Shown here one piece after another: positions 1 through 64,000 of a stretch of 64,000 nucleotides of DNA (position 1 is the first letter of the stretch; the number at the start of each line of letters is the position of its first letter). Below the pieces are notes generated by a model, which did no database searches, was not told the DNA's origin, and saw only the letters and a list, made by a program, of their open reading frames with translations. Both the position numbers and the translations under genes were made by a program. The stretch comes from Bacteroidota bacterium (GTDB taxonomy: Bacteria > Bacteroidota > Bacteroidia > Cytophagales > Cyclobacteriaceae), in contig JAFDYT010000006.1 in the NCBI GenBank assembly GCA_018266055.1, forward strand, positions 310,001 through 374,000, in the 5' to 3' direction.

Positions 1-1
1 G

Positions 2-157
2 AAATACGACGACGGAAAAATTTTGCTTCAAGCCTCGTGTGAGGTGCTTCCCTCCGACACGCCCGAGAGCATTGCAGCAAAAGTAAATGCGCTTGAGTAC
101 GAATATTTTCCAAAAACAATTGAGCGATGGGCGCTCAGCTCTTCAACTCCTTCTTGA
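2..157 (+). CDS. purN: Phosphoribosylglycinamide formyltransferase, C-terminal end (partial)
   Basis: Only the last 51 codons are inside the window; the reading frame enters at base 2 and ends at TGA 155-157. The visible part holds the strand 'ILLQASCEVLPSDTPESIA' followed by a 'LEYEYFPKTIE' helix, which matches the conserved C-terminus of PurN, the enzyme that transfers a formyl group from 10-formyltetrahydrofolate to GAR in purine synthesis. Its 3' end overlaps the end of the convergent thioesterase gene by 23 bp. The identification rests on a short tail, so it is likely but not certain. Confidence 0.72.
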   Translation, partial: KYDDGKILLQASCEVLPSDTPESIAAKVNALEYEYFPKTIERWALSSSTPS

Positions 158-596
158 GAGGATCTCCCCACTCAAAATTTTTAGCTTTCGGAAAGTCTTT
201 AAAAATCTCCTGAACGAACGGTGGAGGAATGGTGCTCTTTCGTTTGATGAGATCAATCCAAACCACGTCCATGTTTAGCGTGGCGGCAAGTGTATTATCT
301 TCCTTGTAGAAGTGATGGTGCAAACTCCATCTTGAGAAATCAGGAAGCGATTTAGTAAGCTCAACATCTACCACAATCTTATCTTCAAATTTTATTTCCC
401 GGCGAAACACCGCCTCTTCGCGCAACAGCACTGGCCCAATCTTCAGTTCTTCGAGTTTGGCGTTGGTGAGACCGCTTTGCGAAAACAACGCGATGCGCAC
501 CGTCGCTCCAAAATCGTAGTACGCAGAATGGCGCAAGTGACGGTTTTGGTCGATGTCAGCCCAACGAATTTGAATGGGCAATGAAAATTTTTCCAT
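135..596 (-). CDS. Acyl-CoA thioesterase, 4HBT hotdog fold
   Basis: A 153-residue protein with the hotdog-fold thioesterase signature near its start: 'RWADIDQNRHLRHSAYYDF', with the acidic residue and the Asn-x-His pattern of 4-hydroxybenzoyl-CoA thioesterase-like enzymes. The central 'VLLREEAVFRREIKFEDKI' strand and 'SRWSLHHHFYKED' segment also fit this fold. It probably hydrolyses an acyl-CoA in the cytoplasm; the substrate cannot be read from the sequence. It starts 2 bp after the stop of the upstream metallo-beta-lactamase gene, so the two are likely co-transcribed. Its end overlaps the convergent purN end. Confidence 0.85.
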   Translation of the reverse strand: MEKFSLPIQIRWADIDQNRHLRHSAYYDFGATVRIALFSQSGLTNAKLEELKIGPVLLREEAVFRREIKFEDKIVVDVELTKSLPDFSRWSLHHHFYKEDNTLAATLNMDVVWIDLIKRKSTIPPPFVQEIFKDFPKAKNFEWGDPLKKELKS

Positions 597-598
597 AC

Positions 599-1324
599 TT
601 AATTTGTTTTCGCCTGATATTCCCGGATAAGTTTCAGTGTGTGATCAAGTGCATTGTCAGTCCATTTTTGGTGACCCGGAATAACAAACTTCGGCTTTCC
701 GAATTTCTTTTGAATGTTTCGGATGGTACTTGGCCATTCTTTCACATTGGCGTCTGATAAATTCCCCAGATTGTTGGCTTCCACACTTTTGATCAGGCAA
801 CCTCCATAAAGAATTTTTTCCTTGCCAATCCAAAATACAATGTTATCCGGTGCGTGACCAGGGCCGGCATAATAAGACTGAAACGAATGCTCGCCAATAG
901 TAAAGGCTGTATCGTTGGTGATGAGAAACTCAGCCCGCTTTTTTCCACGCGCCGCACTTAGCCGATCTGTTTGTTTTGTCGTAAATGTCTTTATTCCTTT
1001 TTGTCTGAGAAACTCAAGCCCCGCAGTTCGGTCTTCGTGAAAGTGAGTGGCAAACCCCATCACTACTTCCGTATGATGCCTTACGCGAATGCTGTCGAGC
1101 AGAGGCTGAAACTGCGTAGTGTCCCACGGTGTATCAAACAGCACAGCCCCTGCTTTGGTGATCAAGTACATTCCGTTGGCGGGAAAAGGAGTTCCGTCTA
1201 AATCCTGATGTGTAATGTAAATATAGAAGTCGCCCGTGAGAGGGTGGATCTCAAGCTTGGAATGTTTTTGTGCGAACGAAGAAGTGAATGAAAGTACGAA
1301 AGCGAAAAGGAGGGGAAGTTTCAT
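599..1324 (-). CDS. Subclass B1-type metallo-beta-lactamase, exported
   Basis: A 241-residue protein with a signal peptide (about residues 1-19, cleavage after the Ala in SSFAQ). The zinc ligands of subclass B1 enzymes are all present: H94-x-H96-x-D98 in 'THFHEDRTAG', H157 in 'GPGHAPDN', C176 in 'LYGGCLIKS' and H218 in 'IPGHQ'. The Cys (not Ser or Asn) ligand, the Lys three residues after it, and the 'NLGNLSDANVKEWP' segment are B1 hallmarks seen in chromosomal enzymes of Bacteroidota. Predicted role: periplasmic hydrolysis of beta-lactams, including carbapenems. Followed 2 bp later by the thioesterase gene. No mobile-element signs nearby, so it is probably intrinsic. Activity is inferred, not shown. 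Confidence 0.88.
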   Translation of the reverse strand: MKLPLLFAFVLSFTSSFAQKHSKLEIHPLTGDFYIYITHQDLDGTPFPANGMYLITKAGAVLFDTPWDTTQFQPLLDSIRVRHHTEVVMGFATHFHEDRTAGLEFLRQKGIKTFTTKQTDRLSAARGKKRAEFLITNDTAFTIGEHSFQSYYAGPGHAPDNIVFWIGKEKILYGGCLIKSVEANNLGNLSDANVKEWPSTIRNIQKKFGKPKFVIPGHQKWTDNALDHTLKLIREYQAKTN

Positions 1325-1346
1325 GTATAGGTGGTTAATTGATTGA

Positions 1347-2012
1347 TTATTGAACGAGTTCCCTAACTACACCGAGCGATTTTAATTCGCCAAAATTGTC
1401 GGAGTGGGTAGCGTAAAACCGAACCAGCAGATCAAGAATATTTCGACGTTGGGCATTGGTCATACTGATCGCGTCAGCATAGTTTGCGGTGAGCAACTTT
1501 TGCAGAATTTCTTCTTCGGCCTCATAGGCGAAATTTCCACCGAGCAATTCGGAAAGTTCCGATGGTCTGAAGCCAAGGTATTGCGTGAGGCGAATCAGAA
1601 AAATCAAATGAAAGTTTTCAATGTTGCTGGTTTGCAAATCCAAGTGAATGAACGACTGGATCAAAAACTCACAGGTTTCTCTCGCATGATTTTGTTCTTT
1701 CACTGTTTTGTTGATCACTTCATTGAGAAACATAGCGATAGAAGATTTTCGGAAATCAGAAGTGATGGATTGGTATGGATGAAGACACTTTACTTCTTTG
1801 ATGCGGAGGATAGAGGCGTTTTCCCGATGATAAACTACCAGATCAAGCAGCGTGAGCGGCTGGTAAAGAGCAATGGTAGTCTTGCGCGATTTGCGTACGC
1901 CGTTTATAATGTAGGCTTGCAAACCAAAGGCCGCGGTGAAAATAGTAACGATGATCGATGATTCGCTGTAATTGGTAAGCCGGAAAACAACACCTTGTGT
2001 TTTGTGCAGCAT
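1347..2012 (-). CDS. recO: DNA repair protein RecO
   Basis: A 221-residue RecO: N-terminal OB-fold ('MLHKTQGVVFRLTNYSESS', then 'GVRKSRK' and 'LYQPLTLLDLVVYHRE') followed by a helical domain with 'IFLIRLTQYLGFRP'. RecO loads RecA on gapped DNA together with RecR. The ATG at 2010-2012 was chosen because it gives the conserved start; an upstream in-frame extension would run back through the protease gene. The start lies 1 bp after the TAA of the upstream ctp gene, so translation is probably coupled. The helical domain lacks an obvious four-Cys zinc site, as is usual for this phylum. Confidence 0.88.
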   Translation of the reverse strand: MLHKTQGVVFRLTNYSESSIIVTIFTAAFGLQAYIINGVRKSRKTTIALYQPLTLLDLVVYHRENASILRIKEVKCLHPYQSITSDFRKSSIAMFLNEVINKTVKEQNHARETCEFLIQSFIHLDLQTSNIENFHLIFLIRLTQYLGFRPSELSELLGGNFAYEAEEEILQKLLTANYADAISMTNAQRRNILDLLVRFYATHSDNFGELKSLGVVRELVQ

Positions 2013-2013
2013 G

Positions 2014-3642
2014 TTACATTTTGCTGCGGTTAAGCTCCGGAATCCGATCGAATAATTTGATGGCTTGTTGCAGCACTTCGTTTGACTCGTTGAAGATCGG
2101 GTAGAAGCTAGGATTGCCCCACACACGACGCGCTATCTCAGCTTTGAGGTAAACTTGGAAGACTACTTTGTTGCGAGCCAAATCTTTGCGGTCGGCTTTT
2201 ACTTTTTCCTTTTCGCCTAACGCCACCAATTGGTTGAGGAGGTTGTCGTCAACTACAAATTTGTCTTTGTAGTTAGTATAACCCATTTTTTCAAGGCGCT
2301 CTTTGTTTTCTTCAGCGTAGTTAAAAGCAAATTCCCGAATGGTGTTGGCGGCAAACAGCTCGTTAAAATATTTGCTTGAATTGGTAGTATCGAGCGGCAC
2401 GAAATAATCGGGCATAATACCCCCACCTCCGTACACGGTGCGTCCATTCAGCGTGTGATATTTTAAAGAGTCATTAAAGTGAATGCTGTCCGAGTGGAAG
2501 AATTCGCCGTGCTTGTAGCGTTTAATAATGTCTTTGTCGTAGGCGTCAAGGTCTTCATACGGTTTTTGAATTGAGCGACCACTTGGCGTGTAGTAGCGTG
2601 AAATAGTAAGCCTCACTTCCGAACCGTCGTTGAGGTCGAAAGGGCGTTGTACCAATCCTTTGCCGTAGGAGCGGCGCCCTACCACCAGTGCACGGTCGTT
2701 ATCTTGCAATGCACCACTTACAATTTCAGCCGCTGAGGCGCTGCCTTCATTGACAAGCACAATCAACGAACCTTTTTCAAAGTCACCTCTGTCCGTGGCT
2801 AATGCATCTTCATTGTATTTTGTCTCCTGACCTTTTGTGAAAACAATTTTTTCTCCTTTCGGTAAAAATTCATCCGCCACGTTGATCGCTTGATCCATGT
2901 ATCCGCCAGGATTTCCCTGCAGATCAAGTACCAGCTTCTTCATGCCGTCTTTCTTAAGTTTTTCCAGCGCTTGTTTAAATTCGTCGTAGGTGGTTTGCGA
3001 AAACCGGCTCACCTTGATGTACCCAATTTCCTGATCGATCATGTACGATGCATCTACTGAAGTCTGAGGAATTCGGTCGCGGATGATAGTAAAGGCCAAC
3101 GGCGATTTTTCGCGCTTGCGCACTACTTCAATTTTTACTTCGGTGCCTTTGGGCCCTTTCAGGTATTTCTGAACATCTGTGTTTGTAAGTTTGATGTTGG
3201 CAATTACTTTGTCGCCTACTTTCACAATTCTATCGCCAGGCCGAAGGCCCACGGCTTCTGACGGTCCACCGCTGATGGCGGCTACTACTACCAGCGTGTC
3301 ATGAAAAATGTTAAACTCTATGCCGATGCCTTCAAAATTTCCTTTCAGGTCTTCGTTGGCTTCCACTTTTTCTTTGGCAGGAATGTAAGCCGAGTGAGGA
3401 TCAAGTTTGCCAAGAATGTGGCCGATGGCATCTTCCACTACGGCGTCGGTCTTTCCTTTGTCAACGTACTCATTTTCTACCAACGACAATACCTCTCTCA
3501 GTTTTTCAATCTCGGCATTGTCAGCTTTCATGCTCGAAGGCTTGGTATTGAGGCTCGCACCGATTAGTAATCCGGCCGCCAGCCCAATGCATAAAATCAA
3601 AGGAAGACTGATCTGGTAATTGGTATTTTTTTGTTCGTCCAT
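2014..3642 (-). CDS. C-terminal processing peptidase, S41 family, with PDZ domain
   Basis: A 542-residue protease with one N-terminal membrane anchor (about residues 12-29), a PDZ domain (about 95-185, with 'GIGIEF' and 'GLRPGDRIVKVGD'), and an S41 catalytic domain. The nucleophile Ser is in 'NEGSASAAEIVSGAL' and the general-base Lys in 'RRSYGKGLVQ', the Ser-Lys dyad of Ctp/Prc enzymes. It should act outside the inner membrane, trimming the C-termini of exported proteins. It is first in a likely operon with recO, which starts 1 bp after it. Confidence 0.92.
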   Translation of the reverse strand: MDEQKNTNYQISLPLILCIGLAAGLLIGASLNTKPSSMKADNAEIEKLREVLSLVENEYVDKGKTDAVVEDAIGHILGKLDPHSAYIPAKEKVEANEDLKGNFEGIGIEFNIFHDTLVVVAAISGGPSEAVGLRPGDRIVKVGDKVIANIKLTNTDVQKYLKGPKGTEVKIEVVRKREKSPLAFTIIRDRIPQTSVDASYMIDQEIGYIKVSRFSQTTYDEFKQALEKLKKDGMKKLVLDLQGNPGGYMDQAINVADEFLPKGEKIVFTKGQETKYNEDALATDRGDFEKGSLIVLVNEGSASAAEIVSGALQDNDRALVVGRRSYGKGLVQRPFDLNDGSEVRLTISRYYTPSGRSIQKPYEDLDAYDKDIIKRYKHGEFFHSDSIHFNDSLKYHTLNGRTVYGGGGIMPDYFVPLDTTNSSKYFNELFAANTIREFAFNYAEENKERLEKMGYTNYKDKFVVDDNLLNQLVALGEKEKVKADRKDLARNKVVFQVYLKAEIARRVWGNPSFYPIFNESNEVLQQAIKLFDRIPELNRSKM

Positions 3643-3745
3643 ACGTGCTGTTGAATGATTATTGCCTTAACGGGAACGGCACCCCAAAGTTCTCCTGCAA
3701 ATGAAAGGCAAAAATGCCGATCGGGCAATTGATCCGGCAGATTTG

Positions 3746-3753
3746 TAGATTTG
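3746..3753 (+). promoter_or_regulatory. Candidate Bacteroidota-type -7 promoter element
   Basis: TAGATTTG matches the TAnnTTTG -7 consensus of the primary sigma factor in Bacteroidota. It sits 17 bases before the ATG of the YdeI/DUF1905 gene. A convincing -33 TTG at the usual distance is not seen, so this is only a candidate. Confidence 0.4.
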
Positions 3754-3770
3754 AAATCAATTTTATTTTG

Positions 3771-4283
3771 ATGATCAAATTCAATGCCGTTGTAGAGAAG
3801 TTTGACAAGCAAGGAGAGAAAACCGGCTGGACGTACATCACCATTTCGGCGGCGCAGGCCGCACGGATAAATCCAGGTGTAAAAGTTGGTTATCGGGTAA
3901 AGGGAAAACTCGACCAGTTTTCGTTTGAAAAGATTGCCTTGCTGCCTATGGGCGAAGGCACATTTATATTACCGCTGAACGCGAAGCTTAGAAAGGCGAT
4001 TGGCAAACGCCAGGGCGATGCTATCACAGTGGAGATGGAACTCGACCAGCGGCAGATTGAACCATCGGCCGACTTTATGAGATGCCTGAAGGAAGATCCA
4101 CTTGCCTTCAAATTTTTCAAAACGCTTCCGGGCTCACACCAGCGCTACTACAGCAAATGGATTGACGATGCCAAAACGATGCACACAAAAACAAAACGTA
4201 TCGTGATGGCGCTTACCGCCTTTTCGAAGAAGCAAGGCTTCTCTGAAATGATGCGCGAGAACAAATCCAAAAAGTTTGAATGA
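3771..4283 (+). CDS. DUF1905 / YdeI-like (OmpD-associated) family protein
   Basis: A 170-residue protein. Residues 1-85 form a small beta-barrel domain of the DUF1905 type ('WTYITISAAQAARI', 'FEKIALLPMGEGTFILPLNAKLRKAIGKRQGD'). The C-terminal part matches the YdeI/OmpD-associated domain ('FKFFKTLPGSHQRYYSKWIDDAKTMHTKTKRI'). Its biochemical role is not established. I used the ATG at 3771, which follows a TAGATTTG promoter-like box; the longer in-frame start adds residues that look like intergenic sequence. Convergent with the CPBP protease gene. Confidence 0.82.
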   Translation: MIKFNAVVEKFDKQGEKTGWTYITISAAQAARINPGVKVGYRVKGKLDQFSFEKIALLPMGEGTFILPLNAKLRKAIGKRQGDAITVEMELDQRQIEPSADFMRCLKEDPLAFKFFKTLPGSHQRYYSKWIDDAKTMHTKTKRIVMALTAFSKKQGFSEMMRENKSKKFE

Positions 4284-4291
4284 TTTCGAAC

Positions 4292-5218
4292 TTATAATCG
4301 TTGCATAAACGCTGCGATCTCCATCATCCAGGCCAGCCCGATGTGTACGATGATTCCACCCCAGATACTGCGCGTGCGAAAGGCAATCACGCCGAGAATG
4401 TATCCACCAAAAATGGAGCTTACAATTTCGCCAAGTGGCTTGCCAAAGTGAAGCGCGCAATAGAGAGCTGCCATGGGTACCACGGCGTTTCGCCCGATGA
4501 GCATGCTTAAACCAATTACAAAAAATCCGCGAAACAAAAGCTCTACATTGACAAAGTCGAACGCATAACTCAGTTCGTAAACGCCGGCAGAAATTATGGA
4601 ATTAGCGTTGGGATCGTTGGGTGCAAAGCGCTGAAAAGTGGGATAGTAATTTCTGAATTCCTGTTCGAAGGAAGCCACGATCACCAGCGGAGCGACCAGC
4701 GCATGTAAAAGAAAGAACGGCTTCCATTCGATCTGTTGATTGTTCAGGCCAAGCCATTCCTTTTTGTTAATCATAAACAGGTATGAAAAAGCAAGCAGCG
4801 GAATGAACACGCGGATCAACCCGAGAAAATTATTCAGCACCTGAAAAAACCATACGTAATACAAACTGTCGTAACCGATCCACTGCATGATGGAAACCGT
4901 GTAGGGGAAACCCGCGCTAACTGAAAGGACGACCAATCCAAATGCCGCCATGCGAGCAAAACGCAAGCGAAATTTCTTTTCGGGCCAGCCTTTGAAATAA
5001 AATACGATAAGGCATGCACCGACGTAGGTAAGGCTGTAGAGAATCAGGTAATAGACGATGCGAATGGGTTGCCCGTTTGCACGGTCGAAGTTTTGTTCGA
5101 TTTCAAAAACCTGATTTAACCCGATGAGTGCGGCGAGATAAGTGGCGATCGTTATGTAATAGGCAAGCGAAAAGTCCTCCTTCCAATGGTCCTTCAGAAG
5201 TTGAATAATTTTTTTCAC
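4292..5218 (-). CDS. CPBP-family intramembrane protease-like protein
   Basis: A 308-residue, highly hydrophobic protein with about eight membrane segments. The C-terminal half carries the CPBP (Abi, CAAX-like) motifs: 'VELLFRGFF' for motif 1 (normally EExxxR), 'ALHFGKP' for motif 2 and 'HIGLAWM' for motif 3. The first Glu of the EE pair is Val here; the second Glu, the Arg and both His residues are kept. Members of this family cleave prenylated or other membrane proteins, or serve in bacteriocin immunity; the substrate here is unknown. It stands alone between convergent and divergent neighbours. Confidence 0.8.
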   Translation of the reverse strand: MKKIIQLLKDHWKEDFSLAYYITIATYLAALIGLNQVFEIEQNFDRANGQPIRIVYYLILYSLTYVGACLIVFYFKGWPEKKFRLRFARMAAFGLVVLSVSAGFPYTVSIMQWIGYDSLYYVWFFQVLNNFLGLIRVFIPLLAFSYLFMINKKEWLGLNNQQIEWKPFFLLHALVAPLVIVASFEQEFRNYYPTFQRFAPNDPNANSIISAGVYELSYAFDFVNVELLFRGFFVIGLSMLIGRNAVVPMAALYCALHFGKPLGEIVSSIFGGYILGVIAFRTRSIWGGIIVHIGLAWMMEIAAFMQRL

Positions 5219-5247
5219 GGAGCGAACTTAAGGAAAGCAGCGGCTGA

Positions 5248-8091
5248 TTATAATTCCATTTTCAAAAATTTGCCGGTATAGCCTGCCGGATTTTTTGCTA
5301 CTTCTTCCGGCGTACCCGTGGCAATAATTCGGCCGCCGCCTGCGCCACCCTCGGGACCAAGATCTACAATGTGATCCGCTGATTTGATCACATCCATGTT
5401 ATGTTCAATTACCAGCACCGTGTTTCCTTTGTCTACCAGTTTTTGCAACACATCCAGCAGGTGGCTGATGTCTTGAAAATGCAAGCCGGTGGTAGGCTCG
5501 TCAAGAATATAGAGCGTTTGTCCGGTGTCGCGTTTGCTCAGTTCGGTGGCGAGTTTTACTCGCTGCGCCTCACCACCCGAAAGGGTAGTGGCGTGCTGGC
5601 CAAGTGAAATATATCCCAACCCCACTTCGTTGAGTGTTTCGATCTTGCGGAGAATCTTAGGTTGGTTTTCAAAGAAGGTAACAGCTTCTTCTACCGTCAT
5701 GTTGAGTACGTCGCTGATGGACTTTCCCTTAAAGCGCACCTCTAGTGTTTCGCGGTTGTAGCGTTTGCCTTTGCAGGTTTCGCAAGGCACATACACATCG
5801 GGCAAAAATTCCATTTCAATCAAGCGCAAGCCGGCGCCTTCGCAGGTTTCGCAGCGTCCGCCCTTTACATTGAAAGAGAAGCGCCCCGTTTTATAGCCTC
5901 TGATTTTGGCTTCTGGCATCTGCGCAAACAAATCGCGGATGTCGGTGAATACACTCGTGTACGTCGCCGGACTCGATCGCGGCGTTCGCCCAATTGGAGA
6001 TTGATCCACTTCGATTACTTTGTCGATCAATTTCAGACCATCAATTTTTTTGTATGGAAGCGGTTCAGTCCGTGAATTGAAGAAATGCTGATTTAAAATC
6101 GGGAAGAGTGTTTCGTGAATCAGCGTTGACTTGCCGCTGCCGGAAACCCCGGTGATGCAGGTGAATGAGCCCAGCGGAATTTCGAGTGTTACATTTTTCA
6201 GGTTGTTTCCCGAGGCGCCATGCAGTGTAAGTTTTTGCCCGCTGCCTTTGCGTCGTTGCTTTTTATAGTTGATAGCAATCTCGCCACTAAGGTATTTGGC
6301 GGTGGTGCTTTTATTTTTCAAAAATTCTTTCGGCGGACCTTCGGCTACGATGTTTCCGCCGTGGCGGCCGGCGCCAGGGCCCACGTCAATGAGGTAGTCG
6401 CACTCGAGCATCATGTCTTTATCATGCTCTACCACTATCACTGAGTTGCCAAGGTCGCGTAAATCTTTAAGCGCTTTGATCAGCTTCACGTTGTCGCGCG
6501 CATGAAGGCCGATGCTCGGCTCATCCAAAATGTAAAGCACGCCTACGAGTTGTGTTCCAATCTGTGTAGCCAGGCGAATGCGTTGTGCTTCACCACCACT
6601 CAACGTGCGCAGTGGCCGGTTGAGGTGAAGGTAATCGAGGCCCACATCCAACAGAAAGCCGATGCGCTTTCTTATCTCTTTCAAAATTTCGGCTGCGATG
6701 ATTTGCTGTTTCTCGTTGATGCGATTCTCAAGCCCATTGAACCATTTTTGCAAAGCGTCGACATTAAGCTCCGAAAGCTCTGAGATATTCTTATTGTCTA
6801 TTTTAAAATGAAGAGACTCTTTTTTTAGCCGGGCGCCATGGCACTCGGGGCACACTTTGGTGAGTGTGAAATCATCCATCCATTTCTTCACGTTTTCCGA
6901 ACTCTCATCTTTCATCTTTTTAAGAAAGCTGATGATGCCATCAAACTTAGTGGTCCATTCGGTGCCCGGAATTTTCACAGAAGGAACAGCCACCGGAAGG
7001 TCGTCGCCGTAGAGCAGTATCTTCATTGCTTCTTTCGGAATGTCTTTGATCGGCGAGGTGAGCGTGAGGTTATAACGCTTAAGGATCGCTTCTACTTTTT
7101 TGAAAATCCAGATGTCGCGGTATTCGCCCAGCGGCAAAATTCCTCCGCGACTGATACTCAAATTTTTGTCGGGAATGATCGAGTCTTCAGTAATCTCTTC
7201 CACAATGCCAAGTCCTGTACACGTGGGGCAGGCGCCATACGGCGAATTGAATGAAAAATTATTTGGAGCAGGCTCGTCGTACGACAAACCTGTTTTTGGG
7301 TCCATGAGAAATTTTGAGAAGTGATGCACCTGGCCATTTTCTTCCATTAGCATCATCACTCCTTTTCCTTCCTTCAGCGCGGTGTTTACCGATTGCCCAA
7401 TGCGATGCCGATCTTTTGCTTCGGGTACGATGCGGTCAATCACAATTTCTATGTCGTGAATTTTGAAGCGATCGAGTTGCATCTTCGCTACAATGTCTTG
7501 CACTACACCATCCACACGCACTTTGAGATATCCTTGCTTGCGGATCTGTACAAACAACTCGCGGTAATGACCCTTTCTTCCTTTGATGGCTGGCGCTAGC
7601 AGCGTAAGCTTTTTGCCGCCGAAGTTATTGATGATCGTGTCGAGTATCTGGTCTTCCGATTGGCGCACCATCTTATCACCCGAAAGGTATGAGAACGCTT
7701 CGCCTGCGCGGGCAAACAAAAGGCGCATGAAATCATAGATTTCCGTGACGGTGCCCACGGTAGAGCGCGGATTGCGCGACGTGGTTTTTTGCTCGATCGA
7801 AATTACGGGGCTCAAGCCGTTGATTTTATCTACGTCGGGCCGCTCCAGGTTGCCGATGAAACTTCGCGCATACGCGGAAAAACTTTCCATATAGCGCCGC
7901 TGCCCTTCGGCGTAAATTGTATCAAAGGCCAGCGAGGATTTCCCGCTGCCGCTGATGCCCGTGATCACGATGAATTGATTGCGTGGCAGCGATACGCTGA
8001 TGTTTTTCAGGTTGTGCTCGCGGGCGCCGATCACTTCAATGAATTCGTGACCCGAATAATCAATGTTTTTTCTGGAAGAAGACGAAGGCAT
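5248..8091 (-). CDS. uvrA: Excinuclease ABC subunit A
   Basis: A 947-residue UvrA with both ABC ATPase modules. Walker A is 'GISGSGKS' in the N-terminal half and 'GVSGSGKS' in the C-terminal half; the signatures are '[12 protein letters not shown]' and '[12 protein letters not shown]'. Cys pairs for zinc modules are at 'CPTCTG', 'CPECHG' and 'CETCEG...CETCKG'. UvrA is the damage-sensing dimer of nucleotide excision repair that loads UvrB. The DNA-binding insertion domain is present and length is normal. A second full-length UvrA is encoded about 28 kb away (33650-36499), so this genome has two. Transcribed alone. Confidence 0.95.
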   Translation of the reverse strand: MPSSSSRKNIDYSGHEFIEVIGAREHNLKNISVSLPRNQFIVITGISGSGKSSLAFDTIYAEGQRRYMESFSAYARSFIGNLERPDVDKINGLSPVISIEQKTTSRNPRSTVGTVTEIYDFMRLLFARAGEAFSYLSGDKMVRQSEDQILDTIINNFGGKKLTLLAPAIKGRKGHYRELFVQIRKQGYLKVRVDGVVQDIVAKMQLDRFKIHDIEIVIDRIVPEAKDRHRIGQSVNTALKEGKGVMMLMEENGQVHHFSKFLMDPKTGLSYDEPAPNNFSFNSPYGACPTCTGLGIVEEITEDSIIPDKNLSISRGGILPLGEYRDIWIFKKVEAILKRYNLTLTSPIKDIPKEAMKILLYGDDLPVAVPSVKIPGTEWTTKFDGIISFLKKMKDESSENVKKWMDDFTLTKVCPECHGARLKKESLHFKIDNKNISELSELNVDALQKWFNGLENRINEKQQIIAAEILKEIRKRIGFLLDVGLDYLHLNRPLRTLSGGEAQRIRLATQIGTQLVGVLYILDEPSIGLHARDNVKLIKALKDLRDLGNSVIVVEHDKDMMLECDYLIDVGPGAGRHGGNIVAEGPPKEFLKNKSTTAKYLSGEIAINYKKQRRKGSGQKLTLHGASGNNLKNVTLEIPLGSFTCITGVSGSGKSTLIHETLFPILNQHFFNSRTEPLPYKKIDGLKLIDKVIEVDQSPIGRTPRSSPATYTSVFTDIRDLFAQMPEAKIRGYKTGRFSFNVKGGRCETCEGAGLRLIEMEFLPDVYVPCETCKGKRYNRETLEVRFKGKSISDVLNMTVEEAVTFFENQPKILRKIETLNEVGLGYISLGQHATTLSGGEAQRVKLATELSKRDTGQTLYILDEPTTGLHFQDISHLLDVLQKLVDKGNTVLVIEHNMDVIKSADHIVDLGPEGGAGGGRIIATGTPEEVAKNPAGYTGKFLKMEL

Positions 8092-8275
8092 GAAATGAAT
8101 TGAGATATGAATACAAAAATGTATCGGTTATAGTTTCGGATCAAGTAAATGTTTCGCTTCGCGAGGTTTTCTTTTAGGATCGTTCTTCCGAAGAATCCCG
8201 GAAACCCAAACGGATCATAGCGAAGGTGAAAGACTTTTTTAGCACTTTTGCAGCGCGCTCCTGCGGCAATAACCC

Positions 8276-9295
8276 GTGAATAAAACCGTTTCGAATAAAA
8301 TAACAGTTGTGAGAATCTTGCCCTTCCTGACTTTTCTGATTTTGACATGGAGTGCTGGCGCACAGCCTTCTTACGAAGAGAATAAGCTTACCGCCAATCT
8401 TACGTTTGGAAGTTCGCTACCCGGCGGATTGCTTTCGGGCCGCTCGCTTGTGCTTTATGAATCCTCTTTCACTAGCCAGGAGCTTCAGGAAGCGCAGAAA
8501 TATTTTCAGCAGGCAGGCATCGACGCAGTGAGTTACATCGATATTGATTATGTGTTAGCTGGCACTGATCCATCGCGTGTCTTTGCGGGTTATTTCAACA
8601 CACGGGTAATTAAATTTCTGATCATCTTGCAAAAGAACGGTAAAGAATATCAAAGCATTTTCACGGAGTACACAGGAACAAAGAATTTTGTTTCTAAAGA
8701 AAAAACCTCTTGGAAACAAAGCAACACTTCGCTTGTAGAATTACTGCGCACTATCTACCGCTTTGCCATTAGCACTCAGAAAAAAGAAAATTACCTGATC
8801 AACGACGTACCTGAAACAGGATTCGTATTGAATTTTTTTCGGCAACAAGCTGAAAAATTTCCACTTGATGTGCGCAATTATAAGTCGGCAATTCCCCGCT
8901 GGGGCAATGAAGCCGACCAAAAAGAACTGGAGGCGATACTCAATGAAAACCTGCCTGTAAAATACGAGTTTGTTGACCCTGATCTCACCGACGCAGAACT
9001 GGAAGGCAAAGGGTATCGGCTAGTGCTTCGGTTTGTGCATACCCGCGGCGATGTGGCCCGCGAAATTTTGGGTTACGACGCCACCCAAAAATCAAGCTCG
9101 CTGCTTACCACCTACTTTGTAAATGGCGAAGCAAAAATAAAAACCATCCCCGCGAAGAAGATGGTGTATAAATTTTACTTCAAAAATCCTGAGTACGGAA
9201 ATATTTTCGTGGGTAGTAAATGGGACGCCGACGAAACGTGGCAGGATGCCCTCAAGAACCTCATCTATTCTTTACGCAGCGAGCTGCGATTTTAA
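8276..9295 (+). CDS. Secreted protein of unknown function
   Basis: A 339-residue protein with an N-terminal hydrophobic segment ending in 'WSAGAQ', a typical signal peptidase I site. I do not recognise the family. The mature part mixes aromatic-rich strands with a region around 'VDPDLTDAELEGKGYRLVLRF'. There is no lipobox, no metal-binding motif and no repeat. The first in-frame start is GTG at 8276; an internal GTG at about 8309 (VRILPF) is an alternative that still leaves a full signal peptide. Transcribed away from uvrA across a 184-bp gap that should hold both promoters. Confidence 0.7.
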   Translation: MNKTVSNKITVVRILPFLTFLILTWSAGAQPSYEENKLTANLTFGSSLPGGLLSGRSLVLYESSFTSQELQEAQKYFQQAGIDAVSYIDIDYVLAGTDPSRVFAGYFNTRVIKFLIILQKNGKEYQSIFTEYTGTKNFVSKEKTSWKQSNTSLVELLRTIYRFAISTQKKENYLINDVPETGFVLNFFRQQAEKFPLDVRNYKSAIPRWGNEADQKELEAILNENLPVKYEFVDPDLTDAELEGKGYRLVLRFVHTRGDVAREILGYDATQKSSSLLTTYFVNGEAKIKTIPAKKMVYKFYFKNPEYGNIFVGSKWDADETWQDALKNLIYSLRSELRF

Positions 9296-9300
9296 AGAAT

Positions 9301-9606
9301 CTACTTCTTCCGTTGTGTCGCCACTATGATGATCGTGATGATCAGCGCGGCCATAATAAATCCATTGAAATGGAAATGATGATAGCCGAAATCGCTGTGT
9401 CCCCAGCCGAAGAAGATGTGAAAAATACTTTTGAATATCCAGGCAATGCCGCCGATCACCGCGCCGAAAAGTCCGGCAATTATCCCGATCAGGCCGCCAA
9501 TCAGGCCAATGACCAACCCAATTAATCCGGCGCCCAGACCGAAGCAAACTGGAAGAGCAATCAAAAGGAAGAACCCTACCATCATAAAACCAAACGCTTT
9601 GATCAT
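9301..9606 (-). CDS. Small glycine-rich membrane protein
   Basis: A 101-residue protein made almost entirely of membrane segments. Residues 15-55 form a glycine-zipper-like stretch ('GLGAGLIGLVIGLIGGLIG'), then comes a His/Phe-rich loop ('WGHSDFGYHHFHF') and a last helix ending in 'TQRKK'. Similar small proteins are common in Bacteroidota, but I cannot name a function. The His cluster could bind metal. It converges on the secreted protein gene with a 5-bp gap. Confidence 0.65.
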   Translation of the reverse strand: MIKAFGFMMVGFFLLIALPVCFGLGAGLIGLVIGLIGGLIGIIAGLFGAVIGGIAWIFKSIFHIFFGWGHSDFGYHHFHFNGFIMAALIITIIIVATQRKK

Positions 9607-9782
9607 AGAATTTTGTTTTTGCGACTACCGTGCAAAAATCATTCAAGCATTAAAAGCCTCGGAATTTGAACCAAAATCGCGCACGACGGTCAGAAAGTGT
9701 TGAAAACTGAACATTCAGTTTTACGCAAATGAACACTTCGCCCTCGCTGACGATTTATTAACTTGCGCCTCGTTTTGAATTT

Positions 9783-10853
9783 ATGATTGATAAATTAATT
9801 GAAATAAAGAACCGATTCGAAGAAGTAGGTCAACTTTTGGGACAACCCGAAACCGTGAAGGACCAGAAGAAATTCCAGCAGTTGAGCAAGGAATACCGCG
9901 ACCTTGAGAAGGTGGTAAAAAAATACGATCAGTATCAGGCTGCCCTTGACGGAATAAAACACGCCAAAGAAGTTCTGCAAAAGGAAAAAGATGCTGAGCT
10001 GCGCGAGCTGGCAAAAATGGAGATTGATGAGCTTGAGCCAAAGAGTGATGCGATCGAACAGGAGATCAAGGAGCTATTAATGCCCAAAGATCCTAACGAC
10101 GAAAAGAATGCAATTCTGGAAATTCGTGCGGGTACCGGCGGAGACGAAGCGGCAATTTTTGCGGGCGACCTCTGGCGCATGTATCAGCGCTTTTGCGAAC
10201 GCCGCGGCTACAAATTTCTGGTCGTCGATGTGACCGAAGGAACTGCCGGAGGCTACAAAGAAGTAATTACCAGTGTGGAAGGAGAAGGTGCGTATGGATT
10301 GCTGAAGTACGAATCGGGCGTGCATCGCGTGCAGCGCGTGCCCGACACCGAGCAGCAAGGTCGCGTGCATACCTCGGCGGCTTCGGTGGTGGTGTTGCCC
10401 GAAGCAGAAGACGTCGATATTGAAATCAACCCTGCCGACATCGAAGTGCAAACGGCCCGATCAAGCGGTGCCGGTGGACAGAATGTAAATAAGGTAGAAA
10501 CCAAAGTGCAGCTTACGCACAAGCCAACCGGCATTGTGATCACCTGCCAGGTAGAACGATCACAACATGGCAACCGCGAGCGTGCCATGCAAATGTTGAA
10601 AACCAAACTCTACGAAATAGAGGTAGAGAAACAGCAATCTGAAATCGGCGCTTCGCGCAGAAGCCAGGTGCGCAGCGGTGATCGCTCTGAAAAGATCCGC
10701 ACGTACAACTATCCGCAGAGCCGCGTCACCGACCACCGCATAGGGTACACACAACACAACCTGCCTGCTATTATGAACGGAGAGGTAGATGATTTTATTG
10801 AGCAACTCAAGATTGCCGAAACGGCCGAGAAGATGGCCGAAGGCCAGAAATAA
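9783..10853 (+). CDS. prfA: Peptide chain release factor 1
   Basis: A 356-residue class I release factor. The catalytic 'GAGGQNVNK' loop, whose Gln enters the peptidyl-transferase centre, is at about residues 228-236, and the stop-codon-reading PxT tripeptide is 'PDT' in '[15 protein letters not shown]', identifying it as RF1 (UAA/UAG) and not RF2 (SPF). Length is normal. The ATG at 9783 follows a 176-bp upstream gap that should contain its promoter. No programmed frameshift is present, as expected for RF1. Confidence 0.96.
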
Positions 10854-10931
10854 ATTCATTGTAAAAAGACGGAGACTTCATTAAAGTATACTGTTTCTAC
10901 CATCGCCACAGTGTTATCCGTTCAATCTGAA

Positions 10932-12155
10932 TTAAAGCTGTTCTGTTGAATAAGATCGTGCTGCAAGCGTGGCAGGGTAGAACGAAATCAGCAGTGTAAT
11001 CACGAAAATGACCGAAGAGACGGAAACAAAATCCAGGAGCCGCATTTTTACAGGGTAGGCTGATACAATAGCGTTTTCCATTCCCATCCCCACCAGCCCG
11101 AATTGATCTTGTGCCCAGCAAATAATGCCACCGAGCAACAGCCCAACTATGGCGCCGGTGAATGCTATCAATGCTCCCTCGGTAAGGAAAATTCTTTTTA
11201 CTAATCCTGTGCCTGCACCCATGGCAAAGAGAATGGAAATATCTTTCTTCTTGTCAATGGCCAACATCATCAGTGAAAAGAAAATATTGATTGACGCCAC
11301 AAGAATTAACAGGGTGAGAGAAAGGAACGTAAACAGCTTTTCAATTTTGATGAGTCTGTACAAATCTTTGTGTTGCTCCTGATTGGTAAGACAGGCAAAC
11401 TGATCTCCCAAAACTTGCTTCAAAGCGGCAGAAACTTTTTTAGGGTCTGAACCAGCCACGGTTTTAATTTCTAACGAAGTCCGGCGGTTGTCATAACCCA
11501 TCAGCTCACGCACAAACTCCAGTGGAAGGATAACGTAATTTTCGTCGTAATTTTTTTCTATTTTAAAAACAGCGCCAGGCTCGATGTTGCGCAAGCTGTA
11601 TAGTTTTGAAGGATCAATTGAGGTGGTCTTTGAATTCTTAATGTAAAAAACCTGTAACGGATAGATGGACTCTTTCACGGCAATTGAAAGTGCATACTGA
11701 ATACCGCTGCCGATGATGGCATATCCTCCCAGGGAGTCACGAAGTTTGAGATCGCCCGCAGTAATGTGGTTGTCAATCCGGTGTTGTTCAATAAAATTGT
11801 CGCTTACCCCTTTCATGGTGGCCGGCATTTCGGCGTCGCGATAGCGGAGGTAAGCGTAATCTTCAATCACCTCTGTCACCACTTCCACACCTTCTACCGA
11901 TTTTATTTTTCTTAAGAGCGATTCATCTACCGGAAAAGATTTTCCTTTGGTTGCTTCAATTTTAATCTCCGGATCGAATGCGTTGTAAAGGTCGCTCAAG
12001 AGGCCTTCGAGCCCATTGAAAACCGAAAGCACAATCACCAGGGCCGCCGTAGAGAAGGCGATGCCGATCATGGAAAGAATAGAAATAATGTTGATGAAAT
12101 TCTTTTTCCTTTTAGAAAGGAAATACCGCCTGGCAATGAAGAGAGAAAGGCTCAT
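10932..12155 (-). CDS. ABC transporter permease, LolC/LolE-like (FtsX and MacB core domains)
   Basis: A 407-residue membrane protein with one N-terminal helix ('IINIISILSMIGIAFSTAALVIVLSVFNG' region), a long periplasmic domain (about 45-265) and three C-terminal helices of the FtsX type. This is the layout of LolC/E, the inner-membrane permeases that extract lipoproteins, and of related MacB-type exporters. No ATPase gene is adjacent; in this phylum the partner is often elsewhere. It starts 17 bp after rbfA and is probably co-transcribed with it. Confidence 0.85.
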   Translation of the reverse strand: MSLSLFIARRYFLSKRKKNFINIISILSMIGIAFSTAALVIVLSVFNGLEGLLSDLYNAFDPEIKIEATKGKSFPVDESLLRKIKSVEGVEVVTEVIEDYAYLRYRDAEMPATMKGVSDNFIEQHRIDNHITAGDLKLRDSLGGYAIIGSGIQYALSIAVKESIYPLQVFYIKNSKTTSIDPSKLYSLRNIEPGAVFKIEKNYDENYVILPLEFVRELMGYDNRRTSLEIKTVAGSDPKKVSAALKQVLGDQFACLTNQEQHKDLYRLIKIEKLFTFLSLTLLILVASINIFFSLMMLAIDKKKDISILFAMGAGTGLVKRIFLTEGALIAFTGAIVGLLLGGIICWAQDQFGLVGMGMENAIVSAYPVKMRLLDFVSVSSVIFVITLLISFYPATLAARSYSTEQL

Positions 12156-12172
12156 GCAGTAACAGCGCGTGT

Positions 12173-12532
12173 TTATTTTTCTTCTTTCGGAATGTTGAGG
12201 CTCTTGATCAGATTTTCAATTCGCTCCGCGTTTTCTTCCGTCTCGTCGATTACGAAAACGAGTTCAGGCACAATGCGCGCCTGGTTGCGAATGCGATCGC
12301 CAAGGGCTTTCCGTATTTCGCTTTTATGGTCGTTGATCTGGTTGATCACCGTAGTTTTATCTTTGGCGAGCATCATACTGAGAAAAACTTTAGCCATGCT
12401 CAAGTCGGGGCTCATCTTTACCTCGGCAATGGTGATGAACGTGTTGCCAAGAATGCCCCGCTTATCGCGGAGGAAAATGTCGCTGAGTTCCTTTTGAATC
12501 AGCCTTCCATATTTTTGTTGCCTCAAACTCAT
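12173..12532 (-). CDS. rbfA: 30S ribosome-binding factor A
   Basis: A 119-residue KH-like protein. The N-terminal 'SLRQQKYGRLIQKELSDIF' helix, the central 'ITIAEVKMSPDLSMAKVFLS' strands and 'IRNQARIVPELVFVIDETEE' are typical RbfA, a late 30S maturation and cold-adaptation factor that binds near helix 1 of 16S rRNA. The ATG at 12530-12532 was chosen over an upstream in-frame ATG because it matches the family start. First gene of a likely two-gene operon with the Lol-type permease. Confidence 0.92.
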   Translation of the reverse strand: MSLRQQKYGRLIQKELSDIFLRDKRGILGNTFITIAEVKMSPDLSMAKVFLSMMLAKDKTTVINQINDHKSEIRKALGDRIRNQARIVPELVFVIDETEENAERIENLIKSLNIPKEEK

Positions 12533-12607
12533 GCAGTAAAGATACAAAACAGGAAATAGCATTTATCCTATTCGAAATTTGATTTATTTGCAGCCTGAGA
12601 TTTTCCA

Positions 12608-14026
12608 GTGTTACGATTTTTCAGATTAAATGACCCCTATCGCCTGCTTGGCGTGTTTGTTTTGCTCATAGGCTTGAGCTTACCCCTGTTTTTTGGATCA
12701 TTGCCGCCTACGCTCCAGGAGTTGAAAGACATCGTGCTTGGCGAAATGATCAACAGTGGCAAAACGATGTACCTCCAGGTTATCGATGATACACCATGGC
12801 TCGCCTCATGGTTTTCCGGTGTGTTCGAATTTTTGTTTGGTCGGTCCGTCAAGTGGAGGCATTTTACTGCGCTTGTCGTCATCTGCTTTCAGGCTTCCTT
12901 CTTTGCTTTTATTTTGATTCGCAATCGGGCGTATAATGAAAGCAATTACCTGCCCGCTTTTGTGTTTGGAGTTTTGTGTTTCTTTTCGTTCGACATGCTT
13001 TCACTTTCCCATGAATTGATGGCCGCTACGTTTCTTCTCTTCGCACTCAACAACCTGTTTCGCGAGATTGAATTCAAAGTGCAGCGCGATGAAACTGTAT
13101 TAAACCTCGGGATTTATCTTGGCCTCGCTTCGCTGCTCGTGTTCAGCTATTCCATCTTTCTGATCGGCGTAATCATTATTCTGTTTGTCTTTGCTCGCAT
13201 TTCACTCCGCAAGTCGTTGCTGTTGCTGTTTGGGTTTGTTTTTCCTCACAGTCTGTTGATCGGTTTTTACTACCTCAAAGGCGGTCTTCCGGAGTTGATG
13301 CGAAATTTTTACCTCGCCAACCTTACGCTGCATACGGACAATCTGATTTCCTGGAAATCAATTTTTTTCTTAGGGGGGGTCGCGATTTTATTTTTTGTGA
13401 TTTCGCTCATCATGCTCAACCGCGAAGCTCGCTTTACCAAGTACCAATCCCAACTCTTGCAGGCCATGTTGCTCTGGCTCGTTGTAGCGGCGGTGGAGGT
13501 ATCTATTACGCGACAGCGCTCACCGCACAGCTTCATTACTTTTGTGCCTCCGCTGGCGTATTTTATCAGCCATTACCTTTTGCTGATTCGGAGAAAATGG
13601 ATTGCCGAACTGATGATCTGGGTTTTCCTTTTCTCATTTGTTGGCTTGAGTAATTTGGCAAGGCTGAAGAAAATAAAGGCGATTGATTACAGCGGAATTT
13701 TCACGGCGCCTTCCAAATACGATTTCATTAAAGACAAACGGATTTTGACACTGGGCGATGACGATGGTCTGTATCAAAAAAATAAAGCCGCGTCGTATTT
13801 TTTGAATTGGAATTTATCGAGTGAGGTTTTCAATCAACCCGATTATTTTGAAAACATCATTCTGATCAACGAATCGTTTGAAAAAGATGCTCCCGAAATT
13901 ATCATCGACGAATCGGATCTGATGAAAAGAATTTTTCCGCGAATGCCGAAGTGGCAACCGCTTTATCAGAAAAGAGGATCCGTTTATTTTCTCGTTCAAT
14001 CGAACGACAAAACTACTCCACGCTAA
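12608..14026 (+). CDS. Multi-pass membrane protein, DUF6427-like
   Basis: A 472-residue protein with roughly ten to twelve membrane helices and a soluble C-terminal tail (about 365-472). The opening 'RLNDPYRLLGVFVLLIGLSLP' and the following pattern resemble DUF6427 proteins, found almost only in Bacteroidota and of unknown function. GTG at 12608 is the likely start. The last 14 bp overlap the end of convergent gltD. Confidence 0.72.
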   Translation: MLRFFRLNDPYRLLGVFVLLIGLSLPLFFGSLPPTLQELKDIVLGEMINSGKTMYLQVIDDTPWLASWFSGVFEFLFGRSVKWRHFTALVVICFQASFFAFILIRNRAYNESNYLPAFVFGVLCFFSFDMLSLSHELMAATFLLFALNNLFREIEFKVQRDETVLNLGIYLGLASLLVFSYSIFLIGVIIILFVFARISLRKSLLLLFGFVFPHSLLIGFYYLKGGLPELMRNFYLANLTLHTDNLISWKSIFFLGGVAILFFVISLIMLNREARFTKYQSQLLQAMLLWLVVAAVEVSITRQRSPHSFITFVPPLAYFISHYLLLIRRKWIAELMIWVFLFSFVGLSNLARLKKIKAIDYSGIFTAPSKYDFIKDKRILTLGDDDGLYQKNKAASYFLNWNLSSEVFNQPDYFENIILINESFEKDAPEIIIDESDLMKRIFPRMPKWQPLYQKRGSVYFLVQSNDKTTPR

Positions 14027-15467
14027 GATTTAGTATTCCTTTTTCTTTCGCTTCAAGAGTTGTGTTTCCCATCAGGTAGCGATCGATAGCTCTGGCTGCT
14101 TCACGCCCTTCACTGATGGCCCACACCACCAGGCTCTGGCCGCGGCGCATATCGCCGGCTGCAAAAATACCTTCTACCGAAGTTTGATATTTGGTACACT
14201 TCACATTGCCACGCTCGTCATAATCAACACCCAATTGATCAAGCAGGCCATTGTGCTGAGGATGCAGAAATCCGAGTGCAAGCAACGCCAGTTCGCATGG
14301 AATTTCTTTTTCGGTTCCGGCTTTTTCTTTGAACGAGCCACCGGTCCACTCTACTTCCACAACCTTTAACGCTTTCAGTCGGCCTTCGCCGTCGCCAATA
14401 AATTCTTTGGTGACGATGCTCCACTGGCGCTCACATCCTTCTTCATGCGAAGTGGAAGTCCGCAGGATCATCGGCCAATTGGGCCAGGGCATAGACGCTG
14501 TCCGGCTTTCTGGAGGCTTCGGCATAATTTCAATTTGAGTGACCGATTTAGCGCCATGACGAATGGAAGTTCCCACGCAATCAGATCCAGTGTCACCACC
14601 ACCGATCACAAACACATTTTTATTGGTAGCCCAGATTTCTTCGGTTGAAATTTTTTTACCCGACACACGCTTATTTTGCTGCGGAAGAAAATCCATGGCA
14701 AAATGCACTCCCTTCAAATCCCTTCCGGGAATTGGCAAGTCGCGGGGAACAGTCGATCCGCCGGTTAGGAGAATGACATCATATTCTTCACGCAACTGAT
14801 CGATCGACACGTTTACACCTACATTGGCATTGGTTTGAAACCGAATTCCTTCTTCGATCATCAGGTTGATCCGTCGCTCTACAATTTGTTTGTCGAGTTT
14901 GAAATCAGGAATTCCGTAGCGCAGTAATCCTCCGATTTCGTCGGCCCTTTCAAACACAGTAACGGTATGACCAGCCTGATTGAGTTGAGCGGCAGCCGCA
15001 AGACCCGCGGGCCCTGAGCCAACAATGGCAATTTTTTTATCAGTACGGTTAGCGGGTTTCCGTGCCGCCGCATATCCTCCTTCAAATGCTTTTTCGATGA
15101 TAGACTTCTCAATGTACTCGATGGTCACCGGAGGTTTGTTGATTCCAAGCACACACGATGCTTCACACGGCGCAGGGCAAATCCGGCCGGTAAATTCCGG
15201 AAAATTATTTGTGCTGATCAGAATTTCATACGCCAGCTTCCAATTGCTTTGATAAACGGCGTCGTTAAATTCCGGAATGATGTTTCCAAGTGGACAACCA
15301 TTATGGCAAAAAGGAGTTCCACAATCCATGCATCGCGAAGCTTGCTTCAGCGCAATGGGTTCGCTCATCGGTGCATCTACTTCGTTGTAGTCTTTGATGC
15401 GATCTTTTACTTCGCGTTTTTTAGGAAGCTCCCGATCAAATTCTAAAAAACCTGTTGGTTTGCCCAT
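14013..15467 (-). CDS. gltD: Glutamate synthase small subunit
   Basis: A 484-residue GltD. The N-terminal part has the Cys motifs that bind 4Fe-4S clusters ('[14 protein letters not shown]' and 'CPAPCEASC'); then come an FAD-binding '[18 protein letters not shown]' and an NADPH-binding '[18 protein letters not shown]', ending with '[21 protein letters not shown]'. It passes electrons from NADPH to the large subunit, which makes glutamate from glutamine and 2-oxoglutarate. No gltB is in the window beside it, so the large subunit must be elsewhere or upstream outside this locus; a related oxidoreductase role cannot be excluded. Confidence 0.92.
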
Positions 15468-15581
15468 GTACTGGTGATGTTATGGTAAAATGAGCCTTAA
15501 ATTTAAAAAAATAACCATTCGTAAAAGTCATCTGTTTGCACTAAAGTTTCTTTTACTTTGCAACCGATTTCTAACCCTGTT

Positions 15582-16583
15582 ATGAGCATAAATAAATTCG
15601 TTCTCGCGCTGATTGTCGCTGCTTTTGTTTTGGAATCATGTAATCAGAAGAAAAAATCAGAGGAAACACAAGTGCCGTCGCGCGTAGTAGATGTGCCCCG
15701 ATTCAATGCTGACTCGGCCTATGCGCGCATAGCAGAACAGGTAAAATTCGGACCGCGTGTGCCCAACACAAAGCCGCATCAGCAAGCCGCTGAATATTTT
15801 ATCGCGCGTTTTAAAAAGTACGGCGCTGCAGTAGTGACGCAAGAGTTTGATGCCCTCACATGGGACAATCAAAAAGTACAATTGAAAAATATTATTGCCA
15901 GTTATAACCCGACAGCGCAAAAGAGAATTTTGCTCGCCGCGCATTGGGATACTCGCCCGTATGCCGACAAAGATGAGGTGAAAAGGGATGCGCCGTTTGA
16001 GGGAGCTAACGACGGAGCCAGCGGAGCAGGTGTATTGCTGGAGGTGGCGCGCGCTATCGGGCAAGGCAAGAGCCCTGATGTGGGTGTGGATATAATTCTA
16101 TTTGATGGAGAGGATTGGGGAGAGAAGGAACATGGAAATTCGTCCATTGAAATGCCCGAAGGATACACCGATTGGTGGTGCCTCGGATCTCAATATTGGG
16201 CCAAACACAAGCACCAAAAAAACTATTCTGCTTACTTCGGCATTTTGCTCGATATGGTTGGGTCAAATCACGCCCAGTTCTTTCGCGAAGGCGTGTCATT
16301 GGAATACGCTCCTTCTGTAGTAGAGAAAGTATGGAATACCGCAGCACGAATCGGATACACTGATTATTTTGTGAAGACCAATGTAGGCGGCATTACCGAT
16401 GATCACCGGTTTGTTAATGAAATAGCAAAGATCCCAATGATCGATATAGTACATTACCAATCCGGTGTTGGCTTCTTTGGCGACTACCATCACTCGCAGA
16501 AAGACAATCTTTCGATAATCAGCAAGGAAACACTCGGCGCAGTGGGCAACACCTTGCTTAACGTGGTGTATTACGAGCAATAA
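15582..16583 (+). CDS. M28-family metallopeptidase / glutaminyl cyclase-like lipoprotein
   Basis: A 333-residue lipoprotein: signal peptide with lipobox 'LESC', acylated Cys at residue 20. The M28 zinc site is visible: His in 'AAHWDTRPYAD', bridging Asp in 'GANDGASGAGVLLEVARA', catalytic Glu in 'FDGEDWGEKEH', and a late His in 'DIVHYQSG'. The sequence resembles glutaminyl-peptide cyclotransferase-like members, which turn N-terminal Gln into pyroglutamate, more than aminopeptidases; the two are hard to separate by eye. ATG at 15582 gives the correct signal peptide; the TTG eight codons upstream is less likely. Confidence 0.86.
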   Translation: MSINKFVLALIVAAFVLESCNQKKKSEETQVPSRVVDVPRFNADSAYARIAEQVKFGPRVPNTKPHQQAAEYFIARFKKYGAAVVTQEFDALTWDNQKVQLKNIIASYNPTAQKRILLAAHWDTRPYADKDEVKRDAPFEGANDGASGAGVLLEVARAIGQGKSPDVGVDIILFDGEDWGEKEHGNSSIEMPEGYTDWWCLGSQYWAKHKHQKNYSAYFGILLDMVGSNHAQFFREGVSLEYAPSVVEKVWNTAARIGYTDYFVKTNVGGITDDHRFVNEIAKIPMIDIVHYQSGVGFFGDYHHSQKDNLSIISKETLGAVGNTLLNVVYYEQ

Positions 16584-16589
16584 GCGAGA

Positions 16590-17135
16590 CTATTTTTCCT
16601 CGCTTTCAGATTTCTTTAATTCTTCGTCTAGGATTTTTTGAATCACTTCTTGCTGGCGCTCGTCGATGGCTTGATTGGTCTTGGCTTGCTTTTTCATGAA
16701 GCGAAACATCGCGTTCTTTTTGATTTCGTAGGCGATAAAGACAGTGTACTTGTTTTGTTTCTTATCGAAATATTTTTCTTCTCCGATTTTCCGCAAGTCG
16801 GCAATGTTTGTGTTCATCACTTCGCGCACCAGACTTTGAAATTTATCCGCCACATCGGCAGCGCGATCGTTTTGTGTTTGCCCAAGGTATTGGTCACTCA
16901 CTTGTTTCATCGTGGTGTTAACCTGACCAGCCAAAACTGCCTTCGCTTCTATGTCAGCCTTGCTTCTGGCAACGTTGTCGGAAGAACTTTCTCCTTTCCC
17001 TGTGCCTCTAAAAAAGCGATTGTTTGATTCATACGCATTTCCCCGAAAGGGCTCCTTTACTTTTTGGCCAAAAGGCAATGAGGAACACGAAAAAAGTGCC
17101 GTCAGAGCGATAAAATAGAACACAAGAGTTTTCAT
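16590..17135 (-). CDS. LPP20-like lipoprotein
   Basis: A 181-residue protein with a lipoprotein signal ('TALFSC', Cys at residue 17). The mature part, 'GTGKGESSSDNVARSKADIEAKAVLAGQV' region followed by 'YTVFIAYEIKK', has the alternating layout of the LPP20 domain found in outer-membrane lipoproteins. The C-terminus is a charged helix. Function is unknown. The start at 17135 gives the complete signal peptide. Convergent with the M28 gene, only 6 bp apart. Confidence 0.75.
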   Translation of the reverse strand: MKTLVFYFIALTALFSCSSLPFGQKVKEPFRGNAYESNNRFFRGTGKGESSSDNVARSKADIEAKAVLAGQVNTTMKQVSDQYLGQTQNDRAADVADKFQSLVREVMNTNIADLRKIGEEKYFDKKQNKYTVFIAYEIKKNAMFRFMKKQAKTNQAIDERQQEVIQKILDEELKKSESEEK

Positions 17136-17398
17136 AAGCGATTTAATTTTTTTGCACACGGTTGCGAGTAATAAAAACGAAAATAAATATAAAATGGGTA
17201 TAACTGCTCATTCAGAAAATATTATTGGGAGTTTCATCCTTACAGCTATAAATGTATTTCCTAACAACTTCTTTGCCATATTTTCTAGCGTGTTCACGCC
17301 TGAATTGCCCGGAATAAAGTGGAACCTTCACTCTAAATTTGCCGTATTGAACGGTAGTAATAAGTGAAGTTGAACAGACGAAAGAGATTTTTTAAACT

Positions 17399-17710
17399 AT
17401 GCACACAGTATATATAGTAGGAAACCCAGGATACACCGAGCAACTGAATAAGGAGCTGCATGACAATTCGATGTTTATCCGTGGGCAAGTGAATGTAGAG
17501 GTTCCTGAAAAGGAAGTACAATTGTATTGGATCGGAAATAAAAACATGATCCGCGATTTCAAAAAGACGATTGGAGCAGATTTGATCTGGAAATACCGCC
17601 TGCGCTTTTTCTTTGATTTAGAAAAACTTACCGAGCAACCCGAGCAGGAAGAAGGTTGGAGCGAAGCTGAAAAGGCGTTAATGAAAAAGGTGCTACTGTC
17701 AAGAGCTTAA
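17399..17710 (+). CDS. Conserved small protein of unknown function
   Basis: A 103-residue, soluble, acidic protein with no signal peptide. It begins 'MHTVYIVGNPGYTEQL' and contains 'WIGNKNMIRDFKKTIGADLIWKYRLRFF', giving a strand-helix pattern. I do not recognise a family. Codon use and the 240-bp upstream gap support a real gene. Its last 4 bp overlap the end of the convergent methyltransferase. Confidence 0.55.
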   Translation: MHTVYIVGNPGYTEQLNKELHDNSMFIRGQVNVEVPEKEVQLYWIGNKNMIRDFKKTIGADLIWKYRLRFFFDLEKLTEQPEQEEGWSEAEKALMKKVLLSRA

Positions 17711-18426
17711 TTGCTCTGGCAGTAGATAATAAGTTGCCAGCGAAAGGCCCACTTCCATTTTAATTCAAATTTCTTAATTCCCGATTTCTCAAGAATTGTA
17801 AGCAATTCTTTGCGCGTGAAAGCCCGCAACACTGACAATGGTGCGTCGAATTTTACCATCGACGATTTGGAGAAAAGTTGGGTCAACCACTTGATGGAAT
17901 AATAAGCAAGAGGATGGCGATGAATGTCGTTGACAATAATCGCTACTCTTGTTTGTTTTTTTAACGAGGAGAAAAGAGATTGTAATTCTTTATCGGAGAA
18001 GTGGTGCAGAAACAAAGTCGCCATCACAATGTCAAATTGCTTTCGAGCGAATTCGTCGGAAAAAATGTTGATCGCTTCAAAATTCAAATTTGAATAATCA
18101 CGTGAATGATCGGCAGCATAGTGAACGATATGTTCGTTGGCATCAATTCCCGTAAGGTGAAGTTCGCGATTCACCGACGAAGCGTACTTTTTGATCAGGC
18201 GTAGCATTTCGCCGCTTCCGCAACCGAGGTCAGCCACTGTTAAAGACTTGCCTTGTGGGCATTGCGATAGCACTTTCTTTAGCGCGTGCAATGTCACAGC
18301 GTTTCCACCGAGCCATTGATTGATAAAGTCCAGCTCGCGAAGCGTTTGAAAAATTACCTCGTCATGGTAAGAGAGATCGTCCATGATTTCGATGTCGCTG
18401 CTTCTATGTGAAAAGCTAATAGCCAT
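17707..18426 (-). CDS. SAM-dependent class I methyltransferase
   Basis: A 239-residue methyltransferase with the SAM-binding motif I 'VADLGCGSGEMLRLI' at about residues 78-92, followed by 'LTGIDANEHIVHYA' and the motif IV-like 'FDIVMATLFLHHF'. It starts 3 bp after the stop of the type III polyketide synthase gene, so it is almost certainly in the same operon and may methylate the polyketide product. A start at an internal Met (about residue 15, MDDLSY) is also possible and would leave the SAM site intact. Substrate inferred only from gene order. Confidence 0.85.
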   Translation of the reverse strand: MAISFSHRSSDIEIMDDLSYHDEVIFQTLRELDFINQWLGGNAVTLHALKKVLSQCPQGKSLTVADLGCGSGEMLRLIKKYASSVNRELHLTGIDANEHIVHYAADHSRDYSNLNFEAINIFSDEFARKQFDIVMATLFLHHFSDKELQSLFSSLKKQTRVAIIVNDIHRHPLAYYSIKWLTQLFSKSSMVKFDAPLSVLRAFTRKELLTILEKSGIKKFELKWKWAFRWQLIIYCQSN

Positions 18427-18429
18427 ACA

Positions 18430-19530
18430 TTAATGAAATTCGATGGCAAGAAGAGAGCTTTCCAAAGTAAGGCCGGGGCCAAAGGCAAAGCTCAAGATTG
18501 TTTTCTTATGGTCTGCCTCACTCAATTTTTCAAGCAGCTCGTTTAAAACGAAAATTACAGTCGGCGAAGACATGTTCCCGTGTTTTCGTAACACTTCGTA
18601 TGAAAAGTGATTTTGTTTTTTGCTAAGTCCCAATTCACTTTCAATCACCTCAAGAATTTTTTTTCCTCCAGGATGAATGGCAAAAAAATCTACTTCTGAA
18701 ACTTTTTTCTCTAATGCGCCAAGCAATGATTGCGTCAGATTTTTTATTCCACCACGGATAATTTCAGGAACATAAGAAGATAGCCGCATCTCAAAACCGA
18801 GATCACCAATTTTCCAGGCCATGGCTTCTTCGCCGTTCAAAGCCAGGTCTGCGTAAAATCGGACAGGTCGCAGGTTAAGGCCAGCACGTGGCTGCGGTTC
18901 GATCAACAGTGCGGCGCTTCCATCAGCGAACAATGAATTGGCAAGCAGGTTATCTTCTGTGTTTTCATGTTGAAAATGAATGCTGCATAATTCTGTGCAA
19001 ACAATCAGCACTTTCGAATCGGTATTTTCTTTGCAAATCGTGTCCGCAAGTTTTATGGCATTGAATGCTGCGTAACAACCCATGAAATTGATGCACGTTC
19101 GTTGCACAGAGGTTTTTAATCCCAATCGTTTGACCAGATCAATGTCGAGACCCGGAGCGTAAAGTCCTGTGCAGCTCACTACAATTAAATGAGTGATATC
19201 TGAAATCTGTTGATTAGAAACTTTTTTAAGACAATTCTGCGCTGCTGTGACACTTAATTCAGGCGCAAACTTTCTGAACAACTCCATGCGCTGCACTGTC
19301 GAAGGTTGAGGAAGTGATTCGCGATTTGGGTAAAAATCGAAATCTTCGACTTTGCCATAATCGGCGAGTACAGAATTCCTGGTTTCAATTCCTGTGGCTC
19401 GATACAGTGCACGCAATTTTCGTTCCTCATCCTGATTTAACTTCATAGCCTTTACCATGAAGCCAGCGATAGTTTCCTGAGTGAAGCAATGTTTGGGATT
19501 GGCAACGTCAATGGCGGTGATATAACTCAT
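18430..19530 (-). CDS. Type III polyketide synthase (chalcone synthase-like)
   Basis: A 366-residue thiolase-fold enzyme with the full Cys-His-Asn triad of type III polyketide synthases: C152 in 'NFMGCYAAFN', H286 in 'FAIHPGGKK' and N319 in 'HGNMSSPTV'. Length is normal for the family. Such enzymes extend an acyl-CoA starter with malonyl-CoA and cyclise it, giving alkylresorcinols, alkylpyrones or related rings. It is first in an operon with a methyltransferase and is divergent (51-bp gap) from a UbiA prenyltransferase, with an acyl-CoA ligase next to that. The starter unit cannot be read from sequence. Confidence 0.92.
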   Translation of the reverse strand: MSYITAIDVANPKHCFTQETIAGFMVKAMKLNQDEERKLRALYRATGIETRNSVLADYGKVEDFDFYPNRESLPQPSTVQRMELFRKFAPELSVTAAQNCLKKVSNQQISDITHLIVVSCTGLYAPGLDIDLVKRLGLKTSVQRTCINFMGCYAAFNAIKLADTICKENTDSKVLIVCTELCSIHFQHENTEDNLLANSLFADGSAALLIEPQPRAGLNLRPVRFYADLALNGEEAMAWKIGDLGFEMRLSSYVPEIIRGGIKNLTQSLLGALEKKVSEVDFFAIHPGGKKILEVIESELGLSKKQNHFSYEVLRKHGNMSSPTVIFVLNELLEKLSEADHKKTILSFAFGPGLTLESSLLAIEFH

Positions 19531-19581
19531 CGGTTCAAGTATAACCTAAAATACCTTATCTTGTTCGAATAGTTTAACGAT

Positions 19582-20466
19582 ATGTCGTCCACTTTACTTC
19601 ACCTTCGCATTCCATTTTCTTTTTTTCTATTGCCGGTTTATTTTTTTTCGCTGGGCATCTCACCCAATTTTACCGAACGCGGAATTTTGTGGACACTCCT
19701 AATCGTTCATTTGTTGCTTTATCCGGCCAGCAATGGATACAACAGTTATTTTGATAAAGATGAAAAAAGTATTGGTGGTTTAAAAAATCCCCCGCCCGTA
19801 AACAAAAGCCTTTATTACGTTTCGCTATTGTTTGATTTTGGTGCTGTGTTGCTGGCCTGGTGGAAAATCAGTTTTCTCTTTGCGACGATGATTTTGATTT
19901 ACGGCCTGGTTTCGAAGGCGTACAGCCATCCGATGATTCGTTTAAAAAAATATCCGATCCTGGGTTGGCTTACAGTTGGGATATTTCAGGGCTTCTTTGC
20001 GTTTTTGATGTGCTACATCGGCATCAATAATTATGAAATTGAAAACCTTTTGCATGCGCGAATACTTATTCCGGCGGCGCTCACTTCGGTGATGTTGCTT
20101 GGCAATTACCCGATGACTCAGGTGTATCAGCATGAAGAAGACGCGAAACACGGCGATAAAACCATGAGTATGATGCTAGGCGTTCGTGGCACATTTATTT
20201 TTGTTCAGGTAGTTTTCGCACTGGCAGCCGCAGGGTTTGTCTTGTATTTCAATTCTTTTTACGATTCGCGTCTATCGTATGCCTTCCTGATTGCACTGGC
20301 GCCCGTGGTTCTCTTTTTTATGATCTGGTTTTTTCAGGTATGGCGCAATCCTGTCAACGCCAACCACTCGCGCACCATGTGGCTTAACTTTATTTCAGCG
20401 ACGTGCCTGAATGCTTTCTTCGTTTACTTCTTTTTCACTACGAGTAACATCGGTCAGTATCTGTGA
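19582..20466 (+). CDS. UbiA-family prenyltransferase
   Basis: A 294-residue integral membrane protein with about eight helices and the two Asp-rich loops of UbiA enzymes: 'NSYFDKDEKSIGG' (about residues 55-67; the canonical NDxxD has Ser for the first Asp) and 'QHEEDAKHGDKT'. UbiA proteins attach a prenyl chain to an aromatic ring. Being divergent from the type III polyketide synthase and methyltransferase, it may prenylate their product. An alternative is a quinone-pathway enzyme, but no other quinone gene is nearby. Ends 1 bp before the convergent acyl-CoA ligase end. Confidence 0.83.
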   Translation: MSSTLLHLRIPFSFFLLPVYFFSLGISPNFTERGILWTLLIVHLLLYPASNGYNSYFDKDEKSIGGLKNPPPVNKSLYYVSLLFDFGAVLLAWWKISFLFATMILIYGLVSKAYSHPMIRLKKYPILGWLTVGIFQGFFAFLMCYIGINNYEIENLLHARILIPAALTSVMLLGNYPMTQVYQHEEDAKHGDKTMSMMLGVRGTFIFVQVVFALAAAGFVLYFNSFYDSRLSYAFLIALAPVVLFFMIWFFQVWRNPVNANHSRTMWLNFISATCLNAFFVYFFFTTSNIGQYL

Positions 20467-20467
20467 T

Positions 20468-22120
20468 TTATTCCCACACTACCAGGCCTTCGTAGCCGTA
20501 CCACGTTGGATATTTTGGCAAGTGAATTTTCTCTACCTCGTTGCGCTTTACTTTCATGGTGGGCGTCATCAGTCCGTTGGCGATGCTCCAATCGGTCTTC
20601 ATGATCACGGCCTTTTTTAATTTTTCATAATCTTCCGAAGGAGCATTTACTTCTGCCACAGAAGCAGTCAGGCTCTTTATGATTTCTTCTTTTGATTTTG
20701 CTTTGCCAGCCGCGGATAATACAATGAGCGCGATTGGCTGAGGGATTCCCATGCCGACTACGCACACTTGCTCTATGTCTGCATTTTTGTGAAGTCGCAT
20801 TTCAATGGGTGATGGTGAAACGTATTTCCCTTTGTCGGTTTTGAAAATATCTTTCACGCGACCGGTGATCGTGAGGAATCCATCTTTATCGAGCTTGCCG
20901 CAATCGCCGGTTTTTAAAAATCCTTCGGGAGTAAACACTTCCGCGGTAAGCGCAGGCTCTTTGTAATAACCCATCATCAGTGCCTTGTGACGCGTTTGAA
21001 TTTCATCGTCGGGAGAGAAAATGGTTTCCACCTTAGGTAAGGATTTTCCCACGGTACCAAACCGCACTTCTTCCTGGTTCGCATGCGAGAGTGCGCATTG
21101 TTCGGTCATCCCATAGATTTCGCGAAGCGTAATGCCGATAGATTGATACCATTCGAGCAACGATTTAGGTATGGGCGCCGCTGCGGTAGCTTTAATCAGT
21201 GCCCGTGAAAGCCCTAGTTTTTTGGTGAGTGTTTTTTTGATAATGGAAGAGATCACCGGAATCTTCAGGAGAAGATCTAACCTTTTCTGCGGAAGTTTTT
21301 CTAAAATCTTTTCCTGAAAGCGCGCCCAGATGCGCGGCACACCAAAAAATAAATGAGGTTGCACGTGCGCCAGATCGCGCGGAAAAGTTTCCAAGGATTC
21401 TACGAATGAAATACTAGCGCCTAACCTACAGCCGAGAAGTTCGGTAAGGTTTCGCTCGGCGATATGGCAGAGCGGCAAATACGAAAATAACTCTGGATGC
21501 GACGGCAATGGATTTACCCGCCGCAGATAATCGATGATGACATCGGCGGTATGGTCAAAGGCAGCGGAGTGAAACATCACCCCTTTGGGCGTACCTGTGG
21601 TCCCCGAGGTGTACATGATGGTCATTAGCTCTTCCGATTTCCACGAAGGGATTTCCTGCATTGGCTGCTGCTGTGCAATCCAATCGCTTACACATATTCC
21701 GTCTTTGATGCCGTAATAATCGAAGCTGAGGGTTTTTACATTCGCTGGAATGCCCGCTTTCTGATGAGCATAGTCGTCGAGCTTGCCTACAAAAATGGCA
21801 GCGGTGCCGCTGTGTTCTAAAATCTGTTGAATGGAATGAGCCGTGATGTTTGCGTAAAGCGGAACCGATACGTAACCTGCCATGAAAATGGCGAGGTCGG
21901 CCATGAGCCAATGCGCACAATTTTTTGAGAGAATGGCAATGTTGCTGCGCGGCGGCAGATTTAGCGATTGCAGCCCGGAAGCCATTCGGCGGATTTCGTC
22001 GCCAGCTTGGCGAAACGACCAATCGTGCCAGATGCTGTCGACTGGCTGCTTGAGAAAAATGTGATCAGGAGTTTCTTTTTCCCATTTCAAAAAATCTTTG
22101 ACGAGCGTATTCTGTTCCAT
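20468..22120 (-). CDS. Long-chain acyl-CoA ligase, AMP-binding (FadD15-like)
   Basis: A 550-residue adenylate-forming enzyme. The P-loop is 'YTSGTTGTPKGVMF', the A5 core 'REIYGMTEQCALSH', and the hinge/A8 region 'KTGDCGKLDKDGFLTITGRVKDIF', all intact. It activates a fatty acid to acyl-AMP and then acyl-CoA. It could supply the starter unit for the adjacent type III polyketide synthase, or simply serve lipid metabolism. The ATG at 22118-22120 was chosen; the upstream extension is hydrophobic intergenic sequence. Confidence 0.9.
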   Translation of the reverse strand: MEQNTLVKDFLKWEKETPDHIFLKQPVDSIWHDWSFRQAGDEIRRMASGLQSLNLPPRSNIAILSKNCAHWLMADLAIFMAGYVSVPLYANITAHSIQQILEHSGTAAIFVGKLDDYAHQKAGIPANVKTLSFDYYGIKDGICVSDWIAQQQPMQEIPSWKSEELMTIMYTSGTTGTPKGVMFHSAAFDHTADVIIDYLRRVNPLPSHPELFSYLPLCHIAERNLTELLGCRLGASISFVESLETFPRDLAHVQPHLFFGVPRIWARFQEKILEKLPQKRLDLLLKIPVISSIIKKTLTKKLGLSRALIKATAAAPIPKSLLEWYQSIGITLREIYGMTEQCALSHANQEEVRFGTVGKSLPKVETIFSPDDEIQTRHKALMMGYYKEPALTAEVFTPEGFLKTGDCGKLDKDGFLTITGRVKDIFKTDKGKYVSPSPIEMRLHKNADIEQVCVVGMGIPQPIALIVLSAAGKAKSKEEIIKSLTASVAEVNAPSEDYEKLKKAVIMKTDWSIANGLMTPTMKVKRNEVEKIHLPKYPTWYGYEGLVVWE

Positions 22121-22211
22121 AGTAATACGATTTAGAAATATTAGATGAAAAAGAAAAGCCAATCAACATCATTTCTCCTTTGATTTGCCTCATTCTTTTT
22201 ACCTTCGCCTC

Positions 22212-24929
22212 ATGTCTGACACTGCCAAAAAACTTTTTCTTCTTGATGCGTATGCGCTTATCTATCGTGCGCACTTTGCCTTCACAAAAAATCCGCGCAT
22301 CAACTCCCGGGGACAAAATACTTCAGTGCCGTTTGGATTTACCAATACGCTGCTTGAAGTAATTCAAAAACAGAAGCCAACGCACATTGCGGTAGCATTT
22401 GATACCGCCGCCAAAACTTTTCGCGACGAAATTTTCAAAGAATACAAAGCGACACGCCAGGAAACACCAGAAGATATTCGCTATGGCATACCCATTGTAA
22501 AACAAATTATCAAGGGCTTCAATATTCCCATTCTTGAAATGGACGGCTATGAAGCCGACGACATCATCGGTACGATTGCCACACGGGCCGCCGCAGAGGG
22601 ATTTACGGTGTATATGATGACACCCGATAAAGACTTTGGCCAGCTCGTGAAAGAAAATGTTTTGCTCTACAAGCCGGCCTACATGGGCAACGCCGTAGAC
22701 GTGATGGGCCCCAAAGAAGTCTGCGAAAAATGGGACATCGAAAATGTAAGTCAGGTCATTGACATCCTCGGACTGCAAGGCGATACTTCGGATAATATTC
22801 CCGGCATTCCCGGCATCGGGCCGAAGACTGCATCGGAGTTGTTGAAGCAATACAAGACTGTGGAGGGCGTAGTGGCTCACGCTTCTGAGTTGAAAGGAAA
22901 ACAAAAAGAGCGCGTAGAGCAGTTTGGCGAGCAGGCAATTCTGTCAAAGAAACTGGCTACGATTATTACCGATGTGCCGGTGGAGTTCAACGAAGAAGCG
23001 CTTCGCTACACCGGACCTGAAGAATCGCTTCGGCCAATCTTTGAAGAGCTGGAATTTAAAACGATGTTGCCACGTGTGTTTGCTGCGCCGGGCGCGCCTG
23101 CTTCTGCGCCTTCCATTCGCGAAAGCAAACCTGCTCAGCTCTCGATGTTTGGAGGCGTAGCTTCATTAGAGAGCAATGATGAAACGCGACCCGCTAATCC
23201 ATCGAGCTCCAACTACCATCGCATCGAGTCTGAGGAAGAATTAAAAACCCTTATCGGAAAATTAAAAGAGCAAAAAGAAATTGCCATTGAGGTGGCAACT
23301 GATGACACGGCCAATTTTGACTTTACTATTTCGGCCATCACATTCTCCTTCGCTCTGGGCGAAGCCTTCTTCGTCCCGGCTGCAGACAAAAATAAGTTGT
23401 TGAAATTTTCTGAAATTTTTTCTGACGAGAAGATTGCCAAAATTGGTCACAACATAAAGCAGTGTATTCTTTCGCTTCGCAAGTTTGGTATTGAAGTGAA
23501 AGGCGAATTGTTTGACACGATGCTCGCACACTACCTGATTGAGCCCGAGTCGTCGCATGATTTGGGAATTCTTTGCAACCAGTATCTCGATTACCAATTG
23601 ATTGCAAGCGACAACGACGAGGCAAAATACTACGGAGAGCGTTGCGACCTGACGCTGCAACTCAAACAGAAATTAGAAAAGGAAGGTCACGTGCGTGGGC
23701 ACTGGCGATTGCTACGCGAAGTGGAAATGCCGCTGGTGTATGTGCTGGCTGCGATGGAAGGAGAAGGTGTGGCGCTGGATGAAGAAGCGCTACAATGGAT
23801 GTCGACCGCGTTGAAGAAAGACAGTGAGCAGGTGCAGAAAGAAATCTTTGATTTGGCTGGCGCCGAATTTAACATTGCTTCGCCCAAGCAGTTGGGTGAA
23901 ATTCTTTTCGACAAACTCAAGCTGCTCGACAAAGCAAAAAAAACTAAGACAGGCCAATATGCCACTGGCGAAGAAGTCCTCACCAAACTTGCCGAAGAGC
24001 ATCCGATCGTTCAGAAAATCCTGGACTTCCGTGAATACGAAAAACTAAGATCCACTTACGTTGATGCGTTGCCAAAAATGGTGAGCAAGTTCGACCATCG
24101 TATTCATACCGATTACCGGCAGGCCGTCGCCGCCACAGGACGCCTGAGTTCCAACAATCCGAATTTGCAAAACATCCCAATCCGCACCGAGAAGGGAAGG
24201 CAAATCAGAAGCGCCTTTGTGCCACGCGACAAAAATTTTCTGTTCATGTCGGCCGACTATTCGCAGATTGAGTTGCGTATAGCTGCCGCTTTCGCGAAAG
24301 ATGAAACCATGATCGAAGCCTTTCGCACGGGCCGAGACATTCACACCACTACGGCAGCGAAAGTGTTTAAAGTAGATCTCGACAAGGTCACCCCCGATAT
24401 GCGGCGCAAAGCGAAAGAAGTGAACTTCGGCATTTTGTATGGCAGCACGGCGTTTGGGCTTGCGCAGAATCTTAACATTTCGCGCACGGAAGCAAGCGAG
24501 ATCATCGACTCGTACTTCAAAGAATTTGCGGCGATTAAGCGATATATGGACGACTCGATTAACCTGGCGCGCGAAAAAGAATATGTAGAAACTATTTTAG
24601 GAAGAAGAAGATACCTTCGCGACATTAACTCGCGCAACATTTCTACCCGCGGCTTTGCCGAACGCAACGCCATCAATGCACCAATTCAAGGAAGCGCCGC
24701 CGACATCATTAAGATCGCGATGATCAACATTCACCGCTGGCTGCAGAAAGAAAAGTTAAAAACGAAAATGATTCTGCAAGTGCATGACGAATTGGTATTC
24801 GACTTGCATGTCGACGAACAGCAGATTGTGAAACCAAAAGTAGTCGAGCTGATGAAATCGGCTGTGCTGCTCGATGTGCCCATGGAAGTAGAAGTGGGCA
24901 TCGGTAAAAATTGGCTGGAAGCCCATTAA
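22212..24929 (+). CDS. polA: DNA polymerase I
   Basis: A 905-residue Pol I with three domains: 5'-3' exonuclease (about 1-290, 'KLFLLDAYALIYRAHFAF', 'YEADDIIGTIA', 'GDTSDNIPGIPGIGPKTA'), a 3'-5' exonuclease-type domain (about 335-510), and the polymerase. Polymerase motif A is 'SADYSQIELRI', motif B 'RRKAKEVNFGILYG', motif C 'LQVHDELVF', all intact. In the 3'-5' exonuclease domain the metal ligands are changed: 'IEVAT' for the usual FDTET, 'NIKQCI' where NLKYD is expected, and 'YYGERCDLT' where YxxxD is expected. Proofreading is therefore probably lost. The ATG at 22212 is the first good start; followed by a terminator. Confidence 0.95.
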   Translation: MSDTAKKLFLLDAYALIYRAHFAFTKNPRINSRGQNTSVPFGFTNTLLEVIQKQKPTHIAVAFDTAAKTFRDEIFKEYKATRQETPEDIRYGIPIVKQIIKGFNIPILEMDGYEADDIIGTIATRAAAEGFTVYMMTPDKDFGQLVKENVLLYKPAYMGNAVDVMGPKEVCEKWDIENVSQVIDILGLQGDTSDNIPGIPGIGPKTASELLKQYKTVEGVVAHASELKGKQKERVEQFGEQAILSKKLATIITDVPVEFNEEALRYTGPEESLRPIFEELEFKTMLPRVFAAPGAPASAPSIRESKPAQLSMFGGVASLESNDETRPANPSSSNYHRIESEEELKTLIGKLKEQKEIAIEVATDDTANFDFTISAITFSFALGEAFFVPAADKNKLLKFSEIFSDEKIAKIGHNIKQCILSLRKFGIEVKGELFDTMLAHYLIEPESSHDLGILCNQYLDYQLIASDNDEAKYYGERCDLTLQLKQKLEKEGHVRGHWRLLREVEMPLVYVLAAMEGEGVALDEEALQWMSTALKKDSEQVQKEIFDLAGAEFNIASPKQLGEILFDKLKLLDKAKKTKTGQYATGEEVLTKLAEEHPIVQKILDFREYEKLRSTYVDALPKMVSKFDHRIHTDYRQAVAATGRLSSNNPNLQNIPIRTEKGRQIRSAFVPRDKNFLFMSADYSQIELRIAAAFAKDETMIEAFRTGRDIHTTTAAKVFKVDLDKVTPDMRRKAKEVNFGILYGSTAFGLAQNLNISRTEASEIIDSYFKEFAAIKRYMDDSINLAREKEYVETILGRRRYLRDINSRNISTRGFAERNAINAPIQGSAADIIKIAMINIHRWLQKEKLKTKMILQVHDELVFDLHVDEQQIVKPKVVELMKSAVLLDVPMEVEVGIGKNWLEAH

Positions 24930-24935
24930 AAACAA

Positions 24936-24966
24936 AAACCACAACGACGAGTCATTGTGGTTTGTA
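24936..24966 (+). terminator. Rho-independent terminator after polA
   Basis: AAACCACAA (24936-24944) pairs with TTGTGGTTT (24955-24963) around a 10-base loop, starting 7 bases after the polA stop. The stem has A and T tracts on its two sides, so it can also stop transcripts from the convergent osmC gene. Confidence 0.8.
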
Positions 24967-24982
24967 TTCCTGTCGGTGCGGA

Positions 24983-25393
24983 TTATAAAAGAATCGCTTC
25001 CGAAGAAATCGGAATGGAAAGCACTTTTGAAATCAAACAGTTTTTTTCGGCAGTCTTGGTAATCTCCGCAAATTGCTCTTTCGAAATGTTAGGCACTTTT
25101 CCGGTGATGGTAAGGTGAACGCCCGTGATGGCCAGGCCTTCCAGTGTTACAGCGGCTTCGGTATCAAGCGAACTGGCAGTGAAACCAGCTTGCCCGAGAA
25201 TCATACTGACTGCCATAGTGAAACAGCCGGCATGTGCGGCAGCGAGCAGTTCTTCAGGATTAGTACCTATCCCTTCTGCAAACCGCGTGTTAAATGAGTA
25301 TTGACTTTTGCTGAGCACCGTACTTTGTGTGCTGAGGTTGCCTTTGCCGGCTTTCAAATCTCCTTCCCAATGGGCCGTTGCTGTTCTTTTCAT
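24983..25393 (-). CDS. OsmC/Ohr-family peroxiredoxin
   Basis: A 136-residue OsmC-type protein with the two redox Cys residues in '[15 protein letters not shown]' and '[11 protein letters not shown]'. It opens with '[16 protein letters not shown]', a typical OsmC start. Such enzymes reduce organic hydroperoxides with lipoyl or thiol donors in the cytoplasm. The '[18 protein letters not shown]' context fits the OsmC branch better than Ohr. Convergent with polA and divergent from the PadR gene. Confidence 0.9.
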
Positions 25394-25501
25394 AGATTTT
25401 TGATTTTGTTTTAGACAGTAACAAATAAACGCTTATTAAATTCCTTTACAGAAATAATTTAATAAACCATTTTACATACATTTACGTAATTAATCATCAA
25501 C

Positions 25502-25834
25502 ATGAAAGGAACAAACCTTGGCGAATTTGAAGAACTGGTGCTGCTCACCATTGCCGCCCTTGTTAACGAAGCATATAGCGTGGGCATCTGTGACGAGCTG
25601 GAGCGACAGACAAAAAGAGCGGTGAAACTCGGCGTGGTTCACTCTGTGCTTAACCGACTTGAAGAGAAAGGTCTTGTGAAAAGTAAACTCGGCGAAGCAA
25701 CACAGACACGCGGAGGAAAGAGAAAACGGTACTACACGATTACCAGCGCAGGCAAATCGGCGTTGGTAAAATCGAAGGAGGTGCGCGATCAGCTTTGGAA
25801 TATGATTCCGGAATTTTCTTTAAAAAGAATCTGA
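25502..25834 (+). CDS. PadR-family transcriptional regulator
   Basis: A 110-residue winged-helix regulator. 'LGEFEELVLLTIAAL', 'LGVVHSVLNRLEEKGLV' (recognition helix) and 'GGKRKRYYTITSAGKSALV' (wing) are PadR signatures. Its stop codon shares one base with the ATG of the ABC permease gene (TGATG), so the two are translationally coupled. It probably represses its own operon, relieved by an unknown small ligand. The 108-bp region upstream (25394-25501) should contain operator sites; it is AT-rich but I see no clear palindrome there. Confidence 0.9.
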   Translation: MKGTNLGEFEELVLLTIAALVNEAYSVGICDELERQTKRAVKLGVVHSVLNRLEEKGLVKSKLGEATQTRGGKRKRYYTITSAGKSALVKSKEVRDQLWNMIPEFSLKRI

Positions 25835-28464
25835 TGAAGAACCAAAACGATATTCACCCTCCGCGCTGGGCTACGAGATTTCTTTCCTGGTATTGCAAGG
25901 ATGAGTTGCTCGAAGACCTTGAAGGCGACCTTCATGAATATTTTGAACGCAATGTCATCTCAAAGGGAGCCACAAAAGCGAAGCTCATTTACATCATCGA
26001 CGTTTTTAAATTTTTGAGACTTTATACTATTCGCAAACCGGAATTCGTCAACCTATTAATCAACTGGATTATGCTGGGCAGCTACATCAAAACTTCGGGC
26101 CGCACGATTGTGCGCAACAAACTTTTTTCAACAATCAATATTGTAGGCCTCGCCATCAGCATGTCGGTGGGTCTGCTGCTGATCGGAATGTTGTTCGATA
26201 TTTTTTCGTACGACAAATTTCATGTGAATCACAAACGCATCTACAGAGTAATAAGCCATTACGAATACCTGGACCAAAAGGACGGAAATTTTATGGCGAC
26301 AACTTCTCTCAAAGCAGCAAAAGAAATCGCTCAAACATTTTCTGTTCCTGAAGAGGTAGCAATCTTGTCCCGCGAGTTTACAGGCGATATGAAGGCAGGA
26401 GAAAAAGTAATTCCGCTTTCCGGTTTCTGGTCTAATCCTGCATTCTTTAAAGTCTTTTCATTTCAATTGGCGCAAGGAAATCAGGCTACAGCCTTGAAAG
26501 ATCCTTACAGTGTGGTGCTCACCGAAAAATCAGCCAGGAAATTATTTGGCGATGAACCGGCGCTTGGCAAATTCGTCACCTTAAATAATGACAAACAATA
26601 TACTGTGACTGGAATACTTAAGGACCTGCCTACCTTTTCGCACATGCAGTTTGATATGCTTGGCTCGTTAGTGACAAGTGAGGCCAATGCGCGTAAAGAT
26701 GATTTGGCGTGGGATAATGTTTGGGGCACGTGGGTGTATCTGCTATTGCCACCGGATGCAGATCTTACCGCACTCAAGACCAGCCTTGACGAATTGAGCA
26801 AACGAGAAGATCCCACAGTAAAAAATACCCACATCGAATTGGCACTACAACCTATGGACGACATCATGCTTGGCCAAAATCTCGGCAATCAAATCGGGCC
26901 AACCATGGGCAGGTCGAGTATGTTGATTTTTGCCGGACTAGCTTTCATCGTAATACTCTCCGCAGGATTTAACTACACCAACTTGTCGATAGCACGGTCG
27001 CTCAAGCGCACGCGCGAGGTTGGCATTCGTAAAGTAATCGGTGCGCTCAAGCGCGATGTGATGGGGCAGTTTGTAGTAGAGGCAGTAATTATTTCTCTAT
27101 GTGCAGTCGTTATCGCCATCTTGTTGTTTGTGTTGTTGAAACCTTACTTTCTGAACATTGAGCCAAGCATTCAAAAAGTATTTTTATTAAACCTATCGCC
27201 CAAGCTACTCCTTTATTTTATAGGCTTCGCCATTGTAGTGGGAATGGCCGCAGGATTTTTTCCCGCCTTGTTCTTTTCAAAAATCAATGCAGCACTGGTT
27301 TTAAAGAATGCTTCCAACTCAACGTTCTTTAGAAAATTAACCGTGCGCAAAGTATTGATCGTTTTTCAATATTGCATCTCAATCATTTTCATCACCTCCA
27401 CAATCGTCGTTTACAAACAATACAAGCATTTCATCACATTCGATCTTGGTTTTAAAACTGAGAATATATTGAACATAGCCCTTCAGGGAAATAAAGCCGA
27501 AATACTTACAAAGGAATTTAGTGAACTGCCAGAAGTGACCGGTGTATCGCAGTCGCTGATGGTGACTAGCGTAGGAAACTACTGGGGTACTTATGTGAAG
27601 TATTATCAGAATCCCAACGACTCATTGGTGGTGGGATACAATACGGTCGATGAAAACTATCTGCCGCTTCACGGGCATAAACTACTGGCAGGGCGCAATT
27701 TTACAGCAAGGGCCGATAGTTCAGAGTCGGAGGTGATTGTTAATCAGGCCGTGTTAAAGCGCTTTAACATTGCGGGTCAGAATCCCGAAAAGGCATTGGG
27801 CGAAATACTAAAAGTTGATGGTAAAAATCTGCGCATTGTGGCGGTGATGAAAAATTTTCACTACGGGAGGGCCAATGCCAGAGAAAGCACCAAAGAAGTG
27901 ATGTTTCGTTATTCCAATAAAACCGCGCGACTTGTAAATGTAAAAATCAAGACGCAGGACATTTTAGCTACCTATGCCAAGATCCAAGCCATTTGGAAAA
28001 AAGTCGATCCGATTCATCCCATGGAAGCAAAATTTTATAGTGAACAAATCGAAGAGGCTTTCTCCGGATTGAAGGCCTCCGTCAAGGTAGCAGGATTTTT
28101 GGCCTTTCTGGCGATTTGCATTTCCTCGCTGGGATTATTGGGAATGGTCGTTTTTACAACCGAAACGCGATTGAAAGAAATCAGCATTCGGAAAGTGATG
28201 GGAGCAAGTGAAATCCGTTTGCTTTATTTACTTGGGAAGGGATTCTTTTTGTTGCTTGCCATCGCAGCGTTGATTTCAATACCAGTAACAATATTGTTCT
28301 TCGAAAAAGTTGCCTTTCCGGAATTAGCCAACCACTCACCACTTGCTCTTGGCGAAATGCTACTGGGTGTGCTCGCAGTGTTGGCACTCGCGCTGATCAT
28401 GATTGGCACGCAGACCATAAAGGTAGCAAGAGCAAATCCTGCCGAAGTTTTAAAGAATGAATAA
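25834..28464 (+). CDS. ABC transporter permease, MacB/FtsX type with N-terminal prefix domain
   Basis: An 876-residue membrane protein. Residues 1-75 form the small 'permease prefix' domain ('PPRWATRFLSWYCKDELLEDLEGDLHEYF'-type segment, given here as a landmark near residues 6-35). Then two repeated units follow, each with a MacB-like periplasmic domain and FtsX helices: 'TREVGIRKVIGALKRDVMGQF' near residue 390 and 'LKEISIRKVMGASEIRLLY' near 785 are the matching cytoplasmic loops. Such proteins act in export or envelope stress, and here are controlled by the coupled PadR gene. The ATPase subunit is not in the window. Confidence 0.88.
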   Translation: MKNQNDIHPPRWATRFLSWYCKDELLEDLEGDLHEYFERNVISKGATKAKLIYIIDVFKFLRLYTIRKPEFVNLLINWIMLGSYIKTSGRTIVRNKLFSTINIVGLAISMSVGLLLIGMLFDIFSYDKFHVNHKRIYRVISHYEYLDQKDGNFMATTSLKAAKEIAQTFSVPEEVAILSREFTGDMKAGEKVIPLSGFWSNPAFFKVFSFQLAQGNQATALKDPYSVVLTEKSARKLFGDEPALGKFVTLNNDKQYTVTGILKDLPTFSHMQFDMLGSLVTSEANARKDDLAWDNVWGTWVYLLLPPDADLTALKTSLDELSKREDPTVKNTHIELALQPMDDIMLGQNLGNQIGPTMGRSSMLIFAGLAFIVILSAGFNYTNLSIARSLKRTREVGIRKVIGALKRDVMGQFVVEAVIISLCAVVIAILLFVLLKPYFLNIEPSIQKVFLLNLSPKLLLYFIGFAIVVGMAAGFFPALFFSKINAALVLKNASNSTFFRKLTVRKVLIVFQYCISIIFITSTIVVYKQYKHFITFDLGFKTENILNIALQGNKAEILTKEFSELPEVTGVSQSLMVTSVGNYWGTYVKYYQNPNDSLVVGYNTVDENYLPLHGHKLLAGRNFTARADSSESEVIVNQAVLKRFNIAGQNPEKALGEILKVDGKNLRIVAVMKNFHYGRANARESTKEVMFRYSNKTARLVNVKIKTQDILATYAKIQAIWKKVDPIHPMEAKFYSEQIEEAFSGLKASVKVAGFLAFLAICISSLGLLGMVVFTTETRLKEISIRKVMGASEIRLLYLLGKGFFLLLAIAALISIPVTILFFEKVAFPELANHSPLALGEMLLGVLAVLALALIMIGTQTIKVARANPAEVLKNE

Positions 28465-28487
28465 TTCTTTTGTGATAACTTTCTACA

Positions 28488-29147
28488 ATGAAAGTGTCAC
28501 CTTTAAAAATCAATGTTTCGGAAAGCGCTGAAAGCGTGTCGGCAGAATTAATTTCTCCCGATGAACCAGTAGCTCTAATCACTCTGGCGCACGGTGCTGG
28601 CGCCGGAATGAATCACAGCTTTATGGTAGCGGTGGCCAAAGCGCTGGCTGAAAATGCTATTGCGTCGCTGCGGTTTAATTTTCCATTCACTGAACAAAAG
28701 AAAAAACGCCCGGACTTTCCGGCGGTGGCTCACAAAACTATTGAAGCTGCGCTTACTACAGCGCATCAATTACTTCCAAACATTCCCGTATTTGCTTCGG
28801 GCAAATCTTTTGGAGGACGAATGTCTTCGCAATACCTGGCCAAGGAAAAGGTGGAATATGTAAAAGGAATAATCTTTTACGGATTTCCACTCCATCCGGC
28901 GGGCAAACCCTCTGTTGATCGCGGCGATCATTTGAAAGAAGTAAAAGTCCCAATGCTTTTTTTACAGGGCACGCGCGATGCGCTGGCCAAAGTTAACTTG
29001 ATAGAACAGGTAGCCACGGAATTAAAGCACGCAAAACTCAATTGGCTGGAAGGAGCAGACCACTCCTTTAAAGCCGGCAAACAAAATCTGATTCCAGAGC
29101 TGGCGCAACAAACAAAATCCTGGATTGAATCCGTGCTAAAAAAATGA
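28488..29147 (+). CDS. Alpha/beta hydrolase, KANL3/Tex30-like
   Basis: A 219-residue serine hydrolase-type protein: oxyanion region 'AHGAGAGMNHSF', nucleophile elbow 'ASGKSFGGRMSS' (G-K-S-F-G-G), acidic residue in 'LFLQGTRDALA' and His in 'EGADHSFKAG'. The elbow with Lys before Ser is typical of the small KANL3/Tex30-type dienelactone-hydrolase-like family. Substrate unknown. It begins 23 bp after the ABC permease and may be co-transcribed. Its TGA lies within the terminator stem that follows. Confidence 0.85.
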   Translation: MKVSPLKINVSESAESVSAELISPDEPVALITLAHGAGAGMNHSFMVAVAKALAENAIASLRFNFPFTEQKKKRPDFPAVAHKTIEAALTTAHQLLPNIPVFASGKSFGGRMSSQYLAKEKVEYVKGIIFYGFPLHPAGKPSVDRGDHLKEVKVPMLFLQGTRDALAKVNLIEQVATELKHAKLNWLEGADHSFKAGKQNLIPELAQQTKSWIESVLKK

Positions 29148-29167
29148 GCCACGGGTTTCGTGGCTCA
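29145..29167. terminator. Bidirectional terminator hairpin
   Basis: TGAGCCACG (29145-29153) pairs perfectly with CGTGGCTCA (29159-29167) around a 5-base loop. It contains the stop codon of the hydrolase gene and lies 15 bp from the end of the convergent TPR gene, so it probably serves both. Confidence 0.75.
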
Positions 29168-29181
29168 CTTACTTACATTGA

Positions 29182-29670
29182 TTACTTCTGCTTGCGCTTG
29201 CATCGCTTGATATTTTCTTCGAGTGCAAGGCATTGCCACAATTCGGCCGAATGACTCAACGCATCTTTATAATGCCGAATCGCCTTCGTGTACTTCTTCT
29301 TCAACTCATACGCCTGCCCCACACTTTCCAGGAGTTGCGATTTATTCGCTTGTTTGGCTTTCAATCCTTTACTACAAATTTCAATCGCTTCGTCGTGGCG
29401 CTCTTCTTGTTTTAGCAATTGGCCAAGGTGCCAATAGGGATCGGCAAACTTGGGGTTGAAACGAATCGCCATGCGGAAATGAATTTCTGCATTCTTGACG
29501 TCTTCTGCATAAACAAAGTAAAGGAAGCCCAAGGCATTGTGCAGTCGCCCATAGCCAGGCTCCTCGTAAAGTATTCGGTCGAGCAACTTCAACGCAGGTT
29601 CATGGCCTTCCATCCAAGCTAGTTGCAGCGCTTGCTCAATGTATTCTTCAATCCATTTAATCTTTTCCAT
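29182..29670 (-). CDS. Small TPR protein A (tandem paralogue)
   Basis: A 162-residue, soluble protein with about three tetratricopeptide repeats ('EPALKLLDRILYEEPGYGRL', 'AEIHFRMAIRFNPKFADPYWHLGQLL', 'YTKAIRHYKDALSHS') and a basic tail 'IKRCKRKQK'. It is clearly a paralogue of the next gene (29795-30301): both start with an M-x-K-I-x-W pattern, share 'EPGYG-LHN', 'FNP-FA-PY-HLG' and a K-R-C-(R/K)-K end. I chose the start that aligns with the paralogue; in-frame ATGs at 29691 and 29712 are alternatives. It follows rtcB, which may be in the same operon. Confidence 0.75.
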   Translation of the reverse strand: MEKIKWIEEYIEQALQLAWMEGHEPALKLLDRILYEEPGYGRLHNALGFLYFVYAEDVKNAEIHFRMAIRFNPKFADPYWHLGQLLKQEERHDEAIEICSKGLKAKQANKSQLLESVGQAYELKKKYTKAIRHYKDALSHSAELWQCLALEENIKRCKRKQK

Positions 29671-29794
29671 TTTTTGTTTTTTTAAATCCATGATCGACTG
29701 TACATCGACCATGGATCAGTTCATCATCATGTATAAAAATATTCTAGCGCCGATCAGCAAGGCAATCCGGAGTAACACCAGCAGAACGCTTAGG

Positions 29795-30301
29795 CTAGAA
29801 CGAAAAAAAAAGCGCTAGCCGTTTTTTTCGACACCGTTTCACACCCTCCATCAGCATGTTGACTTCGTGTGTTACTACCGAGGCCACAGCAGCCTCCTTG
29901 TACGTTTTGATGGCCATTCGAAAATCGCCGTTCATTTCATACGCATTTGCTAATGCCTGCAGAAATGCGAAACGACTTGCCGACGGCTTTGCCAATCCTT
30001 TTTGCAGCCAATCAATTGCGGTAGCAAACCTGCCAGTCCGGTTGTACATCGAACCAAGGTGCAGATAAGGAGGCGCAAATTCAGGGTTGAATTTTACGGC
30101 CATCTTCAAGTGCAACTCGGCTTTCTCCAAATCGCCGGTGTAGTACAGGTATGCCCAACCGATGTGGTTGTGCAGGTTTCCGTAACCTGGCTCGTCATAG
30201 AGCAGGTTGTTAAGCACGCGCAGACCTTCGTCCACCTGATTATTGTAAATCATTTGTTCGGCTTCCTGCATATATTTTTCCATCCATTCAATCTTGTTCA
30301 T
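29795..30301 (-). CDS. Small TPR protein B (tandem paralogue)
   Basis: A 168-residue TPR protein, paralogous to the adjacent 29182-29670 gene. Repeats are centred on 'GLRVLNNLLYDEPGYGNLHN', 'AELHLKMAVKFNPEFAPPYLHLGS' and 'RMAIKTYKEAAV', followed by 'GVKRCRKKR'. TPR proteins of this size are scaffolds; no partner is evident. It lies 64 bp downstream of rtcB, with a perfect hairpin in between, so expression may be partly coupled to the RNA ligase. The 124-bp gap to the other copy holds no clear terminator. Confidence 0.75.
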   Translation of the reverse strand: MNKIEWMEKYMQEAEQMIYNNQVDEGLRVLNNLLYDEPGYGNLHNHIGWAYLYYTGDLEKAELHLKMAVKFNPEFAPPYLHLGSMYNRTGRFATAIDWLQKGLAKPSASRFAFLQALANAYEMNGDFRMAIKTYKEAAVASVVTHEVNMLMEGVKRCRKKRLALFFSF

Positions 30302-30336
30302 CGTAATGTTATTTTAAGTTTTAACCTTGCGGAAGT

Positions 30337-30359
30337 CATTCAACATTACGTGTTGAATG
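30337..30359 (-). terminator. Hairpin between rtcB and the TPR genes
   Basis: CATTCAACA (30337-30345) and TGTTGAATG (30351-30359) form a perfect 9-bp stem with a 5-base loop, beginning 6 bases after the rtcB stop in the transcript. There is no U-run, so it is a weak terminator at best and may be a 3' stabiliser or processing site. Confidence 0.5.
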
Positions 30360-30365
30360 GTGCCG

Positions 30366-31781
30366 CTAATCTTCTGCGGGAGAATCGTCTCCGCACATGC
30401 GTACAATCTTTGGAGTAAATTCTCCAAGCACGTCTACTAATTCATCCTGGTAGTGCATCACTTTGCGGATGTCTTTGTAGGCCATTGGCGCTTCATCTAG
30501 TCCGCCACCAAGCAAGTCGACGTTGTGTTTTTCTAATTCCTGTTTCACCATTTTGTTAGTGATACTTTGCTTAGCCACACTTCGCGACATCTGTCGGCCG
30601 GCGCCATGCGAAGCCGAGTTCAACGATGTGGAGTTGCCTTTCCCTCGCACGATATATCCTGGCGCCGTCATTGAGCCTGGGATTATTCCCAACACTCCTT
30701 CGCCTGCAGGCGTGGCACCTTTGCGATGTACAATCACCTCGGTGCCGTCGCCCAGCTTTTCTTTCCAGGCAAAGTTGTGGTGGTTCTCAACCCGAAACAC
30801 GGCGCGTTCACCCAATGCATCGGCGATGCGCTCATGAATCTGGTGATGATTTGCCGAGGCATAATCGCCGGCGAGGTTCATCGCTTGCCAATATTCCTGA
30901 CCTGCTTCGGTGTGGAGGTCGAGCCATGCGAGACTTGCCGCATCACCGGGCAACAGGCACACTTGCTTGGCTACGCGTGTGTAGTGGCGGGCGATCTCAG
31001 CGCCCAATCCACGAGAACCCGAATGCGAGAGCAACCCGAGGTATTTTCCGGCGGCGAGGTTCCATTCATTCTGCTCGCCAACTTCAATCAGTCCGAACTC
31101 GACAAAATGATTTCCGCTTCCAGACGAACCAATTTGCATAGCCGCTCTTCCTTTCAATGGTTTGAGAATAGTAATTTCATCAAACAATTTGCGGTCGAGC
31201 ACTTCATGATCTTTGGCACGTTTTAACAACTCTCGCCCGAAGCACGTGTTGTCAAACAAAATTTGCTTCAGGTTGCTGCGGTGCCGTTCGAGATGCGATT
31301 CGCTTATCGCGAATGCGCTAAGGCTCATGCGACAACCAATGTCAACACCAACGCCGTAAGGAATCACCGCGTTGCGTGTAGCCAGCACACCGCCGATCGG
31401 CAGACCGTAGCCCTGATGGGCGTCGGGCATTAGCGCACCAGCTACTGTCACTGGCAACTTCATTGCCACTTCCATTTGGTGGCGCGCTCCTTCTTCGATT
31501 TCGCTGGCACCGTAAACACGATAGTCGATCCGCGTTTTGTTCAGCTCGTGTACCAGCGATTTCTTTTCTGTAGGAATTAATTCAAGCGCGACTTTATTCC
31601 ATATTGAATCGTTGATAAACGCCTTCGGCGAAGCCAATACATCTCGCAGCATCGTGAATATTTCCTCTTTCTCGCTTCGGCGAAAATGCTTGAGCACGGT
31701 ATTGATCGCCATGCCCACGGCACGACCTTCGGGATATCCGAGTTTGATCAATTCTTTTCCGCTTAACATCTTTCTTTTCAT
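30366..31781 (-). CDS. rtcB: RtcB-type RNA 3'-phosphate ligase
   Basis: A 471-residue RtcB. Metal-binding residues are visible: Asp and Cys in 'GVGVDIGCRMS' (C150), 'GSGNHFVEFG' and 'SHSGSRGLG'; the His that is guanylylated is in 'SASHGAGRQMSR' near residue 405. RtcB joins 2',3'-cyclic phosphate or 3'-phosphate RNA ends to 5'-OH ends using GTP and Mn, repairing cut tRNA or rRNA. No rtcR regulator or rtcA cyclase is nearby. Its 5' region holds a separate promoter, short ORF and terminator (31885-32051), suggesting attenuation. Two TPR genes follow. Confidence 0.94.
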   Translation of the reverse strand: MKRKMLSGKELIKLGYPEGRAVGMAINTVLKHFRRSEKEEIFTMLRDVLASPKAFINDSIWNKVALELIPTEKKSLVHELNKTRIDYRVYGASEIEEGARHQMEVAMKLPVTVAGALMPDAHQGYGLPIGGVLATRNAVIPYGVGVDIGCRMSLSAFAISESHLERHRSNLKQILFDNTCFGRELLKRAKDHEVLDRKLFDEITILKPLKGRAAMQIGSSGSGNHFVEFGLIEVGEQNEWNLAAGKYLGLLSHSGSRGLGAEIARHYTRVAKQVCLLPGDAASLAWLDLHTEAGQEYWQAMNLAGDYASANHHQIHERIADALGERAVFRVENHHNFAWKEKLGDGTEVIVHRKGATPAGEGVLGIIPGSMTAPGYIVRGKGNSTSLNSASHGAGRQMSRSVAKQSITNKMVKQELEKHNVDLLGGGLDEAPMAYKDIRKVMHYQDELVDVLGEFTPKIVRMCGDDSPAED

Positions 31782-31812
31782 AACACAAATTTTTTATTCA
31801 TCAAAAGTGTCA

Positions 31813-31830
31813 TTGCCTTGCACAAGGCAA
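31813..31830 (-). promoter_or_regulatory. Leader hairpin close to rtcB
   Basis: TTGCCTT (31813-31819) pairs with AAGGCAA (31824-31830) around a 4-base loop, 32 bases before the rtcB start codon. On the transcript, part of this stem is complementary to the GCCTTG in the loop region of the upstream terminator (31892-31916), so the two could pair with each other. Regulatory meaning is inferred. Confidence 0.4.
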
Positions 31831-31884
31831 AACAATTCCACCCGTCATTGCTGACAGTTTTTAAATTTCAATTTCAAGTCGGGT

Positions 31885-31916
31885 TAAATAAAAAACCCGG
31901 ACAAGGCCCGGGTTTT
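31885..31916 (-). terminator. Strong rho-independent terminator in the rtcB leader
   Basis: On the minus strand AAAACCCGG pairs with CCGGGTTTT (plus positions 31908-31916 and 31892-31900), a 9-bp stem with a 7-base loop, then a T-rich run to about 31885. It reads toward rtcB but lies 104 bp before it, between divergent genes, so it must end a short upstream transcript or act as an attenuator. Confidence 0.75.
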
Positions 31917-31948
31917 CAGTATTTGATCAGATGGTGATCAACTGAAAA
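31913..31948 (-). promoter_or_regulatory. Candidate antiterminator hairpin in the rtcB leader
   Basis: Inner arms 31923-31929 and 31935-31941 (TTGATCA/TGATCAA, loop of 5) and outer arms 31913-31919 and 31942-31948 (TTTTCAG/CTGAAAA) stack into a 14-bp hairpin with a 3-base bulge. It contains the stop codon of the 25-codon ORF, and its outer arm shares four bases (31913-31916) with the terminator stem, so both cannot form fully at once. Confidence 0.45.
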
Positions 31949-32015
31949 TCCGTGCGCTACACCGAATATCATTACCCGGAGCGTTGAAGTGATATGTAGT
32001 TTTTTGTACTAGCAT
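31938..32015 (-). CDS. Possible 25-residue leader peptide upstream of rtcB
   Basis: An ATG-initiated ORF of 25 codons, beginning MLVQKTTYHF and ending CSARIFS, directly follows a good promoter (TACCTTTG, 4 bases upstream of the ATG) and ends inside the hairpin that competes with the terminator. The peptide has no membrane segment. If the transcript starts at the usual distance from the promoter box, the ORF would be translated leaderless or nearly so; if not translated, the same 130-nt transcript would be a small RNA. I cannot tell which from sequence alone. Confidence 0.4.
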   Translation of the reverse strand: MLVQKTTYHFNAPGNDIRCSARIFS

Positions 32016-32019
32016 GATG

Positions 32020-32051
32020 CAAAGGTAACGCAAGAGTTTTAAGTTTTACAA
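32020..32051 (-). promoter_or_regulatory. Bacteroidota promoter for the rtcB leader transcript
   Basis: On the minus strand TTG (plus 32049-32051) and TACCTTTG (plus 32020-32027) are separated by 21 bases, matching the TTTG/TAnnTTTG pattern of the primary sigma factor in this phylum. It faces rtcB, with a predicted start near 32014. Confidence 0.65.
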
Positions 32052-32141
32052 CGGTTAGTTAGGAAAAATTATTTTGAGCACTAAAAAATCAAGAAGGCTA
32101 ATTCTCTTTTCATAAATAAAATCAATTCATATTTGCTGCCC

Positions 32142-33062
32142 ATGATAGCAGCATCAAAGAAAACACGTCCGTATTTTGTGCAGGGTATTTTGCTGGCTTT
32201 GTGCGGCGCAGTACTTTTTTCAACAAAGGCAATACTGGTGAAGGTGGCGTATCGCGACACGCCGGTAGATGCACTTACCTTGCTGGCGCTAAGGATGATT
32301 TTATCAATCCCATTTTTTATTGGCGCCGCGTTTATTTCTTCCAACAAAACCACGAATGTAAAGTTTACCGGTAAGCAATGGTTTTACGTGGCGCTTATTG
32401 GTTGCCTTGGTTATTACATCAGTAGCTTTTTAGATTTTGCAGGATTAAAATATGTGTCGGCAGGAATCGAGCGACTTATTTTATTTATTTATCCTACACT
32501 CTCGCTGCTCATGTCGGCATTGATTTTCAGAGTGAGAATAAAACCCATGCAATGGCTGGCGCTGGTAATTACGTATGTGGGTTTGGCCATTGCGTTTTTC
32601 AGCGAAGTGGATTTTGGCTCCTCTCAGAATAAGGATTTTCTTTATGGCTCGACGCTCATTTTTGTTTGCGCCTTTACCTATGCAGCTTACATTGTGGGAA
32701 GCGGAAAGTTGATTCCGCATGTCGGCGCATCAAAGTTCAATAGCTACGCGATGAGTTTTGCTTCAGCTGGTGTGCTGCTTCACTTCTTTTTGTTTAGCGG
32801 AGTATCACTGTTTCATCTTCCGGCTGTGGTGTATCTGTATAGTTTTGCCATGGCCGTGTTTGCTACGGTCATTCCGTCGTACCTAGTAGCGGCTGCGATT
32901 AATAGAGTTGGGTCAGACAACACGGCTATTGTAGGGAGTGTGGGCCCGGTTTCTACGATATTGCTGGCTTACATTTTCTTAGGAGAAGCCATTACAGTTT
33001 GGCAATTGATCGGCACAGCCTTTATTCTGTTCGGAGTGTTGATTATTGGAAGGCAGAAGTAA
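32142..33062 (+). CDS. EamA/DMT-family transporter
   Basis: A 306-residue membrane protein with ten predicted helices in two EamA repeats ('GILLALCGAVLFSTKAILVKVAY' region and 'FLYGSTLIFVCAFTYAAYIV' region). The last helix ends 'FILFGVLIIGRQK'. The drug/metabolite transporter superfamily exports amino acids, nucleosides or drugs; the substrate is not readable. The ATG at 32142 was preferred to an in-frame TTG three codons earlier. Divergent from the rtcB leader, convergent with the next gene (2-bp gap). Confidence 0.87.
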   Translation: MIAASKKTRPYFVQGILLALCGAVLFSTKAILVKVAYRDTPVDALTLLALRMILSIPFFIGAAFISSNKTTNVKFTGKQWFYVALIGCLGYYISSFLDFAGLKYVSAGIERLILFIYPTLSLLMSALIFRVRIKPMQWLALVITYVGLAIAFFSEVDFGSSQNKDFLYGSTLIFVCAFTYAAYIVGSGKLIPHVGASKFNSYAMSFASAGVLLHFFLFSGVSLFHLPAVVYLYSFAMAVFATVIPSYLVAAAINRVGSDNTAIVGSVGPVSTILLAYIFLGEAITVWQLIGTAFILFGVLIIGRQK

Positions 33063-33064
33063 AT

Positions 33065-33586
33065 CTACTCCATGTTTTCCATCACCTCTTCTTCCGTCAC
33101 CTGGCGGAAAGAAAAACGGTACCCTTCGTAGATGGCAATGCCATAAAATAAAAGATCCATAGGACTGAACGCTTCGATCATTACATCGGGTACCAAGCTA
33201 TAATCCAACGAGGTAAGAATCGCGAATATTCCCATGCTTTCTTGCTTGGCTGCAAATCCGATAATACTGAAGAAGTTTCCGAGCAGACAACCAAAAAGCG
33301 CCAACGATGCCCCGATGACTCCAAATACTTTATCAATCCCTTTTCCTAAAAACCGAACACTATAGCCAACCAGAAATCCTACGCCGACAGCCATCCAACC
33401 GATTTGATATCCCGAAGAGACAGTAACCAGTGCCCAGATAACTCCACCAACCACCGCGGCTACGGCTCCTCCTGCAAAAGCAAATGGAAGATTCTGCTCT
33501 ATCTTGAGTTTCTCTTTGTACTTGAGCACATGTTCTTCCGTGAGTACTGGTTTTGGCGCTGGTTGATTTTCGACAGGAGTTTCCAT
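33065..33586 (-). CDS. Membrane protein of unknown function
   Basis: A 173-residue protein with a Pro-rich cytoplasmic start ('NQPAPKPVLTEEHVLKYKEK'), two glycine-rich helices ('AFAGGAVAAVVGGVIWALV' and 'GWMAVGVGFLVGYSVRFL'), a third ('VFGVIGASLALFGCLLGNFF') and a soluble end. Similar proteins are seen in Bacteroidota as conserved hypotheticals. No catalytic motif is visible. Transcribed alone toward the EamA gene. Confidence 0.7.
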   Translation of the reverse strand: METPVENQPAPKPVLTEEHVLKYKEKLKIEQNLPFAFAGGAVAAVVGGVIWALVTVSSGYQIGWMAVGVGFLVGYSVRFLGKGIDKVFGVIGASLALFGCLLGNFFSIIGFAAKQESMGIFAILTSLDYSLVPDVMIEAFSPMDLLFYGIAIYEGYRFSFRQVTEEEVMENME

Positions 33587-33649
33587 GAGATATTTTTAAA
33601 ACAAGATAGACAAAGCAGTCTTTAAATCGAAACCTCTCGTCGCAAATAG

Positions 33650-36499
33650 TTACACTTTCCCTCTCAAAAAATCGGCGGTGAAACCTTTCCCTTTTTTAAC
33701 CATATCTTCAGGTGTACCTGCGAAAAGAAGTTGCCCGCCATTTTTCTCTCCTCCTTCAGGGCCAAGATCAATGATCCAATCGGCAGACTTGATCACTTCC
33801 ATATTGTGTTCAATGACAATAACAGTGTGACCGATATCTACCAATGCATTAATCGCTTTCAGCAGCTTTGAAATATCATGAAAGTGAAGGCCCGTAGTGG
33901 GCTCATCGAAAATGAAAAGTATATTTCCCTTCACCTCAGAATTTTTACCGAGGAAGGAAGCAAGCTTCACACGCTGTGCCTCACCACCGCTCAGTGAATT
34001 TGATGATTGTCCCAGTTTCACATAACCAAGTCCGACATCAAACAGCGGGAGGATTTTATCGTAGACAGGCTTTTTGTCTTTGAAAAACTCAAGACCTTCT
34101 TCTACGGTCATGTTTAGCACGTCGGCGATGTTTTTTCCTTTGTGCTCTACTTCCAATACTTCTTGTTTGAAGCGTTTGCCATGACAGCTTTCGCAAGTAA
34201 GGAAAATATCAGCCATGAATTGCATCTCTACTTTGATCTCACCTTCGCCCTCGCAGGTTTCGCAGCGGCCGCCTTCTACGTTAAATGAAAAATGCGAAGG
34301 CTTGTATCCTCGTTGCACCGAAAGAGGCTGGTCGGCATAAAGTTGCCGAATGGCATCGTAAGCCTTGACGTAACTGATAGGGTTAGAGCGCGACGACTTA
34401 CCGATTGGATTTTGATCGACAAATTCCACATGCGCAATTTTACCAATGTCACCAGTAAGTTGATCGTACTTGCCTGGCGTTTCAGACACCGATCCGTTAG
34501 CACGGCCAGTGGCAGGGTAAAGAATTTTTTTAATCAATGTCGATTTGCCCGAGCCGCTTACGCCTGTTACTACGGTAAGCGCTTCCAGCGGAAAAGTTAC
34601 CTTCAGGTTTTTGAGGTTGTTTTCACGAGCACCAAAAATGGTGATGGAGTCTTTCCATTTTCTGCGCTGAGTAGGCACGGCGATTTTTTCTTTACCCGTT
34701 AAATAATTCGTCGTGTGCGAAATTACTTTGCTGTTGATTTCTTTTATCGAACCTTGAAACACGAGAAGCCCGCCATGTTGGCCTGCGTCGGGACCAATGT
34801 CGATAATCTGATCAGCAGCGCGCATGATTTCTTCTTCGTGTTCTACCACGATGACCGTATTGCCCATGTCGCGCAGCGATTTCAACACTTCCACCATCTT
34901 GGCGGTGTCGCGCGGATGCAGGCCAATGCTCGGCTCATCGAGAATGTACATTGAGCCTACGAGAGCGCTGCCGAGTGCAGTGGCCAGCTTGATTCGCTGA
35001 AACTCGCCGCCCGACAGCGTAGACGTGACGCGATTTAGCGTGAGATATCCCAATCCCACTTTGCACATGTAGCCCAGTCGCGATTTGATTTCGGTAAGAA
35101 TGCGATCCGAAACTTTTTGATCATACGTGTCAAGCTTTAGCGATTCAAAAAAAGTGAGCGCATCTTCGATCGGCATCAACACAAGATCAGTGATCGACGT
35201 GTCGGCAATTTTTACATACGAAGCATCTTTGCGGAGTTTCGTTCCACGACAATCGGGGCAAGTTGTTCTTCCGCGGTAACGTGAAAGCATTACACGGTAT
35301 TGAATTTTGTGCGTTTTTGATTCAAGGTATTTGAAGAACGCGTGAATGCCTTCGAAATGCTCGTTGCCATTCCATAGCACATCGCGCTGCTTTTGGGTCA
35401 GCTCCGCATACGCGCGATGAATCGGAAAATCAAATTTAATCCCGTTTTTCAAAAGAGGCTTAACCCAGTTGGACATTACTTCGCCGCGCCACGGAGCGAT
35501 GGCTCCTTCGTACACAGAAAGGCCCTTGTCAGGAATAACCAAATCTTCGTCGATACCAAGAATTTTTCCAAAGCCTTCGCAGGTTTGGCAGGCGCCGTAA
35601 GGATTATTGAAGCTGAAGAAATTTACCGAAGGCTCGGTGAATGTCATGCCGTCCAGTTCAAAGCGGTCGGAAAATGGCTTCTTACCATCGCCTTCCACAT
35701 AAATCAAACAATCGCCGTGACCCTCGAAGAAAGCCGTTTGAACAGAATCAGAAAGCCGGAAGGTTAGATCTTCGTCGCTGGGGTTTACTGCCGTGCGATC
35801 AATGAGGATTTCAATTTCACCTTCAACTTTTTTTGGTTTGGATTTTTTTCCTTTGGATGAAGTTGAGTCGGCTGCCCCGGGATTTAAAATTTCTTCTATG
35901 AATTTTACTTCACTATCAATCAGCACGCGGGCAAAGCCTTTGCTCAGCAACAGGTTCAGTTCGTCTTCGGCTTTTCTACCTTTTTGTATTTTCAACGGGC
36001 AGGCCACCATCACGCGTGTTCCTTCTTTTTGTCGGTTGATGTAATCCACCACGTCGGTCACCGTGTTTCTCTTTACAATTTTTCCGCTAATCGGCGAGTG
36101 CGTTTGACCGATCCGCGCATATAGCAATTTGAGGTAGTCGTAAATTTCTGTGGTGGTGCCTACCGTGCTACGCGGGTTGCGTGTGTTTACTTTTTGCTCG
36201 ATGGCGATGGCCGGCGACACGCCACGGATATAATCTACTTCCGGTTTTTCCATGCGCCCGAGAAACTGGCGCGCGTACGAGCTAAGACTCTCTACATACA
36301 TCCGCTGGCCTTCGGCAAAAAGTGTGTCGAAAGCGAGTGAAGACTTGCCTGAACCTGACAGCCCGGTAATCACAACAAACTTATTGCGGGGTATGGCAAC
36401 ACTTAAATTCTTAAGGTTGTTGACACGTGCTCGCTTAATGATAATGTATTCTTTCGGATCGAGATCGTCGAGATGAGAATCAGTGTAGGTGGTGTTCAT
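33650..36499 (-). CDS. uvrA: Excinuclease ABC subunit A, second copy
   Basis: A 949-residue UvrA, as complete as the copy at 5248-8091. Walker A motifs are 'GLSGSGKS' and 'GVSGSGKS'; signatures '[12 protein letters not shown]' and '[12 protein letters not shown]'. Zinc modules: 'CQTCEG', 'CPDCRG', 'CETCEGEG...CESCHG'. It carries a Lys/Ser-rich insertion around residues 225-245 ('[18 protein letters not shown]') absent from the other copy. Two UvrA lineages are common in Bacteroidota; which is the main repair protein cannot be told here. ATG at 36499 is chosen because the eight upstream codons are not conserved-looking. Confidence 0.93.
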
Positions 36500-36562
36500 G
36501 CGAATTGTAAAAATAGAAAACAAAACACCAACACGATGTGTTCGGTACCGAAGAAATAATTT

Positions 36563-39151
36563 CTATTTTCCAATCACCGCCCGCTTGCGAAATAGAGCGA
36601 CAGACCCGGTTGAATCAAATACTTCAAACCAGACCACATAATAACCTAGACGCGCCAGGCTACCGTCGTCACGGTCGCCATCCCACCGCATGAACCCATC
36701 GAAGCTAAGGGTTTCATTGTTTGCAATGGTCTTAATAAGCCGCCCCTGACTGTCGAGGATCTTTACGTTGGCCGCGCGTCCGCTTTCGGCGAACTTATAA
36801 TTTATCTTACAAAAATTTCTTCCCGATTCGGCGGGTGAGAAAATTTCAGGATCTACGGTCACTGCATTTTCATTGCTGAAGGAATCTGTTCGTGCGTTGG
36901 AATTGATAAATCCCGGTGTGGCGAAACCAGCAGCGGAGTTGGCTGATTTCCAATTGCTGGCTTCCTGCGTTGGTGCAGAGAATGATATTCTTTCCAGAGA
37001 AACACCTTCTTTATCTTTTAGAAAAGACGAATGCAAGTGTTGTGTATAACTGAAGTGATCTACAACGAGGGGAGCGTTACTTTCTATCGCCACGCTGCCT
37101 TCGTCGTCTGGTAAGCTGGGCAGTGTCATTTTGAATAGATTTTTCAAAATACTTTGGGGGTACTGTGCTACAACTGTTGAGGGATCGCTGGTAAAAACTA
37201 AAAAGCTTGAAGGCGCGAGAATGAAATCCTCGCTAGTGATGGATTGTGTGTTAATAATCACGCCGTTTTGATAATTTCCAATCTTCCAGTTTTTGAGGTT
37301 GATATACTTTGCCGAGCGGTTATAAATCTCAACAAAATCGACGCCACCGGTTCGCGGGTTGAAAAGAATTTCATTGATCACGATGTCAAGACTATCGGCC
37401 GGCTCAGGCAACACAAACGAGGCTGTGCTGAAATCAGTTTGAATAAAATTGCCGCTGCAATCGGTAAGGTTACTTACGTGAATGGAATACAGTTGGCGAG
37501 TCGCCAAGCCGTCATTGAGCTCGAGGGTAACTTCACGCAACGCTTGATCTGAAAAATATCTTTTGGAAATAGTTGCCGCAGGCGAAAAAGAGAAATCCAC
37601 TGACGACAAATCGTTTTCCAATTTTTCGTTGAACGTAAGTTTCAAAACCGTTGATGAAACCGGCACAACAGTCAGCAGCTGAGGACCGGTGAGGTCGGGT
37701 TTGTTGGCAAAGATTGAATTTTGTTTTCCCGGTGTGCCTCCGGAAGGATCATCAGACGCTGCCCAATTTTCTTCTTCGCCACAGATCGAATTAGGATCGA
37801 TGATTTCCAAAGACCATCCGCCTTCTTGTTTGTCCTGATCGTGATACCATGACAGGGCGTAGTTCACCGAGTCAATTGTTTTTGACGAAGCATCCCGTAA
37901 GGTCAAATTATCGCCACTGTTGTTGAGGGTTGGAAAATTGGAAACGCCAATCACGTTTCCGTAAGAGGTGAATAGTGATGCATTCGCGGAAGCGCAAATA
38001 ATCCAATATTGATTGGGTAAAATAATCTGACTGCTGAATGTGGCGGTGGAAGTGCCGTCCGAAAATTTCCAGCCAGCTAAGTCAAAGGGATTTGCACTGC
38101 GATTAAAAATTTCCACATACTCCTGGGCTGGCAACCCTACCTGTGGACTTGGGTCGGCAAAAATTTCGGTGATAATGATGTCATTCTCTTGTGAAGGAAC
38201 CGCTTTGAAATATAAAAAAGGAAATGATGCTGCGGCCATTACATTTCCCTTCAAGTCGGCGACTCCGCTAATCGACAATGTGTTTTGGATTCCATTCGTA
38301 AACGATTTGGAGAATTTTAATTTCACAGTTTTTAAATCGGATTGAAGCGTAGCCGACTGCGGGGAGCTCAGCGAATTGTCGGCCGAATAATTAGAAACAT
38401 TTTGTGCGGATACGACATCAACGGGTTCAGAAAAAACCACCGAAACGGAGTCGTCTGAAAGAGTAGTTACAGTAGTAACCGTAGGCGGTGTTTTATCGGT
38501 TAAAGAAGGCCCGGCGTACACGTCGTCGAGGATAAATTTTGTGGCGTTGGAAACGGTGTAAGTGCAAAAAATGCCGAAGTATCGGCAGTTGATTGACGAT
38601 ATATCGTTACCACTCGCTTCCAAAGTAAAATTTTTGCCGCCGGAATAGTCCGTGGTCAATTGCCAAAATCCGGTTTTGTCGCGCGTTATTTTTATCCTCA
38701 CGGCAAACGCCGCAGCAATTGCTCCGCTCGTTCCGCGGCACACTGAAGTTGATGTCGATCCATTTTGGCGAAATAATTCGATGGCGTCTTTTGATCCGGC
38801 TTCACCAAGTTGTAGATAAAATCCGTTGAGCGGTTGCGATAAATCGGCTTGATCGCTGGCCAGATAAATTCGTGCGAAATTGCTGCCAGAAAGCGCAAAT
38901 CCGAGCTTTATGTAGGCTTGCCACTCGTAGTCGTCGAGTGTGGATGTGACAAAAGAAGTTGATAAATAAGAAGAGGCGGCAACGGAGTTATTCAGTTGAA
39001 GTTGCTTCGCGGAGTTGACGATGAAGCTTGACGAAGATCCAGACCACGTCGGCTTGCTGGTGAAGTCTCCATCCGAAAAATCATCTGATACTTGCCCATA
39101 ACAAACACTTGTTAAGGTCAAAAAGAAAATAATCGATCCCTTAATTTTCAT
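36563..39151 (-). CDS. Secreted lamin-tail-domain surface protein
   Basis: An 862-residue exported protein: signal peptide (about 1-20, 'LTSVCYGQ'), an N-terminal concanavalin-like region, Ig-like strands ('PPTVTTVTTLSDDSVSVVF'), and two lamin tail domains ('NDIIITEIFADPSPQ...EYVEIFNRS' and 'DIVINEILFNPRTGG...DFVEIYNRS'). The C-terminus is a FlgD Ig-like module ending 'WDGDRDDGSLARLGYYVVWFEVF'. This last part may be the secretion or anchoring unit; a classical type IX sorting tail is not obvious. Lamin-tail proteins in this phylum are often surface adhesins or nuclease partners. Start at 39151 gives the signal peptide. Confidence 0.83.
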   Translation of the reverse strand: MKIKGSIIFFLTLTSVCYGQVSDDFSDGDFTSKPTWSGSSSSFIVNSAKQLQLNNSVAASSYLSTSFVTSTLDDYEWQAYIKLGFALSGSNFARIYLASDQADLSQPLNGFYLQLGEAGSKDAIELFRQNGSTSTSVCRGTSGAIAAAFAVRIKITRDKTGFWQLTTDYSGGKNFTLEASGNDISSINCRYFGIFCTYTVSNATKFILDDVYAGPSLTDKTPPTVTTVTTLSDDSVSVVFSEPVDVVSAQNVSNYSADNSLSSPQSATLQSDLKTVKLKFSKSFTNGIQNTLSISGVADLKGNVMAAASFPFLYFKAVPSQENDIIITEIFADPSPQVGLPAQEYVEIFNRSANPFDLAGWKFSDGTSTATFSSQIILPNQYWIICASANASLFTSYGNVIGVSNFPTLNNSGDNLTLRDASSKTIDSVNYALSWYHDQDKQEGGWSLEIIDPNSICGEEENWAASDDPSGGTPGKQNSIFANKPDLTGPQLLTVVPVSSTVLKLTFNEKLENDLSSVDFSFSPAATISKRYFSDQALREVTLELNDGLATRQLYSIHVSNLTDCSGNFIQTDFSTASFVLPEPADSLDIVINEILFNPRTGGVDFVEIYNRSAKYINLKNWKIGNYQNGVIINTQSITSEDFILAPSSFLVFTSDPSTVVAQYPQSILKNLFKMTLPSLPDDEGSVAIESNAPLVVDHFSYTQHLHSSFLKDKEGVSLERISFSAPTQEASNWKSANSAAGFATPGFINSNARTDSFSNENAVTVDPEIFSPAESGRNFCKINYKFAESGRAANVKILDSQGRLIKTIANNETLSFDGFMRWDGDRDDGSLARLGYYVVWFEVFDSTGSVALFRKRAVIGK

Positions 39152-39277
39152 CAGGTCTTTTGAATTATTGTATTTTTGCCCCTCGCAAATTTGTTGCCAA
39201 CAAAAAATGAAAGTGAAGTGACTCTTCAATGATCATTGGGATGGAAGGCAACTCAACAAAACCAAAACAATAAAAAA

Positions 39278-40276
39278 ATGAAACTAGCAGTCGTTGGTGC
39301 TACCGGGTTGGTAGGCCAGGAAGTTTTGAAAGTGCTCGAAGAGCGTAACATCGAGTTTGATGATTTGTATTTGATCGCCTCTGCCAAATCGGTAGGACAA
39401 AAAATAAAATTCAAGGGAAAGGAATATACTATAAAGAGTATTGAAGAAGGCTGCAACCTGGCAGCTGACATCGCTATATTTTCTGCCGGTGGTGGCACGT
39501 CATTGGATTGGGCACCGAAGTATGCCGAGAAAGGTACTATTGTGATCGACAACTCGTCGGCGTGGAGAATGGATCCTACAAAAAAATTGGTGGTTCCTGA
39601 AATCAACGGTCATGTGTTGAAAATTGACGATCGTATAATAGCGAACCCCAATTGCTCTACTATTCAGATGGTAATAGCCCTGGCGCCACTTCACGTGAAG
39701 TATAAAATAAAACGCATCGTAGTTTCGACTTACCAATCAGTGACCGGCACGGGCAAAGACGCTGTGCAGCAAATGATGGAAGAACGCAAAGGAATAACCA
39801 ATGGCATGAAGGTATATCCTCACCCAATCGATTTGAATGCGCTGCCACACATCGATTCATTCCTAGACAATGGATACACGAAAGAGGAAATGAAAATGGT
39901 GAACGAAACACGCAAGATATTGGGTGATAATACAATCGGCGTGACATCAACCACAGTGCGCATCCCTGCTATCGGCGGGCACTCTGAGGCGGTGAACGTA
40001 GAGTTTTACAAAGACTTTGATTTGAAAGAAGTACGCGAGATCCTTGAGAAATCACCCGGTGTAATTGTACAAGACGACGTGAAGAACAACGTCTATCCGA
40101 TGCCGATTCATTCGCATGGAAAAGATGAAGTATTTGTAGGGCGTCTTCGCCGCGATGAGTCGCAGCCGAATACGTTGAATATGTGGGTGGTGAGCGATAA
40201 CCTTCGCAAAGGAGCGGCCACCAACGCCGTACAGATTGCCGAATTTTTGATGGAAAAAAGCCTGGTGGTAAGCTAA
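39278..40276 (+). CDS. asd: Aspartate-semialdehyde dehydrogenase
   Basis: A 332-residue enzyme. NADP-binding 'AVVGATGLVGQEVLK' lies at the N-terminus, the catalytic Cys is in 'NPNCSTIQMVIAL', and the acid/base His in 'IGGHSEAVNVEF'. It reduces aspartyl phosphate to the semialdehyde that feeds lysine, diaminopimelate, threonine and methionine synthesis. The ATG at 39278 matches the family start; the in-frame extension upstream is not supported. A short 54-bp gap separates it from lemA, so co-transcription is possible. Confidence 0.96.
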   Translation: MKLAVVGATGLVGQEVLKVLEERNIEFDDLYLIASAKSVGQKIKFKGKEYTIKSIEEGCNLAADIAIFSAGGGTSLDWAPKYAEKGTIVIDNSSAWRMDPTKKLVVPEINGHVLKIDDRIIANPNCSTIQMVIALAPLHVKYKIKRIVVSTYQSVTGTGKDAVQQMMEERKGITNGMKVYPHPIDLNALPHIDSFLDNGYTKEEMKMVNETRKILGDNTIGVTSTTVRIPAIGGHSEAVNVEFYKDFDLKEVREILEKSPGVIVQDDVKNNVYPMPIHSHGKDEVFVGRLRRDESQPNTLNMWVVSDNLRKGAATNAVQIAEFLMEKSLVVS

Positions 40277-40330
40277 TTTTTAATTCGCTTTCTTGTCCCT
40301 AACTTTGAGTGTAACAAACAAATTATACCT

Positions 40331-40912
40331 ATGAATTTCAAAAAGTTTATTCCGTGGATTGTTGTCGGTGTACTAGCAATTTGGGTAATCAGCAAATACA
40401 ACGGCATCGCCGGCAAAGATCAGGTAGTGAAGAGAACCTGGGGAGATGTAGAATCAGATTATCAAAGAAGATCTGACCTGATCCCTAACCTGGTGAATAC
40501 AGTGAAAGGTTATGCCAACTTTGAAAAAGAAACTCTGACTAAAGTGATCGAAGCTCGTGCCAGCGCCACGCAAATGAAAGTGGATGCCTCAAACCTGACC
40601 CCTGAAGCATTGGAGTCATTCCAAAAAGCGCAAGGTGGATTGAGCCAGGCGTTGGGCCGCTTGATGGTGGTAGCCGAAAATTATCCTGACCTGAAAGCCA
40701 ATCAAAATTTCCTTGATCTGCAAGCGCAGCTGGAAGGAACTGAAAACCGCATCAACGTTTCGCGTAAGCGTTTCAACGAAGCCGTACAAGACTATAACAC
40801 AGCCATTGTAGGTTTCCCTGGAAATTTGGTAGCAATGCTTGGAAGCTTTAAAGAGAAAGGATTCTTCAAGGCGGCCGAAGGTGCTGACAAAGCGCCCGAA
40901 GTAAAATTCTAA
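40331..40912 (+). CDS. LemA family protein
   Basis: A 193-residue protein with one N-terminal helix ('FIPWIVVGVLAIWVISKY') followed by the LemA domain: 'VESDYQRRSDLIPNLVNTVKGYANFE' region, then a coiled segment 'NRINVSRKRFNEAVQDYNT' and 'GFPGNLVAMLG'. LemA proteins are helical envelope proteins; a role in lipid or protease-linked envelope quality control has been proposed, but none is certain. A strong terminator follows. Confidence 0.93.
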   Translation: MNFKKFIPWIVVGVLAIWVISKYNGIAGKDQVVKRTWGDVESDYQRRSDLIPNLVNTVKGYANFEKETLTKVIEARASATQMKVDASNLTPEALESFQKAQGGLSQALGRLMVVAENYPDLKANQNFLDLQAQLEGTENRINVSRKRFNEAVQDYNTAIVGFPGNLVAMLGSFKEKGFFKAAEGADKAPEVKF

Positions 40913-40933
40913 GAATAAAATCTCTTATAAATG

Positions 40934-40966
40934 AAAACGCCTCGACAAAATCGAGGCGTTTTTTTA
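40934..40966. terminator. Rho-independent terminator after lemA
   Basis: ACGCCTCGA (40937-40945) pairs with TCGAGGCGT (40951-40959) around CAAAA, flanked by AAA on the left and a run of eight T on the right. It can end both lemA and the convergent TPR gene. Confidence 0.9.
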
Positions 40967-40982
40967 TGACTTATAATTCAGA

Positions 40983-42095
40983 CTACTTGCAACTCTTTTT
41001 TATTGCTGCTTTAGCATCTTGTGATCCAAGCTCGTCAGCGCGCTTAAGGTCCAGGCAGCCATCATAGTTGTTGTTCATGGTGAGCTTTACTAGGCCACGC
41101 TGATAGTAGGTCTCTGCATCTGTAGGATAAATTTCAATCGACGAAGAATAATCTTCAATGGCTCCGGCAAAATCTTCCTTCTCAGTTTTGCTCAATGCGC
41201 GGTTGTCAAAATAAGTAGGGTTGGTGCTATCAAGTTCAATAGCCTTGGTATAATCGGCAATGGAGCCGTCAAAATCTTGCAATGTGTGTTTCAATACGCC
41301 GCGCAGGTTGTAGGTTTCGGCATCCTGACCGTTGAGTTCTATCGCTTTGTTATAATCTTCAAGCGCGCCTTTCAAATCTTCTTTTGCACTTTTAGCGAGT
41401 GCGCGGTTTTCAAATTTCAATGGGTCTTTGGCATCCAGGCGAATCGCTTCGTTGTAGTCGGTAATGGCAAGATCAAAATTGCTGGTGTTGTAATACGCCA
41501 CGCCCCTGTAGTTATAAAGATTGGCGTCGGCCTTATCAAGTTCAATGGCTTTGGTATAATCATCTATGGCGCTTACATATTCGCCAAGTTCGGCTTTTAC
41601 AATGCCGCGATTAAAGTACTTGTCATCAGTGGCAGGCCCGATTTCCAGCGCTTTTGAAAAATCAAAATAGGCGCCTTGCAGGTCTTCAATGTTGTATTTG
41701 GCAAAACCCCGGTTGGTGTATGCTTCACTGTATTTTGAATTGTATTTAATGGCCTTGTCCAAATCGGCAATGGCGCCGTCGTCATCGCCAAGATTAATTT
41801 TTGCTTCTCCGCGATAGTTCAATACCTCAGCGATTGTAGAGTCTACATCAAGTGCAAAATTGAAATCTCCTATCGCACCATAATAGTCGTTAAGCGCCAT
41901 GCGCGTGCGGCCGCGCAAGGTAAGAGCCGCTCTGTTTTTAGGGTTAGTATCAAGGATTTTAGTGAGGTCTAGCTTGGCGCCAACGAAATCTTTGGCGTCC
42001 ATCTTTTTGCGAACAGCGTCAAGCTGTGTGTCGATGTTTTGTGAAAAAGCGGTGATGGAAAATAGAAGAAGAAAAAAGGCAGAAAATTTTTTCAT
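40983..42095 (-). CDS. Secreted tetratricopeptide repeat protein
   Basis: A 370-residue exported protein (signal peptide 1-18, 'FSITAFSQ') made almost wholly of about ten TPR units of 34 residues, each with a motif like 'Y-AI-DY-KAIELD' ('DYTKAIELDKADANLYNYRG', 'DYNKAIELNGQDAETYNLRG'). The C-terminal 'NNYDGCLDLKRADELG' unit has a Cys, as does the end 'KKSCK'. TPR arrays of this type bind proteins in the periplasm; no specific partner can be named. Downstream of the convergent lemA terminator. Confidence 0.85.
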   Translation of the reverse strand: MKKFSAFFLLLFSITAFSQNIDTQLDAVRKKMDAKDFVGAKLDLTKILDTNPKNRAALTLRGRTRMALNDYYGAIGDFNFALDVDSTIAEVLNYRGEAKINLGDDDGAIADLDKAIKYNSKYSEAYTNRGFAKYNIEDLQGAYFDFSKALEIGPATDDKYFNRGIVKAELGEYVSAIDDYTKAIELDKADANLYNYRGVAYYNTSNFDLAITDYNEAIRLDAKDPLKFENRALAKSAKEDLKGALEDYNKAIELNGQDAETYNLRGVLKHTLQDFDGSIADYTKAIELDSTNPTYFDNRALSKTEKEDFAGAIEDYSSSIEIYPTDAETYYQRGLVKLTMNNNYDGCLDLKRADELGSQDAKAAIKKSCK

Positions 42096-42183
42096 TCGTG
42101 GTAAGAGTCAAGGCAAGCAAGTTACTAAGATTTGACGAATTGCCATTGGCGCCAACAGACGCTACTCGCACCATTAAAACATG

Positions 42184-42363
42184 TTATTTTTTCTCCGGCT
42201 TCGATTCGAGCATTTTCTCAATGTCATGAAGTAGCCTTTCCTTTTCTTTGATCGCCAACGGAAGCTGGCCGCCGCCTGAGTCGAGAATTATCTTTCGGAA
42301 AAGTGAAACGTCGGCGGCTAAAAGTCGGGCGGTATCACGAAGAAGAGAGGTTTCACTTTTCAT
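42184..42363 (-). CDS. Small protein of 59 residues
   Basis: A 59-codon ORF (42363 to 42184) that opens MKSETSLLRDTARLLAADVS and ends 'MLESKPEKK'. It is an amphipathic, mostly helical, charged peptide with no signal sequence. It is isolated: 88 bp before the TPR gene's start and 139 bp from the divergent amidohydrolase. The codons look like those of neighbours. I do not recognise it; coding status rests on composition and the clean start and stop. Confidence 0.5.
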   Translation of the reverse strand: MKSETSLLRDTARLLAADVSLFRKIILDSGGGQLPLAIKEKERLLHDIEKMLESKPEKK

Positions 42364-42502
42364 AGCAGATATTGGTTATCGGTTCTGTCCCCGCTGGATT
42401 TTTTAGGATTTGACCTCCCGTAACACGTTTGGTTTAATACCATTCACATAATTTGTACAAACCATTGAAGCTTGTTAGCGTACTTGCAGTAAATAAAAAC
42501 CT

Positions 42503-43612
42503 ATGCTCCGTCATTTCATTATAGCCGCCTGTGTAAGTCGTTCGCTCATGACTTTCGCTCAGGAAAAACCATTGGATATGAAAATGGATTTTGAAAAGTA
42601 CAATCCGCCATCCACGCTGGTGGTAGAAGAGCATCGTGTAAAGCGATCGAAGTTCCCGTTTATCGATATACACAATCACCAGGGAAACATGGGCCCCGGC
42701 GAGCTTAAGACGCTGATAACTGAAATGGACAAACTCAACATGGCGATCATGGTGAACCTAAGCGGGCAAGGATTTCCCCTGAGTGCCGACCATTTTGCCA
42801 AATCTGTGGAGAGCATCAAGCAAAATTATCCTACGCGTTTTGTTCTTTTCACCAACGTCAACTTCGCCGACATTGACAATCCTGAGTGGACAGCCAAAGC
42901 GGTAAAGCAACTTGAAACGGATGTACAGCTCGGGGCAAAAGGGTTGAAGATTTATAAATCGCTGGGCATGTTTGCCAAAGACAGCAAAGGAAGACGAATT
43001 CATGTAGACGACCCACGTATTGATGCAGTGTGGGACAAATGCGGCGAGCTGGGGATACCCGTACTTATTCACGCCGCCGATCCGAAGCAGTTTTGGCAAC
43101 CTATCGATAGCCTGAACGAGCGCTGGCTGGAATTAAAGCTTCATCCCGGCCGACGCCATGATACCGATACCGTGAAGTGGGAAAAAATAATAGCTGAACA
43201 GCATCACCTTTTTCGCAAGCATCCTAAAACAAAATTCATCGACGCACACCTGGGCTGGTACGGAAGTGATTTGAAAAAACTGGGTACGCTATTAGACCAG
43301 ATGCCAAACGTTTACACCGAAATCGGTGCGGTGATTGCCGAGCTTGGACGACAGCCCCGCGCGGCCAAGGCATTTCTTACCAAATACCAGGATCGCGTGT
43401 TGTTTGGAAAAGACAGTTGGGTACCTGAAGAATACGAAACCTACTTTCGTGTGCTTGAAACTGAAGACGAGTACTTTCCTTATCATAAACGCTATCATGC
43501 ATTCTGGCGGATGTATGGTATCGGTCTGCCTGACAAAATCCTGAAGAAGATTTATTATAAAAATGCCCTCGCTCTTTTACCCGGCATGGACAAAAAACTT
43601 TTTCCAAAATAG
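42503..43612 (+). CDS. Exported amidohydrolase (amidohydrolase-related, PF04909-like)
   Basis: A 369-residue protein with a short signal peptide ('SRSLMTFAQE') and a metal-dependent TIM-barrel hydrolase fold. The HxH of strand 1 is in 'PFIDIHNHQGN'; later 'VLIHAADPKQF', 'FIDAHLGWYG' and 'VLFGKDSWVP' supply the other His and Asp ligands. PF04909 enzymes hydrolyse or decarboxylate cyclic or aromatic acids; here the substrate is unknown. Convergent with the unknown secreted gene (1-bp gap). Confidence 0.85.
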   Translation: MLRHFIIAACVSRSLMTFAQEKPLDMKMDFEKYNPPSTLVVEEHRVKRSKFPFIDIHNHQGNMGPGELKTLITEMDKLNMAIMVNLSGQGFPLSADHFAKSVESIKQNYPTRFVLFTNVNFADIDNPEWTAKAVKQLETDVQLGAKGLKIYKSLGMFAKDSKGRRIHVDDPRIDAVWDKCGELGIPVLIHAADPKQFWQPIDSLNERWLELKLHPGRRHDTDTVKWEKIIAEQHHLFRKHPKTKFIDAHLGWYGSDLKKLGTLLDQMPNVYTEIGAVIAELGRQPRAAKAFLTKYQDRVLFGKDSWVPEEYETYFRVLETEDEYFPYHKRYHAFWRMYGIGLPDKILKKIYYKNALALLPGMDKKLFPK

Positions 43613-43613
43613 A

Positions 43614-44300
43614 CTATTGATGGAGGAAATAGTAATGGGAAATATCGGAGTAGCAATATTTTGAGGATGATACTAAGCTCGCGGTAAAAAACCGTTTGGG
43701 CATATACAAAAGAATTTCTTTCTCCGATTTTTGGTAATCGGAGTTATACGCACACGCAAAGAACTTTATTTTATCTGCTTCATTTTTCCAGGAAGGATAT
43801 TTTTTATCCATCACTTTAAAAAACATCAGTATATAATTGAGCATGGCTTTTTTATTCTTCAATCGGGCTACCCGTGCAGCTCTGTTGGCCGCGTTTTGAA
43901 TTGTGTCTGAGGGGTGAATCGCAAATGAATTTTCACGGACGAGGATTAAAAAATCTTTTTCAATGTTCTCGGCGAAGGAAGGTTTGATCTGAAATTCACC
44001 AATCGAAAAGTTGGCATAGGTCTTTCCGTATTGGGCGTAAAGCGATTCGAGGGCAAATGTTTCGAATTTATCTTTCAACGCGCTGTAGCGAATCAGTTCT
44101 GGAAAGACGATGGCTTTTACTTCGTGAGGAATCAAATGGTGGGACTCGATAACATCATTCATCCATTTTTCACTTTCAAAAAAAGCTACTGCTTTTTGAT
44201 AATCGCGTCCGAAGATCCGGGCATAATCTTCCTGAGCAAAGCCACAAACAAAAAGCAGCCCGAAGGCTGCTGAAAATAAAATTCTCCGGATGACCATCAA
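43614..44300 (-). CDS. Exported protein with a possible lysozyme-like fold
   Basis: A 228-residue protein with a signal peptide (1-22, 'LLFVCGFAQ'). The block 'IVFPELIRYS' followed by 'YAQYGKTYANFSIGEFQIKP' resembles the catalytic Glu and the 'S-x-G-x-x-Q-I-x-P' segment of lytic transglycosylases, so a peptidoglycan-acting enzyme is possible. The match is weak and the rest is not recognised. Its start overlaps by 4 bp the end of the upstream 44297-45541 gene, indicating one operon. Confidence 0.6.
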   Translation of the reverse strand: MMVIRRILFSAAFGLLFVCGFAQEDYARIFGRDYQKAVAFFESEKWMNDVIESHHLIPHEVKAIVFPELIRYSALKDKFETFALESLYAQYGKTYANFSIGEFQIKPSFAENIEKDFLILVRENSFAIHPSDTIQNAANRAARVARLKNKKAMLNYILMFFKVMDKKYPSWKNEADKIKFFACAYNSDYQKSEKEILLYMPKRFFTASLVSSSKYCYSDISHYYFLHQ

Positions 44301-45541
44301 TACGGTTTTTGGTAAACCACTATCTCTTGATTTTCAAAGGCCAGCCATTTATAATTGAGTTTGCCATTCACGTTGACCAGAGAAATCTGCATGGGATATT
44401 CAAAATAGTCGCCATCCGCAAATGAAAGAACGTTGTTAATAACAGTAGTTAACCCTTTTCCATCAGGAGTAACGAATAGATCACAAGCTTCAGGCGCCAC
44501 ACCGTCAAAAGTTTTAAGCACTTGTCCGTCTACCGAAAGTTGGTTGTTAGACAGTATTGCAAAATGATTTCCGGCCGGTGTGTACCACACTCCACCAAAC
44601 CGGGTCATGTCGAGGATGTTAATGGTTTTTCCTTTGGAGGTAAGCACCTGATATTTCATTTCATTGGTCGGCACTACAACGGCAAATTCAGAATTATCGC
44701 TGGCAGCAATGCACGAAAGAGGCGCAATCATGCTTGCAATGGGAATAGTGGCGTTGGAGCCAGAAGAAATTACTTTGTAATTGAGGTTTGAACCACCTTG
44801 CGACGCTTCGACAACAACAGCGTAAAAATTTTTGCTGTCCGGAGTTAAATAAAATTGACTCAGCTGGCTAAAAGGGCCGTATGTTTTTCCGTTGAATTTG
44901 ATACTTCTCGATTTCACCACAGTATAATTTTTTCCGGCGGTTTGCTTTTGAGCTTCGGCCATCGTCTTTTTCATTTCATCAATTTGCTCCTTGGTCATGT
45001 AAGCGCTCATCATTTTCAGTTGTTGATCTGAAATGGCGGGAACTGCTATTGAATGCGATTCCGTTTCGTCAACGATAAATTTTTTAGCTTCATCGCTGTC
45101 AAGCTCTAGGCTGCGCAGTTTATTATAGCTGCATTGCAAAGACGAGTGGCTGCAGTCGCGCACTGGATTTTCACACGACACGGCCGTGCGCGTTCCATTT
45201 TCATAGCGAAAGCACTGCATGTTTCCGTTCTCTTTGATGTCACGTGTTATGACTGAAACCTGATTTATCGAAGCACCCAGCGTAATACAGCTTTCACTGT
45301 AGTCAATGCTTTCGTTGGCCCCGATTTTTAATACTACGTTCCGAGAAACATTGGCACTTAGTTTATTTTTATTCGCCTTTGTGTCCTGGCTTCCACCGGG
45401 TGACACAACTTTGTTCTCAAGTTTATTCACTTCCTGATTGGCCTTGTTTTTTAACTTGTTCAACAAGCCCTGGCCATTTGCCGTCATGCCGATAGAAAGC
45501 ACAACCAAAAGAGAGAAGAGAACACAAACTGATTTTTTCAT
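44297..45541 (-). CDS. Secreted protein of unknown function, beta-propeller-like
   Basis: A 414-residue exported protein (signal peptide 1-23, 'IGMTANGQ'). After a charged helix ('LLNKLKNKANQEVNKLENKV') comes a Cys-containing region ('CENPVRDCSHSSLQCSYN') and then repeated strands of the type 'FYLTPDSKNFYAVV', 'FVTPDGKGLTTVI', that look like WD40/PD40 propeller blades. Possibly a ligand-binding surface protein. Overlaps by 4 bp with the next gene (43614-44300), so both are probably co-expressed. Confidence 0.6.
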   Translation of the reverse strand: MKKSVCVLFSLLVVLSIGMTANGQGLLNKLKNKANQEVNKLENKVVSPGGSQDTKANKNKLSANVSRNVVLKIGANESIDYSESCITLGASINQVSVITRDIKENGNMQCFRYENGTRTAVSCENPVRDCSHSSLQCSYNKLRSLELDSDEAKKFIVDETESHSIAVPAISDQQLKMMSAYMTKEQIDEMKKTMAEAQKQTAGKNYTVVKSRSIKFNGKTYGPFSQLSQFYLTPDSKNFYAVVVEASQGGSNLNYKVISSGSNATIPIASMIAPLSCIAASDNSEFAVVVPTNEMKYQVLTSKGKTINILDMTRFGGVWYTPAGNHFAILSNNQLSVDGQVLKTFDGVAPEACDLFVTPDGKGLTTVINNVLSFADGDYFEYPMQISLVNVNGKLNYKWLAFENQEIVVYQKPY

Positions 45542-45610
45542 GGAGTAAATTTTATGCCTTATGCAATTTACTATAAATATCAAATTTACCCCGACGTGAC
45601 CGGGCATAAA

Positions 45611-45636
45611 AAAAGGATGAACTACTTCATCCTTTT
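45611..45636. terminator. Bidirectional terminator between two leftward genes
   Basis: AAAAGGATGAA (45611-45621) and TTCATCCTTTT (45626-45636) form a perfect 11-bp stem with a 4-base loop, with A and T tracts on both sides. It lies just after the stop of the pseudouridine synthase gene (45662). Confidence 0.88.
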
Positions 45637-45661
45637 CTTTCTAATCATAGGAAACTACTCG

Positions 45662-47167
45662 TTATCCCTGAAAGTGCTTTAGTCTGACCACCTCTTCAGG
45701 TTTGAGAAAGCGCCATTGTCCGCGGCCCAGGTCTTTTTTGTCAAGGCCAGCATACACCACGCGGTCAAGCTTTACAATCTGATAACCCAACGCTTCAAAC
45801 AAGCGCCGTACAATGCGGTTCCATCCGATGTGAATTTCGATGCCCACTTCTTTGTCGTTGTCGCTTACCATGGCAAGATCGTCTACAATCACGCGGCCCT
45901 CTTCGAGGTAAACGCCATCAAGTATTTTTTGAAAATCGTTTTTGGTAAGCGCCCGGTCGAGCTCTACTTTATAAATCTTTTTCGCATTGTACGAGGGATG
46001 TGTAAGCTTGTCGGCCAGGTCACCGTCGTTGGTAAAAAGGAGAAGCCCGGTAGTGTTTCTGTCAAGCCGGCCAACAGGATAAATTCTTTCTTTGCACGCA
46101 TTGGCCACCAGATCCATCACTGTTTTTCTTTCTTCAGGATCGTCGGATGTGGTGATGAATCCTTTTGGTTTGTTCAGCAGAATGTAAACCAGCGGCTCAG
46201 CTTTGAGCTTGCGCCCTTCGTAACGAACGTCGTCGGTGGGTTTTACCTTATAACCCATTTCGGTAATGGTTTCGCCGTTTACCGTTACCAATCCCATCTT
46301 GATGTATTCGTCTGATTCGCGACGGCTACCTACACCGCTGTTAGCCATAAATTTATTTAGTCGGATCAAGCCGTCTTCTGATTTTTCCGTCGCGGGAGAC
46401 GCTTCTGATTTATTCGGGCGTTCCGCTTTGCGCGAAGTGAAGGAACGGGCAGGCGAGAATGATTTTTTGAATTCCTTTCTTTCAAAACTTTTTTCGGGTC
46501 TTTCGCCGTCCTCTTTTTTGAATTTTGAAAATCGCCCGGCACCTTCACTACGTTTTTCAAACGGCTTTGAAAATTTCTTTTCACCACCGCCAAAGCGGTC
46601 GTCTTTTTTTCGTCCAAATGATTTTGATTTGCCGCCTTCGCGGAATGATCCTTCACCGCGCGGCGAATCGTTTTCAAATCGAGGTTTGGAAAAATTGCCA
46701 GACCGGGGAAACTTGCTTTCGCGTGGCGCTCCGCCTTCACTGTCTCTTTTAAAGCCAGATCTCTTGCTTTTGAATGGGCGCTCACCGTCGCCTTTTTCAA
46801 ACGAACGAGCCTCGCTGCCAGGTTTGTCAAATCGTGGTTTGGAGAAATTGGATCTCGAAAACCGGTTTTCTCTTGGTGCGCTATCTTCTCTTTTAAAACT
46901 GCCGCCCGAACGTTTCTTATCAAATGGTCTTTCGCTTCTGGATTTAGCACCGAAAGAAGAGCGTCCTTCGCCCCGTGACGAATCCCTTTCGAATCGAGGC
47001 GCCGAGGATTTCCTTGCGCTGGAAAAGCGCCGCTCACCCGATGGCTTTTCGCTGCGTTCGCCGCGTCCGCTCCGGCTTTTCTTGTTATCGCGAAACGATT
47101 TTTCGGCGTTCGTCTTTTTGCCAAAAGAGGTTTTCTTATTTCCGGATGATTTTTCTGAGCGTGCCAT
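45662..47167 (-). CDS. Pseudouridine synthase (RsuA/RluB family) with long disordered N-terminus
   Basis: A 501-residue protein. Residues about 275-501 are a complete RsuA/RluB/RluE-type enzyme: S4 domain ('IRLNKFMANSGVGSRRESDEYI'-type start) and catalytic Asp in 'YPVGRLDRNTTGLLLFTND'. It makes pseudouridine in rRNA. Residues 1-270 are low-complexity, rich in Arg, Ser, Lys, Phe and Gly, with imperfect repeats such as 'NFSKPRFDKPGSEARSFE' and 'NFSKPRFENDSPRGEGSF', a pattern of RNA-binding or phase-separating tails. The region also shows long open frames on both strands because of its composition; those are not genes. Confidence 0.88.
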   Translation of the reverse strand: MARSEKSSGNKKTSFGKKTNAEKSFRDNKKSRSGRGERSEKPSGERRFSSARKSSAPRFERDSSRGEGRSSFGAKSRSERPFDKKRSGGSFKREDSAPRENRFSRSNFSKPRFDKPGSEARSFEKGDGERPFKSKRSGFKRDSEGGAPRESKFPRSGNFSKPRFENDSPRGEGSFREGGKSKSFGRKKDDRFGGGEKKFSKPFEKRSEGAGRFSKFKKEDGERPEKSFERKEFKKSFSPARSFTSRKAERPNKSEASPATEKSEDGLIRLNKFMANSGVGSRRESDEYIKMGLVTVNGETITEMGYKVKPTDDVRYEGRKLKAEPLVYILLNKPKGFITTSDDPEERKTVMDLVANACKERIYPVGRLDRNTTGLLLFTNDGDLADKLTHPSYNAKKIYKVELDRALTKNDFQKILDGVYLEEGRVIVDDLAMVSDNDKEVGIEIHIGWNRIVRRLFEALGYQIVKLDRVVYAGLDKKDLGRGQWRFLKPEEVVRLKHFQG

Positions 47168-47220
47168 GGTATTTTTTCTGATGAATGAAGATAAGGGTAT
47201 GAATGGTGATAAAAAAATAA

Positions 47221-47242
47221 GCGCCCCGACGGGTCGGGGCGC
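47221..47242 (-). terminator. Terminator after scpB
   Basis: GCGCCCCGAC (47221-47230) pairs with GTCGGGGCGC (47233-47242). On the minus strand the stem is followed by a T-rich run (TTATTTTTTTAT), 24 bp after the scpB stop, so it likely ends scpB transcripts before the pseudouridine synthase gene. Confidence 0.82.
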
Positions 47243-47266
47243 GACTTAAAATTTACTTCCTGATAA

Positions 47267-47833
47267 TTATTGATTCTCCGGCGTACCGCCAATAGTATTT
47301 ACTTCGTTGCTGAAATCTTTAGGCGTTGGCAGCTCGCTGAGGTCATTAATGCCAAAATATTCCATGAATTTAGGGCTAGTGCCATAAAGCATGGGGCGGC
47401 CAATAGATTCGGCTTTACCTTGAATTTCGATCAAGCCTTTGTCCAGCAGTTTCTGAATTGCATAATCACAGTTTACTCCGCGAATGCTTTCCACTTCAGG
47501 TTTTGAAATGGGTTGTTTGTAAGCGATGATCGAAAGCGTTTCCATCGCGGAGATGGAAAGCCGCTTCTTCGATTGCTGCTTAAGCATAATACCAATACTG
47601 GTTTGGTATGCTGGCTTGGTGAGAAATTGATATCCGCCTCCCGATTTATTAAGAGAAAAGGAAAACTCCTCGGCCTGAAACTTTTCCTCAATTCGCTGAA
47701 GGGCGGCCGTGATATCTTCTTCCGGCACATCCGCGTTAAACATTTCGGATAGGCAGGCTTTCAAGTCAGCAACCTTAGTGGGTGATGGCGAGCAAAACAC
47801 CAGCGCTTCGATATGATTTTGTAAAAAATCCAT
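47267..47833 (-). CDS. scpB: Segregation and condensation protein B
   Basis: A 188-residue ScpB with paired winged helices: 'IEALVFCSPSPTKVADLKACL', 'LTKPAYQTSIGIML', 'METLSIIAYKQPISKPEVESIRG' and 'DKGLIEIQGKAESIGRPMLYGTSPKFMEYFG' landmarks. It works with ScpA and SMC in chromosome condensation. scpA is not adjacent. Clear start and length. It is the last leftward gene before the terminator at 47221-47242. Confidence 0.94.
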   Translation of the reverse strand: MDFLQNHIEALVFCSPSPTKVADLKACLSEMFNADVPEEDITAALQRIEEKFQAEEFSFSLNKSGGGYQFLTKPAYQTSIGIMLKQQSKKRLSISAMETLSIIAYKQPISKPEVESIRGVNCDYAIQKLLDKGLIEIQGKAESIGRPMLYGTSPKFMEYFGINDLSELPTPKDFSNEVNTIGGTPENQ

Positions 47834-47854
47834 TTTTTATTTTTGCCGTTAGGC

Positions 47855-48568
47855 TTAATCCTGCTTCATCATTTTTGCCTCGATCGACTGTGTGGTGTGT
47901 GGCACGGCGATCAAACGCTCTTTTGAAATTAGTTTGCCGGTCACTGAGCAAATGCCGTAGGTTCCGTTTTTAATACGCACCAATGCATTTTCAAGATTGG
48001 TGATATATTTCAACTGGCGGGCAGCGAGCTGACTCATGTTTTCTTTTTCAGCAGTTTCGGCGCCGTCTTCCAACACCTTAGTATTTCCACCTGATGTTGA
48101 GTCGGTTCCTTCGTCGTTGTTGCGATTGAGGGTTTCTTTCAAAATTTTGAATTCGTCGCGGGCTTTTTCGAGTTTACCGATGATCAGTGTTTCAAATTCT
48201 TTCAGCTCTTCATCGCTGTAACGCGTTTTGTTATCAGGTACTGTCGATGCCTTGGCTGGTTTATGAGCAATTGGGCGCTGAGTAAGAATCGGGAAAATAT
48301 TCAACTGCGCAGGTGCTGGTTTTGCAGGGGCTACGGGAGCTTCTTTCACTTTTTTAACTACCGGAGCTACCTCCAGCTTTATTTCTTTTTTTACTTTTTT
48401 AGGAGCCACTTTTGGGGCAGCTTTCTTGGCCACCGCTTTTTTAGCCACTTTCTTAACAGGTGCTGCCTTTTTGGGCTTCGTAGTTTTTTTTGCTTTAGCT
48501 ACGGGCTTTGCTTTAGCGGCGCTCTTTTTGGCGGGCTTGGCAGGTTTTTTCTTTGCTGATTTTGCCAT
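47855..48568 (-). CDS. DksA/TraR-like protein with histone-like N-terminal tail
   Basis: A 237-residue protein. Residues 1-95 are rich in Lys, Ala and Pro ('KPAKPAKKSAAKAKPVAKAK', 'KKVAKKAVAKKAAPK'), resembling histone H1 tails. The C-terminal half has a helical DksA-like coiled region and the 'GICSVTGKLISKERL' segment that replaces the zinc finger; only one of the four zinc Cys is kept. Such proteins modulate RNA polymerase or compact DNA. The ATG at 48566-48568 is the start; a longer frame upstream is not coding-like. Followed leftward by scpB (21-bp gap). Confidence 0.87.
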   Translation of the reverse strand: MAKSAKKKPAKPAKKSAAKAKPVAKAKKTTKPKKAAPVKKVAKKAVAKKAAPKVAPKKVKKEIKLEVAPVVKKVKEAPVAPAKPAPAQLNIFPILTQRPIAHKPAKASTVPDNKTRYSDEELKEFETLIIGKLEKARDEFKILKETLNRNNDEGTDSTSGGNTKVLEDGAETAEKENMSQLAARQLKYITNLENALVRIKNGTYGICSVTGKLISKERLIAVPHTTQSIEAKMMKQD

Positions 48569-48634
48569 AAAACAATCCTGGGTTGAGGTTTTGAAAAAGT
48601 AGCCGCAAAAATACGTTTCTAAATATGAAACAAA

Positions 48635-48663
48635 AAATCTACCCCGCACTTTACGCGCGGGTG
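48635..48663 (-). terminator. Terminator after the acidic-tailed protein gene
   Basis: CCCGC (48643-48647) and GCGGG (48657-48661) form a short GC stem; on the minus strand it is followed by ATTTTTTG. It is 40 bp after the stop of the 48702-49097 gene. Confidence 0.6.
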
Positions 48664-48701
48664 GCTGTTACAGTATTAAAAAGGGGGTATTTTAAAACGG
48701 A

Positions 48702-49097
48702 TCAATTATCAAAGTCAGGATCATAGCTGGCTTCGCGGCTTCCGCTGCCTGATCCTTCGTCGTCACCACCATCAAAATCATCGCCACCATCAAAGTCATC
48801 GCCGCCGCCAGAGCCATAACCATCTGAGCCGGCATCGTCGCCACTGTCGTCAAATTCTTGTGGCTTTCCTGACTCCACATCGTAGCCGCCGTCACTGTTT
48901 TTAGTGGCAGGAACTTTTACCAGATACACCGAGTCGTCGGTTTCAAGAGGAAACACAAAGATGGGTTCGTTTTTAGCATTTGTAATTCGGGTGATGCTCG
49001 CTTCATACCCGTTCGGATATTGGTCGCGCATCAGATCGCGTAAATCTTCAGATAAATTTTCGAGACTTTTAATAATTCTCTTCTTCGTGGCAGCCAT
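48702..49097 (-). CDS. Small protein with acidic Asp/Gly repeat tail
   Basis: A 131-residue protein. Residues 1-75 are a compact domain ('LSEDLRDLMRDQYPNGYEASITR', 'IFVFPLETDDSVYLVKVP'). The tail is a run of Asp, Gly and Ser with tandem 'DDFDGG' units from an 18-bp DNA repeat near 48768-48810. The family is frequent in Bacteroidota and has no known role. The acidic tail could mimic nucleic acid or bind basic proteins such as the Lys-rich DksA-like neighbour; that is speculation. Confidence 0.7.
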   Translation of the reverse strand: MAATKKRIIKSLENLSEDLRDLMRDQYPNGYEASITRITNAKNEPIFVFPLETDDSVYLVKVPATKNSDGGYDVESGKPQEFDDSGDDAGSDGYGSGGGDDFDGGDDFDGGDDEGSGSGSREASYDPDFDN

Positions 49098-49275
49098 CTC
49101 AATTCGTAACTTTAAAAAATCGCTTCAAATAGCAAAGGTTTGACAGAGTAGGCAAGAATTTTTTTAAAATTTTTTGGGTTTATGGAAAATATTTCTACTT
49201 TTCACATCTAATCAATTCTAAAACTAACCCAAAAGCTATCGATCAATACTTCTACGTTACCTAAACGAAAATAGA

Positions 49276-49929
49276 ATGATTGACAAAAGATGTAGTGACG
49301 GCCAGTTGGTTTCGCTCTATCAGTCCGGTAACGAAGAAGCATTTGAGATGCTCCTTCACAGGCACAAATCCAGGGTTTATACCGCCATTTATCTTATCGT
49401 TAAAGATCGCTATGTAGCAGAAGACTTGCTGCAGGATACATTCATCAAAGCGGTGAATGTGATCAAAAGCGGGCGATACAATGAAGAAGGCAAATTTTTG
49501 CCGTGGTTAAGCCGCATTGCTCATAACCTGGCAATTGACCATTTCAGAAGCAGCAAGCGCCATCCGGAAGTAGTGCTGGAAGACGGAAGCCGCTTGTTTG
49601 ACTCCATACAGTTTGCTGAGCAATCCTTTGAAACAATTCAGCTTCGTCAAGATACCAAAAGCAGATTGAGGGCGTTAATCAAGGAACTGCCCAAAGAACA
49701 AAAGGAAGTATTGATTATGCGTCACTATCTGCAGATGAGCTTTCAGGAAATTGCCGACCGCACGGGGGTGAGCATCAATACGGCGTTGGGGAGAATGCGC
49801 TACGCATTAATCAACCTTAGGAAAAACATGTCCAAACATAATAATGCCTATGATAAAAACATTTACCCAAAACGACCTGATGAGGCGCCTATACAACGAG
49901 ACCTCGGCCGAGGAAGCGAAGGAGATTGA
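49276..49929 (+). CDS. ECF-type RNA polymerase sigma factor
   Basis: A 217-residue sigma-70 family protein with region 2 ('AFEMLLHRHKSRVYTAIYLIVKD', 'AEDLLQDTFIKAV') and region 4 ('LIKELPKEQKEVLIMRHY', 'MSFQEIADRTGVSINTALGRMRYAL'). Its last 27 codons (about 80 bp) overlap the start of the next gene in another frame. Homologues usually stop soon after the region 4 helix, so the C-terminal extension here is probably a by-product of the overlap. The small downstream gene looks like its partner. The 178-bp upstream region holds a possible TACTTTTC -7 box. Confidence 0.9.
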   Translation: MIDKRCSDGQLVSLYQSGNEEAFEMLLHRHKSRVYTAIYLIVKDRYVAEDLLQDTFIKAVNVIKSGRYNEEGKFLPWLSRIAHNLAIDHFRSSKRHPEVVLEDGSRLFDSIQFAEQSFETIQLRQDTKSRLRALIKELPKEQKEVLIMRHYLQMSFQEIADRTGVSINTALGRMRYALINLRKNMSKHNNAYDKNIYPKRPDEAPIQRDLGRGSEGD

Positions 49930-50080
49930 CAAGGCCATCCTTTGCGATAGCCAATTGCAATACCTCTACCACGAGCTTGTGGCTCAGAAAAATGAATTGG
50001 ATGAAATTCAACTGACTCCGTCTGACGCAGCCATCAAGAATATCCTCCACTACGCTCAGGGCCTGCAAGAGCACCGTTAA
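49850..50080 (+). CDS. Small protein overlapping the sigma factor gene (anti-sigma-like)
   Basis: A 76-residue protein, MIKTFTQNDLMRRLYNETSA at the start, then 'EEAKEIDKAILCDSQLQYLYHELV'. The 'L-Y-x-E-x-S-x-E-E-x-x-x-I-x-x-A' pattern resembles the N-terminal helix of anti-sigma factors. It has no zinc site and no membrane helix. The first 80 bp overlap the end of the sigma gene in a different frame, so synthesis is likely coupled. An ATG six bases earlier is also possible. Role as sigma partner is inferred. Confidence 0.7.
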   Translation: MIKTFTQNDLMRRLYNETSAEEAKEIDKAILCDSQLQYLYHELVAQKNELDEIQLTPSDAAIKNILHYAQGLQEHR

Positions 50081-50100
50081 ATCTACAAAGTCTAACAAAG

Positions 50101-50129
50101 ACCACTGAAGCGGAGAAAGCTTCGGTGGT
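50101..50129. terminator. Terminator between the small sigma-partner gene and coaX
   Basis: ACCACTGAAGC (50101-50111) pairs with GCTTCGGTGGT (50119-50129) with one G-T pair around a 7-base loop. It sits between two convergent genes. Confidence 0.82.
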
Positions 50130-50132
50130 TGT

Positions 50133-50903
50133 CTATTTATTATTTACCCATTCAAAAATTACGCGAAGTCCGTCCAGCGTTAAGTTGGGTTCTACGGCAT
50201 AAAAGAATTCTTTTAAAGGAGTAATAATAGAAGATAAGCCGCCCGTAGCAATAGCAGGACATTCTTCTTTCAGTTCCGTCCGGATTTTAGTAACCACATT
50301 TTTAACCAACCCTTCATATCCTCCAATAATTCCCGATTGAATGGCAGTGATCGTTGTGGTGCCCAGCGCTGACGGCGGGATTTCGAGAGGCACGTCAAAA
50401 AGCTTGGCTGTGTTTTGTGAAAGCGAACGAATCGCGGTTTTCAATCCGGGCGCGATAGAAACGCCGAGAATTTTTCCTTTACCTGACACGGTGGTGAAGG
50501 TAAGCGCAGTACCAAAATCGACAACGATACAAGTTTGATGAAATCGTGCATAAGCCGCCGACGCATTGGCCACCAGGTCTGTGCCGATTTCATAGGGATT
50601 TAAAATCTCAAGGGGAATCTTTGAATAGATCGCCGGCCCCACCATGAGTGGCTCTTTATTGAAAATAGTAGAAATCACATTTTTGATTTTGGCCGTCAAA
50701 CCAGGTACCACGCTACTTAACACGATGTGACTGACCTGATCGATATGTACCTGCGATTCCAGAAAATAGTCGCGCACTTTGATGCCATAGAAAAGTTCGG
50801 GCTGCTCAATTTTTGAAGGAGTCCGCCAGAGGTGAGCCCATTGCTGGCCATTCCATAAACCGATGGTGACGTCGCTGTTTCCAATATCAAAAATAAGAAT
50901 CAT
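50133..50903 (-). CDS. coaX: Type III pantothenate kinase
   Basis: A 256-residue CoaX with the ASKHA-fold motifs: 'LIFDIGNSDVTIGLW' (phosphate 1), 'YEIGTDLVANASAAYARF', 'CIVVDFGTALTFTTVSGKG' (phosphate 2) and 'IIGGYEGLVKNVV'. It phosphorylates pantothenate, the first step of coenzyme A synthesis, and unlike type I enzymes is not feedback-inhibited by CoA. Length and motifs are complete. Monocistronic by position. Confidence 0.94.
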   Translation of the reverse strand: MILIFDIGNSDVTIGLWNGQQWAHLWRTPSKIEQPELFYGIKVRDYFLESQVHIDQVSHIVLSSVVPGLTAKIKNVISTIFNKEPLMVGPAIYSKIPLEILNPYEIGTDLVANASAAYARFHQTCIVVDFGTALTFTTVSGKGKILGVSIAPGLKTAIRSLSQNTAKLFDVPLEIPPSALGTTTITAIQSGIIGGYEGLVKNVVTKIRTELKEECPAIATGGLSSIITPLKEFFYAVEPNLTLDGLRVIFEWVNNK

Positions 50904-51054
50904 GCTGCACTCGAAATTCTAGAGCAAGAAAAGGCAATATTTGACGATTTAGCAAGAAATATTACCTCACTGTTGTTTTTATGTGAATAGCCTGATTTCG
51001 CTTGAACAAGGGTATTTTATTTTACGTTATTTGTTGTAACAACCACTACGTAAA

Positions 51055-51261
51055 ATGAAAAATTCACCTAAACTGGCAATCCTGCAGAGTCTGGATGTGA
51101 TGGACCAGATGCAGATGGAGAATGTTCTGGTTTATATCCGGGAGATTCTTCAGCGCTCTGAACGTCATGATTCCAAGAATTTCAAGAAGGAAGCCATGAA
51201 AGAAATCCGCCAGGCTTTGCGCCAAAGCAAGCGGACCGGCGGATTGCAATTGTCAGCGTAA
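51055..51261 (+). CDS. Small helical protein of unknown function
   Basis: A 68-residue charged protein, MKNSPKLAILQSLDVMDQMQ at the start, then 'ENVLVYIREILQRSE' and a basic end 'IRQALRQSKRTGGLQLSA'. It is predicted to be all helix, with no signal peptide. It is isolated between coaX (divergent) and the PorE-like gene. I do not recognise the family; small proteins of this kind with a 'LQSLDxMD' start occur in related genomes from memory, but that is not verified. Confidence 0.6.
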   Translation: MKNSPKLAILQSLDVMDQMQMENVLVYIREILQRSERHDSKNFKKEAMKEIRQALRQSKRTGGLQLSA

Positions 51262-51368
51262 CACGCGGCAATTTCATTAAGCAAAACAGGTGTTCCCCGC
51301 ACCTGAGTAGAATTCTCACCCTCAAAAATTTCTGATTTTACTAAAACGTTAACAGCAGGTTATTAAAC

Positions 51369-53399
51369 CTAGTTGTTGTCGTCTTTCTCTTTTTCCTTCT
51401 CCTTCTCCTTCTCCTTGAAGTATTTTTCTTCATCAAAGTCGTCGGTCTTTTTCACAGCCGGACCGATTTCCAGAATTCTAAATTCCGTGCGGCGGTTACG
51501 CTGGCGACCAACCGGATTATCCGAACCGTCGGGATTGGTGTTGCGGGCAATGGGTACGCGCTCTCCGTATCCTTTAGCTTCTAATCGCTTGGGGTCAATT
51601 CCCTTTCGGATAAGATAATTCACGGTGCTTTCGGCGCGTCGTTGGGAGAGTTCAATATTATATGAGTCTGACGCTACGCTATCGGTGTGAGAGCCCATTT
51701 CAATTTTAATCTCAGGGTTATCGTTGAGCAACTGAACAAGCTTGTCAAGTTCATGCGCCGCATCAGGATTGATGTCGGCTTTGTCGTAAGCGAAGTAAAT
51801 GTTGTTGAGACGAAAAGCTACATTCTTTGCCTTCCGATCGAGTACCAACAACGTATCTAATGTTATGTTAGTGACCAATTCTTTGAGTGACTCAAGCGGC
51901 ACAGATTTGCCCACGGTGGTAAACTTCTGACGCTTGGTCAGATAGCCATCGCGCTCACCCAGCAGATAATAGTTTTCGTTTTCATACACGCGGAAAAGAA
52001 ATTTGCCGTCGTTGCCGGTGGTGAAATCCTGCATTACATCTCCACCTTCATCCAACAAAGAAATTTTTGTGTCGGGAAGAATTTCGCGTGTGCTGTCTTT
52101 GCGCAGCGAGTAGGTAACACCGGCCAGCAAGTAGTTCACCACTTTCAGGTTTGGGTCGTCGTTCACGAAAGTGTAAATATCATCGTCGCCTTTGCCACCC
52201 TCGCGGTTGGAAGTGAAGAAACCGCGGTCAGGTTTGAAAAGATACATTCCGAAATCATCGCCGGTAGAGTTTACTGTTGGCCCGAGATTATCAATTGAAT
52301 TTTTTCCGTTCGAGCGGTTCACAACAAAAATATCGAGCATGCCATAGCCGGGATGACCATCGGAAGAAAAATAGAGTTTGCTGTTTTCGGCCATGTAAGG
52401 AAACAGCTCATCGCCGGCTGTGTTGATGTCGGGGCCCAGGTTTTTGGCTTTACCGAAGCGGCCGCGGCTGTCCATCTGAGCGGAGTAAATATCCAGACCA
52501 CCGTAGCCACCTTTGCGGTTGGAAGAGAAATATAAGGTGCGACCATCGGGGCTCAGCGCAGGAGTGGATTCCCACGAATTAGGCTGATTGATATTGATGG
52601 CTACCGGATCAGTCCATTGGCCATTGCGAAAGCGCGAAAGAAATAAATCGACATCAGCGCCTCCTTTGCGCTTGCCTGAATTTCCGCGGGCAAAAATCAT
52701 GAGTTTGCCATCGGGGGAGAACGTGATACAGCCCGTGTTTACGTTCGGAAGATTGATGTTGGCAGGCAACGCTTTTAACGTCACCAAGTCAACATTGGCA
52801 CCTTTGGTTTCTACCTGATACAAGTCGGTAAAGGGAGTGCCCGAGGCTTCGTAGATACGGTCGTTGGCGCGTGAGGAGGCAAAGTATAAAAGACTGTTGG
52901 AGTAGGCTGGACCATATTCGGCAAAGGGTGTGTTCAGTGCCTCTAGGTTTTTGACGCGATAATAATTTTTCTTTTCTGTGAGGCGGGCCAGGTAGTCAAG
53001 GCCTTTGAGTTCTTTCTGAGCGCGGTCTTTTATGTTTTCATCTTCAGAAGAGTTGACAAGGTCATCAAGTTCTTTTCTTGCTTCATCGTATTTGCCGTTA
53101 GCCTGCAAGGATTTGGCGTAATAAAGGCCAACAGAATCTTTTCGTGAGCCGCGTCCTTTAATTTTAGCATAGAAGGGTTCAGCTTCTTTGATCCGGTTAG
53201 AAAGCCGATACGATTCGGCTATGTAGTAGCTGGCTTTCGGATTGTTGGGCTGCTTCTTCAGCACGTTTTTATAGTACGAAATCACTTTTTCGTACTTCGC
53301 GAATTTGAATGACTTCTGGATTTTCTTTTCCGGGCTACAGGAAATTACACTGATCGTTAGCGTCAGCGCAAGAAGGGAATTGAGTTGAAATGACCGCAT
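51369..53399 (-). CDS. PorE-like lipoprotein: TPR, WD40-like, CarboxypepD, OmpA domains
   Basis: A 676-residue lipoprotein (lipobox 'SVISC', Cys at residue 21). In order: TPR repeats (about 30-130), a PD40/WD40-like propeller (about 160-410, 'ALSPDGRTLYFSSNRKGGYGG', 'FFTSNREGGKGDDDIYTF'), a carboxypeptidase-regulatory-like strand domain (about 420-490) and an OmpA peptidoglycan-binding domain (about 535-650, 'NIYFAYDKADINPDAAHEL'). This is the layout of PorE, a type IX secretion attachment-complex protein that links the machine to peptidoglycan. The end is a Lys-Glu repeat from a 6-bp DNA repeat (51386-51417). Confidence 0.88.
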   Translation of the reverse strand: MRSFQLNSLLALTLTISVISCSPEKKIQKSFKFAKYEKVISYYKNVLKKQPNNPKASYYIAESYRLSNRIKEAEPFYAKIKGRGSRKDSVGLYYAKSLQANGKYDEARKELDDLVNSSEDENIKDRAQKELKGLDYLARLTEKKNYYRVKNLEALNTPFAEYGPAYSNSLLYFASSRANDRIYEASGTPFTDLYQVETKGANVDLVTLKALPANINLPNVNTGCITFSPDGKLMIFARGNSGKRKGGADVDLFLSRFRNGQWTDPVAININQPNSWESTPALSPDGRTLYFSSNRKGGYGGLDIYSAQMDSRGRFGKAKNLGPDINTAGDELFPYMAENSKLYFSSDGHPGYGMLDIFVVNRSNGKNSIDNLGPTVNSTGDDFGMYLFKPDRGFFTSNREGGKGDDDIYTFVNDDPNLKVVNYLLAGVTYSLRKDSTREILPDTKISLLDEGGDVMQDFTTGNDGKFLFRVYENENYYLLGERDGYLTKRQKFTTVGKSVPLESLKELVTNITLDTLLVLDRKAKNVAFRLNNIYFAYDKADINPDAAHELDKLVQLLNDNPEIKIEMGSHTDSVASDSYNIELSQRRAESTVNYLIRKGIDPKRLEAKGYGERVPIARNTNPDGSDNPVGRQRNRRTEFRILEIGPAVKKTDDFDEEKYFKEKEKEKEKEKDDNN

Positions 53400-53444
53400 G
53401 AAAATACAGTTTCGCGTATCGGGTAAAACTACGAAATAATTGAA

Positions 53445-53948
53445 CTATGAAGATAACGCATCTTTCGGCAAATATTTTGCGAGCCAGGAGTTTTCTATTT
53501 CAGTCTTCCAGTTCGTTTCAAACTCGCCTTTGGTCGCCACGAGATTATTGAAAGTAAGCGTGGAAGATGAAATATTGCCAGAAGAAAAGGCAGCTACAAT
53601 TTCCTGACGTGAAAGCACGGCCATACGCCCATTGACCAGGCAGGCGGACTTAAGTCGGTTGAAAAAATCGATGTGAAGTTGCGCACCAAGTTCTTTAATC
53701 ACACGAACAGATCCATCGATGGAGCAACCACTGGCGTGCGCAGCATTTTCATCAACAGATAAAATGATGAATTGATTGTATTCGATTTTGTAGGATGTTT
53801 GTAGCGGCTGGCCGTGCACCATCCATTGCGCACAGAAATCTTTCAACACGGCAGCGATCATTTTTTCTTCTTCAGCAGAAAACGCACGGTCGGCCTGATA
53901 AATCCATACCCGTGCGTCGGAAGGCAATTGCTCGAAAGGAATGTACAT
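53445..53948 (-). CDS. Conserved protein of unknown function (Bacteroidota family)
   Basis: A 167-residue soluble protein starting MYIPFEQLPSDARVWIYQAD, with 'CAQWMVHGQPLQTSYKIEYNQF' and a 'HASGCSIDGSVRVIKEL' segment, ending 'SWLAKYLPKD'. The family is common in Bacteroidota and is sometimes labelled 'ABC transporter ATPase' without support; there is no Walker motif here. The start at 53948 matches that conserved opening. It follows the iron-sulfur genes and may be in their operon (58-bp gap). Confidence 0.78.
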   Translation of the reverse strand: MYIPFEQLPSDARVWIYQADRAFSAEEEKMIAAVLKDFCAQWMVHGQPLQTSYKIEYNQFIILSVDENAAHASGCSIDGSVRVIKELGAQLHIDFFNRLKSACLVNGRMAVLSRQEIVAAFSSGNISSSTLTFNNLVATKGEFETNWKTEIENSWLAKYLPKDALSS

Positions 53949-54006
53949 GGCAAAAAATTTAGATTCAACAACTCGGAAACAACAGTAGCCTACATAAAAT
54001 TCAACG

Positions 54007-54783
54007 TCAAAGTGAGTCGGCAATCAGCTCGGCAAGGTCTTTAACTTTTACTTCGCTTTCTTTCTCTTTGTTTTTCACACCGTCGGTCATCATGGTCATA
54101 CAAAAAGGACACGCCACGGCAATGGTGGAAGCTCCGGTGGCCAGCGCCTCTTCGGAGCGCTCAATATTAATGTCTTTCTTCCCCTTTTCGGGTTCTTTAA
54201 ACATCTGGGCGCCGCCGGCTCCGCAGCACAAACCGGTGGTGCGGCATTTTTTCATTTCTACCAGGTCGGCATCAAGCGCCTGAAGTACTTCGCGCGGGGC
54301 TTCGTAAATGTTGTTAGCACGGCCGAGATAGCACGAATCGTGATAGGTGATTTTTTTTCCTTTGAAAGAACCCGCATCCGAAAGTTTTATTTTTCCTTCG
54401 TTGATGAGTTGTTGTAAAAAAGTAGAATGGTGAATCACTTCATAGGTTCCGCCCAACTCAGGGTATTCGTTCTTGAGTGTGTTGAAACAATGAGGGCAGG
54501 CGGTCACAATTTTTTTAACGCCGTAGCCATTCAATACCTGAATGTTGCTCATGGCCTGCATCTGAAAAAGAAATTCGTTGCCAGCACGGCGTGCCGGATC
54601 GCCGGTGCAGGTTTCTTCAGTGCCTAACACCGCGAATTTTGTTTGCGTGGCATTGAGGATTTTTACGAAGGCCCGCGTTACGCGCTTGGCGCGATCGTCG
54701 AAAGAGCCTGCGCAGCCTACCCAAAACAATACGTCGGGCGATTCTCCTTTGGCGGCCAGCTCGGCCATAGTGGGTGTTGTCAT
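54007..54783 (-). CDS. Iron-sulfur oxidoreductase subunit with CCG domains
   Basis: A 258-residue protein with two Cys-rich CCG-type motifs: 'EETCTGDPARRAGNEFLFQM' with 'VTACPHCFNTLKNEYP' and 'YHDSCYLGRANNIYEAPR' with 'GLCCGAGGAQMF'. This pattern, found in HdrB, LutA and GlpC, binds a 4Fe-4S cluster. It follows the membrane 4Fe-4S protein gene (10-bp gap) and probably forms an electron-transfer complex with it. The ATG at 54783 is the start that gives the family N-terminus. Electron donor unknown. Confidence 0.9.
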   Translation of the reverse strand: MTTPTMAELAAKGESPDVLFWVGCAGSFDDRAKRVTRAFVKILNATQTKFAVLGTEETCTGDPARRAGNEFLFQMQAMSNIQVLNGYGVKKIVTACPHCFNTLKNEYPELGGTYEVIHHSTFLQQLINEGKIKLSDAGSFKGKKITYHDSCYLGRANNIYEAPREVLQALDADLVEMKKCRTTGLCCGAGGAQMFKEPEKGKKDINIERSEEALATGASTIAVACPFCMTMMTDGVKNKEKESEVKVKDLAELIADSL

Positions 54784-54793
54784 AGCAAATTTT

Positions 54794-56107
54794 TTAACCT
54801 CCAGTTTCTTTAGACCAATTGAAGCGATCGCTGGGCGAAAATTTCCAGGGAGCAAAGCTGGTTTCAATGTTTTGAAACATGGAGTTCCACTGTGCCGGTG
54901 AGCCACTTTCTTCCATCGCGACATACCGCCGCAACTCCAGAATTATTTCAAGCGGATTGATCATTACCGGGCAAGCTTCCACGCAGGCGTTACAACTGGT
55001 GCAGGCGTTAATTTCTTCTTTAGTGATGTAGTCGTTCAATAAGGTTTTGCCGTCGTTGAGTCCGGGACCATTTTTTTCGAGACTTTTTCCCACTTCTTCC
55101 ATACGGTCGCGGGTGTCCATCATAATCTTGCGGGGCGAAAGCTTTTTTCCCGTAAGGTTAGCCGGGCATTCGCTGGTGCAGCGCCCGCACTCAGTGCAGG
55201 AGTAGGCAGCCATCAGGTTGTTCCAGCTTAAATCGTTGATGTCTTTGGCGCCAAACCGTCCAGGTTCGGCGGGTGTAGTGGGTGCGGGCGCCAGGCCAAG
55301 CATCGACTTTACTTCGTTGGTCACCACCGGCATATTCACGATGTGGCCTTTGGCCTCCACCTTTCCATAATAGGTGTTGGGGAAAGCCATGAAAATATGC
55401 AGGTGTTTGGAGTAAGTCACATAAATGGTAAATCCAAGAATGCCGATGATGTGAAACCACCAGCAGAATCGCTCTATGATAATGAGGGCAGAGGTGTCGA
55501 TGGATTGAAGGGCCGGAATTAAAAACGAACTGAAGAATAAAGTACCGGTTGGGATATAATGCTCCACGCGGGTTTGCAAAATCTGGTCGCTGGCGTTCAT
55601 GGTGAAGATGGCGAACATCAGCACAATTTCGGTTATCAATATCAGGTTGGCATCCAGACGTGGCCAGGAAGTCATCTCGGCCGACCAAAACCGGGGTATC
55701 TTCAAAATATTTCTACGGATGAGAAAAGAAACGCAGGCAACCAGTACGCCCACAGCCAGTAGCTCAAAGAAATTCATCAGCACATTATAAAAGCCACCCA
55801 GGTAAGGAGCAAAAATGCGGTGTGTACCAAAGATCCCGTCGATGACAAACTCAAGCACCTCGAGGTTGATCACCAAAAACCCGACATAAATGAGGAAGTG
55901 GAGAGAGGCTGGAATAATCCGTTTAAACATTTTTTTCTGGCCAAAAGCCACCAGCAGCATGTTGTTGAGTCGCTCGCTTTTGTGATCGTTGATTTCATTC
56001 TTTTTGCCCAACAGAATGTTGCTGCGGATGCGCAATACGCGCTTGCGAATGAAATAACCGGCTGCACCCAAAGTGAGAATAAACAGGATTTGTTGAAAAA
56101 TAGCCAT
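54794..56107 (-). CDS. Membrane 4Fe-4S electron-transfer protein (HdrC/NarI-like fusion)
   Basis: A 437-residue protein. The N-terminal half has about five membrane helices of the NarI type ('LHFLIYVGFLVINLEVLEFV', 'FCWWFHIIGILGFTIYVTYSKH'), with His residues that could bind haem. The C-terminal half has two 4Fe-4S motifs, 'CTECGRCTSECP' and 'CTSCNACVEACP'. It pairs with the CCG protein downstream, giving a heterodisulfide reductase- or Lut-like module. Such pairs pass electrons between quinones and cytoplasmic acceptors. ATG at 56107 begins the first helix. Confidence 0.9.
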   Translation of the reverse strand: MAIFQQILFILTLGAAGYFIRKRVLRIRSNILLGKKNEINDHKSERLNNMLLVAFGQKKMFKRIIPASLHFLIYVGFLVINLEVLEFVIDGIFGTHRIFAPYLGGFYNVLMNFFELLAVGVLVACVSFLIRRNILKIPRFWSAEMTSWPRLDANLILITEIVLMFAIFTMNASDQILQTRVEHYIPTGTLFFSSFLIPALQSIDTSALIIIERFCWWFHIIGILGFTIYVTYSKHLHIFMAFPNTYYGKVEAKGHIVNMPVVTNEVKSMLGLAPAPTTPAEPGRFGAKDINDLSWNNLMAAYSCTECGRCTSECPANLTGKKLSPRKIMMDTRDRMEEVGKSLEKNGPGLNDGKTLLNDYITKEEINACTSCNACVEACPVMINPLEIILELRRYVAMEESGSPAQWNSMFQNIETSFAPWKFSPSDRFNWSKETGG

Positions 56108-56206
56108 GTTCAAAATTAACGATTCACGATGAATTATAAGGCACGCTGCGGCCAAATCACTTTATTAAGGAATTGCTGAAAAATTTTCTATTTGTGTGAA
56201 TTATTT

Positions 56207-56214
56207 TACTTTTG
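56207..56214 (+). promoter_or_regulatory. Promoter box of the tRNA-Phe locus
   Basis: TACTTTTG is an exact TAnnTTTG match, about 36 bp before the broken tRNA copy and 96 bp before the intact tRNA-Phe gene. A TTTG lies 12 bp upstream, closer than the usual -33 distance, so the -33 element is unclear. Confidence 0.55.
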
Positions 56215-56249
56215 CGTCCCGCTTGACGGAAAAGCGGCTGTTTTTCTCC

Positions 56250-56299
56250 GGTGACGTAGCTCATCCCGATAGCTATCGGTAGAGCAAAGGACTGAAAAT
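56250..56299 (+). pseudogene. Broken 5' copy of tRNA-Phe with palindrome in the D-loop
   Basis: GGTGACGTAGCTCA (56250-56263) equals the first 14 bases of the intact tRNA-Phe. Then the bases TCCCGATAGCTATCG replace GTT in the D-loop and include the palindrome CCGATAGCTATCGG. The match resumes through the D-stem and anticodon loop (GTAGAGCAAAGGACTGAAAAT) and stops at 56299, before the anticodon 3' strand. It lacks the T-arm and 3' end, so it cannot be a working tRNA. Confidence 0.8.
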
Positions 56300-56309
56300 T
56301 GGAAAACTA

Positions 56310-56382
56310 GGTGACGTAGCTCAGTTGGTAGAGCAAAGGACTGAAAATCCTTGTGTCGGGGGTTCAATTCCCTCCGTCACCA
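56310..56382 (+). tRNA. tRNA-Phe (anticodon GAA)
   Basis: A 73-base tRNA. Acceptor GGTGACG (56310-56316) pairs with CGTCACC (56375-56381); D-arm GCTC/GAGC; anticodon loop CTGAAAA, anticodon GAA; T-arm GGGGG/TTCAATT/CCCTC with one G-T pair. The discriminator A follows; CCA is not encoded. A terminator hairpin follows at 56395, and the 3' end of this gene is repeated at 56751. Confidence 0.95.
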
Positions 56383-56420
56383 CACAAAATCAAATGCTGA
56401 CCGAAACGTCAGCATTTTTT
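56367..56420 (+). repeat. Direct repeat copy 1 (tRNA-Phe 3' end plus terminator)
   Basis: This 54-bp segment is repeated at 56751-56804 with one difference (A at 56411, G at 56795). It begins inside the T-arm of tRNA-Phe and runs through the terminator hairpin. The two copies flank the GIY-YIG gene, like the ends left by a site-specific insertion at a tRNA 3' end. Confidence 0.9.
56395..56420 (+). terminator. Terminator after tRNA-Phe
   Basis: TGCTGAC (56395-56401) pairs with GTCAGCA (56408-56414) around CGAAAC and is followed by six T. The GIY-YIG start codon is at 56421, directly after the T-run. Confidence 0.9.
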
Positions 56421-56711
56421 ATGTCCTATTTTGTCTACATCCTTCAAAGTCAGGTTAATAATTCCTTTTACAAAGGATCAACCAACGATTTGCAAAGAAG
56501 GCTGTTTGAGCATAATGCAGGAAAGGAAAAATCCACAAGACGATATTTGCCGTGGAAACTAGTATGGTTTACTTCTAAACCCAATCGCTCAGAAGCTACG
56601 ATTCTTGAGAGGAAACTAAAAAATCTTTCTGTCGAGAGGACGATTGAATTTATAAATAAGTATCCGGTTTCAGCCGAAGTTTTTCAGGTTGTGCCGGTGG
56701 TTCAACGCTGA
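56421..56711 (+). CDS. GIY-YIG domain nuclease, stand-alone
   Basis: A 96-residue protein holding only a GIY-YIG domain: 'FVYILQSQVNNSFYKGST' (Y-V-Y replaced as F-V-Y-I-L, and Y-K-G in place of Y-I-G), Arg in 'NDLQRRLFEHNAG', and 'EATILERKLKNLSVERT' with the catalytic Glu. Small GIY-YIG proteins of this type, resembling UvrC's nuclease domain, are abundant in Bacteroidota. Here the gene sits just after the tRNA-Phe terminator and is flanked by the 54-bp repeats. It has no space for a promoter of its own apart from the repeat. Transcription may come from read-through. Confidence 0.87.
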   Translation: MSYFVYILQSQVNNSFYKGSTNDLQRRLFEHNAGKEKSTRRYLPWKLVWFTSKPNRSEATILERKLKNLSVERTIEFINKYPVSAEVFQVVPVVQR

Positions 56712-56732
56712 CGAGGCTATGCCTGTCAGCGT
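56705..56732 (+). terminator. Hairpin at the end of the GIY-YIG gene
   Basis: ACGCTGAC (56705-56712) pairs with GTCAGCGT (56725-56732) and includes the stop codon of the nuclease gene. It resembles the tRNA terminator stem (GCTGAC/GTCAGC), and a third partial copy, TGCTGACCGAAGCGTCAGCA (56733-56752), follows directly. Confidence 0.6.
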
Positions 56733-56750
56733 GCTGACCGAAGCGTCAGC

Positions 56751-56804
56751 ATTCCCTCCGTCACCACACAAAATCAAATGCTGACCGAAACGTCGGCATT
56801 TTTT
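56751..56804 (+). repeat. Direct repeat copy 2 (tRNA-Phe 3' remnant)
   Basis: Matches 56367-56420 at 53 of 54 positions. It carries the last 16 bases of tRNA-Phe and a second terminator-like hairpin (56779-56798 with one mismatch), but no tRNA body. It lies 8 bp beyond the stop side of the dnaE-like gene. Confidence 0.9.
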
Positions 56805-56811
56805 GTTTATC

Positions 56812-59800
56812 TCAGGACGGTTGTCGCGATTCTTCAAACCGCTCTGCCGGCAACTGCTTCTTATTGATCAGCGAAAGCTTGGTCATCGCATTTACTTCAA
56901 TCATCACTACGCCGAAATCCTCCACTACTTTTCCTTTGATTTCGTAAAAGCCGCGCCCCCGAAACGGGAACTTCGTCGCCACGTCAGGGAAGTGAACGGT
57001 GTCAAACACAATTCCTTCGTGGTCGTAAAAAGTGCCAAAGTACATCGACTCGCCTTTTTTTGTGCGTGTGTTTTTGGTGGTGACCAGATAGCCCACGATA
57101 GAGACCGATTTCTTCAGCTTACTCATCAATGCTGTGGCGGTGGTGTCGCCATAATCGGAGGTGGCCAGCAGTCGGAATGGATTGCATAGCGAAAACCCCA
57201 GCAACTCAATTTCATCAAAGGCATCTTCAATTTCATCGCGGTGAAATGCGGGCAGCGGGTATTCGTGGGGCTCGGTGTCAAACAGATTAGCTGTAGAGGG
57301 AAGGCGCACTTTCACTTCACTGAAATAAAGCATGGCTTCCCACAACAGCCGCTGTTTGTCTTTGCCGGTAAACCGAAAAGCACCAATGCGAATCAGAATC
57401 CGGACTTGCTCCAACCCCAGCGCCACGCGACTAAGAAAATTATTCAGGCTTTTGTAAGGTCCGTGTTGATTTCGTTCGTGTACAATCTGCTGGGCGATCT
57501 TCGACTCCAGGCTTTTGAGGTGCACAAAGCCGATGTAGATTTCGTCGCCGTAAATGGTGGTAAGATAATCGCTCAGGTTGATACACGGCGCTTTGATCTG
57601 CGCGCCGTTCATCTGCGCTTCGTGAAAATAAAATTCGGTGTGATAAAATCCGCCAAAGTTGTTGATCACGCCTACCATAAACTCAAGCGGATAGTGCGCT
57701 TTGAGAAATAGGCTCTGATAACTTTCTACCGCATAGCTGGCCGAGTGCCCTTTGGCAAACGAATAGCCTGCAAAGCTTTCGATTTCATACCACACGCGGT
57801 CAGTCACTTTTTGGCTGTACTCGCGCTCGCGACACCCTTCAAAGAATCGATCTTTTACGCGCTGAAATTCTTCGCGCGAGCGATACTTGCCCGACATGCC
57901 GCGGCGCAGCACATCGGCTTCGGTAAGGCTAAGTCCGGCAAAATAATGAGCCACGCGGATTACGTCTTCCTGATATACCATCACGCCATACGTGTCGTGC
58001 ATGATCTCGTCCATCTTCGGATGAATGGACTCGTATTTTTCTCCCCTTCGTGACGCGTGAAACCGCTCGATGTAGGCTTTCATCATTCCTGAGCTGGCTA
58101 CACCAGGCCTGATGATGGAGCTGGCCGCTACCAGTGTGAGGTAATCATCGCACTGAAGTTTGCCCAGCAACATGCGTGTGGCAGGCGACTCGACATAGAA
58201 ACATCCCATCGCCTTACTCCGCCGCATCAGGTCTTTTATTTTTTCGTCGTTCTTGAATTTTTTAAACTGGTACACATCTACATCCACACCCTTGTTACGC
58301 TTCACGTGTTTTACTGTTTCTTTGATGTGGCCCAGGCCTCGCTGACTGAGGATATCAAATTTGTAGATACCAAAATCTTCGGCGGCATGCATTTCAAATT
58401 GTGATACGGGCAAACTCTTTGGTGGAAACTCGGTAGCGGTATACCTGTAAATCGATTGCTCGGTGATGAGCACACCGCCGGCGTGAATAGAGATATTGGC
58501 GGGCAATTCTTTTCTTACAATGTAATCGGCGTAAGCCAACACTTTTTGTGCGATGTGATCGCGCGCTATGTTTTCCCCGCGACCTTCTACGAGGGCATCG
58601 ATCTCTTCTTTGGGCAACCCGAATACTTTAGCCAGCTCGCGGATGATGGATTTGCTTTGAAAGGTAACATGCGTGCCCAGCAGGCACACGTGCTCGGTAC
58701 CGTATTTTGAAAAAAGATATTCGTAGATGGCGTCGCGATTATCCCACGAAAAGTCAATATCGAAGTCGGGAGGCGAAACGCGCTCTTCGTTAAGAAAGCG
58801 CTCGAAATACAAGTCAAGTTCAATGGGATCGACGTTGGTGATACCCAAACAATACGCTACGGTGCTGTTGGCACCACTGCCGCGCCCCACAAAATCGTAT
58901 CCGTTTTTCTTGGCGAATTGAATGAGGTCGTACGTGATGAGGTAATAGGCGGTGAATTGTTTTTTGGCGATGATGGCAAGTTCTTTTTCGATCCGGTCGT
59001 TCCAGATCGTACGATCGGGATCGTCGGCCAGATAAATGCGTTCGTATCCTTCAAGTGCCTTGGCCCGGATGAATGAAGCGTCTTCTTCGGCAGTTTTAAA
59101 AAACGTTTTTTTGTTTTTGTCCACACCGAGTTCGCACGAGATCGTGCACTGGTTTAACAACGTTTGGGCGTTGACGAAGAGTTCTGGAAAATCGGTAAAC
59201 CTCTGCTGTAGTTGTGCTTCGGTCAGCATGAACTCATCAGGCTGCGCTTCCTGATGCACGGGAAGTTTGCTGAGAAGCGTATTGTTGGCAATGCTTCGCA
59301 GCAACCGGTGCGCGTTGAAATCGCGGTGTGCGGTTTTTTCTCTTCCGCTCTGGCGGTCTGTTGTTTTTTGTGGAGGAAGAAGCGTGACCGGATGCAGCGC
59401 CACAAATTTGTGTGCGAATTCTTTTGCAGAATGATCCAGCGAAAAAACGTGGAGGTCCTGGCTCCGCACACCGATAAACTCGCGTTCGCGAAGCATCTCG
59501 GGCTCTGTTTTTTTATAGGGATAAATAAAAAATACATGTTCCAGTTGCGGCGCCCGCGGAGGGAGCATTTTCTGATCACGGTTGTGAAAGGAAAGGAAGC
59601 GATTGAGTTTTTCAAAGCCGTCATTGTTTTCGGCAAGGGCAATGTAGAGCAGTTCGTTTTCTTCAGTTCTAAACTCAATGCCCACGGCAATGTCCAGCGC
59701 GTATGGAATTTTTCCGTAACGGGTAAGCCCATCGGCCATCGGTTTGTTTTCGTTGCAGAGGCGGAGCAGTTCAAGATACGACGCCACGTTGTTGATTTCG

Positions 59801-59928
59801 GTGAGCGCCAGTTTGTGAATGCCACAACGCCGGGCTTCTTCAAAAAGAGTTTTGATCGGCATCGTGCCGTATTTGAAGCTGAAGCCCGTGTGACAGTTCA
59901 GGAGCATGAATTCAGGGCGATTTAACAA
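56812..59928 (-). CDS. DnaE-family DNA polymerase III alpha subunit, likely translesion type
   Basis: A 1038-residue C-family polymerase. Catalytic Asp residues are intact: 'SPPDFDIDFSWDNRDAIYEY' holds two, and 'IYKFDILSQRGL' the third; 'FVGRGSGANSTVAYCLGI' is the conserved Gly loop. The N-terminal PHP domain is degenerate ('NCHTGFSF' without the first His of HxH, 'ALTEINN' in place of TDHG), so proofreading there is unlikely. Short length and the dinB neighbour point to a DnaE2/ImuC-like role in lesion bypass, not to the main replicase. It overlaps the upstream 2H phosphoesterase gene by 7 bp, last in the operon dinB-2H-dnaE. Confidence 0.9.
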   Translation of the reverse strand: MLNRPEFMLLNCHTGFSFKYGTMPIKTLFEEARRCGIHKLALTEINNVASYLELLRLCNENKPMADGLTRYGKIPYALDIAVGIEFRTEENELLYIALAENNDGFEKLNRFLSFHNRDQKMLPPRAPQLEHVFFIYPYKKTEPEMLREREFIGVRSQDLHVFSLDHSAKEFAHKFVALHPVTLLPPQKTTDRQSGREKTAHRDFNAHRLLRSIANNTLLSKLPVHQEAQPDEFMLTEAQLQQRFTDFPELFVNAQTLLNQCTISCELGVDKNKKTFFKTAEEDASFIRAKALEGYERIYLADDPDRTIWNDRIEKELAIIAKKQFTAYYLITYDLIQFAKKNGYDFVGRGSGANSTVAYCLGITNVDPIELDLYFERFLNEERVSPPDFDIDFSWDNRDAIYEYLFSKYGTEHVCLLGTHVTFQSKSIIRELAKVFGLPKEEIDALVEGRGENIARDHIAQKVLAYADYIVRKELPANISIHAGGVLITEQSIYRYTATEFPPKSLPVSQFEMHAAEDFGIYKFDILSQRGLGHIKETVKHVKRNKGVDVDVYQFKKFKNDEKIKDLMRRSKAMGCFYVESPATRMLLGKLQCDDYLTLVAASSIIRPGVASSGMMKAYIERFHASRRGEKYESIHPKMDEIMHDTYGVMVYQEDVIRVAHYFAGLSLTEADVLRRGMSGKYRSREEFQRVKDRFFEGCREREYSQKVTDRVWYEIESFAGYSFAKGHSASYAVESYQSLFLKAHYPLEFMVGVINNFGGFYHTEFYFHEAQMNGAQIKAPCINLSDYLTTIYGDEIYIGFVHLKSLESKIAQQIVHERNQHGPYKSLNNFLSRVALGLEQVRILIRIGAFRFTGKDKQRLLWEAMLYFSEVKVRLPSTANLFDTEPHEYPLPAFHRDEIEDAFDEIELLGFSLCNPFRLLATSDYGDTTATALMSKLKKSVSIVGYLVTTKNTRTKKGESMYFGTFYDHEGIVFDTVHFPDVATKFPFRGRGFYEIKGKVVEDFGVVMIEVNAMTKLSLINKKQLPAERFEESRQPS

Positions 59929-60440
59929 CGCTGTTGTTGAGGTGATAAAGGAAGATCAGAATGCAATTGCCATTGACTTTCCATTCGTTTTAACACCGTG
60001 ATGCAATGGCATGTGAATGAGTTTGCGTACGATAAATTTTTGAGTCTTTTCCAGGCGAGATCGAAATCTTTTGGATCAAGATTTCGGGCGATGGTGATGT
60101 GAGGCTCAATGGAATCCCCGGTTAACTTTTCATGAAGCTCATAAATTTCCATCTTGTTTACAGGCTCCAGGGAAATGGTGCCGTTATTTTTAAAAAAACT
60201 AAAGTTTTTAAAATGAATGTTGAACGGCTTTGTAGTAGAGATCCGTTCGCTGAAATCATACAGTAAGCTTTCGTTGTGGTGATCCTTGTATTGCAAAAGG
60301 GAGAGATGCGCGGAGGAATGAGCGCTGTCGTAATAATGACCGATACAATCCCACACTTGTCGTTTGAAAGAGTAAACATCCCTGATAATATCCTGAGGAG
60401 GAGAGATCAGCAGAAAAAATAAGTTGGATAATGAATTCAT
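59922..60440 (-). CDS. 2H phosphoesterase (2'-5' RNA ligase-like) in the polymerase operon
   Basis: A 172-residue protein with the two H-x-(T/S) motifs of the 2H superfamily: 'SSAHLSLLQY' (about residues 42-51) and 'EPHITIARN' (about 112-120). The family includes cyclic phosphodiesterases and LigT/ThpR. It begins 2 bp after the dinB stop and overlaps dnaE by 7 bp, so it is embedded in the translesion operon. Its job there is unknown; it might process a nucleic acid or nucleotide 2',3'-cyclic end. Such a partner is not a standard part of imuA-imuB-dnaE2 cassettes. Confidence 0.85.
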   Translation of the reverse strand: MNSLSNLFFLLISPPQDIIRDVYSFKRQVWDCIGHYYDSAHSSAHLSLLQYKDHHNESLLYDFSERISTTKPFNIHFKNFSFFKNNGTISLEPVNKMEIYELHEKLTGDSIEPHITIARNLDPKDFDLAWKRLKNLSYANSFTCHCITVLKRMESQWQLHSDLPLSPQQQRC

Positions 60441-60442
60441 AT

Positions 60443-61660
60443 CTATCGGATTTTATCCAGTAAGTCTTTTGAAATCTTTCCACTGAAGGCATTCATCTCC
60501 ATCCGCACACGGCTGCTCACGCCCATGGTGGTGGCGCGCACCAGCTTTTCTACACCGTGTTTGTGTTTGATGAAGTCCATCGCCTCGTACAGGTTGATGT
60601 CTTCTTCGGTGTCGTCAAACAAACTGATTTGCTGGTTGCCGTGCACCAGGTTGCTGAGGCGTACGCCCACCAGGCGAATCAACATGCGGCGGTTGTACAG
60701 TTTGTTGAACAACTCCAGCACCGTGCGCAGCAGCACGTGATCCGACGAAGTGTAAGGAATGTGAATTTGTTTTGTTTCGGTATCGAAGTTGGAGTAGCGG
60801 ATTTTTACCGTCACACACGAAGTAAGCTTTTTCTGGTCGCGCAGTTGAAAGGCAACCTTTTCTACCATCGCGATCAGAATCGACTTCAGTCGTTTCACAT
60901 CAATCGTGTCGGCATCAAAAGTTGATTCAGTAGAAATGGATTTTTGTTCGCTGTAAGGAACGATTGGCGTGTGGTCGATGCCGTTGGCTTTGTTCCACAG
61001 AGCAATACCGTTTTTGCCGAAAGCGCTGACGAGAAATTTCAGCGGCATTTCGCGCAGGGTGGCGATGGTGCGCACACCCATGTCGTGGAGGAAGGAAGCG
61101 GTTTGCGTGCCGATGCCGGGAATTTTTTCTACCGCCAGCGGCGACAAAAAATCTTTTTCGGTGCCGGCCGATATTAGTTTTTCGGCGTTGGGTTTGAATT
61201 CGCCCGTGGCAATTTTCGATACGGTTTTATTCACCGACATCGCCATGGAGATTGGCAGTCCGCTTTCTTTGATAATTTTTTTGCGCAGCTCAACCGCCCA
61301 CTTGAAGGCACCAAAAAATTTGTCCATGCCGCTGGCATCTACATAAAATTCATCGATGGAAGATTTCTCAAACGAAGGGGCCGTGCTGGCGATGATTTCG
61401 GTAACGAGATGAGAGTTTTTGCTGTACGCTTCCATGTCGCCGGAGATCACTTTGGCGTCGGGACAAAGTTGCAACGCCAGGTACATGGGCATGGCCGAGT
61501 GTACGCCAAACCGGCGCGCTTCGTAACTGCACGCCGCTACTACCCCACGCCGGCTCTGGCCACCCACAATGAGCGGCCGCCCTTTGAGCTCGGGGTTTTG
61601 CTTGCACTCTACTGCTACAAAAAAGGCGTCTAAATCCAGATGAAGAACAGAAAGATCCAC
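60443..61660 (-). CDS. dinB: DNA polymerase IV (Y-family)
   Basis: A 405-residue Y-family polymerase. Metal-binding Asp is in 'LHLDLDAFFVAVE' and Asp-Glu in 'SSIDEFYVDASG'; helix-hairpin-helix 'VEKIPGIGTQTASFLHDMG'. The beta-clamp motif 'QQISLFDD' is at about residues 350-357, unusually followed by about 48 more residues instead of ending the protein. It copies past damaged bases with low fidelity. First gene of a tight operon (2-bp gap to the 2H gene). A palindrome (61671-61707) sits 11 bp upstream of its start. Confidence 0.94.
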   Translation of the reverse strand: MDLSVLHLDLDAFFVAVECKQNPELKGRPLIVGGQSRRGVVAACSYEARRFGVHSAMPMYLALQLCPDAKVISGDMEAYSKNSHLVTEIIASTAPSFEKSSIDEFYVDASGMDKFFGAFKWAVELRKKIIKESGLPISMAMSVNKTVSKIATGEFKPNAEKLISAGTEKDFLSPLAVEKIPGIGTQTASFLHDMGVRTIATLREMPLKFLVSAFGKNGIALWNKANGIDHTPIVPYSEQKSISTESTFDADTIDVKRLKSILIAMVEKVAFQLRDQKKLTSCVTVKIRYSNFDTETKQIHIPYTSSDHVLLRTVLELFNKLYNRRMLIRLVGVRLSNLVHGNQQISLFDDTEEDINLYEAMDFIKHKHGVEKLVRATTMGVSSRVRMEMNAFSGKISKDLLDKIR

Positions 61661-61670
61661 ACCCCAAAAT

Positions 61671-61707
61671 AACTAATTTATTTAGATAAATACTAAATAT
61701 ATTAGTT
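61671..61707. promoter_or_regulatory. Inverted repeat upstream of dinB, candidate operator
   Basis: AACTAATTTATTTAG (61671-61685) and CTAAATATATTAGTT (61693-61707) are inverted repeats matching at 14 of 15 positions with a 7-bp spacer. The stem has almost no G or C and no T-run follows on the minus strand, so it is not a typical terminator. Its place right before the dinB start, after the regulator gene, suggests an operator. Confidence 0.6.
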
Positions 61708-61726
61708 TTTCCGACTCTCTTTTATA

Positions 61727-63454
61727 TTAATCGAGCGGGCCGGCTTCCGCCCATACTAATCCATTGGGCAGGGCAGAGGCATTAAATTCAAGGTGAAGCA
61801 CCCTCCGGTGTTTCTGGCTGGTGGCTTTTGACGACGCGTGTAGCAGCAAGGGCCGCATCAGGTGAATGCCGCCTGCATCCACCGCGCAAGTCTGGGGAAT
61901 ACTGTTTTGCACGATGAGTTGAATTTCCGAATCATTCAATTTTTTGTTTTGGGATCCGGGAATCACTTTCAGTGCGCCGTTCGATTCATCGGCATCGTCA
62001 AGGTGAATTCGAATGGTAAGCGTATTTTTCAAAACCTCGTCGGGCGGGTTTACGCCGTAGAAATTTTCTTTTTTTGTCCACCCTGTGTAGCCGGGAGTTT
62101 CAATTTTGGCGGTCACGCTAATGGTTGTGTCCTGATGCCAGGTCACGTACCAATTGCTCTCCGGGGTTTTATCAAAGTAGATAGCCTTGGTGAGGTGAAG
62201 CTCTGGATTGATCCGTTTCAGAATGCGGACTAAATTATCGCTGAAGATGAGGTTTTTCAACTCTGGAATTTCTGAAAGCACCGACCGGATGGCGTGAAGT
62301 TCTTTTTGGGGATACGAACTGTAGTACCCATGAATCAGATTTTTCATCTGATTGACTTCCTTTCGGGAATAAACGTGTCGCAAAATATCAAAACCACGGT
62401 GCTCCAGTTTTTTCAACACCCGCGGAAAGGCGCTGTTGCTGAATTCGTATTGATACAGATCGAGTGCGTGTTCAAATTTTTCTTTTATGCGGCGCTTCAG
62501 CCGATCGGGCGAAATAATTTTTATGCGATCACCAAATCCTAACAGCTCGCGTTCCAATTCAAAATTCAACTGCACGCGAATGGAGAAAGTGGTACCGTTC
62601 GGCTGGGCGTCCAGTATTCTCTGACTGTGGTGCAGCGGTTTGGTAGCGATGTAGGGCGCCGTTTCACGATCAGCAAACAATACCACTTCTTCAGGCTGCG
62701 TGTTTGGCTCAACGGTTACGCCGACCACGTGTTGGAAATATTCAGCTACCTGAAATTTTTTTTGCTCTATATATTTTACGTCCGAGGGCTTGATGTCAAT
62801 GATCCGGTCTAGGGCCAGCGTCATCACCGGAGCGTTTTTATTTTTAATACCCAGCACAAACCATCGGTTGCGGTATTCTTTCAGATAATACGGGTGAAGC
62901 ACAAAACTATTGGCGCTTCGCGCTTTAAAAGATTGATAATTTAATTCGACCGCTTCTTTTTTGATAATCGATTGGTACAGAGTTTCGATGTGCTCAAGGC
63001 CTTTCAGGTTTTCATTCTTTTCAAAATCGATGACTGGCTCCTGCTTGGTTTTTTCGCTGTGGATTTTGTTTTCCAGCCGCTGCACCATACCGCTCAGTTC
63101 CTGAAAATGACTGAAGCCTTTGAACTGCCTGAGTATCTCCACCACCTCGGTGAGTTTTCCCAAATCTTGATCAGTGAGCGGAATGTTAGTAATAGAGTAG
63201 TCGGGATCTTCGTAGGTGTAATACTTTTTTTCGAGAACAAGAATCGGCGCATTGTACCCGAGCTTGTCGCTGCGCATCATTTGTAAATCCATCTGCACGG
63301 TTCGGCGGCTTACGCCTTTGTCTATGCCTTCGTATTCGTAAAGGGCGTCAGAGCAAGCTTCAATTAAATCTTCGAGCGTCCATCGGCGCTGCCGGTTTCG
63401 GAGGCAATTATCAAGTGTGCGGTAGCGGATCAGCGCATTTCGATTGACGGGCAT
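61727..63454 (-). CDS. WYL-domain transcriptional regulator fused to PhyH-type dioxygenase
   Basis: A 575-residue fusion in one frame. Residues 1-80: HTH ('GVSRRTVQMDLQMMRSDKLGY'-like recognition, cited near 48-66). About 150-225: WYL domain ('LHPYYLKEYRNRWFVLGIK'); about 255-335: WCX extension ('DRLKRRIKEKFEHALDLYQY'). About 347-565: PhyH fold with Fe(II) ligands H440 and D442 ('WHQDTTISV'), H539 ('RPLLLHASS') and the 2-oxoglutarate Arg at 550-551 ('HRRVLHLEF'). All catalytic residues are intact. WYL regulators are known to sense single-stranded DNA in damage responses. It lies 67 bp upstream of dinB and likely controls it. Start at 63454 chosen by the family 'MPVNRNALIRYRTLDNCL' opening. 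Confidence 0.9.
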   Translation of the reverse strand: MPVNRNALIRYRTLDNCLRNRQRRWTLEDLIEACSDALYEYEGIDKGVSRRTVQMDLQMMRSDKLGYNAPILVLEKKYYTYEDPDYSITNIPLTDQDLGKLTEVVEILRQFKGFSHFQELSGMVQRLENKIHSEKTKQEPVIDFEKNENLKGLEHIETLYQSIIKKEAVELNYQSFKARSANSFVLHPYYLKEYRNRWFVLGIKNKNAPVMTLALDRIIDIKPSDVKYIEQKKFQVAEYFQHVVGVTVEPNTQPEEVVLFADRETAPYIATKPLHHSQRILDAQPNGTTFSIRVQLNFELERELLGFGDRIKIISPDRLKRRIKEKFEHALDLYQYEFSNSAFPRVLKKLEHRGFDILRHVYSRKEVNQMKNLIHGYYSSYPQKELHAIRSVLSEIPELKNLIFSDNLVRILKRINPELHLTKAIYFDKTPESNWYVTWHQDTTISVTAKIETPGYTGWTKKENFYGVNPPDEVLKNTLTIRIHLDDADESNGALKVIPGSQNKKLNDSEIQLIVQNSIPQTCAVDAGGIHLMRPLLLHASSKATSQKHRRVLHLEFNASALPNGLVWAEAGPLD

Positions 63455-63555
63455 GCAAAAAATATTTTTGAAAAATTCGTCAAATTTTTTCACTACGCAA
63501 AAAGACTGCGCAGTAGCCCTTCACTTTTGTATCGTCATGAATGCAATGACGCGGT

Positions 63556-63588
63556 GAGGTGGTCAGTGAACTGGAGTTTGACCACCTC
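63556..63588 (+). repeat. 10-bp inverted repeat upstream of the tRNA-like region
   Basis: GAGGTGGTCA (63556-63565) and TGACCACCTC (63579-63588) are perfectly complementary with a 13-base loop. It lies 15 bp before the tRNA-Tyr-like gene. It has no T-run and is not explained by any gene. Confidence 0.5.
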
Positions 63589-63603
63589 TGCCGGGTTGGA
63601 TAG

Positions 63604-63691
63604 GGGGAAGCGCCAGAGGCTGGAGAGCTGGACCTGACTGTAAATCAGGTGCATTATTGCTGAACAGGTTCGAATCCTGTCTGCCCCACCA
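63604..63691 (+). tRNA. tRNA-Tyr-like gene (anticodon GTA), 5' end atypical
   Basis: Anticodon stem CCTGA/TCAGG with loop CTGTAAA gives anticodon GTA (Tyr). A 14-base variable arm with GCA/TGC stem fits class II tRNA-Tyr. T-arm ACAGG-TTCGAAT-CCTGT is perfect, and CTGCCCC-A-CCA is encoded at the 3' end. The acceptor 5' side is GGGGAAG, giving an A-G mismatch at position 5, and position 8 is C where U is nearly universal. The 5' part may have been replaced; function is uncertain. Confidence 0.65.
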
Positions 63692-64000
63692 GGGTTCTTT
63701 GAAAAATATTTTCTCATGCCGATGAAGTTCGGCGTCGGGATAAAAATCTTCTTCTCGCCTATGGCGGGATTGAAGCGCGGAAAAAACAAAAGGTGAAAGA
63801 CCAGATGAGGGTTTCAAATCGCCCCATAGTGTTGTGGTGCCTTGCACTGCAATATGCTGCTTTGCCTGGAGTTGTTTTCCATCTTGTGTGTCGAAGGTTC
63901 AACTCCTTCTCCCGTTAATTCGGGATAGCTCAGATTGGTAGAGCAACAAGGCTGCGGGTTCGAATCCCGCTCACAATTTGTTGTGATCGCTCAATGGGTA
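63692..64000 (+). other. Run of tRNA-derived fragments, no intact gene seen
   Basis: I see no protein gene here. A T-arm with 3' acceptor-like end is at 63893-63915 (GAAGG-TTCAACT-CCTTC). Next, a D-arm (GCTC 63928-63931, GAGC 63941-63944) is followed 9 bases later by a T-arm (GCGGG-TTCGAAT-CCCGC, 63954-63970) with no anticodon arm. A further D-arm start (GCTCAATGGGTA, 63989-64000) runs off the window. A CACAA/TTGTG hairpin is at 63972-63985. They look like recombined or decayed tRNA pieces; the last may belong to a gene that continues outside. Confidence 0.55.

Follow-up and report, generated by a model that had tools for sequence, protein, structure and literature searches.

What would a single protein regulate, and what would it sense, when a WYL-type transcription regulator and an Fe(II)/2-oxoglutarate (2OG) oxygenase are encoded in one reading frame? 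This question is raised by a gene in the window, that is, the whole 64,000 nt stretch of Bacteroidota DNA analyzed here. The gene and its parts are as follows.

61727 to 63454, minus strand: WYL-PhyH fusion gene, one uninterrupted frame from ATG, 575 aa
62789 to 62995, minus strand: WYL domain, residues 154-222 (Pfam, 45 bits, above the cut-off)
62465 to 62695, minus strand: WCX domain, residues 254-330 (Pfam, 43.4 bits, above the cut-off)
62396 to 62464, minus strand: linker region, residues 331-353 (23 residues in 82/82 fusions)
61799 to 62395, minus strand: PhyH (2OG/Fe(II) oxygenase) domain, residues 354-552 (Pfam, 52.7 bits against a cut-off of 22; fold model)
62129 to 62137, minus strand: H440-Q441-D442 metal motif (alignment of fusions)
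61838 to 61840, minus strand: H539, distal metal histidine (alignment of fusions)
61805 to 61807, minus strand: R550 (alignment of fusions), by its position, 11 residues past the distal histidine, the expected 2OG-binding arginine

An earlier note on this DNA had described one continuous frame joining an HTH-WYL-WCX regulator to a PhyH-like domain with intact HxD...H and arginine residues and a junction near nt 62420. This description held throughout: the 575-aa frame is continuous, Pfam matched the WYL, WCX and PhyH domains, the HTH was recovered through AlphaFold and Foldseek, H440, D442, H539 and R550 are present with R551 also conserved, and the junction was found at about 62396-62464. Starting instead at an in-frame GTG (63493) would lengthen the protein to 588 aa; the ATG start was preferred because M1 is invariant in a 69-row alignment. 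These 69 of the 82 fusions, from which truncated, degenerate, contig-edge and inserted rows were among those left out, also served as the AlphaFold input. The resulting model (mean pLDDT 85.4, pTM 0.61) shows an N-terminal winged HTH with helices at residues 5-19, 27-42 and 50-61 plus two strands, in a region without any Pfam match. By Foldseek, the best fold matches to the first half were the structures 8tp8 and 9fnd of DriD/PafBC, which are HTH-WYL-WCX activators of Caulobacter and mycobacteria. DriD (8tp8) was the top match over 334 alignment columns (E 2.7e-14), with an rmsd of 20.8 Å, which indicates that the domains are placed differently. The second half matched the 2OG oxygenases SnoK, SnoN, EctD, AviO1 and PHYHD1, while a single-sequence PDB search with this half gave no convincing match. 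Thus the fusion has the fold and the HxD...H...R residues in common with PhyH oxygenases (phytanoyl-CoA dioxygenase, EctD, SnoK/SnoN, AviO1), but the matched structures are stand-alone enzymes, whereas here the domain forms the C-terminal half of a transcription regulator; conversely, the matched DriD/PafBC structures have no oxygenase half. No NCBIfam profile scored above its cut-off on the fusion protein, and CARF and sigma54 AAA+ domains of the RtcR type had no Pfam match in it. PADLOC returned generic WYL models and Cas3c only, and a defence-system label was rejected.

Besides the query, 81 distinct fusions were collected from a genome contig scan and from the loci of 58 relatives, a protein being counted as a fusion when its alignment started at or before residue 10 and ended at or after residue 530. 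The scan confirmed 197 related stretches, the best 80 of which were used; the record titles of these 80 name Bacteroidota lineages, except for one MAG titled 'bacterium'. The carriers include the named isolates Ohtaekwangia koreensis, Chryseolinea serpens and Pontibacter species. With the window genome included, 9 of the 58 relatives encode a full-length fusion, as do just 2 members of a phylum-wide sample of 395 genomes. H440, D442, H539, R550 and R551 are all retained in 78 of the 82 fusions, the exceptions being L038 (R551K only), L081 (C-terminal end lost), and L111 and L113 (HxD lost). In the WYL domain, NRWF (196-199) and ALDR (214-217) are invariant in 82/82 fusions, as are K423, K429, R482 and H484 of the PhyH half in the 69-row alignment. 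That the fusion is genuine and conserved, with a WYL regulator of the DriD/PafBC type in front of a PhyH-type oxygenase, is thereby confirmed.

Mobile carriage of the fusion was considered and rejected on record coverage: among 40 matching plasmid records a single one, from Persicobacter (32% identity), spans 80% or more of the query, and among 9 matching phage records none does. The Persicobacter plasmid pPP3 (L116, 7001-8602) encodes a divergent WYL protein ending in a degenerate PhyH-like tail. This protein lacks the HxD and any Pfam PhyH match, and its gene adjoins alkane monooxygenase and thiosulfate transporter genes and not RNA repair. On a Segatella copri plasmid (L118, 6001-8981), an unfused WYL relative is interrupted by an IS607-type transposase and TnpB, and the split gene adjoins an RlaP-like nucleotidyltransferase.

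Directly downstream of the fusion gene, the window carries genes for a dnaE-type polymerase, a 2'-5' RNA ligase-like protein and dinB (56812-61660, minus strand). The earlier note had named recurrence of the fusion beside dinB/dnaE in several related genomes as support, had allowed for a recent stop-codon loss between two genes, and had pointed to DNA-damage responses. The recurrence of the fusion was borne out 81 times, but not the company of dinB/dnaE. The sensing or use of oxygen, iron or 2-oxoglutarate, which the note had also proposed, is possible. Although the short linker would suit a recent stop-codon loss, or an assembly artefact joining two genes, the 81 other distinct fusions have a linker of the same length, 23 residues, which leaves that explanation a negligible probability. 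A role in DNA damage, in which single-stranded DNA (ssDNA) would switch the protein to regulate the neighboring dinB, ligT-like and dnaE genes, would agree with the start of dinB 66 bases downstream on the same strand and with the ssDNA binding of DriD and PafBC, as given in the available text of two papers (PMC11804915, PMC12340889). It is nevertheless very improbable: dinB/dnaE adjoin the fusion in 0 of 81 relatives (flanks of 6 kb for most and at most 1.5 kb for some), no operator (described below) precedes dinB, the ligT-like gene or dnaE in the window, and the first arginine of the RLDR motif is alanine in 82/82 fusions. A DNA-damage regulon with dinB/dnaE was rejected on the 0/81 count, and the operator and the partner genes point instead to RNA repair.

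The replaced arginine also bears on the ligand of the WYL domain. Binding of ssDNA by PafB requires R211/R214, according to the available text of PMC11804915. When these residues are equated with A214/R217 of the fusion, by motif and not by alignment, alanine takes the first place and R217 is kept in all 82 fusions, whereas DriD reads RLDR; therefore, the ligand may not be the ssDNA of DriD/PafBC. Judged from these residues, A214 lowers the claim of ssDNA binding and leaves the WYL family membership intact. All 32 unfused relatives listed likewise lack the first arginine, and 29 of them read ALDR or GLDR, so the replacement marks a wide Bacteroidota group and not the RNA-repair members alone. 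A review credits WYL domains, in the part available, with recognition of cyclic nucleotides and refers to 2',3'-cyclic RNA ends, citing a 2016 survey of RNA repair (PMC7824862). In the fusion, the neighbor genes suggest that the WYL ligand would be a product of RNA breakage.

These neighbors are markedly one-sided. Among the 63 fusion loci whose upstream sequence extends to 5 kb or more, 54 have RtcB, slipin, TROVE, RlaP or PrfH on that side (RtcB 47, slipin 30, RlaP 17, TROVE 8, PrfH 7), and every such match is divergent from the fusion gene; the other 9 loci have none of these genes in the upstream flank examined. Downstream, the same genes were found in 1 of 65 loci with at least 5 kb. In the window genome (L115), the divergent unit consists of tRNA-Tyr, two YrlA-like matches, a slipin gene (366-aa SPFH/slipin), tRNA-Arg, tRNA-Leu and rtcB, and its first elements lie in the window:

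63604 to 63691, plus strand: tRNA-Tyr (gta), first element of the divergent unit
63885 to 63949, plus strand: YrlA (Y RNA-like) match, 38.7 bits, E 1.7e-5, under the Rfam gathering score of 69
63919 to 63978, plus strand: tRNA-like element, 31.4 bits, just above the gathering score of 29
63950 to 64000, plus strand: second YrlA-like match, 33.1 bits, E 7.1e-4, under the gathering score, running 4 bases past the window

With ARAGORN, tRNAs were detected upstream in 26 of 82 loci (91 tRNAs, 88 of them divergent) and downstream in 9 of 82 (41 tRNAs), the row of the window extending over 15.5 kb on the upstream side and 1.7 kb on the downstream side. Of 8 further loci scanned, 7 gave YrlA-like matches, all under the gathering score (L160, L161, L162, L039, L062, L074 and the unfused L186; negative in L090). 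Two Crocinitomix MAGs, L074 (2870-4078) and L109, have 12 consecutive tRNA genes between the fusion and slipin. The window genome has YrlA-like RNAs, and the search of this genome matched no TROVE/Ro60 gene; the Y-like RNA may therefore serve another protein, such as SPFH/slipin.

A known counterpart is rsr-yrlBA-rtcBA, an RtcR-regulated RNA-repair operon with Ro60 and Y RNA, as the available text of PMC7790460 describes it. RtcB, TROVE/Ro60, Y RNA-like RNAs and tRNA genes are likewise neighbors in many fusion relatives, but RtcR is a sigma54 CARF activator whereas the fusion is a WYL protein joined to an oxygenase, and the window genome differs from Ro60 operons in having no TROVE match. Anabaena TrcR is similar in placing rtcB, a slipin gene and a tRNA operon under one regulator; it is reported as a repressor and belongs to a family other than RtcR (PMC10272220, available text). 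Taken together, the conserved partners and the predicted operator make the assignment of the fusion to RtcB/slipin/Ro60/tRNA RNA repair well supported at the sequence level.

The predicted operator lies between the fusion gene and this unit, with a promoter element beside it:

63493 to 63513, no strand assigned: predicted operator CTACGCA-N7-TGCGCAG, whose minus-strand reading contains TTTG, a candidate −33 box of the fusion gene
63526 to 63529, plus strand: TTTG of the candidate −7 box of the divergent unit, at conserved spacing from the operator

Its consensus, CTRCGCA-N7-TGCGYAG, is a palindrome. Of 81 fusions, the window included and one locus left out for too little upstream DNA, 61 have the core CGCA-N7-TGCG in the 200 bp before the gene, and the spacer is 7 in all 61 matches; 100 dinucleotide shuffles of the upstream regions gave a mean of 0.49 and a maximum of 2 matches. 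The other 20 of the 81 upstream regions have no match. The site at 63493 is the sole exact-core site in the window, and at no more than one mismatch the window genome has two sites, 63493 and C18:380140, the latter preceding a second array of tRNA-like genes and lacking the usual −7 box. One relative has three operators, before rtcB, slipin (757 bp ahead) and TROVE/fusion. Among 17 unfused loci from the phylum sample, 14 have the operator core (absent in L177, L179 and L192) and 13 have an RNA-repair gene (absent in L179, L184, L191 and L192), though some of the RtcB matches at these loci are just 29-31% identical. Of seven unfused loci at 49% identity or more from relatives, four have the operator and three a repair gene. 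Thus, most unfused orthologues in Bacteroidota appear to keep the operator and targets.

At the genome level, 14 genomes hand-picked from the relatives were compared: all 8 with a protein match have a site with at most one mismatch and none of the 6 without it does, while the reversed-pattern control gave 0-2 matches per genome, which is near the genome-wide rate for one-mismatch sites. The site in one genome, G051, does not adjoin a regulator. In 15 further genomes the agreement is looser: G390 combines the regulator with no site, and G312 and G426 carry sites in the absence of a close regulator. At two mismatches, genome-wide operator counts equal the control rate (12 vs 12).

The −7 box of Bacteroidota promoters is TAnnTTTG. 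We examined 70 sites located no more than 450 bp ahead of an RtcB, TROVE, slipin or RlaP match, reading towards that match, and found TTTG exactly 15 bases past the operator core in 61 of 70 and within one base of this place in 62. The letters at the −33 place were AAAA in 60, AGAA in 8, AGGT in 1 and AATT in 1, and never TTTG. When sites were oriented by their A-rich spacer, TTTG stood at offset 15 in 112 of 133, against 0.53 per offset after shuffling; the 133-site pick (A-rich letters after CGCA) itself excludes a −33 TTTG, whereas the 70-site count was made without it, and all these counts include related, non-independent genomes. This spacing fits a Bacteroidota −7 box with the operator in the −33 place. 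The lack of a −33 TTTG (70/70) with a fixed −7 TTTG (61/70) makes the target promoters look activator-dependent, and a protein bound in the −33 place at a fixed distance from the −7 box would most likely recruit RNA polymerase. On the regulator side, TAnnTTT follows 19 bases past the TTTG of the operator in 15 of 61 loci (expected 0.64), although the own side of the window fusion gene has no clear −7 box; because the operator covers the own-side −33-type TTTG, the regulator probably limits its own expression. From this two-sided geometry and the likeness to DriD, we read the protein as an activator of its targets that limits itself.

DriD itself offers a close precedent: the available text of PMC12340889 gives its operator as two 7-base half-sites with an N7 spacer, at a fixed distance from −10 elements and with poor −35s, a plan like that of the fusion. 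Three differences stand beside it. DriD/PafBC act in DNA damage, whereas the neighbors and operators of the fusion lead to RNA repair and tRNA arrays; DriD has RLDR where the fusion has ALDR; and the apparent self-regulation of the fusion contrasts with driD, for which self-regulation is reported against (PMC12340889, available text).

How the oxygenase came to the regulator was approached through trees. In the WYL tree the fusions cluster, with the unfused L015, L016 and L114 nested inside with starred support, and the nearest outside are the unfused L029 (beside TROVE) and L018 (beside RtcB), with modest support. As these two lie outside the fusions yet beside repair genes, the RNA-repair link seems older than the fusion; several long branches make the number of PhyH losses unsure. 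The standalone PhyH proteins are 41-49% identical to the fused half, and in a PhyH tree without outgroup a 100/100 branch separates them from 79 fused ones, for which one fusion event suffices. The oxygenase domain was thus probably joined to the regulator once.

Standalone PhyH occurs in 9 of 147 other genomes (one partial), and all 9 are among the 17 of 147 with a regulator of at least 45% identity (Fisher 3.5e-10, relatedness being ignored and the 45% cut chosen after seeing the matches); regulators without standalone PhyH account for the other 8 of the 17. In an overlapping sample of 393 genomes, PhyH was found in 26, the regulator in 42 and both in 21, counts that should be read with two features of the 395-genome sample in mind, namely its overlap with the 148-genome sample and the scoring of only 3 regulator candidates per genome, by which regulators may be missed. 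Five PhyH-positive genomes without a close regulator were rechecked, and four have none at E 1e-20 and one has a 27% match. The two halves therefore tend to co-occur in genomes, while PhyH also exists without the regulator. None of ten PhyH loci (L176 at only 29% identity) has the standalone gene beside RNA-repair genes, an operator-like palindrome, off consensus, was present at one of the ten (L174), and no neighbor is common to more than two of nine loci.

Three other readings of the same regulon have to be weighed, one on the sign of regulation and two on the PhyH half. The protein could keep the RNA-repair genes repressed and be released by a ligand, as is reported for TrcR in Anabaena, where rtcB and trn are repressed and the slipin gene is among those raised in the deletion (PMC10272220, available text). 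A fixed operator spacing could suit a repressor too, and the regulator's own −33-type TTTG sits inside the operator; but the missing −33 TTTG and the single −7 spacing on the target side, together with fold matches to the activators DriD and PafBC, make repression fairly unlikely. For the second half, a non-catalytic ligand-binding or structural role draws on the loss of HxD in L111, L113 and the Persicobacter relative L116, by which such a role is possible in some lineages, and on the WYL-only proteins nested among the fused ones, of which L015 and L114 keep the operator (seen at the same places as L119 and L133). Since HxD and the distal histidine are retained in 79 of 82 fusions, we regard this role as unlikely in general, and the PhyH half is probably catalytically competent. 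That it might instead be an RNA- or nucleotide-modifying enzyme, tethered for co-production and oxidising RNA ends or tRNA rather than sensing metabolic state, is a possibility of some substance that falls short of our preference: the catalytic residues stand in 78 of 82, the standalone homologues sit in genomes mostly with an unfused regulator, and the invariant K423, K429, R482 and H484 would suit an anionic substrate, yet the oxygenases among the 50 best solved folds listed act, judged by their names, on small molecules (SnoK, EctD, AviO1, proline hydroxylase), and the standalone genes lie outside RNA-repair loci.

We therefore favor with good, though not full, confidence a DriD/PafBC-like WYL activator of an RNA-repair locus that limits itself and carries a 2OG/Fe(II) oxygenase probably joined once. 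Fusion, conservation, context, operator and promoter geometry are read from sequence, and from there we infer binding, activation, the ligand and the PhyH role. The protein would bind CTRCGCA-N7-TGCGYAG between its own gene and the divergent tRNA-Tyr/YrlA-like/slipin/tRNAs/rtcB unit. On the target side, where the operator stands in place of a −33 box, the bound protein would most likely recruit RNA polymerase to the RNA-repair unit; on its own side, it would cover the −33-type TTTG and limit its own expression. A nucleic-acid ligand arising from RNA cleavage would switch the WYL-WCX half, and the PhyH half, which may act on this ligand or else report on its co-substrates, would probably tie activation to oxygen, iron and 2-oxoglutarate.

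A bolder version, which we advance as doubtful, is a sense-and-respond protein whose WYL half detects RNA-break products and activates repair while PhyH oxidises the ligand (or tRNA), the two parts being separate elsewhere. If true, the signal would be edited in cis and repair would be gated by oxygen and carbon state, with the halves acting as separate proteins elsewhere in the phylum. The fusion, and the occurrence of standalone PhyH mostly alongside the unfused form, point to an oxygen- and 2-oxoglutarate-dependent step in RNA-damage signalling, and RNA repair in many Bacteroidota may be tied to oxygen or metabolism. To our knowledge, the induction of RtcB/Ro60 RNA repair in bacteria without RtcR has been little studied; for one RNA-repair regulon of Bacteroidota, the present analysis supplies the regulator together with its predicted operator, promoter layout and targets.

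The 2016 RNA-repair survey of Burroughs and Aravind reportedly describes modules of TROVE and SPFH that include Y RNAs and a tRNA-like molecule, as well as a novel nucleotidyltransferase; an earlier mention of a WYL-RtcB link, for example in that survey, is possible. WYL fusions to nucleases, helicases and others are named in PMC4012209, in the available main text of which the words 'oxygenase' and 'dioxygenase' do not occur. In the openly available literature, subscription papers being outside the scope, we found no paper with both 'WYL domain' and 'phytanoyl-CoA dioxygenase', and no title or abstract start among the papers listed describes a WYL-PhyH fusion.

Several further observations concern the window genome. 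A second rtcB (471 aa) lies in the window at 30366-31781 on the minus strand, without an operator core nearby, and is followed by two proteins that look TPR-like by eye (29795-30301 and 29182-29712, both minus strand), so that a second RNA-repair locus of this genome is possible. Just past the first RNA-repair locus, integrase-like, ParA-like, ParB-like and relaxase-like frames were recognized by eye (L115, 10886-17503), and an integrated mobile element may adjoin it. Beyond the window, on C18 (L115, 9181-10160), the second operator is followed by a terminator-like hairpin (z −3.3) and by tRNA genes and degenerate tRNA-like ones (His, Pro, Lys and others), which form an array running leftward. 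A 305-aa frame past rtcB (L115, 8406-9323, plus strand), without a Pfam match, partly overlaps this array and thus may not be a gene. The array itself may be an inducible tRNA-decoy or spare-tRNA array.
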